This document shows positions 1 to 42,085 of a stretch of 42,085 nt of DNA, piece by piece. Origin of the DNA: a bacterium (lineage in GTDB: Bacteria; Patescibacteriota; Microgenomatia; UBA1400; PJMF01); NCBI GenBank assembly GCA_017431625.1, contig JAFRKQ010000010.1, positions 81,503 to 123,587 of the forward strand, given 5' to 3'. Each line of letters starts with the position of its first letter. Position 1 is the first letter of the stretch. Made by a program: the position numbers and the translations under genes. The notes under the pieces were generated by a model. The model ran no database searches. It saw only the letters and a program-made list of their open reading frames with translations, and was not told the DNA's origin.

Positions 1-1
1 C

Positions 2-1039
2 ACGCCAATTTCCTATCACCCAGATGAATTTGGCATGGATAGCGATGAGAGTCACTGCCGAGGCGGCAAATGCGGCAAGGACAGTCATTATATCTTTATC
101 CCTGGGACAGAAGGAACCAATTACAAAGTCGGCCCCAATGGTAGGCGTTGCGGTATGTACTTGCCGGTCGCTGACACCAGCTGGTCACGCGCGAGTGCTA
201 GCGGTGGCGATGCCAATAGTCTCACAGAAGGCTCAACCATTGAGCAGACTGCCTTTTGTAGCAATACTGGTGGCGTCGAGCTCACGGCTGGTGACTTCAG
301 CCTGGCGGATACCGAGCTTAATTATGATTACTTTACCCAGCACCTTGAGATCCATAAATTGCCCGACTGTAGTGCTTATGCCAATAGCGATATCACTGTG
401 GCGGCTCCCGAGCTTGTCGGCTCAGATAGCAGTGATGGTTTCATCTTGTGTCGTGTGCCTGATGGTGGCAAGACCTCCCAGCTTGGCAGCCGCATGTTGC
501 GTGCTGATACCAACTTTGTCATCTTCCTTGAGAGTGGCACCTACACAATTGACACTCATATTGAGACTGCCGAAAATCACTTCAAAGGCATCATCGCCAA
601 TGGGAAAATCATTGTCGATAAGGGGGTGGGTAAATTACCTTATTACGCACTCCTAGATAATGGTGGTTGTAGCGGTCAGTATGGCGCAGATCTACAAGGT
701 TTCTTTGCTGCCAACACGTTTGATTTATCACAACACTGGCCTGTCCATGACTCGCAGCTCAACCCCTTTAATAGTGATCTGTATTGCGATCGCCAACTCT
801 CTATTGCCGGCTCACTGGTGCAATTTGAAGGGGACTTGACGCTCGCGCGTACCTTCCGCGGGTGTGTCGGTGGCAATGAAACCAGACTAGAGTGGCGAGC
901 TGTGGAAGACGATCCGCGCACTTATCCCAATTACAACTCACAGCTGTCGCCCTATGTCTTCTTGCAGCGCGCCGATTTCAACAACTCCGCCCCGCGTTGG
1001 ATCAAAAGCATTCATCTGGAGCGAGTAGAAACCAACTAA
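2..1039 (+). CDS. Secreted/surface protein, 5'-truncated by the window edge
   Basis: The reading frame is open from the first complete codon at base 2 with no stop before the first internal ATG at 35, so the true start lies outside the window. About 345 residues are visible. The chain is rich in Ser, Thr, Asn, Asp and Gly with scattered cysteines (CRGGKCG near the start, CSGQYG, CDRQ and CVGG in the C-terminal half), as expected for a disulfide-bonded extracellular domain. No membrane segment is present in the visible part. The next gene follows after 15 nt and has a single N-terminal membrane helix, so the two may form one surface operon. I do not recognise the family; no enzymatic motif is visible. 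Confidence 0.7.
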   Translation, partial: TPISYHPDEFGMDSDESHCRGGKCGKDSHYIFIPGTEGTNYKVGPNGRRCGMYLPVADTSWSRASASGGDANSLTEGSTIEQTAFCSNTGGVELTAGDFSLADTELNYDYFTQHLEIHKLPDCSAYANSDITVAAPELVGSDSSDGFILCRVPDGGKTSQLGSRMLRADTNFVIFLESGTYTIDTHIETAENHFKGIIANGKIIVDKGVGKLPYYALLDNGGCSGQYGADLQGFFAANTFDLSQHWPVHDSQLNPFNSDLYCDRQLSIAGSLVQFEGDLTLARTFRGCVGGNETRLEWRAVEDDPRTYPNYNSQLSPYVFLQRADFNNSAPRWIKSIHLERVETN

Positions 1040-1054
1040 TAAAAGAAAGTCAAC

Positions 1055-1699
1055 ATGAAAAACACCAACAATCCTACTCACCAGCAGACACCATGGGCCT
1101 CGTATGCTTTGATTGGTGGCATTGTGATCGTCACCCTAATTATTAGTGTCGAGCTGATCAACTTACTCTCGCGCCCGATGGAAACACTCTCCACAATTGC
1201 GCCTTCACTGAACCACTCGCCGCCAGTAACCAACAACCCTACCGAGGAAGAACTGGTCAACTTTACAGCCGTCGCTTACAGTGCCGACATCGACCCACGC
1301 CAACTAGAGACTGAAGTCACCCAGATCATGCAAGCGCTCGGCATCAAGCATACTGATGCCGCCGCCACAGTCTACACCGAAACGGATGTGGAGGCTCTCT
1401 CAAGCCAAAATGTCAACCAAAAAATCCCGCCTGCGGGCACTTATCAAGCTACTGCCCTTTTTGAGCAGGGAGTCGAAAAAGACCTCCAGGCACTATCTCA
1501 AGCGGGGCGGACCATCAACATTATCATTGATGAAAATGGTGGTGTTACGATCGATTTTTTGGGTCTCAAGTTTGACGCGGCCGCTGACGATCACTATTTA
1601 TATCTGGAAGATGGCAGCAAAATGCCTTATTTTTGGGATGGCCAAACAATCACGGCCGCCGCCCACCGCATCGAGCTTGATCTAGTGCGCGTCCAGTAA
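1055..1699 (+). CDS. Membrane-anchored protein with N-terminal TM helix
   Basis: The 214-residue protein has a short polar N-terminus, one hydrophobic helix at about residues 15-38 (SYALIGGIVIVTLIISVELI), then a proline/threonine-rich linker and an acidic soluble domain. The topology is that of a protein anchored by its N-terminus with the domain outside the cell. The start is supported by an AAAGAAAG Shine-Dalgarno-like stretch just upstream. It lies 15 nt after the preceding surface-protein gene and is probably co-transcribed with it. It ends one base before the stop codon of the convergent ATPase gene. The family was not recognised; a partner role for the upstream surface protein is inference only. 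Confidence 0.7.
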   Translation: MKNTNNPTHQQTPWASYALIGGIVIVTLIISVELINLLSRPMETLSTIAPSLNHSPPVTNNPTEEELVNFTAVAYSADIDPRQLETEVTQIMQALGIKHTDAAATVYTETDVEALSSQNVNQKIPPAGTYQATALFEQGVEKDLQALSQAGRTINIIIDENGGVTIDFLGLKFDAAADDHYLYLEDGSKMPYFWDGQTITAAAHRIELDLVRVQ

Positions 1700-2971
1700 T
1701 TACTCGCGCAAACTGGTAATAGGCACCACGTAAACGCCACTTTGGGGGTCACGGTAAACACCCCGCCCAAGGCCAACAATCACCATCATCGCTGTTGGTT
1801 TTTTGGTCATCATGCCCTGCAAACGACGCAGATTTTTAATCGCACTACCCACTTGATTAAAGCCGAGCTTGACCTCGACCAAAATATATTCACCACAGCC
1901 AAACCCCAGCACTGCATCCGCCTCCAGGCCGGTGACATTGTCACGAAAATACAACACCTCACCATCTAAATAATCCATGTAAACGCGCAAGTCGCGGATC
2001 ACTAACCCTTCAAACAATGTCCCCAAAGTCGCTAAATCCTTGAGCAATAGATTTGGTGTCAGTCCCAGACACGCCGCCGCTAGCGAGGGGTCAACAAAAT
2101 GACGCTTCACCGCCTTGCCCACCCGCTGTGGCGCGCGATAATTACACTCATAAGGCAGCTGATTGGCCAACAGATAAAGCCGCTCCAAAACATCCAAATA
2201 ATCGCGCAACGTGGTACGCGAATTAACATAGTCAGTCTCGCTTTCATAAGTATCAATATCGCTCATTAATGTCTTTTCGCTCACAACCTCTGACTCATTG
2301 CGAGACAAAGACTTAAGAATCAGCCGCATCTTGCGACTATCGCGTTTTTTTTGCTCCCAACTGCTCATATCGGTATTAATAATGGTCTCAATGTATGAGC
2401 GGGGGATCAAAGCCACATTAGTGCGAGTCAAGTTGGCCGGCCAACCCCCACGGACAATCAAGCGCGCCAGCTGTTGTAAGGTGGGTTGTGTTTCCACAAA
2501 ATTTTCTTGTCGGCCAGTCAAAATCGCCCGCAAACTCGCTGCCCCACTTGAGTCACCAGACTCAAAAAGACTCATAGGCTGCATCCGCAGTCTGGCAATA
2601 CGCCCCGCACCAGAGTGAAAAATACTTTGCTTTTGGGTGGCTGTGGGCAAAATCGTGGAACCGGTAAGAATAAATTGCCCAGGCTGTCCCACCACATCAC
2701 ACTGACGCCGGACCCGATCCCAAAGCTCCGGGACTAAGAGCCATTCGTCCAGCAAGATAGGCGCTGGGCCGCGCCAAAATGAGGCCGTGTCCAAACGCGC
2801 CAGCAAACGCGTCTGCTCATCATCGAGATAGTAAGCTGTCTGCGCTTGATGCAAGGAAGCCCAAGTCTTGCCGCACCACTTCGGCCCCTCGACACTCACC
2901 GCCCCAAATGTCTCTAGGTATTCATGCAATTTTTTGTCAATCAAACGCTTGCGATAATTATCGTTTCTCAT
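1700..2971 (-). CDS. AAA ATPase, AAA_14/DUF4143 family
   Basis: The architecture is an N-terminal P-loop ATPase and a C-terminal DUF4143 domain with a PD-(D/E)XK-like core. Walker A reads GPKWCGKTWAS near residues 29-39, Walker B is ILLDEW, and FILTGS follows. The C-terminal LEADAVLGFG and YILVEVKLG segments give the D...ExK pattern of this family. I chose the ATG at 2971 because a TATAAT box lies 10 nt upstream; the longer frame would begin inside the promoter. Members are common in CPR bacteria and archaea, and their cellular role is not settled. A second, distant member sits at 36723-37919. Confidence 0.85.
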   Translation of the reverse strand: MRNDNYRKRLIDKKLHEYLETFGAVSVEGPKWCGKTWASLHQAQTAYYLDDEQTRLLARLDTASFWRGPAPILLDEWLLVPELWDRVRRQCDVVGQPGQFILTGSTILPTATQKQSIFHSGAGRIARLRMQPMSLFESGDSSGAASLRAILTGRQENFVETQPTLQQLARLIVRGGWPANLTRTNVALIPRSYIETIINTDMSSWEQKKRDSRKMRLILKSLSRNESEVVSEKTLMSDIDTYESETDYVNSRTTLRDYLDVLERLYLLANQLPYECNYRAPQRVGKAVKRHFVDPSLAAACLGLTPNLLLKDLATLGTLFEGLVIRDLRVYMDYLDGEVLYFRDNVTGLEADAVLGFGCGEYILVEVKLGFNQVGSAIKNLRRLQGMMTKKPTAMMVIVGLGRGVYRDPQSGVYVVPITSLRE

Positions 2972-2981
2972 AATATTTGTG

Positions 2982-2987
2982 ATTATA
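2982..2987 (-). promoter_or_regulatory. -10 box of the DUF4143 ATPase gene
   Basis: A minus-strand TATAAT (2987 to 2982) lies 10 nt before the ATG at 2971, leaving at most about 3-4 nt of 5' UTR. No clear -35 hexamer is seen. Confidence 0.6.
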
Positions 2988-3068
2988 ACACATAAAACTA
3001 AAATTTTCAAGTCAATTTTTTTACGATTTTTTACTTAACTTTTTTTACTGCTATTACTTGAGGTAAAT

Positions 3069-3152
3069 GGACAAATTTTAACCAATTTACTGGACAAATT
3101 TTAACCAATTTACTGGACAAATTTTAACCAATTTACTGGACAAATTTTAACC
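3069..3152. repeat. 23-bp tandem repeat, 3.65 copies
   Basis: Three exact copies of a 23-bp unit (GGACAAATTTTAACC followed by AATTTACT) start at 3069, 3092 and 3115, and a 15-bp partial copy ends at 3152. The tract lies between two minus-strand genes, downstream of cmk and upstream of the DUF4143 ATPase. The 2972-3212 interval is otherwise AT-rich with no gene. Repeated operator sites or replication slippage are both possible. Confidence 0.9.
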
Positions 3153-3212
3153 TCCTAATACACAAAAACAAGTACCTATAATGTACAAATATTAAGACCT
3201 AAACGAAAAAAA

Positions 3213-3923
3213 TTAATTTACCTGGGCAATGCGCTCACGCACGAGTCGCAGCAAATCAGCCACTGTCTCGGGGATCGTCATGCCCGAGGTGTCAAAAACC
3301 ACCGCGTCCTGGGCCACAGTGAGTGGATCAGTCGCCCGATGAGAGTCATTATAGTCACGTTCTTGGATCTGACGGGTAACCTCCTCTAGAGTGAGCTGAG
3401 GATTGGACTTTGCCAACTGTTCGTGGCGCCGACGGGCACGGACCTCGAGTGACGCCGTCAAAAAAACCTTGAGCGTGGCCTCAGGCAGCACCTTACTGCC
3501 GATATCACGCCCTTCCATGACCACGTGGTGAGTCTGAGCAAGTTTTTGTTGTTTGGCCACCAATTTTTCGCGAATGCGAGGCAAGGCGGCTGTCTTGGAA
3601 ACATTCAAATCTACGTCCTGCTCGCGGATCCGGGTAGTGATATCGCGGCCATCTAGCCGCACCCGCGTATAAAAATTGCCCGCCTCATCAGTCACATTGT
3701 GCAAATCAAAGTCTGCCTGCTCCAGCGCGGCGACCAGCTGATCCTGATTTTCTGGATTAATCTCCAGCCCTGCCTCCAAAAACAACAGACAAGCTGCCCG
3801 ATACATCGCTCCCGTATCCACATACAAATAGCCAAGCTCTTGTGCTACTTGCTTGGCAGCGGTGCCTTTGCCGGCCGCCACCGGACCATCGATTGCCACT
3901 TGGAAAAATTTATTTGCTTTCAT
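3213..3923 (-). CDS. cmk: Cytidylate kinase
   Basis: This enzyme phosphorylates CMP/dCMP to the diphosphate with ATP. The 236-residue protein begins with the family P-loop IDGPVAAGKGTAAK and the signature YVDTGAMYRA. The internal NMP-binding region has VSKTAALPRIREKL and VMEGRDIGSKVLP, followed by the RRHEQL lid and an RDYNDSHRATDPL motif, all canonical for Cmk. Length is normal. A TATAAT box 10 nt upstream of the ATG and a GAGG stretch between them support the start. It is transcribed divergently from smpB, with only 42 bp between the two start codons. Confidence 0.97.
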   Translation of the reverse strand: MKANKFFQVAIDGPVAAGKGTAAKQVAQELGYLYVDTGAMYRAACLLFLEAGLEINPENQDQLVAALEQADFDLHNVTDEAGNFYTRVRLDGRDITTRIREQDVDLNVSKTAALPRIREKLVAKQQKLAQTHHVVMEGRDIGSKVLPEATLKVFLTASLEVRARRRHEQLAKSNPQLTLEEVTRQIQERDYNDSHRATDPLTVAQDAVVFDTSGMTIPETVADLLRLVRERIAQVN

Positions 3924-3933
3924 TTTGCCTCAT

Positions 3934-3958
3934 ATTATACCAAAAAAAATGATATAAT
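3934..3958. promoter_or_regulatory. Back-to-back promoters for cmk and smpB
   Basis: A minus-strand TATAAT (3939 to 3934) faces cmk, and a plus-strand TGATATAAT (-10 at 3953-3958) faces smpB. The two -10 boxes are only 13 bp apart, so RNA polymerase at one promoter would occlude the other. The smpB box ends 7 nt before its ATG, predicting a leaderless transcript. Confidence 0.7.
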
Positions 3959-3965
3959 CAAGGGG

Positions 3966-4400
3966 ATGTTATTGATTAAAAATAAACGAGCTAGCTTTGA
4001 CTACGAAATCCACGAAAAAATTATTGCGGGGATCGAGTTGACGGGTCCAGAGGTCAAAAGTCTCCGACTCAAAATGGCCAGTCTCACGGGTAGTTACGTG
4101 CAAATTATTGGTGGGGTGCCGATCTTGCTCAACGCTCAAATTACCCCTTACAAATTTGCCCGTGCAGGCGATGATCCCAAACGCACCCGTCGTCTCTTGC
4201 TACACCGGCGCGAAATCTATCGTCTCCAGGAGGCAGTGGCTAGCAAACACTATACGCTCATTCCTTTGGCCATCATCACCCAAGGAACACACCTTAAGCT
4301 CGAGGTAGGATTGGCTAAGGGACGGCAAAAGTATGAGAAAAGAGCCCATTTGCGACAAAAAGAGTGGGAAAGAGAGCAAAATGCTCTCCAAATTCGTTAA
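3966..4400 (+). CDS. smpB: SsrA-binding protein SmpB
   Basis: SmpB binds tmRNA and delivers it to stalled ribosomes for trans-translation. The 144-residue protein has the expected features: an N-terminal LLIKNKRASFDYEI strand, the GIELTGPEVKSLR motif, an LNAQITPY segment, and a basic C-terminal tail with LAKGRQKYEKR. The tail residues enter the ribosomal mRNA path. The longer upstream frame overlaps cmk and lacks homology, so the start is the ATG at 3966, seven nucleotides after an extended -10 box. HU and rpmG follow from their own promoters. Confidence 0.97.
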   Translation: MLLIKNKRASFDYEIHEKIIAGIELTGPEVKSLRLKMASLTGSYVQIIGGVPILLNAQITPYKFARAGDDPKRTRRLLLHRREIYRLQEAVASKHYTLIPLAIITQGTHLKLEVGLAKGRQKYEKRAHLRQKEWEREQNALQIR

Positions 4401-4439
4401 TTTTGTGGTAAAATACAGCGGTTGGGGGCAAATTGACCC

Positions 4440-4467
4440 TTGACATAAGGAAAAAATGTAGTAAACT
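4440..4467 (+). promoter_or_regulatory. Promoter of the HU gene
   Basis: TTGACA at 4440-4445 and TAAACT at 4462-4467 are separated by 16 bp. The resulting mRNA would have a leader of about 75 nt ending in an AGAAAGGA ribosome-binding site. Confidence 0.65.
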
Positions 4468-4550
4468 AGGCGATAATGGGAAAAAATAGCGGTGAGGCGC
4501 AGAAAAATGACCCAGAGAAGACTAGTAAATGACATAATAAGAAAGGAACA

Positions 4551-4826
4551 ATGACTAAAAGTCAATTGATTGCGGTGGTGGCCAAGAAGTCCAAAATGTC
4601 CAAGCGGGCAGCAGAAGAAGTGGTGGAAATGACCTTGGACGAGATGTCTGCCGCTTTGAGTAAAGGTGAAAAAGTCGTTTTGTCCAATTTTGGGACTTTT
4701 TATGTAAGCAAGGTCAAAGACAAACAAGTCGTGCCTTTTGGTAATGAAGACAAACGTCAAGTGATCAAAGCTCACAAAGTCGTCAACTTCCGCCCAGGCA
4801 AAACTCTCAAAAAGACAGTCTGGTAA
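4551..4826 (+). CDS. HU/IHF-family DNA-binding protein
   Basis: This is a 91-residue nucleoid protein of typical HU length. It begins MTKSQLIAVVAKKSKMSK, has the dimerisation helix region AAEEVVEMTLDEMSAAL and the LSNFGTFYV beta segment, and ends in the NFRPGKTLKK motif after the DNA-binding arm. HU bends and compacts DNA as a dimer. The arm is somewhat degenerate around VPFGNEDKRQ, so HU and IHF cannot be separated. A good AGAAAGGA ribosome-binding site lies just before the ATG. It has its own promoter and is followed by rpmG with another. Confidence 0.93.
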   Translation: MTKSQLIAVVAKKSKMSKRAAEEVVEMTLDEMSAALSKGEKVVLSNFGTFYVSKVKDKQVVPFGNEDKRQVIKAHKVVNFRPGKTLKKTVW

Positions 4827-4830
4827 GCTC

Positions 4831-4859
4831 TTGACAAAACTGCAGTTATCAGGTATAAT
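4831..4859 (+). promoter_or_regulatory. Consensus promoter of rpmG
   Basis: TTGACA at 4831-4836, 17-bp spacer, TATAAT at 4854-4859. Both hexamers are perfect. It begins four bases after the HU stop codon. Confidence 0.85.
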
Positions 4860-4889
4860 CAAGGCTCTTGAGTAATTGAGGAAGGATTT

Positions 4890-5093
4890 ATGGCCAGCAA
4901 GAAAAAAGGTCCACGTCAACTAGTTGGTTTACAATGCACAGTCTGCAAATCATTTGGCTATGTGACCACCTATAATCGCAATAATGACATCGCTAAACGG
5001 CAAGCCGGAGAGAAAGAATCTTTCCCGCTCAACAAGTATTGCAAAAAATGCCGTCACCATACCTCGCACAAGACGATGAAAAAACTTAAATAG
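4890..5093 (+). CDS. rpmG: Ribosomal protein bL33
   Basis: The 67-residue, strongly basic protein belongs to the large ribosomal subunit. It carries the zinc-binding CxxC pair typical of one L33 class (CTVC near residue 16 and CKKC near residue 51) and the LNKYCKKCRHHTSH C-terminal signature. It is slightly longer than the usual 50-55 residues because of an N-terminal extension and a longer central loop. A strong GAGGAAGGA ribosome-binding site fixes the ATG. An intrinsic terminator follows about 25 nt after the stop, so it forms a one-gene unit with the promoter at 4831. Confidence 0.95.
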   Translation: MASKKKGPRQLVGLQCTVCKSFGYVTTYNRNNDIAKRQAGEKESFPLNKYCKKCRHHTSHKTMKKLK

Positions 5094-5115
5094 CTTTTGA
5101 CAAATTCGTAGTTGC

Positions 5116-5144
5116 AAAAAAATCCCTTTTAACGGGGTTTTTTT
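5116..5144 (+). terminator. Intrinsic terminator after rpmG
   Basis: An A-run leads into AATCCC, a short loop, then GGGG and seven T's. The A-run/T-run symmetry lets it work in both directions, but only rpmG ends here. Confidence 0.85.
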
Positions 5145-5167
5145 GCGCTTGCAACTTGCTGACATTT

Positions 5168-5176
5168 TGCTATAAT
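5168..5176 (+). promoter_or_regulatory. Extended -10 promoter of the 5184 gene
   Basis: TGCTATAAT with the -10 at 5171-5176. The ATG begins 7 nt later, at the expected transcription start, so the mRNA should be leaderless. Confidence 0.7.
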
Positions 5177-5183
5177 AAAGTGT

Positions 5184-6296
5184 ATGGAATTGAATAGACA
5201 CCAGTCAGCCTCGCCACCAGGACCAGGAATTGCGCGACCAGCACCGCATCTTGATTACCCCATTGACCAGAAAAACCAGACAGCATCAAGTTTTAGCAAC
5301 AATGTTTATAACAGTCGCATCCCCATGAGTGACATCCCCGGTGTCCCCAATACTGGCCTGCCGCAAGATCGTGACACGCAGGTCTTTGAACTGCCACATC
5401 ATATCAGCAAGCGTGATGACACCTCCAAGCCTAACATGGTTTTTCTTTTTGCCTGTATGCTAGTGATGTTCATGGCTGGCTGTCTGATGGATCGGATTTT
5501 TCAGCAATGGCGTCAGGGTGAATACAACGACCAACTCCCAGATTTCTTGACTGTCATTCCGCCTGATGCCAGCAGCAATAATACACTCAAGCCCGAAGTC
5601 CGCTGCCAGGGGCTGCACGACACTCAGCTGCAAAAAAATGCCCAGACACTGAGCCGGCAGTTGGCCACCAGCGAGACTATCCCACTTACTGACCAAAAAA
5701 CAGTCGCTCTTTTCGACCGCTTTATCACGGCCACCAAGACCCTAGGCAGCAGTTTTACCGATGGCTCACGACACTGCACCTGGGGACGCGACTGCGAGGT
5801 AACTTTTGGCGAACAAACGCAATTTATCGCCGAGACGGCCTGGATGTCGCTTAATAATCCTGAGCTTGATACCTGGCAGGAACTGCCTGCCAGTCAGCTG
5901 CGCGAGCGGATCAACAACTATTTTCATACCGATATTTATGATTTGAGCACCTTTGACCAGCTCCAATATGACGAGGAAACTGACACTATTCTCACGCTTG
6001 GGCCCTATGACTGGCAACCAAGCTATCACTACACCCTCACCAATATTTACACTGATCCGGCCAGCGGCCAACTAGTTTTTGTGGCGGACATTGTCCAGGA
6101 ACAACCGAGTGAGTGTCGCGTCTGGCTAGACGAGCAGACGGCTTGCAGTTGTGTGCCGGCCAAATATTATCTGATCATGGATTATGATGCTAGCGGCCAA
6201 AATTACTATTATACGCGCGAGTTGGTTGTCACCACGGGAGCACCTGAGTGGCTAGAAGACCAGTCATCACCAATCAATAGGAGTCAGGCCGTGTGA
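5184..6296 (+). CDS. Membrane-anchored protein, family not recognised
   Basis: The 370-residue protein has a disordered, proline-rich cytoplasmic N-terminus of about 83 residues, one membrane helix at roughly residues 84-105 (VFLFACMLVMFMAGCLMDRI) and a large outside domain of about 260 residues. The outer domain is rich in Asp, Gln and Thr and has a few cysteines, including the CRVWLDEQTACSC cluster. No catalytic motif is recognised. The ATG sits 7 nt after an extended -10 box. The 3' end overlaps the end of convergent ung by 30 bp. It could be a cell-envelope or pilus-associated factor, but nothing in the sequence proves that. Confidence 0.75.
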   Translation: MELNRHQSASPPGPGIARPAPHLDYPIDQKNQTASSFSNNVYNSRIPMSDIPGVPNTGLPQDRDTQVFELPHHISKRDDTSKPNMVFLFACMLVMFMAGCLMDRIFQQWRQGEYNDQLPDFLTVIPPDASSNNTLKPEVRCQGLHDTQLQKNAQTLSRQLATSETIPLTDQKTVALFDRFITATKTLGSSFTDGSRHCTWGRDCEVTFGEQTQFIAETAWMSLNNPELDTWQELPASQLRERINNYFHTDIYDLSTFDQLQYDEETDTILTLGPYDWQPSYHYTLTNIYTDPASGQLVFVADIVQEQPSECRVWLDEQTACSCVPAKYYLIMDYDASGQNYYYTRELVVTTGAPEWLEDQSSPINRSQAV

Positions 6297-6914
6297 GCGC
6301 AAATAGTCATTGCAGGCGGTAAAATGTCCACAGCCAAAAAAGCCATGATAAGCCGACAAAGGGGAGGGATGAGCGGCCTCAAGGATGAGATGTTTATCTT
6401 GATCAATCAGTGTTTTTTTACTCCTAGCATCGCGACCCCAAAGCATAAAGACCAGATGCTCACGTTGGGCTGATAAATGCTCAATCGTGTGAGTGGTAAA
6501 TACTTCCCAGCTGTGACCGCGATGACTACCAGCTTTGTGCGCCTCCACCGTGAGAGTGTTGTTTAAAAGTAACACGCCCTGACGTGCCCAGCGGCCCAAA
6601 TAGCCATCAGTGGGCAGGGGTGTCCCCAGCTCGGCGTTGATTTCCTTGAAAATATTTTGCAGTGATGGTGGCATCTTGACTCCAGGGCGCACGGAGAAGG
6701 CCAGACCATGTGCTTGCCCTGGCTCATGATAAGGGTCTTGGCCGATGATTACCACCTTTATCGCATTAAAATCTGTCGCAAAGGCGCTAAAAACTTGATT
6801 TTTGGGTGGAAAAATTGTTTTGTGGGCATACTCAACGCGCAAAAACTCTGACAATTCTCGAAAGTAATCTTGCTGGAACTCTGCTTGCAAAAATGGTCGC
6901 CAACTCTCATGCAT
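6267..6914 (-). CDS. ung: Uracil-DNA glycosylase, family 1
   Basis: Ung removes uracil from DNA and starts base-excision repair. All family-1 motifs are present: the water-activating loop GQDPYHEPGQAHGLAFSV with catalytic Asp60, LLLNNTLTVEAHKAGSHRGHSWE, and HPSPLSAYHGFFGCGHF at the DNA-intercalation loop. The true start is the ATG at 6914 (MHESWRPFL), giving 215 residues. A TGATATAAT box ends 7 nt before that ATG, which rules out the longer frame starting at 6992. The short normal-length protein and leaderless arrangement match its neighbours. The 3' end overlaps the convergent membrane-protein gene. Confidence 0.97.
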   Translation of the reverse strand: MHESWRPFLQAEFQQDYFRELSEFLRVEYAHKTIFPPKNQVFSAFATDFNAIKVVIIGQDPYHEPGQAHGLAFSVRPGVKMPPSLQNIFKEINAELGTPLPTDGYLGRWARQGVLLLNNTLTVEAHKAGSHRGHSWEVFTTHTIEHLSAQREHLVFMLWGRDARSKKTLIDQDKHLILEAAHPSPLSAYHGFFGCGHFTACNDYLRSHGLTPIDW

Positions 6915-7018
6915 ACACTCGATTATATCATGACTGTCGCTGATTGAGACAATTAAATCTGTGTCTTGGCCGTTTGTGTGGTATAATACCAAAAGTTAGT
7001 TTTTTAAAACGAATGAGT

Positions 7019-7089
7019 GCGAGCGTGGTATAGCGGTATTATTCCTCCCTTCCAAGGAGGCGAAGCGGGTTCGACTCCCGTCGCTCGCT
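7019..7089 (+). tRNA. tRNA-Gly (anticodon TCC)
   Basis: A full cloverleaf is visible. The acceptor GCGAGCG (7019-7025) pairs with CGCTCGC (7082-7088). The anticodon stem is CCTCC/GGAGG with loop CTTCCAA, giving anticodon TCC, and the T-arm contains GGTTCGACTCC. CCA is not fully encoded (TCA follows). An extended -10 box TGGTATAAT lies about 30 nt upstream (-10 at 6981-6986). Confidence 0.95.
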
Positions 7090-7120
7090 CAGCCATTTTT
7101 GTGATATAATAAGCCAACTT

Positions 7121-9265
7121 ATGCCGGCATTCAAGCTTCAATCCGACTATACCCCCTCGGGTGATCAACCGCAAGCGATCGATCAGCTCACCCGTGGTGT
7201 CAATGATGGCCAGCGCTCCCAAGTCCTTTTGGGGGTCACCGGCTCAGGCAAGACCTTCACTATGGCCAATCTCATCCAAAACACCGGCAAACCAACGCTC
7301 GTGATGGCACACAACAAAACTTTGGCGGCTCAACTCTATCAGGAATTGCGTGACTTTTTCCCCCAAAACGCCGTCTCTTACTTTGTCTCCTATTATGATT
7401 ACTACCAGCCTGAAGCCTACATTGCCTCCACTGATACTTACATCGAAAAAGAGGCGACTATCAATGATGAAATTGACCGCTTGCGCCTAAGTGCCACCAC
7501 CAATTTGCTCACCAGACCCGATGTTATTGTCGTCGCCTCAGTCTCAGCCATTTACAATCTCGGTTCACCGGCTGATTATGCTCAAAGTTTTTTGGAAATT
7601 ATCGCTGGTGAACTTATCGAGCGCGAACAATTGATCAAAAGACTGCGCGCTCTCCAATACGAAAACTCACCGCTGGAACTCAAGCGGGCGACTTTCCGTC
7701 TCAAGGGCGATTTGCTCCAAGTCTGGCCCGCCAATGAGAGTTTTGCTTGGAACATTGACACTCTGGAAGATCGGATTACTTCCATTACTCGCTTTGACCC
7801 ACAAACTGGCGAGGTCTTTGACAGTCCCACCCACGCGGTTTCAATCAATCCAGCCAAACATCACGTCGTCTCCCATGGGATTGAGGAAGCTGAAATCCAA
7901 ATCAAAGCTGACTTAGACGCGCGCGTTAAAGAACTCGAGTCTAGCGGCAAAGTCATTGAAGCTTTCCGCCTCAAACAAAAAGTCACTTACGACCTTGAGC
8001 AAATCCGCGAGTATGGTTTTGTCAGTGGTATTGAAAACTACACTCGCTATTTTGACGGCCGGCGTGAGGGCGAGCCACCTTTTACCCTGCTAGACTATTT
8101 TTGGGAGAACCAAAAAATATTTAAAGGCAATGGCTTTCTTACCATTATTGATGAGTCGCACATGAGCGTACCGCAAATCCGCGGGATGTTTTTTGGTGAT
8201 CTCTCGCGCAAACAAAATTTGATCAAATACGGCTTTCGGCTCCCGAGTGCTCTCGACAATCGACCACTGAAGTTTCACGAATTTATGGACAAAAATCAAC
8301 AATTTGTTTTTGTCTCAGCGACCCCGGGTGAGTTTGAGTTAGAACTCAGTCACGGACAAGTAGCCGAACAACTAATCCGCCCCACTGGTCTCGTGGACCC
8401 GCCAGTAGAAGTGCGTCCCAGCGAGGGTCAGATCGAAAATTTAATTACCGAAATCCTCAAGCGCAAACTTGTCAGTCAACGCGTACTCGTGACCGTACTC
8501 ACCAAGCGCATGGCCGAAACTCTCACTGATTATCTTAATGATCAAGACCGGATGCGACTACTGGCGCGCCGTCACCCAGAACTCGGCTTTGACATAGAGC
8601 AAGAATTGCCGCGAGTTGCTTATTTACACTCCGACATCGAGACGCTAGACCGTACTGAAATTCTCACCGATTTGCGCGCGGGTAAATATGATGTTTTGGT
8701 AGGTATCAACCTCTTGCGTGAAGGTCTCGATCTACCCGAGGTCTCACTGGTCGCGATCATTGACGCTGACAAAGAAGGCTTCTTGCGCTCGGAAACTTCC
8801 ATGATCCAGACTATTGGCCGGGCTGCCCGTCACGTAGATGGCCGAGCCATCCTCTATGCTGATCAGATTACTGGTTCAATGCAGCGCGCGATGGACGAGA
8901 CCAATCGCCGTCGTCAGCTCCAGCTCAAATTTAACCGTGAGCATCACATTACGCCTAAAACTGTCAGCAAAGCCATTCGCGAAAAACTCCTCGAGCGCGA
9001 CAACGACGAGCGTGAAGATGGTCGCAGGGTAGAGGCCCGACCAGAAAATGGTCAAAAAATGAAAAAGGCCTATGTCATCAACCTCGACAAAAAAACGGCT
9101 ATTGATTTGAATAACATTGACCCAGACAATTACACTCCTTATGAGCGACGCTCACTGATTCCCAAGCTCAAACGCCGCATGACCAAAGCCGCTAATCTCA
9201 TGGACTTTGAGCTGGCTGCCGTGTTGCGCGATTTAATTAAGGATTTTGAGTCGGCTCAGACTTGA
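7121..9265 (+). CDS. uvrB: Excinuclease ABC subunit B
   Basis: UvrB is the damage-verifying helicase of nucleotide-excision repair, working with UvrA and UvrC. The 714-residue protein has Walker A GVTGSGKT at residues 38-45, the beta-hairpin YYDYYQPEAYI, the DESH box (IIDESHMSVPQ), the SATPG motif, helicase motifs V/VI (GINLLREGLDLPEV, QTIGRAARH), and a C-terminal UVR domain that contacts UvrC. An acidic/basic linker (residues about 620-650) precedes the UVR domain. A TGATATAAT box ends 10 nt before the ATG. The end overlaps the convergent methyltransferase gene by 29 bp. Confidence 0.98.
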   Translation: MPAFKLQSDYTPSGDQPQAIDQLTRGVNDGQRSQVLLGVTGSGKTFTMANLIQNTGKPTLVMAHNKTLAAQLYQELRDFFPQNAVSYFVSYYDYYQPEAYIASTDTYIEKEATINDEIDRLRLSATTNLLTRPDVIVVASVSAIYNLGSPADYAQSFLEIIAGELIEREQLIKRLRALQYENSPLELKRATFRLKGDLLQVWPANESFAWNIDTLEDRITSITRFDPQTGEVFDSPTHAVSINPAKHHVVSHGIEEAEIQIKADLDARVKELESSGKVIEAFRLKQKVTYDLEQIREYGFVSGIENYTRYFDGRREGEPPFTLLDYFWENQKIFKGNGFLTIIDESHMSVPQIRGMFFGDLSRKQNLIKYGFRLPSALDNRPLKFHEFMDKNQQFVFVSATPGEFELELSHGQVAEQLIRPTGLVDPPVEVRPSEGQIENLITEILKRKLVSQRVLVTVLTKRMAETLTDYLNDQDRMRLLARRHPELGFDIEQELPRVAYLHSDIETLDRTEILTDLRAGKYDVLVGINLLREGLDLPEVSLVAIIDADKEGFLRSETSMIQTIGRAARHVDGRAILYADQITGSMQRAMDETNRRRQLQLKFNREHHITPKTVSKAIREKLLERDNDEREDGRRVEARPENGQKMKKAYVINLDKKTAIDLNNIDPDNYTPYERRSLIPKLKRRMTKAANLMDFELAAVLRDLIKDFESAQT

Positions 9266-9959
9266 GCAACCGGCGCCACACCAGGTAGCGATTAAGCTGA
9301 CCCGAGCGACCATCAGCGCGATAGTCTGCCTCAATCCGGGCATGGTTGTCACTCAGCAATTTTTGCGCTAGCTGATCAATTTCCGCATCAGTCCAATAGT
9401 GAGCAAAACGGCGCGCTCTCTGATCACCACCCCAAGACAACCAATAATCATTGCCACCTAAATCTTTCACCACCAGGTTTTTTTTCTCGGGCAAAAACTG
9501 CCAAAAGCTCACAGCCAAGCGTCCACCAGGAGCCACGCACATCCACAAATCCTGGAGTAATTTTTGCCGCCACTCAAAAGTGGGCACATGGTGAAAAAAA
9601 CCAAAACAAACCACCAAATCTGCCTGAGAGACTTTGAGCCATTCGCGCCAAGAGCCTCCTTGCTGATAAGCCGCCAGCACGTCAAGTTTTTGGCATTGAG
9701 TCGCCTCCAAGCCACTCAAACCCAATAGCTTGTCACTAGCATCAACGTCCAGATAGTGGCCACGAAAGCCTTGAGACTGAGCATAGTGATAAAAACGGCC
9801 ATTACCACCGGCAATGTCCACAATTGACCCCACCCCCTCAAAGTCCAGCCGCTGCCAGCCAGCCCAAGGATTTTGCCGGGTAGCGGCAAAACTCACCGCC
9901 ATTTGCTGGTAAAAATGATTGTCTTGGACAATAATATCTTGAGGCTGACTTTTATCCAT
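9237..9959 (-). CDS. Trm9/ALKBH8-like SAM methyltransferase
   Basis: A 240-residue class I methyltransferase. The N-terminal FAATRQNPWAGW segment (residues 24-35) matches the FsxTRxxpWP signature of the Trm9/ALKBH8 family. SAM motif I is DIAGGNGRF (48-56), followed by the family-like VCFGFFHHV segment and a C-terminal GQLNRYLVWRR resembling the family's terminal strand. In eukaryotes Trm9 methylates cm5U34 of tRNA to mcm5U34. The gene lies head-to-head with elp3, whose product makes cm5U, which supports the same role here. The start at 9959 follows a TATAAT by 7 nt. The family assignment rests on motifs read by eye; a generic methyltransferase is the alternative. Confidence 0.72.
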   Translation of the reverse strand: MDKSQPQDIIVQDNHFYQQMAVSFAATRQNPWAGWQRLDFEGVGSIVDIAGGNGRFYHYAQSQGFRGHYLDVDASDKLLGLSGLEATQCQKLDVLAAYQQGGSWREWLKVSQADLVVCFGFFHHVPTFEWRQKLLQDLWMCVAPGGRLAVSFWQFLPEKKNLVVKDLGGNDYWLSWGGDQRARRFAHYWTDAEIDQLAQKLLSDNHARIEADYRADGRSGQLNRYLVWRRLLKSEPTQNP

Positions 9960-9966
9960 AAAGACT

Positions 9967-10002
9967 ATTATACTATATTTATCGCTGTTTTTGTGATACA
10001 AT
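9967..10002. promoter_or_regulatory. Divergent promoters, methyltransferase and elp3
   Basis: The minus-strand TATAAT (9972 to 9967) ends 7 nt before the methyltransferase ATG. The plus-strand TGATACAAT (-10 at 9997-10002) ends 7 nt before the elp3 ATG. Only 50 bp separate the two start codons, so both genes share a control region and both mRNAs should be leaderless. Confidence 0.7.
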
Positions 10003-10009
10003 ACGCTTC

Positions 10010-11839
10010 ATGGATAGCAATTTACAGCTTTTGATTGACGATTTAATCACCATGATTCAATCAGGTAGTGACAGCCATGACGATTTTTTGCGCCTCCAGC
10101 ACCACTATCGCAAGCCCCAAGCTGAGCAACCTTTTTTTACCAAAAGTGAAATTTTGGCCCAACTCTCAGCTCATCCTGCCTGGCCAAGCCTCGAGCCTCG
10201 CCAGCAAAAGGCTTTACACTCACTCTTGCGTGTCAAGCCGATTCGCACAGCCTCGGGTGTAGCCACCGTCACCATTCTCACCAAGCCCTGGCCATGTCCC
10301 GGGCAGTGCATTTTTTGTCCCGCTGATATCCGCATGCCCAAAAGCTACTTGGCCAACGAGCCAGGCGCTCAGCGAGCAGAAGCCAATTATTTTGATCCTT
10401 ACTTGCAAGTGACCAATCGCCTCGAGTCTCTAGCGGCTATGGGCCACACGCTGGCCAAGGTGGAAATTATTATTTTAGGTGGCACTTGGGATGCTTACCC
10501 CGAAAAATACCAACTCTGGTTTATCGCCGAGGTCTTTCGCGCCCTCAATGATTTCGGCACCCACCAAGAACGGGCGGCCGTCCGTGAGCATTTTTATCAA
10601 GACTTGGGTCAGAGGTTACACGCACGTGAGCTGACGCTTTCCAATCAGGCCAGTATCAATGCCGCCCGGACACAAACAGCGCAAAAACAAATCAATAGCG
10701 GGCAAATCAGCTACAATCAGCTGGTCACGCAAGAATTTTTGGCCTCCAAGCGCGAGCAACAACTCCAGACCCTCCAAACTGACACTTGGGAAACACTCGC
10801 TGTCCTCCAAGAGGAAAACAGTCACGCTTGCCACCGCAATGTCGGCCTCGTGATTGAGACCCGGCCTGATGAAATTACCAGCCTGCGCGCCCAAAACTAT
10901 CGCCGTTTGGGCTGTACCAAAATCCAAATCGGTGTCCAGTCTGTTAATGATCGACTACTGACCGCCAACGGTCGCTTTGTCACCACCGCTCAAATCACCC
11001 GTGCTTTTGCAATCTTGCGGCTTTATGGTTTTAAAATCCACGCCCACTTTATGGCCAATCTTTATGGCGCTACTCCTGAGTCAGACATTGAGGACTTTGC
11101 GGAATTTGTCACCAATCCTAATTATTTGCCTGATGAAATCAAGCTCTATCCCTGTGCCTTACTAGCCAATGCTCCTTTGATGAATTACTACAAACAGGGT
11201 CAGTGGCAACCTTACACTCACGACCAACTCCTACAGGTACTAAGCGCCAATATGCGGGCCGTCCCAGCTTACATGAGAATTTCCCGGATGATTCGTGACT
11301 TTTCCGCCACCGATATTGTCGCTGGCAATAAAAAGACCAACTTCCGCCAACTGGTGGATCAAAAACTTCAAAAGCAAGGTAGCAAATCGCTCGACATTCG
11401 CAGTCGCGAAATTAAAAACCAAAAAATTGACGCCGACAGTCTGCGACTGGATGAGGTCGTGTATGACACCAGTATCAGTCGTGAACATTTTTTACAATTT
11501 GTTACTCCCACCAATAAAATTGTCGGTTTTTTACGCTTGAGTCTGCCACAACCTCAAAAAGTCAAAAATATTTTCCCCAACCATCATGATGACTGGCGAC
11601 TACTAGACCAAACTGCAATGATCCGTGAAGTTCATGTCTACGGGGTGGTGGCGGGGCTCGATGCCCACACCAATTCGCAGCACTTAGGCCTGGGCAAAAA
11701 ATTAATTGCCCGCGCCCAAGCGATTGCCAAAAAACATGGCTACCAAAAAATCAGAGTTATCTCTGCTGTGGGCACGCGTGAATATTATGCCGCTCGTGGC
11801 TTCAAACAAGTGGGATATTATCAAGAAAAAGGACTGTGA
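10010..11839 (+). CDS. elp3: Elp3-type tRNA uridine(34) acetyltransferase
   Basis: Elp3 carboxymethylates wobble uridine (cm5U34) from acetyl-CoA by radical chemistry. The 609-residue protein has the radical-SAM cluster cysteines in CPGQCIFCP (Cys96, Cys100, Cys103), the Elp3 signature NEPGAQRAEANYFDPYLQ, and IILGGTWDAYP. The family motif IETRPDEI and GVQSVNDRLL follow. The C-terminal GNAT domain has REVHVYG, the acetyl-CoA loop QHLGLGKKL and GTREYYAARGF. An extra charged, glutamine-rich segment of about 80 residues (roughly 180-275) sits inside the radical-SAM part compared with eukaryotic Elp3. Transcription is divergent from the Trm9-like gene, with a leaderless start. Confidence 0.95.
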   Translation: MDSNLQLLIDDLITMIQSGSDSHDDFLRLQHHYRKPQAEQPFFTKSEILAQLSAHPAWPSLEPRQQKALHSLLRVKPIRTASGVATVTILTKPWPCPGQCIFCPADIRMPKSYLANEPGAQRAEANYFDPYLQVTNRLESLAAMGHTLAKVEIIILGGTWDAYPEKYQLWFIAEVFRALNDFGTHQERAAVREHFYQDLGQRLHARELTLSNQASINAARTQTAQKQINSGQISYNQLVTQEFLASKREQQLQTLQTDTWETLAVLQEENSHACHRNVGLVIETRPDEITSLRAQNYRRLGCTKIQIGVQSVNDRLLTANGRFVTTAQITRAFAILRLYGFKIHAHFMANLYGATPESDIEDFAEFVTNPNYLPDEIKLYPCALLANAPLMNYYKQGQWQPYTHDQLLQVLSANMRAVPAYMRISRMIRDFSATDIVAGNKKTNFRQLVDQKLQKQGSKSLDIRSREIKNQKIDADSLRLDEVVYDTSISREHFLQFVTPTNKIVGFLRLSLPQPQKVKNIFPNHHDDWRLLDQTAMIREVHVYGVVAGLDAHTNSQHLGLGKKLIARAQAIAKKHGYQKIRVISAVGTREYYAARGFKQVGYYQEKGL

Positions 11840-11856
11840 AAAACACCGACAAAACC

Positions 11857-11885
11857 TTGACAAACGTACTTTTGTATGCTAAAAT
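11857..11885 (+). promoter_or_regulatory. Promoter of the 11892 small gene
   Basis: TTGACA at 11857-11862, 17-bp spacer, TAAAAT at 11880-11885. The ATG follows after 6 nt, so the transcript should be leaderless. It begins 17 nt after the elp3 stop. Confidence 0.75.
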
Positions 11886-11891
11886 AAATCT

Positions 11892-12092
11892 ATGAAAGAG
11901 AGAAATGTTAATACAAATACCAAGTCAACTAGAACTAGAAAGATTGGCAAGTTTCGCGGATTTCCACCCATTATCATTCCCGAAAGTGAACTGCGACGCA
12001 TCGAAAATGACCCCAACAAAGTGACCGCAACCAAGCTGGTCGAGGAGTGGAAAAAAGATCCCAATTGGAACAAAATTAAGGTAGAATGGTAA
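11892..12092 (+). CDS. Small basic protein, unknown
   Basis: This is a 66-residue, lysine/arginine-rich protein. It has a polar N-terminal third, a FRGFPPIIIPESELRRIE segment, and a C-terminal amphipathic stretch with KLVEEWKKDPNW. The strong promoter 6 nt upstream of its ATG argues that the frame is real despite its size. The layout, a small charged protein followed at 5 nt by a tiny frame, resembles an antitoxin with a lost toxin, but no antitoxin fold can be assigned by eye. Confidence 0.6.
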   Translation: MKERNVNTNTKSTRTRKIGKFRGFPPIIIPESELRRIENDPNKVTATKLVEEWKKDPNWNKIKVEW

Positions 12093-12097
12093 ATATC

Positions 12098-12208
12098 ATG
12101 ACAGTGCCACAGTTTGATTTCCAAAAGCTAGAGGTAATTAAAATTAACAAATTAGCAAATTACACGAAGCTGGTAGCGAATTTGGACTGCGATTATCTTT
12201 TTTCTTAA
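12098..12208 (+). CDS. Possible 36-aa ORF or gene remnant
   Basis: The ATG at 12098 opens a 36-codon frame (MTVPQFDFQKLEVIKI...) that starts 5 nt after the preceding small gene and ends in TAA. No Shine-Dalgarno site is evident. It could be a translated tail of the operon or the surviving start of a disrupted partner gene. Confidence 0.3.
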   Translation: MTVPQFDFQKLEVIKINKLANYTKLVANLDCDYLFS

Positions 12209-12230
12209 CTATTGTTTATCAGCGACAGCA

Positions 12231-12390
12231 CTTACCGAATAACTGAAATTGTTTGTGTCAATATTTTTGCCGCTTACCGAATAACTGATTATTGCCGAGC
12301 TCTGCGCACAGCTCGGCAAACCATTGCGGAGCTCGGCACCGAGCTCGGCAGTGTGGTGCGGAGCTCCGCACCGAGCTGTGCATTCCATAA
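12231..12390. repeat. AGCT-rich palindromic intergenic element, copy 1
   Basis: Two copies of TACCGAATAACTG (about 12233 and 12275) precede a GC-rich block. That block holds a perfect 10-bp stem (TTGCCGAGCT 12292-12301 with AGCTCGGCAA 12310-12319) and an 18-bp perfect palindrome GGTGCGGAGCTCCGCACC (12355-12372). A related block lies at 26560-26642. The surrounding interval 12209-12573 has no gene. A TTGTTT-N17-TATAAT promoter near 12502-12530 probably serves the next gene. Confidence 0.75.
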
Positions 12391-12573
12391 TGTTTGTTTT
12401 CGCTGTTTTGTGTGAGACAAAAAAATAATTCCGTCCACTAACCACAAAAAATATTAAGTTACTTTTTACGGTCGTGGAAAAGTCACAAAAATTAGTAGTT
12501 GTTTTTTGCCAACAATCAATTTATAATGGTAATCAAGAAAATAGACAAACAAGAAACGAGTTAGGAAGTCAGC

Positions 12574-15500
12574 ATGATTAATCGCAGCGTCAAAATAAAA
12601 ATCTTCACTTTAATCACCGCTTTGCTGGTCACCCATTTGGGGGTGGGAATCAGTGGCGTGCACGCGCAAGAAGCTCAACCTGCCGATGCCTACTGTACTA
12701 TTGGCTCAACTACATTGTTAGTTGTCAATCATAGCTGTGATGAACTACCAACCTCTCCATCTAAACCAAGCACCCCATTCACGACTGTCAATTTTACCGG
12801 CAATGTCTCGCAATTGGCTGACTTAGTTGACAATGTGACTGGGCTGAGTGATGAAAATTACGCCGCTTACTTTGGTAATGCCACTTCTTGGAATGTAACA
12901 CTTGTTTATGATGATAACGATTCGTTGCGTTCTGGGGCGGCCTTGGACGATGATGAGCCGCTCACTAGTGGTGATCTAGACGAGATTTTGCAACCACTAG
13001 TGGATACTGATTTTGGCGCTCGTGGCGAGGTGACAGTCGAGGTAACTCTTGATGGCAATGAACAGTACTGGGAGTATTCACACGACGATCCAGACAGTGC
13101 TGATTACTTTACTCTTGCGGGTTTAAATCAAATCGAGATGCAAATTGAAGGAGAATTCGCAGGTGATGGTATATTGTGGACCCAGTCTGGCCAAGAATAT
13201 TCACAACCGCCAGACGTAAGAATTGTCATGTCACAACTTGATTTTTACACCTTTATCAACGGAGCTAACAACAGCCTACGTGTTTACTGTGAAGAATATG
13301 GTGGCGGTTGTTACATCAGTCAGTTTTTTGAAAACGATGAGTATTTTAAGGATGTCAACTTTATTTATACCTTTCCCGCCATTGCTAAATATCAGATGCC
13401 AGCAACTACGCTAGCATATAATTTTGTTGATAGAAGAATAACTCGTGAAAATGGAGGCATCAATAATAACGATGGCACCTGGCATGTTGTGACGCTAGAA
13501 GACCAAGACCTTCATGCTCATTTGATTACTACCTTTAGCAGTGACGGTGAGTTTGTTAGTATCCAACCCGGTGATGATCTGGTATCTGATGACTATGGTA
13601 ACGTTAATGCTCGTGTTTATGAGTTGTTTGAAGATTTATCTCGAGAAATCAGTAGTAACAATTTCAAATTCATTGACCCTAATAGTAAAACTGAAATTGA
13701 ACAGATGACCGTCGCGATGGGTGATTATGATGAAGCGGACGAGATCAACATTACTTTTCATTCCAGTGGCCAAACAAGCGATCAAATCAAAGCTGCCAGA
13801 GCTGTCGCCCAGGTGGCTCGTACTGATGGGGTAAAGATAAATGGTAGCGGCACTAATTTTAGTTTTACTACTATAAATACATCATTGGATTGGGATATGG
13901 ATGACGACACCGACACCGGCCTGGATGACCAGATCACACTTACCTTTGCTCTGCCAGAGCTTATCGATCAAGTCGCCAACGCTTACAACGCCTTTATGGC
14001 CGCCGAGAGCCTAGAGATCAGCGTCACTAATTCTGGCGATCCAGTTATCAGCGTCACCAAAACCGACACGGGCGCCCAAGTGACTCTGATTGATGAGGGG
14101 ATCGCCCTCAGACAACTCGAGAGCTTGCTTACGACTATTAACAATACAGTAACAGTAAATGTGAACACTCAAATTAGTGGTTTCACCATTACCAAAAACG
14201 ATCAGAACAGCGTCACTGTCAGCTATGGTGGGGACAACCCGATGAGTGTCAGTGAATTCTTGGGCAAAAAGAGTCTCAATGTTGGCAGCAGCCTTACTAC
14301 TAACGACGCTAGTCGGCTGTATCATTTGCTGGAAGAAAAAGTGACTATCACCGGTCATGACACTGATAGTAAGAGTGACTATCTTTTTACCCCTCCCTGT
14401 GACGCTGACACCTTAACGGCACTGCTCGAGCAAGCCACTACCGGCGACACCCTAATTATCAGCAGCTTGATGGGTAGTGATGGCGAAGTCCCCTTTGCGT
14501 TGGCGCTCTCGGAGGGTCAAGCCGAGGCGGCGCAGATAACCTCCGCTCAGGTCACTATCCCACAAGCGGTCGCATTTTACCAGCAGTTGAGTGAGGCAAG
14601 CGGCAATACTGAGCTTAAAATCTATAATTATGCTAGTAAGACTCTCTACCGCATAGCCACACTTTTGCCCGATGACACCAGTGACGAGCAGGCAGGTACT
14701 ATCTGTACCGCTGACAATTATTGCACCAGTATTACCCCGTGGTCACTGGAGCGCAAGCCTTTGGCGGTCATTGATGGTGGCAGTGCCTCGCTTGACGACT
14801 TGCTAGCCGAGCTGACCCCGTCCGCCCAAAGCAGCGTTGACTATTATGCCTTGATCGAAAAAGAATTTAGCCAGACGACGGCTTATCACCAACCTGATTC
14901 CTGGTGGTCACGCCTAGTTGGTCACGCGTGGGCGGATCAAAGTGAGGTCGGTCTTTTCATGGTTCACGTTACCAGTGATGGCACCGCCTTGATTGGGACG
15001 GACGCGGTGGCTGCCCAGACAGTAGCCAGCCAAATTACCCAAGACAGCACCGTTTATTTATTTATCGTCAACCAAATCGGCACCGATCACGGTATTGTCC
15101 AGCTTACTCTTGCCAGTCTCACTCCTGATAGCAGCGAAGAGGTTTTAAGTGCCTTGCACGCCATTCGCCAGCAAGCGACGGCGACCAACTATATCCTCGA
15201 GGGTGACAATTTCAATCTCACGGTCACTACCCCTACCACCACTCATCAAACCACGAGTACTTTGCGAGCGACACTAACGACTACTAGCAGTGATAATTTT
15301 GCCACTCTGGTCAATGCCCTCACACTCTACGCTGATGAGACTTGGACTGGGACGATTGTTGGTCAAGATTACACTATTGAGCTAATCAAGGGACGGATCA
15401 ATCAAATCGGCTTTACGGCTGCGACCACGCGTGAGCAAGTGGAGGCGGCTATTGCCGGTACCAGCGGTCAGTTTATGGTCAGCTTTGGCAGCACTTCGAT

Positions 15501-16104
15501 GATGGCCCGTAACGGCAAGCTGGTCGATATTCAGATAGCTACTATTACTCATCAGCCCTTAAGTATCCCTAGTGGCGAAAATGTTCCCAATAATAGTCGG
15601 CCACAAGGCTGTGATGCCATCGCTCCAGTGGGTACTCCAGATTTATTCCAGGTTGACCGCCGAGGTGACAAAGCCACCCTTTACTTCACCCCTGTGCGTG
15701 ACTTTACCGATCGCTACCACGTGGTTTTTGGCCACGCCGATGGCGACGAGCGCTACGGTGGCATTGCCATGTCAGTCAGTGCCGAGCAAAACAATGGTGT
15801 TCTAGCAATTAATATCAACAATCTTGATCCCAGCCAGACTTATGCCTTCAAGGTGGCTCCAGTCAATAATTGCGCCGTCGGCACCTGGTCCAATTGGCTC
15901 ACCACCAAAGGTGTCAGTCGCGCAGGCAGTAGTGTGTCCAAGACCTATCGCTACGGCGGTAGCACTATTAGTGTTAGCAATAACGTCATCAGCAAACCGC
16001 GTACCTCCACGCCAGTCAATACCCAGCCATTACTGGAAGCAGGCAGTGTCAATCCCACTCCGATCAAAACTGTCAGCCGCCAACCCAAACACTTGACTTT
16101 CTAA
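12574..16104 (+). CDS. Large secreted protein with C-terminal Fn3-like domain
   Basis: The 1176-residue protein starts with a signal peptide: basic residues, hydrophobic core ITALLVTHLGVGISG, then VHAQEA as the likely cleavage region near residue 31. The mature chain is acidic and Ser/Thr/Asp-rich. It contains repeated segments resembling one another (for example LEISVTNSGDPVISVTKTD and TISGFTI-like stretches), suggesting tandem beta domains. Residues about 1020-1120 look like a fibronectin type III domain (TLYFTPVRDFTDRYHV ... LDPSQTYAFKVAPVNN). No C-terminal sorting motif or TM helix is present, so it is probably released or held non-covalently. The AGGAAG ribosome-binding site supports the ATG. 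The family is not recognised; adhesion is inference. Confidence 0.75.
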   Translation: MINRSVKIKIFTLITALLVTHLGVGISGVHAQEAQPADAYCTIGSTTLLVVNHSCDELPTSPSKPSTPFTTVNFTGNVSQLADLVDNVTGLSDENYAAYFGNATSWNVTLVYDDNDSLRSGAALDDDEPLTSGDLDEILQPLVDTDFGARGEVTVEVTLDGNEQYWEYSHDDPDSADYFTLAGLNQIEMQIEGEFAGDGILWTQSGQEYSQPPDVRIVMSQLDFYTFINGANNSLRVYCEEYGGGCYISQFFENDEYFKDVNFIYTFPAIAKYQMPATTLAYNFVDRRITRENGGINNNDGTWHVVTLEDQDLHAHLITTFSSDGEFVSIQPGDDLVSDDYGNVNARVYELFEDLSREISSNNFKFIDPNSKTEIEQMTVAMGDYDEADEINITFHSSGQTSDQIKAARAVAQVARTDGVKINGSGTNFSFTTINTSLDWDMDDDTDTGLDDQITLTFALPELIDQVANAYNAFMAAESLEISVTNSGDPVISVTKTDTGAQVTLIDEGIALRQLESLLTTINNTVTVNVNTQISGFTITKNDQNSVTVSYGGDNPMSVSEFLGKKSLNVGSSLTTNDASRLYHLLEEKVTITGHDTDSKSDYLFTPPCDADTLTALLEQATTGDTLIISSLMGSDGEVPFALALSEGQAEAAQITSAQVTIPQAVAFYQQLSEASGNTELKIYNYASKTLYRIATLLPDDTSDEQAGTICTADNYCTSITPWSLERKPLAVIDGGSASLDDLLAELTPSAQSSVDYYALIEKEFSQTTAYHQPDSWWSRLVGHAWADQSEVGLFMVHVTSDGTALIGTDAVAAQTVASQITQDSTVYLFIVNQIGTDHGIVQLTLASLTPDSSEEVLSALHAIRQQATATNYILEGDNFNLTVTTPTTTHQTTSTLRATLTTTSSDNFATLVNALTLYADETWTGTIVGQDYTIELIKGRINQIGFTAATTREQVEAAIAGTSGQFMVSFGSTSMMARNGKLVDIQIATITHQPLSIPSGENVPNNSRPQGCDAIAPVGTPDLFQVDRRGDKATLYFTPVRDFTDRYHVVFGHADGDERYGGIAMSVSAEQNNGVLAININNLDPSQTYAFKVAPVNNCAVGTWSNWLTTKGVSRAGSSVSKTYRYGGSTISVSNNVISKPRTSTPVNTQPLLEAGSVNPTPIKTVSRQPKHLTF

Positions 16105-16120
16105 ACACACAAAAATTATC

Positions 16121-16154
16121 ACCGGTCCTTGTATCAAAACAGGGCCGGTTTTTT
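16121..16154 (+). terminator. Intrinsic terminator of the 1176-aa secreted-protein gene
   Basis: ACCGGTCC pairs with GGGCCGGT across a 13-nt loop, and six T's follow. It lies 17 nt after the stop codon. Confidence 0.85.
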
Positions 16155-16417
16155 GCAGCCAAACGTATCGGCTCACGAGAGCGTCAGTGTCAAGTATCAA
16201 TGGCCACGCGCCACAATCACCGCACTATCAGACTCAAAAATTTATTGGACAATGTATAAAAAATCGCTTAAAAATCTTGCCCGCAAAAAGGCATGATGTT
16301 AAATGCTTGTTAAACGTTTGTTAAACGCGTACCTCTGGTTTTTTGTGACAAGCGCGATACACAAATTTACCAAAGTGATTGGACAGTGTCTAATTTTTGC
16401 CTCTCAAAAATACCCAC
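16155..16417. other. Gene-free interval
   Basis: About 260 bp between a plus-strand terminator and the rpoC terminator. It holds two TTGTTAAACG copies (near 16308 and 16318) and a short CTATCAGACTCAA match to 36645. I see no gene or promoter of note. Confidence 0.5.
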
Positions 16418-16445
16418 CAAAAACCCACTGCTAGTAGGCAGTGGG
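16415..16445 (-). terminator. Intrinsic terminator of rpoBC
   Basis: On the minus strand CCCACTGC and GCAGTGGG form a perfect 8-bp stem with a 6-nt loop (16445-16424), followed by a T-run. Confidence 0.9.
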
Positions 16446-16466
16446 CTTAAGTTTTTTATCTGTGAC

Positions 16467-19400
16467 TTATACCGCTAGTCGAGCCCGCTCCGGATCAACA
16501 GGGATCAAGCGACCGATAATCACGTTTTCCTTGAGACCTTCCAAGTGATCAATCTGTCCCGAGACCGCCGCATCCGTGAGCACATTTTTGGTGTGCTGGA
16601 ATGAGGCCGCTGACAACCACGAACTGGTGAACAGTGATGACTTGGTAATGCTCAAAAGCAAAATCTTCGCCGTTGCTGGAGTACCGCCGGCCGCGATCGT
16701 TGACTCATTGCAGGAAACAAAGCGTGAGTGCTCCACCACCTCACCGGTGAGGAATTCAGTGTCGCCAGGATTTTCGATCTGGAGTTTATCACTCATCTTG
16801 TGGACAATAATCTCAAAGTGTTTGTCATGAATCGGAATACCCTGAGACTCATAAACAGCTTGGACCTCATCAATGATGAGTTGTTGGGTTGCCAACAGCC
16901 CTTTGAGGTGAAGCATTTCCTGCATATCTACCGAACCTGAAGTCAGCGGCTGACCAACGGCCACCAAGTCACCATTGCTGACAATCACATTGGTACTATC
17001 GGGCACCACAATTTCTTTGGCTTTGTTGGGATTGCCAACCTCACTAATGCGGATAGTGATCTCGCCCTTGGCCGTGTGCAAACTCACCTTACCGGCCATG
17101 TCCGCCAAGCGAGCTTGGACTTTGGGCTTGCGCAAATCCAAAAGCTCCACCACCCGTGGCAAACCCTGGGTCACGTCCATACCGACAATACCGCCTGAGT
17201 GTTTGACCCGCATTGTCAGCTGGGTACCAGGCTCACCGATGGACTGGGCGGCAATCACTCCCGCCGGCAGACCCAACTCAGCGTGCTCATGATTGGACAT
17301 ATTCCAGCCATAGCATTTGGAGCAAATACCCTTGGGCGACTGACACAAAAGCGGTGAGAAGACCTCCACGCTTTCCACTTGATCATTGGCATCGAGGGCT
17401 TTGGAGACGGCTTCATCAATCAGATCATTGACGTGATAAAGCACCTGACCATCAACAACCACGTCTTTACTCAAGTACCGACCGATGATGCGATTGGCAA
17501 ATGAGTCGCGGCGTTTGGCTTTGCTAATAACAATACCATCCTGGACACCGCAATCATCCAAGCGAATAATCGTGTCGTGAGAGACATCCACCAGACGACG
17601 GGTGAGATAGCCAGCATCAGCCGTCTTGAGGGCCGAGTCAGTTAACCCTTTGCGTGAGCCACGAGCTGAGGTGACGTACTCAAAAATGGATAAACCTTGA
17701 CGGAAGTTAGACTTGGTTGGCATTTCCACGATATTACCCAAAGGATCAACCACCAGACCACGCATAGCGGCCAACTGTTTCACCTGATCACGACTGGCCC
17801 GCGTACCGCCGGAGTTAATCATTACCTTGACCGCATTGTCTTCAGAGTAGGAATCCCAAGTCTTATCAGCCACTTCGTCAGTAGTCTTGATCCAAATATC
17901 ATTGGTAAGCTGTTTTTTCTCCTCATTAGTGATGAAACCATTGAGGTATTTGTCTTGAATTTCACCCACTTTGACGTTGGCAGCCTGAATGATGCCATCT
18001 TTTTCGGGGATCATTTTACAATCAGAGACAGCCACTGACAAGCCAGACACCGTCGCCGCCACAAAGCCCAAATCCTTAATGTCATCAATGAGTTTGGCCA
18101 CCACTTGCTTGTCAAGAGTGCCGATTGCTTGTGTGACAATAGATTTGATTTTTTTGGCATCAACCGGCTCATTGATAAAGGGCTCACCCTCGGGCAAGAT
18201 GTCGTTAAACTCAATCCGGCCAATGGTGGTTTCCACCAATTGTTGCTTGCCATCAAGCTCGAGGCGGACCTTGATGCGCTGCTTGAGGTCAATTTGGCGC
18301 TCCTGATAAGCATGGAAAGCTTCATCCTTACTGGCAAAAACCGTTGGTACGAGAGGCAACTTTTCGTCAATAGAGGTGTAGAAGAAAAGTCCCATCGCCA
18401 TTTCCTTATTAGGTACAGTGATAGGATCACCGTTGGCAGGCTTGAGTAAATTGTTTTCAGCCATCATCAAGTGGCGACATTCCTCTTGCGCCTCTTCAGT
18501 TAGTGGCAAGTGGACAGCCATCTGATCACCATCAAAGTCGGCATTATAACCACTACAGACACACGGATGTAAGCGAATAGCGTTACCCTCAATTAAAATC
18601 GGATAGAAGGCTTGCATGCCTAGCTTGTGCAAAGTCGGGGCACGGTTGAGCACTACCGGGTGATTTTTGGTCACCTCTTCCAAAATGTCATAAACAATTG
18701 GTTCGGCCGAATCAATCAATTTGCGCGCCGATTTGACGTTGGGAACAAAATTGTCCTTGATCAATTCGTGTAAAACATAAGGCTTGAAAATTTCAAGTGC
18801 CATGTCTTTGGGAATCCCGCACTCATTGAGCTTAAGCTCCGGCCCGACCACAATCACACTCCGGCCAGAATAGTCTACCCGTTTACCCAAAAGATTTTGT
18901 CGGAAGCGGCCTTGTTTACCTTTGAGCATTTCAGAAAGAGATTTGAGTGGCTTGTGATTGGAGCGATTGACGGCCCGTTTGACCTGAGCCGAATCAATCA
19001 AACTATCCACGGCCTCTTGGAGCATCCGTTTCTCGTTGCGCAAAATAATTTCTGGGGCGCCCAAATCCATCAGGTGACGGAGACGATTATTGCGGCTAAT
19101 CACCCGGCGATAAAGGTCATTGAGATCCGAGGTGGCAAATTTACCACCAGAAAGTTGTACCATTGGGCGCAAATCAGGCGGGATCACTGGCAAAACTGTC
19201 AGGAACATCCACGCCGGATCGGTGCCAGATTTTTTGAAACCTTCCACCACGCGCAAGCGTTTGATCGCTTTCACTTTGCGTTCATTGCTAGTTTTGCTGC
19301 GACGGCTCGACTTTTTGTCTGTCTCGCCATCTTGCATCTCCCGGCGCAATTGCGCTGCCAACTCGTCGAGATCGACATTTTTGACCATCTCAAGAAGACT

Positions 19401-20201
19401 TTCTGCCCCCATGCCCACAGTCACAAAATCCGAAGCTTCATACTCGTCGAGTTTGAGATATTCCTCTTCAGAGATCGTAATCCCTTTTTGCAAGCGGCGC
19501 ACGCTGGCTTTAATCGCCTTGTAAATCTCTTGTTTTTGCAAGGTGGTTTGTTCCAAATTGGCCTTAACACTGGCCAAATCAGTCTTAGCTTTATTTTCCA
19601 CCTCGTTGAGTTTAAGCTCCAAAGTCTCTTTGCTAGTTACTTTTTGCTTAAGATTTTTTTGGTCAGCATCCCATTTTTCCTTGATGCGCTCAAGCTCTGC
19701 GGCCGCATCTTCATTCATTTTCTGCAGCTCATGCCGTTCGCGCTCATCCAAAGCCTTGAGGGCTTCCTCACGCTTGTCGTCATCAACACTCAAGACAATA
19801 TACTGTGAAAAATAAACAATGGCGTTGATGTTTTTGGGGCTCAAGTCCAAAAGCAAGGAAAGCTTGGAGGGTGCACCCTTAAAAAACCAAATGTGCGCTA
19901 CTGGCGTGGCCAGGGTCACGTGACCCATCCGTTCGCGCCGCACCCGAGCCTGAGTGACCTCAACACCACATTTGTCACAAATGATCCCTTTGTGACGGAC
20001 ACGTTTGTATTTGCCACAAAAACATTCAAAGTCCTTGGTGGGGCCAAAAATCTTTTCGTCAAAAAGTCCATCCTTTTCGGCCCTCAGCGAGCGATAATTG
20101 ATCGTTTCTGGCTTTTTGACCTCACCGTGCGACCACTCCAAAATCGACTCCGGAGCTGCCAGTTTAATTTGTAACGCGCTAAAATCTACAATCTGTTGCA
20201 T
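16467..20201 (-). CDS. rpoC: RNA polymerase beta' subunit
   Basis: The 1244-residue protein is the catalytic large subunit. The N-terminal zinc site (CFCGKYKRVRHKGIICDKCG) and the active-site Mg-binding motif YNADFDGDQMAVH are intact. The bridge-helix/trigger-loop region reads GLPAGVIAAQSIGEPGTQLTMR. The second zinc site includes CGVQDG and CQSPKGICSKCYGW. A charged coiled coil of about 150 residues (around residues 145-290) is inserted early in the protein. A strong GGGAGGTGA site precedes the ATG, 16 bp after the rpoB stop. No rplJ/rplL genes lie upstream of the pair in this window. Confidence 0.98.
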   Translation of the reverse strand: MQQIVDFSALQIKLAAPESILEWSHGEVKKPETINYRSLRAEKDGLFDEKIFGPTKDFECFCGKYKRVRHKGIICDKCGVEVTQARVRRERMGHVTLATPVAHIWFFKGAPSKLSLLLDLSPKNINAIVYFSQYIVLSVDDDKREEALKALDERERHELQKMNEDAAAELERIKEKWDADQKNLKQKVTSKETLELKLNEVENKAKTDLASVKANLEQTTLQKQEIYKAIKASVRRLQKGITISEEEYLKLDEYEASDFVTVGMGAESLLEMVKNVDLDELAAQLRREMQDGETDKKSSRRSKTSNERKVKAIKRLRVVEGFKKSGTDPAWMFLTVLPVIPPDLRPMVQLSGGKFATSDLNDLYRRVISRNNRLRHLMDLGAPEIILRNEKRMLQEAVDSLIDSAQVKRAVNRSNHKPLKSLSEMLKGKQGRFRQNLLGKRVDYSGRSVIVVGPELKLNECGIPKDMALEIFKPYVLHELIKDNFVPNVKSARKLIDSAEPIVYDILEEVTKNHPVVLNRAPTLHKLGMQAFYPILIEGNAIRLHPCVCSGYNADFDGDQMAVHLPLTEEAQEECRHLMMAENNLLKPANGDPITVPNKEMAMGLFFYTSIDEKLPLVPTVFASKDEAFHAYQERQIDLKQRIKVRLELDGKQQLVETTIGRIEFNDILPEGEPFINEPVDAKKIKSIVTQAIGTLDKQVVAKLIDDIKDLGFVAATVSGLSVAVSDCKMIPEKDGIIQAANVKVGEIQDKYLNGFITNEEKKQLTNDIWIKTTDEVADKTWDSYSEDNAVKVMINSGGTRASRDQVKQLAAMRGLVVDPLGNIVEMPTKSNFRQGLSIFEYVTSARGSRKGLTDSALKTADAGYLTRRLVDVSHDTIIRLDDCGVQDGIVISKAKRRDSFANRIIGRYLSKDVVVDGQVLYHVNDLIDEAVSKALDANDQVESVEVFSPLLCQSPKGICSKCYGWNMSNHEHAELGLPAGVIAAQSIGEPGTQLTMRVKHSGGIVGMDVTQGLPRVVELLDLRKPKVQARLADMAGKVSLHTAKGEITIRISEVGNPNKAKEIVVPDSTNVIVSNGDLVAVGQPLTSGSVDMQEMLHLKGLLATQQLIIDEVQAVYESQGIPIHDKHFEIIVHKMSDKLQIENPGDTEFLTGEVVEHSRFVSCNESTIAAGGTPATAKILLLSITKSSLFTSSWLSAASFQHTKNVLTDAAVSGQIDHLEGLKENVIIGRLIPVDPERARLAV

Positions 20202-20217
20202 TCTTCACCTCCCTTTC

Positions 20218-23200
20218 TCAAGCTGTTTGCTCTTCCTCAGCCTCAAGCCGTTCCTCGTCAAGCAAATCATTTTCATCTGGTTCCACCTCATCTGGTTCAT
20301 CATCATCGCTCAGTTCGTCATCTTCTGTTGTGTCGTCACCACTACCGCCTTCTTCATAATCTTGCTCCATCATCTGTTTATCATGGACAGTAACCTCAGT
20401 GGCATCAGGCATGGGCAGGGGAGAGGTGTCTTCTTCGCGGATGTCAGCATCCAGAGCCACCGCCTCAATACCCAGAGCATTCAGCTCCCGCATTAAGACC
20501 TTAAAGGCCTCCGGCACTGTGGGTGCCGGAATTGGCACTCCTTTGACAATTGCTTCAAAAGCCTTGGCCCGACCAGCAATATCATCAGATTTGATCGTCA
20601 GCATTTCTTGCAAAGTGTGCGCGGCCTGATGTGCCTCCAGCGCCCAGACTTCCATTTCTCCCAAACGCTGACCACCCATTTGCGCTTTACCGCCAAGTGG
20701 CTGTTGAGTCACCAGTGAGTAGGGCCCCGTGGAGCGCGCGTGCACCTTGTCTTCCACCATGTGTGAGAGCTTGAGAATGTATGCCAGACCAACAACACAC
20801 TCGTTGGCAAAAGGTTCACCCGTGCGACCATCATAAAGTTGCATCTTACCTGAGCGTGGCAAGCCTGCTTGCTCAAGCTGCTCAAAAACATCTTCTTCAT
20901 TAATTTCTTCAAAAGCCGGAATGGCCACTCGATAACCGAGTTTTTGCGCCGCAATACCCAAGTGCGCCTCCAAAAGCTGACCCAAATTCATCCGGGCAAG
21001 TACCGAAAGGGGAGAGATGATAATGTCGATGGGTGTACCATCTTCCAGGTGAGGCATATCGGCCACAGGCATGATCTTGGAAATAACGCCTTTATTTCCG
21101 TGACGACCGGCCAGCTTGTCACCAACAGTGATCTTGCGCGTTTTGGCCACTCGGACCACAATTTCTTTGTTGACACCAGGATCAAGCTCATCGCCCAACT
21201 CACGATCAAGAATATCGACCCCGATCACAGTACCGCTCTCGCCGTGAGGCAGGCGCAATGACGTGTCGCGAATTTCCTTGGATTTTTCGCCAAAAATCGC
21301 CCGCAGCAACCGCTCTTCTGGCGATAGCTCTGTCTCGCCACGAGGGGCCACTTTGCCCACCAAAATATCACCAGCCTTGACAATACTACCGATCCGGACA
21401 ATACCCTCAGCGTCCAAATTGGCCAAAGCCGCCTCAGACACATTGGGAATATCGTTGGTCAACTCTTCACTACCAAGTTTAGTATCCATTACCCGAGCTT
21501 TGTGCGCATTAATAGTCACCGAGGTGAGGACATCATCGCGGACAATCCGATCAGAAATGACGATTGCGTCTTCATAACCCAGACCCTCAAAAGCCATATA
21601 GGCAATCAGTAGATTGCTACCAAGCGATAGCTCGCCACAATCAGAAGAAGGCCCATCGATCAAGATATCACCAGGTTTGACTTGATCGCCCCGACGCACC
21701 AGTACCCGCTGAGTGTAAGACATAGACTGAGAAGTCCGCATGTAGATATTGAGATGGAATGTTTCGCTCACCCCATCAAACTCTACATTATCGTCCTGAC
21801 GACTTTGGTAAAACTGAGTGGCTGCCTCCAAATCACGGCTATCCACCTTAACCACCAATTTTTTGGCGTCAGCATAAGTCACCTCACCGCGGAAGCGTGC
21901 CTGGACACTCCGATTCATCGCGGTCGCAATATCACGTTCCATACCAGTACCAATAATCGGCGCTTGCGGCTTGAGCAATGGCACGGCCTGACACTGCATG
22001 TGAGTCCCCATCAGCGCCCGGTTGGCCTCATCGTGAGCAATAAAGGGGATCAGTGAAGCCGAAGTGCCGATCACTTGGCGAGGCACAACATCAATGTACT
22101 GCACGTCAGAAGCGGGGCCTTCAGTGAAATTATTCATGTAGCGGATTGGCACCCATTCATCAGTAATTTCCCAATTGTCATTAATGCCAATACTGGCGTG
22201 AGTAATCTTGTAGTCCTCTTCCTCATCGGCTGAAAGATAAATAATTTTATCATTAAGGATTTTGACCTTATCGCCCTGCTTTTCCACCTTAAAATATGGC
22301 GCTTCCAGGAAGCCAAACTTATTAATCTTGGTGTATAGGGATAGATAAGTCACCAAACCAATATTTGGCCCCTCAGGTGAGCGGACAGGACAAATCCGAC
22401 TATACTGTGAAGCGTTAATATCACGCATCGAAAAGCTGGCCCGCTCCTTGGTGACACCACCACTACCCATCACCGAAAGCCGGCGCAGGTTGTCAACTTC
22501 AGACAAAGGATTGGTCTGATCCAAGATCGCTGACAAACGGTTGCGACGGAAAAAATCTGCCACTGCCGCAATGACTGGACGGGCATTGACCAACATCGCT
22601 GGAGTCAGGGACTCGTCTACTTTGGTCAGCGACATCTTTTCACGAATAGAGCGTTCCAGACGAGAAAGACCCAAGCGCAAGGCGTTGGTCGCTACCAACT
22701 CACCTACACAGCGTACCCGACGATTGGAAAGGTGATCAATATCGTCCACCTTACCATGACCGTTTTGCAGAGCAATCAAATAACGCACCGTTGCCAAAAT
22801 GTCCTCTGGATCAAGAGTGGTTTTATTCTCGTCTACCTTGATGCCAAGGCGACGATTGAGTTTATAGCGCCCCACCTCGCCCAAGTTGTAGCGGCGTGGC
22901 TCGTAGAACATTTGTTTGAAATATTCACGAGCATTATCCAAAATTGCTGGCTCACCGTGGCGCATCTTGTCATATACTTCCAGTAAAGCCTCATTTTGAT
23001 TGGTACATGGGTCTTTTTCCAAGGTATTTTCAATCAAGTGATATTGGTCCGACTCAATTTCTTTGGCAAAAAGAGCCCGCAACTCGTCAGTGGAGCCATA
23101 GCCCAAAGCGCGCAAGAGCACGGTCACTGGCATTTTGCGGCGTTTGTCAATTTTCACGGTGATCACATCTCGCCGACCATTGGTCATTTCCACCCAGCTA

Positions 23201-23697
23201 CCACGCATGGGGCGCAACTCAGCCTTGTATAACAAGCGACCAGTAACTGAGTCGGTTTCACCAGAAAAAGAAACGCCAGGAGCCCGCACCAGCTGTGTCA
23301 CCACCGCCCGGTCGATACCATTGATAATAAATGTCCCTTGAGGGGTCATCATCGGGATATCACCCAAAAAGACTTCTTGAGTTTGCTGCTGACCAGTCTT
23401 TTTATTGATCAAAGTGGCCTCAGCGTAAAGTGGGGCTGAATAGTTGGTTTCTTTGCGTCTGGAGGTTTTGATGTCATACTCACCTCGGCCAAAATAGTGT
23501 TTACCAAAGCTCAAAGACCAATTTTTGCCGGTGTAATCTTCAATCCCTTTGTCACCCGAGACTTCAGCCAAGGCCTCTGCGATACCATTGGATAAGAAAT
23601 CATTATATGAGTCAATTTGAATTTTGAGAAAATCAAGCTCCGGGATTAAAGGACGTTTCTTACTCCAAACTTTTCTTGGTGTCGCTTCATTTTTCAT
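20218..23697 (-). CDS. rpoB: RNA polymerase beta subunit
   Basis: The 1159-residue protein carries standard beta-subunit motifs: the rifampicin-pocket region NPLSEVDNLRRLSVMGSGG, RICPVRSPEGPNIGLV, GRHGNKGVISKI, and the C-terminal GGKAQMGGQRLGEMEVWALE clamp segment. A long acidic tail (EEDDELSDDDEPDE...) follows the core. The start at 23697 is set by GGAAAGGA with 5-nt spacing; the longer frame to 23760 overlaps the leader. In the rifampicin pocket the usual DQNN stretch reads DQTN and the usual H at the RRL-preceding motif reads N, a deviation that may affect rifamycin sensitivity. Confidence 0.98.
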   Translation of the reverse strand: MKNEATPRKVWSKKRPLIPELDFLKIQIDSYNDFLSNGIAEALAEVSGDKGIEDYTGKNWSLSFGKHYFGRGEYDIKTSRRKETNYSAPLYAEATLINKKTGQQQTQEVFLGDIPMMTPQGTFIINGIDRAVVTQLVRAPGVSFSGETDSVTGRLLYKAELRPMRGSWVEMTNGRRDVITVKIDKRRKMPVTVLLRALGYGSTDELRALFAKEIESDQYHLIENTLEKDPCTNQNEALLEVYDKMRHGEPAILDNAREYFKQMFYEPRRYNLGEVGRYKLNRRLGIKVDENKTTLDPEDILATVRYLIALQNGHGKVDDIDHLSNRRVRCVGELVATNALRLGLSRLERSIREKMSLTKVDESLTPAMLVNARPVIAAVADFFRRNRLSAILDQTNPLSEVDNLRRLSVMGSGGVTKERASFSMRDINASQYSRICPVRSPEGPNIGLVTYLSLYTKINKFGFLEAPYFKVEKQGDKVKILNDKIIYLSADEEEDYKITHASIGINDNWEITDEWVPIRYMNNFTEGPASDVQYIDVVPRQVIGTSASLIPFIAHDEANRALMGTHMQCQAVPLLKPQAPIIGTGMERDIATAMNRSVQARFRGEVTYADAKKLVVKVDSRDLEAATQFYQSRQDDNVEFDGVSETFHLNIYMRTSQSMSYTQRVLVRRGDQVKPGDILIDGPSSDCGELSLGSNLLIAYMAFEGLGYEDAIVISDRIVRDDVLTSVTINAHKARVMDTKLGSEELTNDIPNVSEAALANLDAEGIVRIGSIVKAGDILVGKVAPRGETELSPEERLLRAIFGEKSKEIRDTSLRLPHGESGTVIGVDILDRELGDELDPGVNKEIVVRVAKTRKITVGDKLAGRHGNKGVISKIMPVADMPHLEDGTPIDIIISPLSVLARMNLGQLLEAHLGIAAQKLGYRVAIPAFEEINEEDVFEQLEQAGLPRSGKMQLYDGRTGEPFANECVVGLAYILKLSHMVEDKVHARSTGPYSLVTQQPLGGKAQMGGQRLGEMEVWALEAHQAAHTLQEMLTIKSDDIAGRAKAFEAIVKGVPIPAPTVPEAFKVLMRELNALGIEAVALDADIREEDTSPLPMPDATEVTVHDKQMMEQDYEEGGSGDDTTEDDELSDDDEPDEVEPDENDLLDEERLEAEEEQTA

Positions 23698-23752
23698 GAC
23701 TGTCCTTTCCGTCTTGCGCTCAAGTGTCATGACGCCCAGATAAACACAAAAC

Positions 23753-23768
23753 GAGCACACAAGTGCTC
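23753..23768 (-). promoter_or_regulatory. Hairpin in the rpoB leader
   Basis: GAGCAC and GTGCTC form a 6-bp stem with a 4-nt loop, followed on the minus strand by GTTTTGTGTTT. This could be a weak attenuator within the roughly 130-nt leader of rpoBC. Confidence 0.4.
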
Positions 23769-23832
23769 CCGTCCTGTTTTATGCTTGTCTTACCTGCTCG
23801 AGTGCCATAAATTTCAAACTTAATGAGGTTTT

Positions 23833-23861
23833 ATTATACCACGAACGGCGTCTTTTGTCAA
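23833..23861 (-). promoter_or_regulatory. Consensus rpoBC promoter, proximal
   Basis: Minus strand: TTGACA (23861-23856), 17-bp spacer, TGGTATAAT with -10 at 23838-23833. It is the strongest promoter in the window by consensus match. Confidence 0.85.
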
Positions 23862-23926
23862 GGGGCAAATACCCACTTTGGTCTTTTGGCCTCACTATCA
23901 CAAATTCCTATCCATTGCCTGACTCA

Positions 23927-23954
23927 ATTATAGCCGATTGTTAGTAATTGTCAA
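23927..23954 (-). promoter_or_regulatory. rpoBC promoter, distal
   Basis: Minus strand: TTGACA (23954-23949), 16-bp spacer, TATAAT (23932-23927). It lies just after the SPFH gene stop and gives rpoBC a second, tandem start. Confidence 0.75.
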
Positions 23955-23957
23955 GCC

Positions 23958-24773
23958 TTAGTTGACACGACCAATATTAGTCGCCCGACCATGACTTAAA
24001 TTAGCCGAAATTTGACTTAAATTGTTTACTAAATCAGTGGGTACTACCCAAACAGTATTGTTACTCGGGCTCGTCCCCAAATCGGCCAGTGTCGAGAGGG
24101 TGCGCAATTGCATTGCCCCGGGGGAAGAAGCTAGTGTCTGCGCCGCTATCGCCATATTCTTGGCCGCTTCCACCTCGCCCTGAGAAGTAATAATCACCGC
24201 CTTACGCTCACGTTCAGCCTGAGCCACCTTGGCGATCGTGTGTTTGAGACTGTCCGAGAGGATAATATCTTTCAACTCCACTGACTGGACTTCGATACCC
24301 CACGGATCAGTGGCCTCATCAACGATTTTTTGGATCAAGTGAGCAACATCCGCCCGATCTTGCAGCAACTGATCCAGAGTGTACTCACCAATACTATTGC
24401 GCATAGTCGTCTGGGCCAGTTGAGCGGTGGCATAGACAAAATCTTCCACCTCAATCACCGCCATAGCCGCGTCTTTGACCCGGAAATATACCACAGCATT
24501 GACCTGTACTGGGATATTATCCTTGGTAATGACCTCTTGATTGGGGACGTCAACGGTTTTGGTGCGAATATCCACTTTTTTGAGTTGATGAATAATCGGC
24601 AGCATCAAAAACCAACCTGGATTGACCACCCGGCTAAAGCGCCCGACAGTAAAAAGCACGCCACGCTCATATTGGTTGATCTGACGGATAAAACGCGACA
24701 AAACTGCCAAAAGCATCACCCCCAAAATCGCAAACATTATCAAAAAAGTAATCAGTGAATACAAAAATCCCAT
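23958..24773 (-). CDS. SPFH/stomatin-like membrane protein (slipin)
   Basis: The 271-residue protein has one N-terminal membrane helix (residues about 4-26) and a prohibitin/SPFH domain: NQYERGVLFTVGRFSRVVNPGWFLMLP, then TVDVPNQEVITKDNIPVQVNAVVYFRV. The coiled segment AQAERERKAVIITSQGEVEAAKNMA follows, as in slipins. Such proteins form cage-like membrane microdomain scaffolds, often with a NfeD protease partner; no nfeD is seen here. An AGAAAGG ribosome-binding site and TGGTATAAT (-10 at 24806-24801) support the 24773 start. It is divergent from dgkA. Confidence 0.93.
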   Translation of the reverse strand: MGFLYSLITFLIMFAILGVMLLAVLSRFIRQINQYERGVLFTVGRFSRVVNPGWFLMLPIIHQLKKVDIRTKTVDVPNQEVITKDNIPVQVNAVVYFRVKDAAMAVIEVEDFVYATAQLAQTTMRNSIGEYTLDQLLQDRADVAHLIQKIVDEATDPWGIEVQSVELKDIILSDSLKHTIAKVAQAERERKAVIITSQGEVEAAKNMAIAAQTLASSPGAMQLRTLSTLADLGTSPSNNTVWVVPTDLVNNLSQISANLSHGRATNIGRVN

Positions 24774-24861
24774 GTTGCCTTTCTGCCACTTATAGCCCTT
24801 ATTATACCACACTTTGGGACGCTGACACGAGCAATTTTCCTCACCAAACTACCAATAACTG

Positions 24862-24870
24862 TGCTATAAT
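24862..24870 (+). promoter_or_regulatory. Extended -10 promoter of dgkA
   Basis: TGCTATAAT with -10 at 24865-24870. The ATG follows after 6 nt, predicting a leaderless mRNA. Confidence 0.7.
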
Positions 24871-24876
24871 AATAGT

Positions 24877-25299
24877 ATGGCAAAACTCAAGCACGAGAAG
24901 TATATCAACCGTCACAAACCACCTTTTCGTCAATCATTTGGGCATGCTTGGGATGGCATTTGCTGGACTGTCCTTCATGAGCGCAATTTGCAAATTCATT
25001 TATTGGCCACTATAGTGGTGACGATGGCTGGTTTGATCCTGCGCCTTACCGCCGGCGAGTGGCTGGCTTTGCTGATTTTCTTTACGCTCGTGCCCACTAT
25101 CGAGCTGATTAATACGGCCATTGAGATCATGTGCAATATCATGCGTGACGAATTGCACTTGGATTACGCCGCTACCAAACTGCCTCGCGATATGCTGGCC
25201 GGAGCGGTATTATATAGTACGATTGGCGCCGTCATTGCCGGTCTGGTGATTTTTTTACCAAAAATATGTACGCTCCTAATACACCTGACTGTGATATAA
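24877..25299 (+). CDS. dgkA: Diacylglycerol/undecaprenol kinase family protein
   Basis: The 140-residue protein has the three-helix DgkA topology: an amphipathic N-terminus (FGHAWDGICWTVLHERNLQIH) and membrane helices near residues 45-65, 67-87 and 108-130. The catalytic signature ELINTAIEIMCNIM contains the conserved Glu-Asn-Thr-Ala-Glu. KLPRDMLAGAVL corresponds to the usual KDxAAGAV. Gram-positive-type members phosphorylate undecaprenol, recycling the cell-wall lipid carrier. The next gene, 7 bp downstream, encodes undecaprenyl-diphosphatase, which fits that role better than diacylglycerol phosphorylation. Confidence 0.9.
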   Translation: MAKLKHEKYINRHKPPFRQSFGHAWDGICWTVLHERNLQIHLLATIVVTMAGLILRLTAGEWLALLIFFTLVPTIELINTAIEIMCNIMRDELHLDYAATKLPRDMLAGAVLYSTIGAVIAGLVIFLPKICTLLIHLTVI

Positions 25300-25300
25300 T
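25292..25300 (+). promoter_or_regulatory. Extended -10 promoter of uppP
   Basis: TGATATAAT with -10 at 25295-25300, overlapping the dgkA stop region. The uppP ATG follows after 6 nt. uppP can therefore be expressed independently of dgkA and leaderless. Confidence 0.7.
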
Positions 25301-25306
25301 ACACCT

Positions 25307-26296
25307 ATGGAAGAAATGTTTTTGTCAGTATTGACAATAAGTTTGTCAAGTAACTATAGTTTTGTAGAGGCCATCACTGAATTTCTACCTATCTCATCCA
25401 CGGCTCACCTCATGCTACTTGATAAAATTGTACTGTCGCATATACCGTATCAAGCTTTTGACTTTGATCTTTTTTGTGTCCTGTCACAGTTGGCGGCGAT
25501 TTTGGCAGTCGTCATCGTTTTCTGGCGGCCAGTCTGGCAGCACAAAAACCTCTGGGGCAAACTGCTTTTGGCCGTCATCCCCACGGGCCTTTTTGGGGTC
25601 GCCTTGCACGGTGTCATCAAAAATTATTTGCAAGATGCCTCACCACTGACTGGTTGGATGTTAATTATTTTTGGCGTCATTTTTTCACTACTGGACGTTT
25701 TTTGGGAGCAAAAAAAGCCCACAGGCAAAATTTCAGACCACCTACTCACCACCAAGTGGTCACAAGAAGTAGAGAAGACTCCCTGGTACAAAATGCTCGG
25801 GATTGGTCTGGGACAATCGCTAGCGCTCATCCCGGGTGTCTCGCGCTCAGGCGCCTCCATCTATACGGCGCGGGCTTTGGGTTTTTCCAAAGTTGCGGCC
25901 ACCGCGCTATCATTTATCATTGCCGTGCCGGTAATTGCTGGCGCCGCTGGGCTTGATATCGTCAAAGACATTCACGAAATGGTGCAAATAGGTGGACAAT
26001 GCGACGGCTCAACCGCCGAACTTGCCCCCAAAAGATATGTAGAAAGTATAATCAGTAGAATCAATCAAGAGTCTAATCGTGAATATCATCCCCAAACATT
26101 TGTTGATTGTCCACTCCCGCTCCAGACACAAAGTTATCTTTGCATTGCCATATATTGTACACTGACTTTTGTCATTTCACTTTTTGTCTGCAAAAAATTA
26201 TTAAAGATTTTAGCCAGCAAACCATTTTGGTATTTTGGCGTGTGGCGATTAGTGATAGGCATTGTCTGGTTATTTTTGTTTTGGCCTAATACATGA
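25307..26296 (+). CDS. uppP: Undecaprenyl-diphosphatase (BacA/UppP)
   Basis: UppP dephosphorylates undecaprenyl pyrophosphate to the reusable carrier. Both catalytic motifs are present: EAITEFLPISSTAHL (with Ala where the family usually has Gly) and PGVSRSGASI. The 329-residue protein is about 55-60 residues longer than usual. The excess is a hydrophilic, cysteine-containing loop at about residues 222-275 between transmembrane helices. The rest of the multi-helix fold is normal. It follows dgkA in what looks like a lipid-carrier unit. Confidence 0.93.
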   Translation: MEEMFLSVLTISLSSNYSFVEAITEFLPISSTAHLMLLDKIVLSHIPYQAFDFDLFCVLSQLAAILAVVIVFWRPVWQHKNLWGKLLLAVIPTGLFGVALHGVIKNYLQDASPLTGWMLIIFGVIFSLLDVFWEQKKPTGKISDHLLTTKWSQEVEKTPWYKMLGIGLGQSLALIPGVSRSGASIYTARALGFSKVAATALSFIIAVPVIAGAAGLDIVKDIHEMVQIGGQCDGSTAELAPKRYVESIISRINQESNREYHPQTFVDCPLPLQTQSYLCIAIYCTLTFVISLFVCKKLLKILASKPFWYFGVWRLVIGIVWLFLFWPNT

Positions 26297-26490
26297 GGGC
26301 GACGAGTCTAAACAACTCTTCTAGCCGTTAGCGCGAGTTTGACGAGGCACTAGCGGCAAAGGTGAATTTTAAACTATACTCTTTGGTAGCTGGGTAATGA
26401 TCAGGTTGACCTAAAATCTTTTGGACAAGCAGTGCGAGTCACTGTCTGAGCGGCCGGCAGGAGAGTTACTGAGGGCGAGTCGCTTAAACT
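26297..26490. repeat. Dispersed intergenic element, copy 1
   Basis: Plus strand carries GCCGTTAGCGCGAGTTTGAC (from about 26324) and later AGTCACTGTCTGAGCG (about 26438). The same motifs, in the same order, occur on the opposite strand of 34905-35150. GGGCGA...TAAAC motifs stand near both ends (26298 and 26473). There is no open frame. Nothing else was found in 26297-26560. Confidence 0.65.
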
Positions 26491-26559
26491 TTCACTAAAT
26501 ATCACCACTGATTAATTTTACCGAAACACTGAAAAATAATTTTCCCCACATGGCATGTC

Positions 26560-26642
26560 TAACCGAATAACTGCCGATTGCCGAGCTCCGCGCGGAGCTG
26601 TGCAATAGTTTGCCGAGCTGTGCACACAGCTGTGCAGCCGTA
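26560..26642. repeat. AGCT-rich palindromic intergenic element, copy 2
   Basis: ACCGAATAACTGCC is followed by GATTGCCGAGCTCC, an exact 14-bp palindrome GCTCCGCGCGGAGC, and AGCTGTGCACACAGCT (7-bp arms). The order (ACCGAATAACTG, then TTGCCGAGCT palindromes) matches 12231-12390. Confidence 0.75.
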
Positions 26643-26681
26643 AGCACGCAAAAAAATCACTACAAAAAATTAGACAGTGTG

Positions 26682-26690
26682 TGGTATAAT
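26682..26690 (+). promoter_or_regulatory. Extended -10 promoter of the 26697 gene
   Basis: TGGTATAAT with -10 at 26685-26690; the ATG follows after 6 nt (leaderless). Confidence 0.7.
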
Positions 26691-26696
26691 CGGACT

Positions 26697-27461
26697 ATGC
26701 AATTTTTACACACACGCACGCACAACACTCACCAACAAACACTTTTTTGTTTTTCCCCACCAGTGATGTTGGCGACAATGATAATTGAATTTGGCACGGC
26801 CATTTATTTGTGTTGGCGCTATCGGCTGACCCGCAAAACGCGACTGACAGTAGCGGGACTTATTTGTTTGGGTGTTTTCCAACTCGCCGAATACCTGATT
26901 TGTGAAGCCACCGGTATTGATGGTCTTTCGTGGGCGCGCATTGGACATATTGCTATTAGCTTGCTACCGCCGATTGGTATCAGTCTCGCTATGGAGTTGG
27001 CACATAAACGCCAGCGTATTTTTGAGACAATTATTTATTGTCTTTGTGCCGGTTTTATTGGTTTTTATGGCTTTTGGTCGGGGGCAATTTCCAGTGAAAC
27101 ATGCCAGGGTAATTATGTTATTTTTCGCGGCGACTATCCTTACGCTGGTCCGATTTATGCTTTGTATTACTTTTCTCTTTTGGCCATTGGCGTGGGACTA
27201 AGTTTCCACTATGGTCGGCAAGCGCCAGCACCGCTCAAAAAGGCTCTTTATGGTCTGGCTATTGGTTATCTCACTTTTATTGTTCCTACGACGATTGTCT
27301 ACTTGCTTGACCAAACTTTAGTCAACGCAATTCCTTCAATTATGTGTGGTTTTGCCGTCTTTTTGGCGATTATGATCGCTGGCTTTACTGTCCCTTATGG
27401 CGACTATCCGTGCCAACAGTGGGCACTCAAACAATCAGCCAAAAAATCAGCGACAACATAA
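26697..27461 (+). CDS. Polytopic membrane protein, about seven TM helices
   Basis: The 254-residue protein begins FSPPVMLATMIIEFGTAIYLCW after a polar N-terminus. It has roughly seven hydrophobic helices separated by short loops, with conserved-looking features such as QLAEYLICE, a GHIAISLLPPIGISLAMEL helix and a CQGNYV loop. It resembles the seven-helix sensor modules found upstream of kinases, but no kinase or output domain follows. The ATG at 26697 is preferred over the longer frame because an extended -10 ends 6 nt before it. It lies between repeat DNA and the cas operon on the same strand. A link to immunity is possible but not shown. Confidence 0.75.
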   Translation: MQFLHTRTHNTHQQTLFCFSPPVMLATMIIEFGTAIYLCWRYRLTRKTRLTVAGLICLGVFQLAEYLICEATGIDGLSWARIGHIAISLLPPIGISLAMELAHKRQRIFETIIYCLCAGFIGFYGFWSGAISSETCQGNYVIFRGDYPYAGPIYALYYFSLLAIGVGLSFHYGRQAPAPLKKALYGLAIGYLTFIVPTTIVYLLDQTLVNAIPSIMCGFAVFLAIMIAGFTVPYGDYPCQQWALKQSAKKSATT

Positions 27462-27531
27462 AATGCCCCGCATGGTACGGGGGCAGCTGTTGGCGACGCC
27501 CTTGTGTAAGTGCAATTAGTCAATCAAACAG
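27455..27531 (-). ncRNA. Antisense small-RNA unit upstream of cas9 (tracrRNA candidate)
   Basis: A minus-strand promoter (27566-27538) would start an RNA near 27531. About 60 nt later a strong GC hairpin (TGCCCCCG paired with CGGGGCA, 27484-27463) is followed by ATTTTAT. The predicted transcript is about 75 nt. Type II-A tracrRNAs often lie here, divergent from cas9. However, the body contains TTACAC but no convincing anti-repeat to GTTTGAGAGTCGTG. An alternative upstream start near 27572 would add a bulged, partly complementary stretch (about 17 pairs). The unit is well supported; its identity is not. Confidence 0.45.
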
Positions 27532-27537
27532 GAAGGT

Positions 27538-27566
27538 ATTATAACATAAATGTATTGAGGAGTTAA
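27538..27566 (-). promoter_or_regulatory. Promoter of the antisense small RNA
   Basis: Minus strand: TTAACT (27566-27561), 17-bp spacer, TATAAT (27543-27538). Confidence 0.7.
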
Positions 27567-27599
27567 GGTGGAAAATCCATTATACACACGTAAAAGTAA

Positions 27600-27608
27600 T
27601 GATATAAT
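27600..27608 (+). promoter_or_regulatory. Extended -10 promoter of the cas operon
   Basis: TGATATAAT with -10 at 27603-27608, 17 nt before the GTG and 29 nt before the ATG start candidates of cas9. No clear -35 hexamer. Confidence 0.65.
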
Positions 27609-27625
27609 AAGCGAGAAGAAAAGTT

Positions 27626-30600
27626 GTGAAAGACAATATGAACGAAACGAAAAAATATTTTGTCGGTTTAGATTGTGGCACCAGTTCGGTTGGTTGGGCG
27701 GTGAGCGATGATCATTATCGGCTATTGACGGCCAAAGATAAAACGATGTGGGGGAGTCGCCTTTTTGATGAGGCGCAGGCAGCTGATACCCGTCGCTTGA
27801 GCCGCTCCAACAGGCGCCGTTTGCGTCGCACTCGCGACCGAGTAAAACTCTTACAACTGCTTTTTGAATCCGAAATGATTAAGGTGGATCCTGATTTTTA
27901 TTTACGTCTCAAAGAAAGTTTCCTGCAACGTGAAGATCGTGATGACAAAATCAAAGCCTCTCGATATACGCTCTTTGTTGATCCCAATTTTACCGACAAA
28001 GATTATTATGATCAATATCCCACTATCTGGCACCTGCGCCTAGCACTCATGACCGCCCCAGCCGAGCAGCATTTTGACCTGCGCCTTTATTACCTCGCTA
28101 TCAGTCACATTATGACCCACCGGGGTCACTTTTTGCGCGAGGGCAAATTTACCGGTGCTGGTGAATTTTTGCCTTTATATCAAGAATTTATTGAAGTAGC
28201 CGCCAATTATGATTTTACAATTGATGCCGATGTAGCCACACAAGTGCAGCAACTATTGCTTAACAAGAATATTAGTTTGCTAGACCGCAAAAAACAGCTT
28301 GAGCAATTACTTTTTGTCACTAGTGATGATGAATCACTAGAAGATATGAACAAAAGGCAAAAAGAGTTGGCGGCATTGTTAGCCGGCTCAAAAGTTACAC
28401 CCCAAAAGATATTTACCGCATCCGTTGATAACGAAGCGATGAAATTTCAACTTACCGACGATTGGGAAGAAAAGCTGCCAGAACTCGAAGCCGAGATTAG
28501 CAGTGAACAACTTGAATTGATTGTGAGTGTCAAAAAATTAGCCGACTGGGCAACACTCAAACAATTACTTGGTCAAAGCCAGTTAGTCAGCGAGGCGATG
28601 GTGGATAATTATCAGCTCCACCAAAAGCAACTCCATGAACTCAAAACTCTGCTTAAGCCCTATCCAGATGATTATCGACACTTTTTCAAAACTATCAAAG
28701 GTGATAAACTGGTCAATTATAACGCCTATACCGGTAAGGCTTACAGTACTAAAGAAAATGGCCGCAAAACTCATTATCAGTGTTCGCAAGAAGACATCAA
28801 CAAAGAAATTAAAAGGCTTTTAGAAAAACACGGGCTGCAATCGCCGCTGCTTAGTCTGGCTGAGAAAAATAAACTTTTACCCAAACAACGTGGTCAAGCC
28901 AAAGGTACAATCCCACAACAACTCCATCACAATGAATTGGAATTGATCTTGGAGCGTTTATGTCGCGACTATCCTTCATTTGCCGAAGTAACCGCTGGTG
29001 AAGACGAAAGCTATAATACCAAAGCCAAGAAAATTGCCACAATTCATTCTTTCCGTATTCCTTATTACTGTGGACCATTGGTAAACAAAAATAAGAGCCA
29101 ATTTTCATGGGCCAGTGAGGAAATTAACGAGTTAGTGCGTCCCTGGAATTTTGCCAAACTAGTTGATTTAGACAAGCGTGCCAATGCCTTCATCAAGAGA
29201 ATGACGAGTAAATGTACATACCTGCCAACCGAAGATGTTTTACCCAAAGCCTCGCTACTGTATCAAAAATACTGTGTTCTTAACGAACTCAACAATCTCA
29301 AATTTAACGGTTACAGACTAGAACACGATGTTAAACAAAAACAAACTATTTACAATGAACTTTTTGTTGACATTAATGACGGCATCAAAGGCAATATCAC
29401 ACTCAAGTCTCTAACCAAACAATTACACGAGCGTGGTTTGATTCCCAAAAACACTACCGTTACTGGTACTAGTGAGACCAAATTTTTGCCACGTCTAAGC
29501 ACCCACCACGATTTCAGCTCAATCTTAGGCGATGACTACCAACAAAAATTCACCAACGAGCAGCTAGAAAAAGTTATTGATTTGATTACCATCCTCGGCA
29601 ATGAGAAAAAGATATTAGCAAAGAAAATACGTGAAACTTTAGGTGAGGACAAATGCGACCAAAAACAAGCCCAAAAACTGGCGCGCAAAAACTACACTGA
29701 CTGGTCCAGATTTTCTGCCACCTTTTTAACCAAAATCAAAGCCACAATCAATGGCCAGCAAATGAATTTGATTCAAGCACTGTGGGAGACTAATTACAAT
29801 CTCATGGAGCTTTTGGGTCAGCAATTTGACTTTAGTAAAACAATTGATGAATTCAATCACACTACTGAGCAGACAACTACAATCACCTATCAGGATATTA
29901 AAAAACTCTATTGCTCAGCTCCAGTGCGTCGCAGCATTTGGCAAGCATTGCGTTTGGTAGATGAAATTGTCAGAGTCCAAGGAAACGCGCCCGCCAAAAT
30001 TTTCATTGAGGCAACACGTGGTAGTGATAATCAGCCCACACCCAAATACACTGCTAGCCGGCAAAAGAAACTCATTGACGGTTATCATAAATTAGCCCAA
30101 AGTTCCAGCTCTCAGGAGCTACTTGCTAAGCTAGAAAGCACCGAACCTCGTGACTTACAAAGCAAAAAACTTTACCTGTACTACACACAAGTAGGGCGTT
30201 GTGCTTATTGTAGCGAGCATATTCACCTCGAACAATTATCCACGCGAGCTTACGACATTGATCACATCTATCCTCAATCACTCACCAAAGACGACAGTCT
30301 CACCAACAACAATGTCCTCGTATGCGCTACTTGCAATCGCAAAAAAGCTGATCGCTATCCGCTCAATACTGTTGATCCTAGCTGGCAATCAAATATGCAC
30401 GGACATTGGGAAAGTTGGCGCAAGGCTGGTCTTATTACCAAAGAAAAATATGACCGCCTCACCCGCACCACACCACTCACCACAGAAGAGCTCAGCGGCT
30501 TTATTGCCCGCCAGCTTGTGGAGACTAGTCAGACCGTTCGTGCTTTGCGCGATTTGCTCACTCGTCGCTATCCACAGACCAAAATTGTCCTCGTCAAAAG

Positions 30601-31786
30601 TGGACAGGTCAGTGATTTTCGTCATCACTTTGCCCAAGGCTATCACAACGAACAACACCAAGAGCTTGACATCCCCGCTCGTCCTGAGTTTGTCAAAGTC
30701 AGAGCGCTCAACGACTTGCATCACGCTATGGATGCCTACCTGAATATCGTTGTTGGTAATGTCATGAGTCAAACTTTCACTGACAATCCCTATACGTGGC
30801 TCAAAGAACATCAAAATCGGCATTATTCACTCAAACCATATGTGATTTTCCGCGAGCGGCCCAGTGAAAAATATCCCGAGTTTCCCCGTGGATGGTATTA
30901 TCAAGAAAGCATTCAGACCATCAGCCAGACGTTGCAAAAGCCAGAGACCATTTTGTGGACACGCCAGACGGATCGGGTGACGGGGCAAATTTCCGATCTA
31001 CAAATAGTCGGCAAAAACAAGAATCCCGACACGCTCCCGATCAAACGAGGGCTGGATCCCAAAAAATACGGTGGCTACAATTCTCTCAAAGGCTCTTACT
31101 TTGCGCTGATCAAACTAGAAGAAAAGCAAGTCTGGCGACGCAAAATCGTCCAAATCCCCATCATGGACACTACCAATGCCGATGACTATTTGGCACGACA
31201 ATATCCCGGCTGTCAAATCTTGTTACCTCGCATAGAAAAATGGAGTCTCTTGATCGTTGATGGCAACCCGATGAGAATTGCAGGTAGGACTGGGAAAAGT
31301 TTAATTTTTGCGCCAGCGCGGCAGCTATATTTTGATGCGCCTACCAATGCTTATCTTAAAAAAGTAATCAATCTTCATCAGAAATTGTCAATCAATAAAA
31401 ACTATGTCATTAATGAAACTCGAGACAATGTGAGCAAGGAAATGAATTTGGAGTTATACGAAAAAATAGTTCAGAATATTCAGGTATTTAAGACGATGCC
31501 TGTCCTTGGCAACAATGTGGTAAAATTTGGTGATGAAAGTAAAATAAGATTTGCTAATGCGACCATTAATGTTCAATGCGAAATAATAAATAGTATTTTA
31601 TTAGCATTCGGTTGCAATACTTCATCAGCTAATTTGAATACTATATTAACTGCCGCTATTGCAGTCGGCAAATGTCTCGTTTCCAACGACATCACCGACC
31701 ACCCTGAAGTCAGACTTATCCAAGAATCACCCACTGGTCTTTTTGTCAAAGTCATGGATTTGCTCAGTTTGGAGGCAAAAAGCTAA
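27626..31786 (+). CDS. cas9: CRISPR-associated endonuclease Cas9, type II-A-like
   Basis: The RNA-guided DNA endonuclease, 1386 residues from the GTG (an ATG at 27638 is an equal candidate). RuvC-I has GLDCGTSSVGW with Asp16, the arginine-rich bridge helix is at about 56-75, a long REC lobe follows, and RuvC-II has FIEATRG with Glu795. HNH reads YDIDHIYPQS with Asp879, His880 and Asn904. RuvC-III reads HHAMDAYLNIVVG with His1033 and Asp1036, so both nuclease sites look intact. HNH is bracketed by CAYC (859-862) and CATC (900-903), a probable zinc site absent from S. pyogenes Cas9. The C-terminus ends SPTGLFVKVMDL like S. pyogenes, but the RKR PAM-reading motif is not seen. The stop overlaps the cas1 start. 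Confidence 0.97.
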   Translation: MKDNMNETKKYFVGLDCGTSSVGWAVSDDHYRLLTAKDKTMWGSRLFDEAQAADTRRLSRSNRRRLRRTRDRVKLLQLLFESEMIKVDPDFYLRLKESFLQREDRDDKIKASRYTLFVDPNFTDKDYYDQYPTIWHLRLALMTAPAEQHFDLRLYYLAISHIMTHRGHFLREGKFTGAGEFLPLYQEFIEVAANYDFTIDADVATQVQQLLLNKNISLLDRKKQLEQLLFVTSDDESLEDMNKRQKELAALLAGSKVTPQKIFTASVDNEAMKFQLTDDWEEKLPELEAEISSEQLELIVSVKKLADWATLKQLLGQSQLVSEAMVDNYQLHQKQLHELKTLLKPYPDDYRHFFKTIKGDKLVNYNAYTGKAYSTKENGRKTHYQCSQEDINKEIKRLLEKHGLQSPLLSLAEKNKLLPKQRGQAKGTIPQQLHHNELELILERLCRDYPSFAEVTAGEDESYNTKAKKIATIHSFRIPYYCGPLVNKNKSQFSWASEEINELVRPWNFAKLVDLDKRANAFIKRMTSKCTYLPTEDVLPKASLLYQKYCVLNELNNLKFNGYRLEHDVKQKQTIYNELFVDINDGIKGNITLKSLTKQLHERGLIPKNTTVTGTSETKFLPRLSTHHDFSSILGDDYQQKFTNEQLEKVIDLITILGNEKKILAKKIRETLGEDKCDQKQAQKLARKNYTDWSRFSATFLTKIKATINGQQMNLIQALWETNYNLMELLGQQFDFSKTIDEFNHTTEQTTTITYQDIKKLYCSAPVRRSIWQALRLVDEIVRVQGNAPAKIFIEATRGSDNQPTPKYTASRQKKLIDGYHKLAQSSSSQELLAKLESTEPRDLQSKKLYLYYTQVGRCAYCSEHIHLEQLSTRAYDIDHIYPQSLTKDDSLTNNNVLVCATCNRKKADRYPLNTVDPSWQSNMHGHWESWRKAGLITKEKYDRLTRTTPLTTEELSGFIARQLVETSQTVRALRDLLTRRYPQTKIVLVKSGQVSDFRHHFAQGYHNEQHQELDIPARPEFVKVRALNDLHHAMDAYLNIVVGNVMSQTFTDNPYTWLKEHQNRHYSLKPYVIFRERPSEKYPEFPRGWYYQESIQTISQTLQKPETILWTRQTDRVTGQISDLQIVGKNKNPDTLPIKRGLDPKKYGGYNSLKGSYFALIKLEEKQVWRRKIVQIPIMDTTNADDYLARQYPGCQILLPRIEKWSLLIVDGNPMRIAGRTGKSLIFAPARQLYFDAPTNAYLKKVINLHQKLSINKNYVINETRDNVSKEMNLELYEKIVQNIQVFKTMPVLGNNVVKFGDESKIRFANATINVQCEIINSILLAFGCNTSSANLNTILTAAIAVGKCLVSNDITDHPEVRLIQESPTGLFVKVMDLLSLEAKS

Positions 31787-32664
31787 TGTCGTGGCGTGTA
31801 GTGGTGATTTCCAGCCGGAGCAAGCTAGATTATCAACTCGAGCATCTGGTAGTGCGCAGTGATGAGGATGAGAAGCGGATTTATCTGGGTGACATTTCTG
31901 TTTTGATTTGCGAAAGCACCGCCATTTCACTGACAGCTTATCTGCTCTCGCAGCTGACTGAGCGCAAAATCAAAATAATTTTTTGTGATGCCAAACACAA
32001 TCCCCAAAGCGAACTGGTGCCATACTATGGCGGTCACGATACTAGTGGTCGCTTACGAATTCAATTATCATGGAGTGACGACATTAAGGCCCAGGTCTGG
32101 CAAAGAATTATCGCCAGCAAAATCAATCATCAAGCTCACGTCCTTGATCGCACTCATCACAAAGATAAGGCCAAAAGTTTACGCGCTTACCTAACACAAA
32201 TTGAGCCAGGAGACACTACCAATCGCGAAGGTCATGCAGCCAAAGTATATTTTAACACTCTGTTTGGCGATAATTTTGCGCGCGCCAATGATGAGGATGT
32301 CACCAATGCTGTCCTCAATTATGGTTACAGCGTTCTTTTGGCTTGTTTCAATCGAGAAATTGTCGCCGCTGGTTATTTCACCCAGCTTGGCATCTGGCAT
32401 GATAATAGCGAAAACCCTTTTAATCTTGGCTCCGACTTGATGGAAAGCTTTCGCCCGATTATTGATGCTTTTGCTTATGAACAAAAGTGGACTGTTTTTG
32501 GCCCAGAGCAAAAACATGCCGTGGTCAATTTGCTCAATAGCAAAGTTTATATTAATAACTCCGAACAATATCTTAATAATGCTATTGATATTTATGTACA
32601 CAGCGTCCTGCGCGCTTTGGAACAAGAAAATCCAGAATTAATCAGCAATTGGTATGAGTTATAG
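31786..32664 (+). CDS. cas1: CRISPR integrase Cas1, type II
   Basis: Cas1 with Cas2 integrates new spacers at the leader end of the array. The 292-residue protein has the metal-binding triad at Glu148 (REGHAAKVYF), His205 (GIWHDN) and Glu220 (LMESFRPIID), at nearly the same positions as S. pyogenes Cas1. The C-terminal helical domain is of the short type II form. The ATG shares one base with the cas9 stop (TAATG), indicating translational coupling. The 3' end overlaps cas2 by 11 bp. Confidence 0.97.
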   Translation: MSWRVVVISSRSKLDYQLEHLVVRSDEDEKRIYLGDISVLICESTAISLTAYLLSQLTERKIKIIFCDAKHNPQSELVPYYGGHDTSGRLRIQLSWSDDIKAQVWQRIIASKINHQAHVLDRTHHKDKAKSLRAYLTQIEPGDTTNREGHAAKVYFNTLFGDNFARANDEDVTNAVLNYGYSVLLACFNREIVAAGYFTQLGIWHDNSENPFNLGSDLMESFRPIIDAFAYEQKWTVFGPEQKHAVVNLLNSKVYINNSEQYLNNAIDIYVHSVLRALEQENPELISNWYEL

Positions 32665-32974
32665 ATTTATGCGCACATTAGTGATGTTTGATCTACCCAC
32701 TGAGACTAACAGTGACCGGCGTCACTACCGACAATTTCGCCGTTTTCTCTTACGTGAAGGCTTCGTAATGATGCAAGAGTCGATCTACACCAAAATCTGT
32801 ATCAATGCTCACATGGTTGACAAGGTGGCAGTGGCGATTGATGCCCACAAACCACCCAAAGGAATTGTGCAGGTACTTAGCGTCACCGAAAGACAATTTA
32901 TCAATATGAAACTCATCACAGGGCAGCTTGTCAACAATTATATCCAAACTGAGCAGCGACTGGTGGTTATATGA
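32654..32974 (+). CDS. cas2: CRISPR-associated protein Cas2
   Basis: The 106-residue protein is the structural partner of Cas1 in the spacer-integration complex. It has the ferredoxin-like fold start RTLVMFDLPTET with the conserved Asp, the FRRFLLREGFVMMQESIYTKI helix-strand region typical of type II-A Cas2, and the C-terminal strand region with SVTERQF. It overlaps both neighbours: the start lies within cas1 and the stop overlaps the csn2 ATG (ATGA). Confidence 0.96.
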   Translation: MSYRFMRTLVMFDLPTETNSDRRHYRQFRRFLLREGFVMMQESIYTKICINAHMVDKVAVAIDAHKPPKGIVQVLSVTERQFINMKLITGQLVNNYIQTEQRLVVI

Positions 32975-33639
32975 AAATGAGATTACCTGGTTTTGATCAA
33001 GAACTCGTATGGACTAGCACTCAACACGTCAATGAGCTGATTGTCGAAAATTCACAATTTTTCCGTCGGATCATTCAAGATTTTTATCAACATGAGGATG
33101 ACGGTAGTGGCATTAGTCTGATCGATCAAGGTCAAGCCCTCGATTTTGCCAGCGATATTGAAACAGTTATAAATCCCACGCAATTAGATTTTAACAATCG
33201 TCGGGTGACTCTTAATTTTTTCAAGCTCCTCACTCAAGCCTCACTTAACGAAAACAACTACTTGCCCACTCAAGAACTCAAAGCTACGCTTGCTTCCTAT
33301 TTGGTGGATTTGGTGGAATCCACGCAAATTAATTTTCAAATTGGTACAGATGATTTTGCTCTCACGCAACTTGCTAAGGCTGTCAATCTTCATCTTATTA
33401 GTGACGAAAATTTCCTCACCCGTTTGATTGAATATCAAGAAGTCATGCGCGAGCTAGGCAAAGTGAAACTAACGGTCTGGATAAATTTGCGTAGTTTTTT
33501 GACCAATGAGCAGTTACAACAATTACTTGCAGCCAATAATGAGCGTGAGTTGAATGCTCTTTTGCTTGAATCAACACCACGCCAACCAATAAGAAGCTTA
33601 CCACGGATGATTATCGATAAACAATTGTGTCAAATCTAA
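32971..33639 (+). CDS. csn2: Csn2-like protein, type II-A adaptation factor
   Basis: Csn2 forms a tetrameric ring around DNA ends and is required for spacer acquisition in type II-A systems. The 222-residue protein matches S. pyogenes Csn2 in length (220) and in pattern. ENSQFFRRIIQDFYQHEDD corresponds to its CVFSKIVQYCYQYEEDS region, and LAKAVNLHLISDENFLTRLIEYQEVMREL to ELIKSLGVKVE...EKCLEILQIFKYL. KLTVWINLRSFLTNEQLQQL corresponds to KLLIFVNSGAFLTKDEV. Its presence classifies the locus as II-A. An internal ATG at 32977 is an alternative start. The array leader begins right after the stop. Confidence 0.88.
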   Translation: MKMRLPGFDQELVWTSTQHVNELIVENSQFFRRIIQDFYQHEDDGSGISLIDQGQALDFASDIETVINPTQLDFNNRRVTLNFFKLLTQASLNENNYLPTQELKATLASYLVDLVESTQINFQIGTDDFALTQLAKAVNLHLISDENFLTRLIEYQEVMRELGKVKLTVWINLRSFLTNEQLQQLLAANNERELNALLLESTPRQPIRSLPRMIIDKQLCQI

Positions 33640-33847
33640 TTTGTATAAATTTTTTATACAATAATCAAAATAATTACTATTTATCATTTAAATTTAATAT
33701 ACTTATTACAAAATTTTACCCTTGACAACCAAAGCCCAATATGATATACTCTAATAAATTCGGTCTTTGACATCGTTAATAATAACGAAAAAATGCGATT
33801 GATCGGCTTAGTCAGCCGTTGCGCTCCTGTCAAACTTTCATTTTGAG
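33640..33847 (+). promoter_or_regulatory. CRISPR leader
   Basis: An AT-rich 208-bp leader separates csn2 from the first repeat. It begins with a 21-bp inverted repeat (TTGTATAAA 33641-33649, TTTATACAA 33653-33661). It contains the promoter at 33722, a 5-bp hairpin CGGCT/AGCCG (33803-33817) and ends TTTTGAG directly against repeat 1. That ending matches the type II-A leader-anchoring motif ATTTGAG at six of seven positions. Confidence 0.8.
33722..33750 (+). promoter_or_regulatory. Promoter of the CRISPR array
   Basis: TTGACA at 33722-33727, 17-bp spacer, TATACT at 33745-33750. Transcription would start near 33757, about 90 nt before repeat 1. Confidence 0.8.
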
Positions 33848-34611
33848 GTTTGAGAGTCGTGTAAAAAAATCGCAGTGTCGAACCTCTGGACTCTTATCTA
33901 GCCCCAAGCTGATGTTTGAGAGTCGTGTAAAAAAATCGCAGTGTCGAACTGAGTGGCTAGAGCCTCACGATAAGCACGGGTTTGAGAGTCGTGTAAAAAA
34001 ATCGCAGTGTCGAACTTTTAAACACCAAACTTAATGAGTTAACCCGTTTGAGAGTCGTGTAAAAAAATCGCAGTGTCGAACTATACTTATAGGATCTACA
34101 AGTAGTGGTATGTTTGAGAGTCGTGTAAAAAAATCGCAGTGTCGAACTCGCAAAATTTTTTATTTTATCATCCATTAGTTTGAGAGTCGTGTAAAAAAAT
34201 CGCAGTGTCGAACCCAGATTCAAAGACCTATAAAAAAATTGCTGTTTGAGAGTCGTGTAAAAAAATCGCAGTGTCGAACCTTTGATAATAAAACCAGTGT
34301 CATTGGTACCTGTTTGAGAGTCGTGTAAAAAAATCGCAGTGTCGAACATTTATTTGACTATATCACACCCGCAAGTAGTTTGAGAGTCGTGTAAAAAAAT
34401 CGCAGTGTCGAACTACATTGATTTCCTTTCAGACACGAAAGGAGTTTGAGAGTCGTGTAAAAAAATCGCAGTGTCGAACTATTGACTGGTGATATAAAAT
34501 ATAAGGTGAGTTTGAGAGTCGTGTAAAAAAATCGCAGTGTCGAACTAATTGCCGGGAACTACATTCAATGGGGGTGTTTGAGAGTCGTGTAAAAAAATCG
34601 CCGTATCGAAC
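33848..34611 (+). CRISPR. CRISPR array, 12 repeats and 11 spacers
   Basis: Repeats are 36 bp, starting GTTTGAGAGTCGTG and ending CGCAGTGTCGAAC, with partly self-complementary ends (GTTTGA, TCGAAC). Starts: 33848, 33914, 33980, 34046, 34112, 34178, 34244, 34312, 34378, 34444, 34510, 34576. Ten spacers are 30 bp and one (34280-34311) is 32 bp. The first eleven repeats are identical. The twelfth differs at two positions (CGCCGTATCG), marking it as the old, leader-distal end. Transcription is therefore left to right. No spacer matches another part of this window by eye. Confidence 0.98.
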
Positions 34612-34904
34612 GTGAAAGTTGGATTAAACACCAGCTTTATGTTTTGCCCCATCTTTGTAACTTATGGGAACAAATGTTACATATCTTATTGGTCGCAGTG
34701 AGTATATTCTAGTACTTAAAAAGTGCAAAATAATGACAATTTTACGTCTACACCGCTAAAAATAATGTAAAAAAACTCCCACGTTTTTTACTTAACCAAA
34801 AACTTTCCACTATAAATGAAATTTTTGCCACTTTTATGGTTTTTTTCATTTATAAATGAAAAAATCCCCAGCACTGATAGATATTTGTCAGTGTGTTGGT
34901 TGTC
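34612..34904. other. AT-rich stretch downstream of the array with inverted repeats
   Basis: Contains three inverted repeats: TGTAAC/GTTACA (34656-34681), GTAAAAAA/TTTTTTAC (34767-34791), and a perfect 24-bp palindrome TTTTTTCATTTA/TAAATGAAAAAA (34841-34864). TATAAATGAA also occurs separately at 34811. One or more may end array transcription. No gene is visible. Confidence 0.6.
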
Positions 34905-35150
34905 AGCAGCGATTTGATCGGACGCTCTGACAGTGACTGCGCAAGATCAGAAGCTACGCCGACTCCGACAATTGCTTGAGACCGCTTAAACGATGTGTTT
35001 GTCGATAAGCGGGTGGTGTCCAGACAGCTCGCCCGGTCAAATATTTAGCCGAGCGCTCAAACAGTGACTGCGCGTGCTCGCCTTCGGCGACACGCTCGTC
35101 AAACTCGCGCCTAACGGCAAAAATATTTGCTTCGTGCCGTCTTTAGTGGC
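34905..35150. repeat. Dispersed intergenic element, copy 2
   Basis: Two related sub-blocks, CGGACGCTCTGACAGTGACT (about 34919) and GCCGAGCGCTCAAACAGTGA (about 35048), are followed by a TCGCCTTCGGCGA hairpin and CTCGTCAAACTCGCGC plus TAACGGC. The latter matches, on the opposite strand, the element at 26297-26490. No open frame. Confidence 0.65.
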
Positions 35151-35182
35151 TTTCAAAGTTGCCTTACCAGTCAACTTTGAAA
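35151..35182. repeat. 11-bp perfect stem-loop
   Basis: TTTCAAAGTTG (35151-35161) and CAACTTTGAAA (35172-35182) enclose a 10-nt loop. It sits just beyond the terminator of the glycine-rich protein gene. Confidence 0.7.
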
Positions 35183-35185
35183 CAC

Positions 35186-35220
35186 AAAAACTTCCCTCAC
35201 TTTTTTTCGAGTGAGGGAAG
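35186..35220 (-). terminator. Intrinsic terminator of the glycine-rich protein gene
   Basis: On the minus strand CTTCCCTCACT pairs with AGTGAGGGAAG (35220-35191), followed by TTTTTG. It lies 34 nt after the stop codon. Confidence 0.9.
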
Positions 35221-35254
35221 CCGAAACGAAATAAGAAACTTATCAGACTGCAAA

Positions 35255-36391
35255 CTAAATCCCCAGATAGACGGCAAGCTGGGTGATACGGGCGACACCA
35301 TTACCAGTGTGACCGACACCACTAACATAGTAATTGCCAACACTTGTAGGATCAGGCATTGGGGTCAGCTCGCCTTTAGTATTGGTCCAGGTGTAGCTGG
35401 CCCCGTCAATCATAGTGGTATTGGTAAATGAATAACCTGTGGGTGAGAGTGAACAGTTTCTATCAGTAGTACCAGTGTCACAACCAGCTTTGGGGGTAGT
35501 GTCGGTGAGACTAGTGACGGCGACACAGCCGGTGTGACCGGAGATGTAGGAAGAGCCACCGCCTGAACCTGCTCCACAAGTAGCACAACCAGGCTTAGTA
35601 TTGATATAACCACCATACCAACCACCACCAGCGCCTGGTATACCTTCACTAGGACCACCACTACCGTTTTGTCCAATTCCAAAATCGTAACCAGAAACTT
35701 GAGTGGCATCAGAACTGCTCATACTATCATATGTCATATAATGCCAAGCCTGTTTATTACCATAACCTTGTAAGCCACCAGAAATACCAGCAGAATCATT
35801 ATATTTGAGTGCTTCATTTACATAATTAATAACCGCACCTCCACCACCGCCAGCATCATTAGTAGAACTCTGACTCTTAAGGCCACTACCACCAGTGCCA
35901 CCGCCATTATACGCGTTCTGTGTATCAGAATACAAAACACCCGTTTTCCCTTCTTCACCAACATAGATAAACAATGATGTATTCTGTGGTACTTGTATGT
36001 TGCCGGCAGCATAGCCGCCTTCGTTTTGTACAGCCAGTGGTGCTGTGACAACATAGGCAGGTCCTCCACTCGCGCCCCACAACTCTACTACATACGTACC
36101 CGTGGCTGGGGCGGTAAAAGTCTGATAATTCCCAGTATAGTCAAAGGTGGTCGTTTTGACCACGCACCCCTTATAAAAGCTCGAGTAAGTGCTGTCGTCC
36201 GGACATAAATCCAGCGCTAAATACTTATCGGCGGCAACTTTGACAAATTTGACGCCACCCACGCGCACGACATTGCCTGAAACGACGTCTTTGAGTTTCA
36301 TCGTCTGATTGCCCGAGGCGGCGCGAGCTAGAGAGCCCGTGAGGGTGAAGAAAATCGCCAGCAAAAAGATCCGCCCAAACACTCTGGACAT
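35255..36391 (-). CDS. Secreted glycine-rich surface protein
   Basis: The 378-residue protein has a signal peptide (MSRVFGRIFLLAIFFTLTGSLARA, cleavage near AAS). A short linker with paired cysteines is followed by a glycine-rich beta domain: FTAPATGTYVVELWGASGG, then many GGG runs (AYNGGGTGGSG, AGGGGGAVI, GAGGGWYGGY, CATCGAGSGGGSSY). Proteins with this pattern are secreted or cell-surface exposed. The ATG at 36391 has AGAAAGG 5 nt upstream; the GTG two codons earlier is less likely. The mRNA has a leader of about 170 nt with a complex fold. A terminator follows the gene, so it is a one-gene unit. Confidence 0.85.
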   Translation of the reverse strand: MSRVFGRIFLLAIFFTLTGSLARAASGNQTMKLKDVVSGNVVRVGGVKFVKVAADKYLALDLCPDDSTYSSFYKGCVVKTTTFDYTGNYQTFTAPATGTYVVELWGASGGPAYVVTAPLAVQNEGGYAAGNIQVPQNTSLFIYVGEEGKTGVLYSDTQNAYNGGGTGGSGLKSQSSTNDAGGGGGAVINYVNEALKYNDSAGISGGLQGYGNKQAWHYMTYDSMSSSDATQVSGYDFGIGQNGSGGPSEGIPGAGGGWYGGYINTKPGCATCGAGSGGGSSYISGHTGCVAVTSLTDTTPKAGCDTGTTDRNCSLSPTGYSFTNTTMIDGASYTWTNTKGELTPMPDPTSVGNYYVSGVGHTGNGVARITQLAVYLGI

Positions 36392-36454
36392 GGTCACCTT
36401 TCTTTTTTTCTGCTACGGGTTTTAGCTCTATAGAGAGCAGTCACTATTCTCAGT

Positions 36455-36561
36455 GAGTCTGACGGAAACACTAGCGAACATTTACGAGAATGCTCTCACC
36501 AACGCTAATATCTTATCCAAATCCACTATCATAACGCAGATTTGCAAGTCCGTCAGACTCG
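36455..36561 (-). ncRNA. Structured leader RNA with three-way junction
   Basis: Read on the minus strand from the predicted start near 36561. P1 is a perfect 12-bp stem, GAGTCTGACGGA (36560-36549) with TCCGTCAGACTC (36466-36455). P2 inside it is CAAATC (36544-36539) with GATTTG (36523-36518). P3 is TAGCG (36507-36503) with CGCTA (36476-36472), capped by GAGA/TCTC. Two further short hairpins lie between P1 and the ribosome-binding site. The fold matches no riboswitch class I know. It probably controls the glycine-rich protein mRNA, or is processed as a free RNA. Confidence 0.6.
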
Positions 36562-36567
36562 TTTCTT

Positions 36568-36596
36568 AGTATAACATGGAAGAGAGTGGTTGTCAA
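36568..36596 (-). promoter_or_regulatory. Promoter of the glycine-rich protein gene
   Basis: Minus strand: TTGACA (36596-36591), 17-bp spacer, TATACT (36573-36568). The start lands at the first base of stem P1. Confidence 0.85.
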
Positions 36597-36693
36597 GAGG
36601 CAAAAAATCTAACCTGGTAGCCTCTGGGCTAAACATCATCTCAAACTATCAGACTCAAGCAAAAACTATCACTAGTCAAAAAATCCGCGCTAC

Positions 36694-36731
36694 TTGAGGA
36701 CATTTTTTCAGTCAACTGAAAACTACTCAAG
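36694..36731. repeat. Direct repeat flanking the ATPase gene, downstream copy
   Basis: TTGAGGACATTTTTTCAGTC plus AACTGAAAA, overlapping the ATPase stop codon. It contains the dyad TTTTCAGT/ACTGAAAA. The same 29 bp occur upstream of the gene at 37986. Confidence 0.85.
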
Positions 36732-37919
36732 CAACCAGTCCAGCACAAACTTTTGTTTAATCCCGTCATAATCCATCTCGGGATCATAATCCAGGGTAAT
36801 TAAAGTCTTGGGGTGATTATCTTTCACCTGTAGCAGACTGCGCAACTCGCGCTCCAAAGTCTCTTTTTGTCGCACGCTAGCGGCCACTTGATAATACTCG
36901 ACTGCATTCGCCTTAATGGCGACAAAATCAATTTCGTATTTGTCAGCTTGTCCCACATACACTTGATAACCACGACGTAAAAGTTCCAAATAAACCACAT
37001 TCTCAAGCAAACGCCCCTGATCTTGCACCCGCGCGCGCAATAAATAATAGCGCAAGCCAAGATCCACCACGTAGTACTTATCACCGGTTTTCAACAATTG
37101 GCGACCACGAATATCGTAGCGATCTGCCCGATAGAAAATATAAGCATTAGTTAGTGCCGATAGATAGCCGTCGATAGTGTTACCACTCACAAGATTGCCA
37201 TTTTGCTGGAAACTCGTGACAATGCTGTGTGTCGAAGCCAAATTGCCAATATTGTCCATAAGATACAACACCAATCGTTCTAGCAATGCCACGTCTTGTA
37301 CTTTACGCCTAGTAACCACATCCTTGAGAATAATTGTATTGTAAAGATCACGCAAATAGACAGCCGCCTGTTGAGGATCACTCAAAGAGGCTGCATAAGG
37401 GAAGCCACCCCGCATGACGTAATGATTGTACAATTGCTGACGATCGCTGATTTGTGGCAAAACTTGGGTATACTCAGCAAAAGAGTAAGGGAAGACATTG
37501 ATAGTCACAAAACGGCCAGAAAGTAAAGTCGCCAACTCTCCAGAAAGGATATGGGCATTTGAGCCGGTAATGTAAATATCAACATTCTTGCGCAAAAACA
37601 GCGAATTAATCGCTCTTTGCCAGCCATCAATCATTTGCACCTCATCAATCAAAACATAATACTGACACTGATGACGGATCAAATTTAGAACATAATCATG
37701 TAATTGTTCATATGTCTGAAAATGATAACGGGCTAAATCCTCCAGATTGATCCTAATTATTTGCTCCGGGCGAACACCTTGGCGATACAAATAATTTTCA
37801 TACAAATCAAAAAGAGTGGATTTACCACTACGCCGCACCCCTGTGATTACCTTGATCACATCCTGATGTTGCCAGCTAATAAGGGTTCTGAGCAGTTTGC
37901 TACGTCCAATCAGTCTCAT
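36723..37919 (-). CDS. AAA ATPase, AAA_14/DUF4143 family (second copy)
   Basis: The 398-residue protein has Walker A GVRRSGKST near residue 27, Walker B YVLIDEVQ, sensor region YITGSNAHIL, a GRFVTINVFPYSFAEY motif, and a C-terminal DUF4143 domain with ENVVYLELLRRGY, the YEIDFVA strand and YYQVAASV. This is the classical DUF4143 architecture, more typical than the copy at 1700-2971, with which it shares little sequence. TGCTATAAT (-10 at 37932-37927) ends 7 nt before the ATG, so the mRNA is probably leaderless. Near-identical direct repeats flank the gene. The function of the family is not established. Confidence 0.92.
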   Translation of the reverse strand: MRLIGRSKLLRTLISWQHQDVIKVITGVRRSGKSTLFDLYENYLYRQGVRPEQIIRINLEDLARYHFQTYEQLHDYVLNLIRHQCQYYVLIDEVQMIDGWQRAINSLFLRKNVDIYITGSNAHILSGELATLLSGRFVTINVFPYSFAEYTQVLPQISDRQQLYNHYVMRGGFPYAASLSDPQQAAVYLRDLYNTIILKDVVTRRKVQDVALLERLVLYLMDNIGNLASTHSIVTSFQQNGNLVSGNTIDGYLSALTNAYIFYRADRYDIRGRQLLKTGDKYYVVDLGLRYYLLRARVQDQGRLLENVVYLELLRRGYQVYVGQADKYEIDFVAIKANAVEYYQVAASVRQKETLERELRSLLQVKDNHPKTLITLDYDPEMDYDGIKQKFVLDWLLE

Positions 37920-37926
37920 ATGCCCA

Positions 37927-37935
37927 ATTATAGCA
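37927..37935 (-). promoter_or_regulatory. Extended -10 promoter of the second DUF4143 ATPase
   Basis: Minus-strand TGCTATAAT with -10 at 37932-37927; the ATG follows after 7 nt. Confidence 0.7.
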
Positions 37936-37984
37936 TATCTTCATCAGTTGTCAAGTTTTTTCAATCAGCTCAAAAAACTCGCCG

Positions 37985-38055
37985 TTTGAGGACATTTTTT
38001 CAGTCAACTGAAAATCTTACTCAAATTAAGACAATTTTTTTAGTCAACTAAAAAC
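37985..38055. repeat. Direct repeat flanking the ATPase gene, upstream copies
   Basis: The 29-bp unit (TTGAGGACATTTTTTCAGTC...) recurs here. It is followed at once by a diverged second copy (AAGACAATTTTTTAGTCAAC...) with dyad TTTTAGT/ACTAAAA. Confidence 0.8.
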
Positions 38056-38090
38056 TTTGGACAAACAGCGCTATAAAAAATGAATCACGA

Positions 38091-38486
38091 TCAGATCAAA
38101 AAATCATACAAATCTGCAGGTGATAAAACTAACGGTCGATCCAGGTCAGCATCAATAAAATCCTTGTCCCCAGAAAGAATAACATCAGCATCATAATAAA
38201 GAGCATCCTGTAGTACTTGAATATCCTTTTGGTCGCGTAACAAATTATGATCAACAACTGCTTTAACGCTCTTTTTATGCTCAATAGGCAAATTAAGATA
38301 CAAAGTATATATCGTATTAGCTTTTTCAGGCCATTTTTGCTCTAGTTTTGCCTTCAACTCATGATCAATGTATTCAGTTGTCAACAATTGGTGTCGACTT
38401 ACAAGTAATAAATCCAAAAGACTGCCCGCCTTACCATGAAAAACAAAAGCTGAAATCAAAACATTGGTATCAATAATGATTTTCAT
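38091..38486 (-). CDS. PIN-domain toxin (VapC-like)
   Basis: The 131-residue protein is a predicted ribonuclease toxin. It starts with the PIN signature MKIIIDTNVLISAF (Asp6) and has acidic residues in TTEYIDHELKAKLEQ and the C-terminal LRDQKDIQVLQDALYYDADVILSGDKDF, the usual Mg-binding set. Length is typical for the PF13470-type PIN family. Its ATG overlaps the antitoxin stop by 4 bp, giving coupled translation. Confidence 0.88.
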   Translation of the reverse strand: MKIIIDTNVLISAFVFHGKAGSLLDLLLVSRHQLLTTEYIDHELKAKLEQKWPEKANTIYTLYLNLPIEHKKSVKAVVDHNLLRDQKDIQVLQDALYYDADVILSGDKDFIDADLDRPLVLSPADLYDFLI

Positions 38487-38716
38487 TCAGTCATTCTGTC
38501 TCGTCGAAAAGCCGCCAAATCAGCGATCATCTCACTTTCACTCTGCCATGTTCTATCGCCAGCTAAAAGTTGTTGAATTTGATTGAGGGCTGATTTTTTT
38601 TGAACATTCTGTTCGCGATCTAGATATTGAATATACTTAATGGCCGCAATTTGATTTTCGCGCGTCAAACGTGCAATCATTTGATTAAGATCATATGTCT
38701 GAGTGCTATATATCAT
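38483..38716 (-). CDS. Antitoxin partner of the PIN toxin
   Basis: The 77-residue protein has a short beta N-terminus (IYSTQTYDLNQMIARL), a basic helical middle (ENQIAAIKYIQYLDREQ) and an acidic/charged C-terminal tail (SESEMIADLAAFRRDRMTE) expected to block the toxin. Gene order antitoxin-toxin and the 4-bp overlap support the pairing. It has an AAAGGAAAG ribosome-binding site and a TGATATAAT promoter (-10 at 38741-38736), unlike the leaderless genes nearby. Confidence 0.8.
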   Translation of the reverse strand: MIYSTQTYDLNQMIARLTRENQIAAIKYIQYLDREQNVQKKSALNQIQQLLAGDRTWQSESEMIADLAAFRRDRMTE

Positions 38717-38899
38717 ACTTCTTTCCTTTTCGTTTATTATATCACATCTTTTTAGCTTTTATGACCTCACAAGCATATTCCGAGCCTTACAAATCAAAAA
38801 TTAATACCTCTACACACGAGAAAAACACTCAACACTAGTGATAATAAATGCGATCAGCGAAAACTATTCCAAACTGCCTGTCGATTTCCCTCAAATTAG

Positions 38900-38908
38900 T
38901 GGTATAAT
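38900..38908 (+). promoter_or_regulatory. Extended -10 promoter of tRNA-Ile
   Basis: TGGTATAAT with -10 at 38903-38908, about 20 nt before the tRNA. The interval 38742-38899 holds nothing recognisable. Confidence 0.65.
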
Positions 38909-38928
38909 ACCTAAGTCTTTAACAATAG

Positions 38929-39002
38929 GAGTGCATAGCTCAGTTGGTAGTAGCGCTATCCTGATAAGATAGAGGTCCATGGTTCGAGTCCATGTGCACT
39001 CA
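38929..39002 (+). tRNA. tRNA-Ile (anticodon GAT)
   Basis: Acceptor GAGTGCA (38929-38935) pairs with TGCACTC (38995-39001). The anticodon stem CTATC/GATAG carries loop CTGATAA, anticodon GAT. The T-arm contains GGTTCGAGTCC. CCA is not encoded. Phage-type genes begin directly downstream, so the 3' end is a plausible integration site. Confidence 0.96.
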
Positions 39003-39064
39003 CAAAATCCACACAAACAGGAGACAGAAGAACATTCTGGCTTTTGCTTGTGTGGAAAGAAAGC

Positions 39065-39277
39065 GTGCAAAAAGCAGCTATAGAGTATCAAGCACATATT
39101 ACCAAAATTGGTAAAGATGTTTTATCATTTTACACTGACCGCGAAACAGCGGCAATGGCAAAATTGCACGATAAATATGGCTTTTCATACAGAAATATTG
39201 GTGATGTATTTGCATTTACCAAACAAGCAGTCCATCATAGAGTAAAGGAATATAGAAACAAAACCCCCCAAGAATAA
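39065..39277 (+). CDS. Small HTH protein at the start of the phage-like block
   Basis: The protein has about 70 residues from a GTG at 39065, preceded at 5 nt by GGAAAG; a TTG at 39044 would add seven codons. The C-terminal half AKLHDKYGFSYRNIGDVFAFTKQAVHHRVKEYR looks like a helix-turn-helix of the sigma-region-4 or resolvase type. It may regulate the phage-like block. A terminator hairpin overlaps its end. Confidence 0.6.
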   Translation: MQKAAIEYQAHITKIGKDVLSFYTDRETAAMAKLHDKYGFSYRNIGDVFAFTKQAVHHRVKEYRNKTPQE

Positions 39278-39292
39278 ACTCGGGGGCCTTTT
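39264..39292 (+). terminator. Intrinsic terminator of the HTH gene
   Basis: CCCCC and GGGGG form a 5-bp GC stem with a 12-13-nt loop, followed by CCTTTT. It starts inside the end of the reading frame. Confidence 0.7.
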
Positions 39293-39317
39293 GGTGTAAA
39301 TTATAATGAAAGTAATA

Positions 39318-39554
39318 ATGTCAGATTATAGCATAAACGATCAAAAAATCAAGAGAATAGATTATTATAGCGATAAAACAGAAAAAATCATGAAAGAGCT
39401 TTTTGAGCTCACTCAAGAAATGATTGATAACAAAGACTTATTTTATGCCGAGGGCTATACTATGGCTACTCAATCGCTAATCTTCACCCAAAAAGTAATG
39501 TTTGAAGACTCGAAAAGATTGTTACTGTCACAACTTGAATTTAAGGGAGAATAA
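39318..39554 (+). CDS. Small helical protein, phage-like block
   Basis: The protein has 78 residues from the ATG at 39318. I prefer this to the ATG at 39306 because a TATAAT overlaps that codon. It is predicted almost wholly helical and charged (KTEKIMKELFELTQEMIDNKDLFYAEGY). It ends 3 bp before the NTPase gene. The function is unknown; small helical proteins are common before phage recombination genes. Confidence 0.6.
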   Translation: MSDYSINDQKIKRIDYYSDKTEKIMKELFELTQEMIDNKDLFYAEGYTMATQSLIFTQKVMFEDSKRLLLSQLEFKGE

Positions 39555-39557
39555 TTT

Positions 39558-40466
39558 ATGGCAATGGTATTACATCAGGCCTCAAGAAAAAAAGCCAAGC
39601 TCAGAATCGGACTTGCTGGCCCATCTGGATCAGGTAAAACCTATTCAGCACTTCTACTAGCTTATGGATTGTGCGGCGATTGGTCTAAAATTGCCTTGAT
39701 TGACACAGAAAATGGCTCAGGCGATCTGTACTCAAATTTGGGTGAATACCAAGTGTTGACGCTGCAAGAACCGTTCGATCCACGCCGCTATATTGAGGCA
39801 ATCAAAACCTGTGAAAATGCCGGTGCAGAGGTTATAATTATAGACTCTATCACTCATGAATGGAATGGGCCAGGTGGCTGTTTGGAAATGCACGATAAAG
39901 CCACAAAAGCTATGAGAAATCCCAACTCATACATGGCTTGGAATCAAATTACACCGCTGCATGACCAATTTATCCAATCTATTATCCAATCTAGGTGTCA
40001 TATCATCACCACTGTCCGCTCTAAGACGGAGTACATTTTAGTAGATTATAATGGCCGCCAACGCCCACAAAAGGCTGGCATGGGTCAAGTCACCAGAGAT
40101 GGATTTGAATACGAGTTGACCGTATCTTTTGATCTCAATCAAGATCACACGGTCATTGTCTCAAAAGACCGTACCGAGATGTTTAGCGAATACAATGGTG
40201 AGTCTATTTCTATCAAAACTGGCGAAATGCTTTTAGAGTGGGCTAATTCTGGTGCTGACGACAAGATTGATAAAGATACCGTTTACAAGATTGAAGCCGA
40301 AATTGAACGCACTGATACTAAATTAGGCGATATTCTTGAACACTACAATGTAACGAGCCTTAAACAGCTCAATACACAACAAGCACAAAACTGTTTAGCA
40401 CTATTGAATAAAAAGACAACTATGAACAAAATTGAGCAATTGCCTAATGGTGAAATCGCTCATTAG
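39558..40466 (+). CDS. Phage Sak4/RecA-like AAA NTPase
   Basis: The 302-residue protein has Walker A GLAGPSGSGKT (residues about 18-28), Walker B VIIIDSITHEW, sensor-like IITTVRSKTEY and the family segment KAGMGQVTRDGFEYELTVSFDL. This order is typical of phage RecA-like NTPases (Sak4-type single-strand annealing or AAA_24 proteins) that act in phage replication and recombination. A C-terminal helical tail of about 75 residues follows. It is preceded by GGGAGA and lies in a run of small genes with 3-10 bp gaps. This is the clearest phage marker in the window. Confidence 0.85.
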   Translation: MAMVLHQASRKKAKLRIGLAGPSGSGKTYSALLLAYGLCGDWSKIALIDTENGSGDLYSNLGEYQVLTLQEPFDPRRYIEAIKTCENAGAEVIIIDSITHEWNGPGGCLEMHDKATKAMRNPNSYMAWNQITPLHDQFIQSIIQSRCHIITTVRSKTEYILVDYNGRQRPQKAGMGQVTRDGFEYELTVSFDLNQDHTVIVSKDRTEMFSEYNGESISIKTGEMLLEWANSGADDKIDKDTVYKIEAEIERTDTKLGDILEHYNVTSLKQLNTQQAQNCLALLNKKTTMNKIEQLPNGEIAH

Positions 40467-40475
40467 AAAGGAATA

Positions 40476-40916
40476 ATGGCTGATACTCAAGAAATTCAAC
40501 CACTTAAAAGTAATGAGTTGGTTCGATTGGCTTTGAACGCTGATATTAACCAATTCAAGGCGTTAAGCGTGGTTGATCAAGCTAAAGTAATCGCCGTTAG
40601 CAAAAAAATTATGGATAAACTAAAGCGACAAGATGTGGCTCGCCGAATCGCTTTGCAAGAGACTCTCCCCACCGAGGGCATAGTCGGAGACGATTTTAGT
40701 GTCAAATGGCAAGATAAGGCCGGTAAATGGCTCTTAGACGAAAAAAAACTTATGGAGCTATACCCAGATAAAGTCCGGACAATCAAAACCATTGATCCCA
40801 TATTCGCTGAAGACTATTTAACAAGAGCCAAAAAAAAGAAATCTGGCGAACCCCTACTAGATGGAGTAAGTTACGTTTGCGGAGAGGGCAAGCAGATGGT
40901 AGTAAGGATAAAATGA
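40476..40916 (+). CDS. Phage-like hypothetical protein
   Basis: The 146-residue, lysine-rich protein has a helical N-terminal half (SNELVRLALNADINQFKALSVVDQAKVIAVSKKIMDKLKRQD) and a C-terminal half with several tryptophans and basic residues. An AGAAAGGA site precedes the ATG. It sits between the Sak4-like NTPase and an acidic protein, where phages often encode recombination accessories or DNA-binding proteins. No family is recognised. Confidence 0.65.
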   Translation: MADTQEIQPLKSNELVRLALNADINQFKALSVVDQAKVIAVSKKIMDKLKRQDVARRIALQETLPTEGIVGDDFSVKWQDKAGKWLLDEKKLMELYPDKVRTIKTIDPIFAEDYLTRAKKKKSGEPLLDGVSYVCGEGKQMVVRIK

Positions 40917-41347
40917 CAAAAATAGTGATTGGGTCGATGGAAAATGATAAGGTTTTGCCAGAAAAAAAGTTTGAGTTGTCAAAACAATTTATTTCATTGA
41001 TCCTAGGTCTTATTAGAACCGTTGATCAAGATGTACTTCACCCAAGTTCATGTGGGACTGCTGGACACATAGTGGGGGCATTTACCAATCTTTGTGCTAA
41101 AGGTGATGAAGATATGCCTTTTGATCTTTCTGACTGGACGCAAGAGGAAAAATATGTTTTGGTCTATATGGCGGCAACAACAGCTTTTATGAGCTTTCTG
41201 GAAGATGATGGTCAAGAAAAGCTACTAAATCGAATCATTAAAGGTTCAACGTCTCAAAAGGATCAAGAAGAAAGCGAAGACGAAGAAGATCAGGAAAATA
41301 ATACTGCTATGGAAGATATATTGAAAGAGTTTTTTAGTAAAGATTGA
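40913..41347 (+). CDS. Acidic phage-like hypothetical protein
   Basis: The 144-residue protein starts at an ATG overlapping the previous stop (ATGA). The central helical region (FISLILGLIRTVDQDVLHPSSCGTA) is followed by a very acidic stretch (EESEDEEDQENN) and a short helical tail EDILKEFFSKD. A terminal acidic helix of this type is seen in phage single-strand-binding proteins and other DNA-mimic tails, but the body does not look like an OB fold. Unknown function. Confidence 0.65.
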   Translation: MTKIVIGSMENDKVLPEKKFELSKQFISLILGLIRTVDQDVLHPSSCGTAGHIVGAFTNLCAKGDEDMPFDLSDWTQEEKYVLVYMAATTAFMSFLEDDGQEKLLNRIIKGSTSQKDQEESEDEEDQENNTAMEDILKEFFSKD

Positions 41348-41358
41348 TCCTGATATAT

Positions 41359-41407
41359 GGTAAGGGGACTTACCCTATAAACTGGGTTATTCTTACCCAA
41401 GATTTTT
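41359..41407 (+). terminator. Paired hairpins ending the phage-like early genes
   Basis: GGTAAG/CTTACC with a GGGA loop (41359-41374) is followed by TGGGT/ACCCA (41383-41399) and AGATTTTT. The rest of the 41348-41622 interval shows no gene on this strand. Confidence 0.5.
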
Positions 41408-41622
41408 GCAGACTAGATGATGCGACATTCCATTAGTTTGCACAAGGTCTTTAACAGATTGAGAGTGGCCAAATGACTCGCGTAAGGGTTGCTGTGATCA
41501 GTATTAACTGCCAAAAAGTTGCGTTTTCAGCGTAAATCCCAGTCGGTCGCCATGCCGATGTCGTGTTGTTTGACCACTTTTGATCTGTTTTAAAAAGAAA
41601 ATATTGATACAAAGGCATAAAT

Positions 41623-42085
41623 ATGACAAAAGAAAAGCCAACCAAAACCCACTTAAAACCCAAAAAAAGGGTTTTGAATAAATTCACTTTTTTGCCATCT
41701 TTTTACGATGCAGTTGAAAAACTACCAGAAAACAAAAAAGCAGAAATGTACAAAATCATCATTCGTTACGGAGTCGCCGGAATCGCTCCAAACACAGAAG
41801 ATGACACGTTACAATTCGGATTTTCGCTCATAAAACCAATCATAGACAAGTCTATAAATTATTTGAAGAAACAAAAAGCCAATGGTACTCGAGGTGGAAG
41901 ACCACAAAAAAGCACAAACCCAACGCAAACCCAAGACCAATCCCAATTAAAACCCAACGATAACCCAAGTAGTAACCCAAAGAAAACCCAGAGTATAAGC
42001 CAACCTGAACCCAAAAAAGATTTACAAAAACCCAAAAAAAACCGAGATAGTGAGAGTGATAGTGATAGAGATAGTGATAGTGATA
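41623..42085 (+). CDS. DUF6291-like phage protein, 3'-truncated by the window edge
   Basis: The ATG at 41623 opens a frame running off the window (154 codons visible), with AAAGGC upstream. After a basic N-terminus, FTFLPSFYDAVEKL...YKIIIRYGVAGIAP...FGFSLIKPIIDKSINYLKKQKANG and GTRGGRP match the DUF6291-type N-terminal domain seen in phage and mobile-element proteins. A Pro/Gln/Asn/Lys-rich linker follows and ends in Asp-Ser repeats encoded by GATAGT units (42046 onward). Such proteins often precede a replication-initiator-like C-terminus, which is outside the window. Confidence 0.7.
   Translation, partial: MTKEKPTKTHLKPKKRVLNKFTFLPSFYDAVEKLPENKKAEMYKIIIRYGVAGIAPNTEDDTLQFGFSLIKPIIDKSINYLKKQKANGTRGGRPQKSTNPTQTQDQSQLKPNDNPSSNPKKTQSISQPEPKKDLQKPKKNRDSESDSDRDSDSD
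42046..42085 (+). repeat. GATAGT microsatellite at the window edge
   Basis: Six-base units GATAGT, with GAGAGT and GATAGA variants, encode Asp-Ser repeats in frame and continue beyond the window. The length may vary by slippage. Confidence 0.8.

Follow-up and report, generated by a model that had tools for sequence, protein, structure and literature searches.

The leader of a glycine-rich exported protein gene on the minus strand of the window (the whole 42,085-nt stretch of DNA analysed here) most likely belongs to a lineage-specific set of pseudoknotted leaders found upstream of exported surface-protein genes, of which it represents one class. The same leader plan recurs in front of exported-protein genes, at least 15 in this genome, two in a second genome of the same genus and one in another genus. 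It comprises a helix, P1, that begins 5-9 nt beyond the -10 box, and a pseudoknot in which a strand enclosed by P1 pairs with the segment immediately 3' of that helix. Conserved pairing, together with a conserved place in the 5' UTRs of related genes, marks these elements, as far as comparison of sequences can, as structured cis-regulatory leader RNAs. The element has so far been found in one genus only, apart from a probable relative in a sister genus. The pseudoknot, the other leader classes in the genome and their common plan all go beyond what the first-pass annotation had described.

The source genome, that of a small gut bacterium (1.14 Mb, 96% complete; window on contig C12), encodes an RpoB closest to the Microgenomates/Pacebacteria group of Patescibacteria, the nearest being that of a goat-jejunum MAG at 84% identity, and genes for both RNase J and RNase Y are present. 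The features of the leader and its gene are listed below, where L027 denotes the leader of a paralogous gene.

36568-36596 (-): promoter, with -35 TTGACA (36596-36591), 17-nt spacer and extended -10 TG-T-TATACT (hexamer 36573-36568); 11/12 matches.
36549-36560 (-): P1 5' arm, GAGTCTGACGGA, starting 7 nt 3' of the -10; compensatory changes relative to L027.
36455-36466 (-): P1 3' arm, TCCGTCAGACTC, 12 bp perfect with the 5' arm.
36518-36544 (-): P2 hairpin (36544-36536 with 36526-36518) of the minimum-energy fold; L027 also has a hairpin, in a different paired register.
36468-36511 (-): P3 helix (36511-36503 with 36476-36468), containing an internal loop and an apical portion; double changes in 3/9 pairs relative to L027.
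36485-36498 (-): P3b apical hairpin, TGAGAGCATTCTCG, its sequence kept in L027 as GGTGAGAGNNTTCTCGTA.
36497-36491 and 36490-36485 (-): proposed pseudoknot 5' strand, GAGAGCA and TTCTCG, which is P3b.
36433-36452 (-): proposed pseudoknot 3' strand, TGAGAA (36452-36447), 7-nt bulge, TGCTCTC (36439-36433).
36425-36438 (-): P4 local hairpin of the predicted folds, GCTCT-CTAT-AGAGC, competing with the pseudoknot for the same strand.
36397-36402 (-): ribosome-binding site (RBS) GAAAGG, left unpaired by the predicted fold; paralogs have an identical GAAAGG immediately 5' of ATG.
35255-36391 (-): gene for the exported glycine-rich protein (378 aa; signal peptide, ALK_LTK_GRD domain; PF12810).
35189-35222 (-): intrinsic terminator 3' of the gene (13-bp stem, T run).

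The match of the encoded protein to PF12810 (E 1.7e-28) agrees with the earlier assignment of the structure to the leader of a glycine-rich surface protein. Its start codon was judged to be ATG 36391 from the MSR N-termini of paralogs, and GTG 36397 was dropped on the same grounds. As an intrinsic terminator follows the gene, the transcription unit is monocistronic. About 15 paralogs of the N-terminal part of this protein are encoded in the genome; these PF12810-like glycine-rich exported proteins are spread over many contigs, the longest reaching 1446 aa, and two more occur in the same-genus genome and one, distant, among 40 other genomes of the family. A phage origin was rejected: the protein had no relative in viral contigs and its N-terminal domain none in the genome contigs searched in that check, and motif scans of viral contigs returned only short chance matches, which failed the covariance models. 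The upstream neighbour, an AAA_14/DUF4143 ATPase gene (36723-37919, minus strand), has its own perfect TTGACA-16-TATAAT promoter and hardly any leader, in contrast to the gene considered here. The window also holds a complete type II CRISPR-Cas locus (27626-34611, plus strand) with Cas9 (1386 aa), Cas1, Cas2, Csn2 and 12 repeats of GTTTGAGAGTCGTGTAAAAAAATCGCAGTGTCGAAC. No convincing tracrRNA anti-repeat was found for it in the window, where the best complementarity outside the array lies at 12595 on the minus strand (-31.3 kcal/mol); the leader itself was rejected as the tracrRNA, its complementarity to the CRISPR repeat being no higher than that found elsewhere in the window.

The promoter lies directly upstream of the 12-bp stem, much as the first-pass annotation had it, and because P1 begins 7 nt after the -10 box, its start would fall at about +1/+2 of a transcript whose first nucleotide we place from the promoter sequence. 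The leader runs for about 170 nt on the minus strand, from promoter to RBS; the 12-bp stem first annotated is real, but the span originally given to the element was too short, as the leader continues to the RBS at 36402-36397. The inverted repeat (36455-36466/36549-36560) is unique in the window among those of at least 12 bp with arms no more than 150 bp apart, and Markov shuffling of the intergenic region produces one in 7 of 5000 trials, which bears out the claim that such a match is unlikely by chance. Folded as the minus strand, the leader reaches -52.3 kcal/mol (z -3.6) and beats 200 of 200 dinucleotide shuffles; the plus strand of the interval first annotated attains a z of -1.7 only, and a plus-strand reading of the site was rejected for this poor fold. 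In the predicted minimum-energy form P1 encloses two inner stems, the arrangement proposed at the outset. The shape was also said to be unfamiliar, and no family of Rfam 15 matches the element at or near its gathering score: covariance-model searches of the window, and of 13 paralog loci at E values up to 3, returned only tRNAs and sub-threshold chance matches.

Pairing is retained where sequence is not. The window leader and that of L027, in which P1, a P2 hairpin and P3 recur, constitute class A, and the comparison of homologous leaders, set beforehand as the test that could refute the element, found all 31 consensus pairs standard in L027, six of them changed on both sides (7/500 shuffles score as high). 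Sliding the pairing partners abolishes this compensatory signal. Within the genome the apical motif GGTGAGAGNNTTCTCGTA is confined to the class A pair, a class A model run against 88 genomes of the order recovered nothing beyond these two leaders, and a DNA search of 89 relatives gave, outside the window, chance matches only (E > 0.01). On a DNA-level reading, the arms would be operator half-sites or the termini of a small transposable element. Such elements also show perfect 12-bp inverted repeats; the window leader, however, is single-copy in the genome (for which reason a repeat or mobile element was rejected), no target duplication was seen, the register is tied to +1, and the paralog's arms change in compensating fashion instead of keeping their sequence, with P1 covariation seen in further leaders as well. 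We regard this reading as scarcely credible.

The proposed pseudoknot of the window leader would join P3b to the segment beyond P1 through 7 + 6 bp interrupted by the 7-nt bulge, and is weak when taken alone, as 118 of 2000 shuffles are equally strong. At the same place in L027 the complementarity extends to 15 contiguous bp (6/2000 shuffles). The alternative pairing GCTCT/AGAGC, which forms P4, has an equivalent in L027 and is not significant against shuffles in class A.

The leaders of most other paralogs are larger, at 250-307 nt, and fall into four more sequence groups when aligned and sorted by eye:

Class B: L024, L026, L028 and the L067 leader (four).
Class C: L033, L034, L036, L037 and, from the second genome of the genus, L045 (five).
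Class D: L030 and L038.
Class E: L023 and L032.

Covariation is most extensive in class C, for which a bracketed pseudoknot model has 74 pairs, 94.8% of cells being standard, and 27 double-change pairs against 10 in shuffles (0/500 shuffles as high). Its pseudoknot helix, AAAGUGGGaGAUAC with GUAUCgCCCACUUU, comprises 13 bp, paired in five of five sequences and with double changes in three pairs. The corresponding complementarity measures 20 bp in the class B leader L067 and 15 bp in the other three of that class, 12-15 bp in class D, 8-12 bp in class E and 15 bp in L048. In a genome of another genus, L046, which precedes a protein with a related N-terminus, follows the same plan with an 11-bp pseudoknot (0/2000 shuffles); L041 and L061, more distant paralogs, are without a clear version of it. 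The predicted topology is that of an H-type pseudoknot with pairing that crosses P1, by covariation in class C and elsewhere by position and complementarity. In all 17 leaders compared, an extended -10 of the TGNTATAAT type lies upstream and P1 begins 5-9 nt after it, with start sites placed from the promoters; a stable helix at the predicted first nucleotides of the transcript is what characterizes 5'-terminal mRNA stabilisers.

Classes B and C have their own strongly conserved loops, namely GGACA and GUAUCGC in class C, and in class B a hairpin, UUACAGCUCC-UACCC-AAGCGUAA, that is near-invariant in all four members. The CCCC/CCCU of this hairpin might form a loop-loop contact with a conserved GGGG/AGGG some 70 nt further 3'. 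Near the 5' end of class C leaders, inspection by eye also revealed a strong Shine-Dalgarno sequence (AAGGAG type) 5 nt before GTG-AAA-(TTT/TTC/ATC)-(TGA/TAA), possibly a conserved three-codon mini-ORF. An alternative hairpin that would take the place of the pseudoknot is found in several class B and C leaders and is significant in a few only; in class C, downstream sequence can pair with the pseudoknot 3' strand as CCACTTT/AAAGTGG (2/300 shuffles) or CGCCTAC/GTAGGCG (7/300). The class C and class B models, searched against 380 and 34 genomes, respectively, found no match outside the genus bar one at chance level (E 0.3). Class E is picked up weakly by the class C model (E 1.5e-4), which suggests that these two classes have a common origin.

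A scan of 735 kb of the 1.14-Mb genome for an extended -10, P1 at +1 and a pseudoknot returned 16 matches, compared with none in one shuffled genome and one in another. Exported surface proteins follow ten of the 16, and nine of those proteins are paralogs of the window protein; the other six matches have no consistent context. The scan was too strict to include the window leader, whose contiguous pseudoknot is short. The tenth surface-protein match (L067 11176), a class B leader with the 20-bp pseudoknot, precedes an unrelated-looking cysteine-rich exported protein of 1369 aa, which implies that the leaders are tied to surface proteins and not to one gene family alone. The L067 gene occupies 11447-15556 on the plus strand, and its product (MSRWWFWHIIVCKKAC...) has no reported paralog match despite the class B leader.

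As to function, we tentatively favour, at somewhat short of an even chance, an element acting in cis from the 5' UTR, which would shield the 5' end from RNase J-type decay and be able to alternate between the pseudoknot and a local hairpin. P1 would close the very first transcribed bases of the mRNA, leaving decay of the RppH or RNase J type without a single-stranded 5' end to act on. The segment immediately 3' of P1 would dock into the P3 apex as the pseudoknot (a closed form), or alternatively fold into the local hairpin P4 (an open form); with the RBS staying free, the default would be a long-lived, translated message. The balance of closed and open forms, set by some ligand, protein or condition, would tune expression gene by gene, and because the RBS lies outside both forms and the leader lacks a terminator, the output would be message stability or ribosome access, as opposed to classical attenuation. 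Sealing of the first nucleotide is predicted for all 17 leaders, and its pairing is kept as sequence drifts, which fits a barrier to 5'-end-dependent decay. The weak points of this explanation are the window pseudoknot (118/2000), the significance of P4 in few leaders, the two-member size of class A, and the strongly conserved loops, which 5' protection by itself would not require.

Were P1 and overall compactness all that mattered, the leaders would be plain, non-switching stabilisers like those of ompA, papA and aprE, whose mRNAs are stabilised by 5' pairing or stem-loops according to references cited in PMC3997798. These precedents, the register of P1 at +1 in every leader and the presence of RNases J and Y are all consistent with such a role. 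Yet a bare hairpin suffices for 5' protection, so stability alone leaves the strongly conserved loops unexplained; the conserved pseudoknot is likewise not needed, and leaders of 170-300 nt far exceed the required size. We consider a plain stabiliser improbable. Conversely, 5' sealing could be incidental to a riboswitch or protein-binding switch, whose conserved inner loops would bind a ligand or protein, select the pseudoknot or P4 and so control translation. That several classes with class-specific, highly conserved loops precede homologous genes, that pairings of the 3' strand are mutually exclusive in several leaders, and that the class C pseudoknot covaries strongly, would all be expected of such a switch. 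The elements of a riboswitch expression platform are nevertheless lacking: no intrinsic terminator was found inside the window leader and the RBS is unpaired in the predicted folds, for which reasons transcription attenuation and RBS sequestration were each rejected, and the RBS belongs to neither alternative helix. The targets, moreover, are surface proteins, whereas a metabolic pathway would have pointed to a ligand, and Rfam offers no match. We hold this explanation to be rather unlikely. Release of a trans-acting RNA from the leader is very improbable: the compact fold with its own strong promoter would suit one, but the RBS and gene follow directly 3' with no terminator in between, and every paralog gene has its own leader.

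Beyond the sealed, switchable leader that we prefer, a bolder proposal, possible if on balance doubtful, is that a private, expanded superfamily of RNA switches runs the surface-protein repertoire, comprising at least five divergent classes that share P1 at +1, P3 and a choice of pseudoknot or P4, every class responding to its own signal and all of them together replacing protein regulators. Patescibacteria live on other cells with very small genomes and must manage their surface proteins, and little is known of their gene regulation; in the literature consulted on regulatory RNAs in this group, one paper mentions riboswitches, as a possible tool only. With some 15 elaborate leader RNAs, almost all of them on a single exported family, the 1.14-Mb genome makes RNA-based control of a surface repertoire a directly testable proposition, and the leaders constitute a new pseudoknotted family missing from Rfam.

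Among known systems, SAM-II, preQ1 and similar riboswitches have pseudoknotted aptamers, and resemble the present leaders in their 5'-UTR location, conserved loops, pairing of the interior with sequence towards the RBS, and possible alternative pairing; the present leaders, however, match no Rfam family, involve neither RBS nor terminator in their alternative helices, and have surface proteins as targets. The ompA and papA leaders of E. coli and aprE of B. subtilis likewise have a helix at the very 5' terminus of mRNAs for exported or surface proteins, and the likeness to B. subtilis extends to the RNases J and Y encoded here. Those leaders, however, are simple hairpins, whereas the present ones, at 170-300 nt, combine a long-range pseudoknot with conserved loops and inner helices that covary. 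Orphan candidate structured RNAs from comparative genomics (e.g., PMC8040213, PMC2864571) are similarly covarying leader RNAs without known function; what sets the present leaders apart is that a single reduced genome holds several divergent classes of them, on one protein family and with every class starting at +1.
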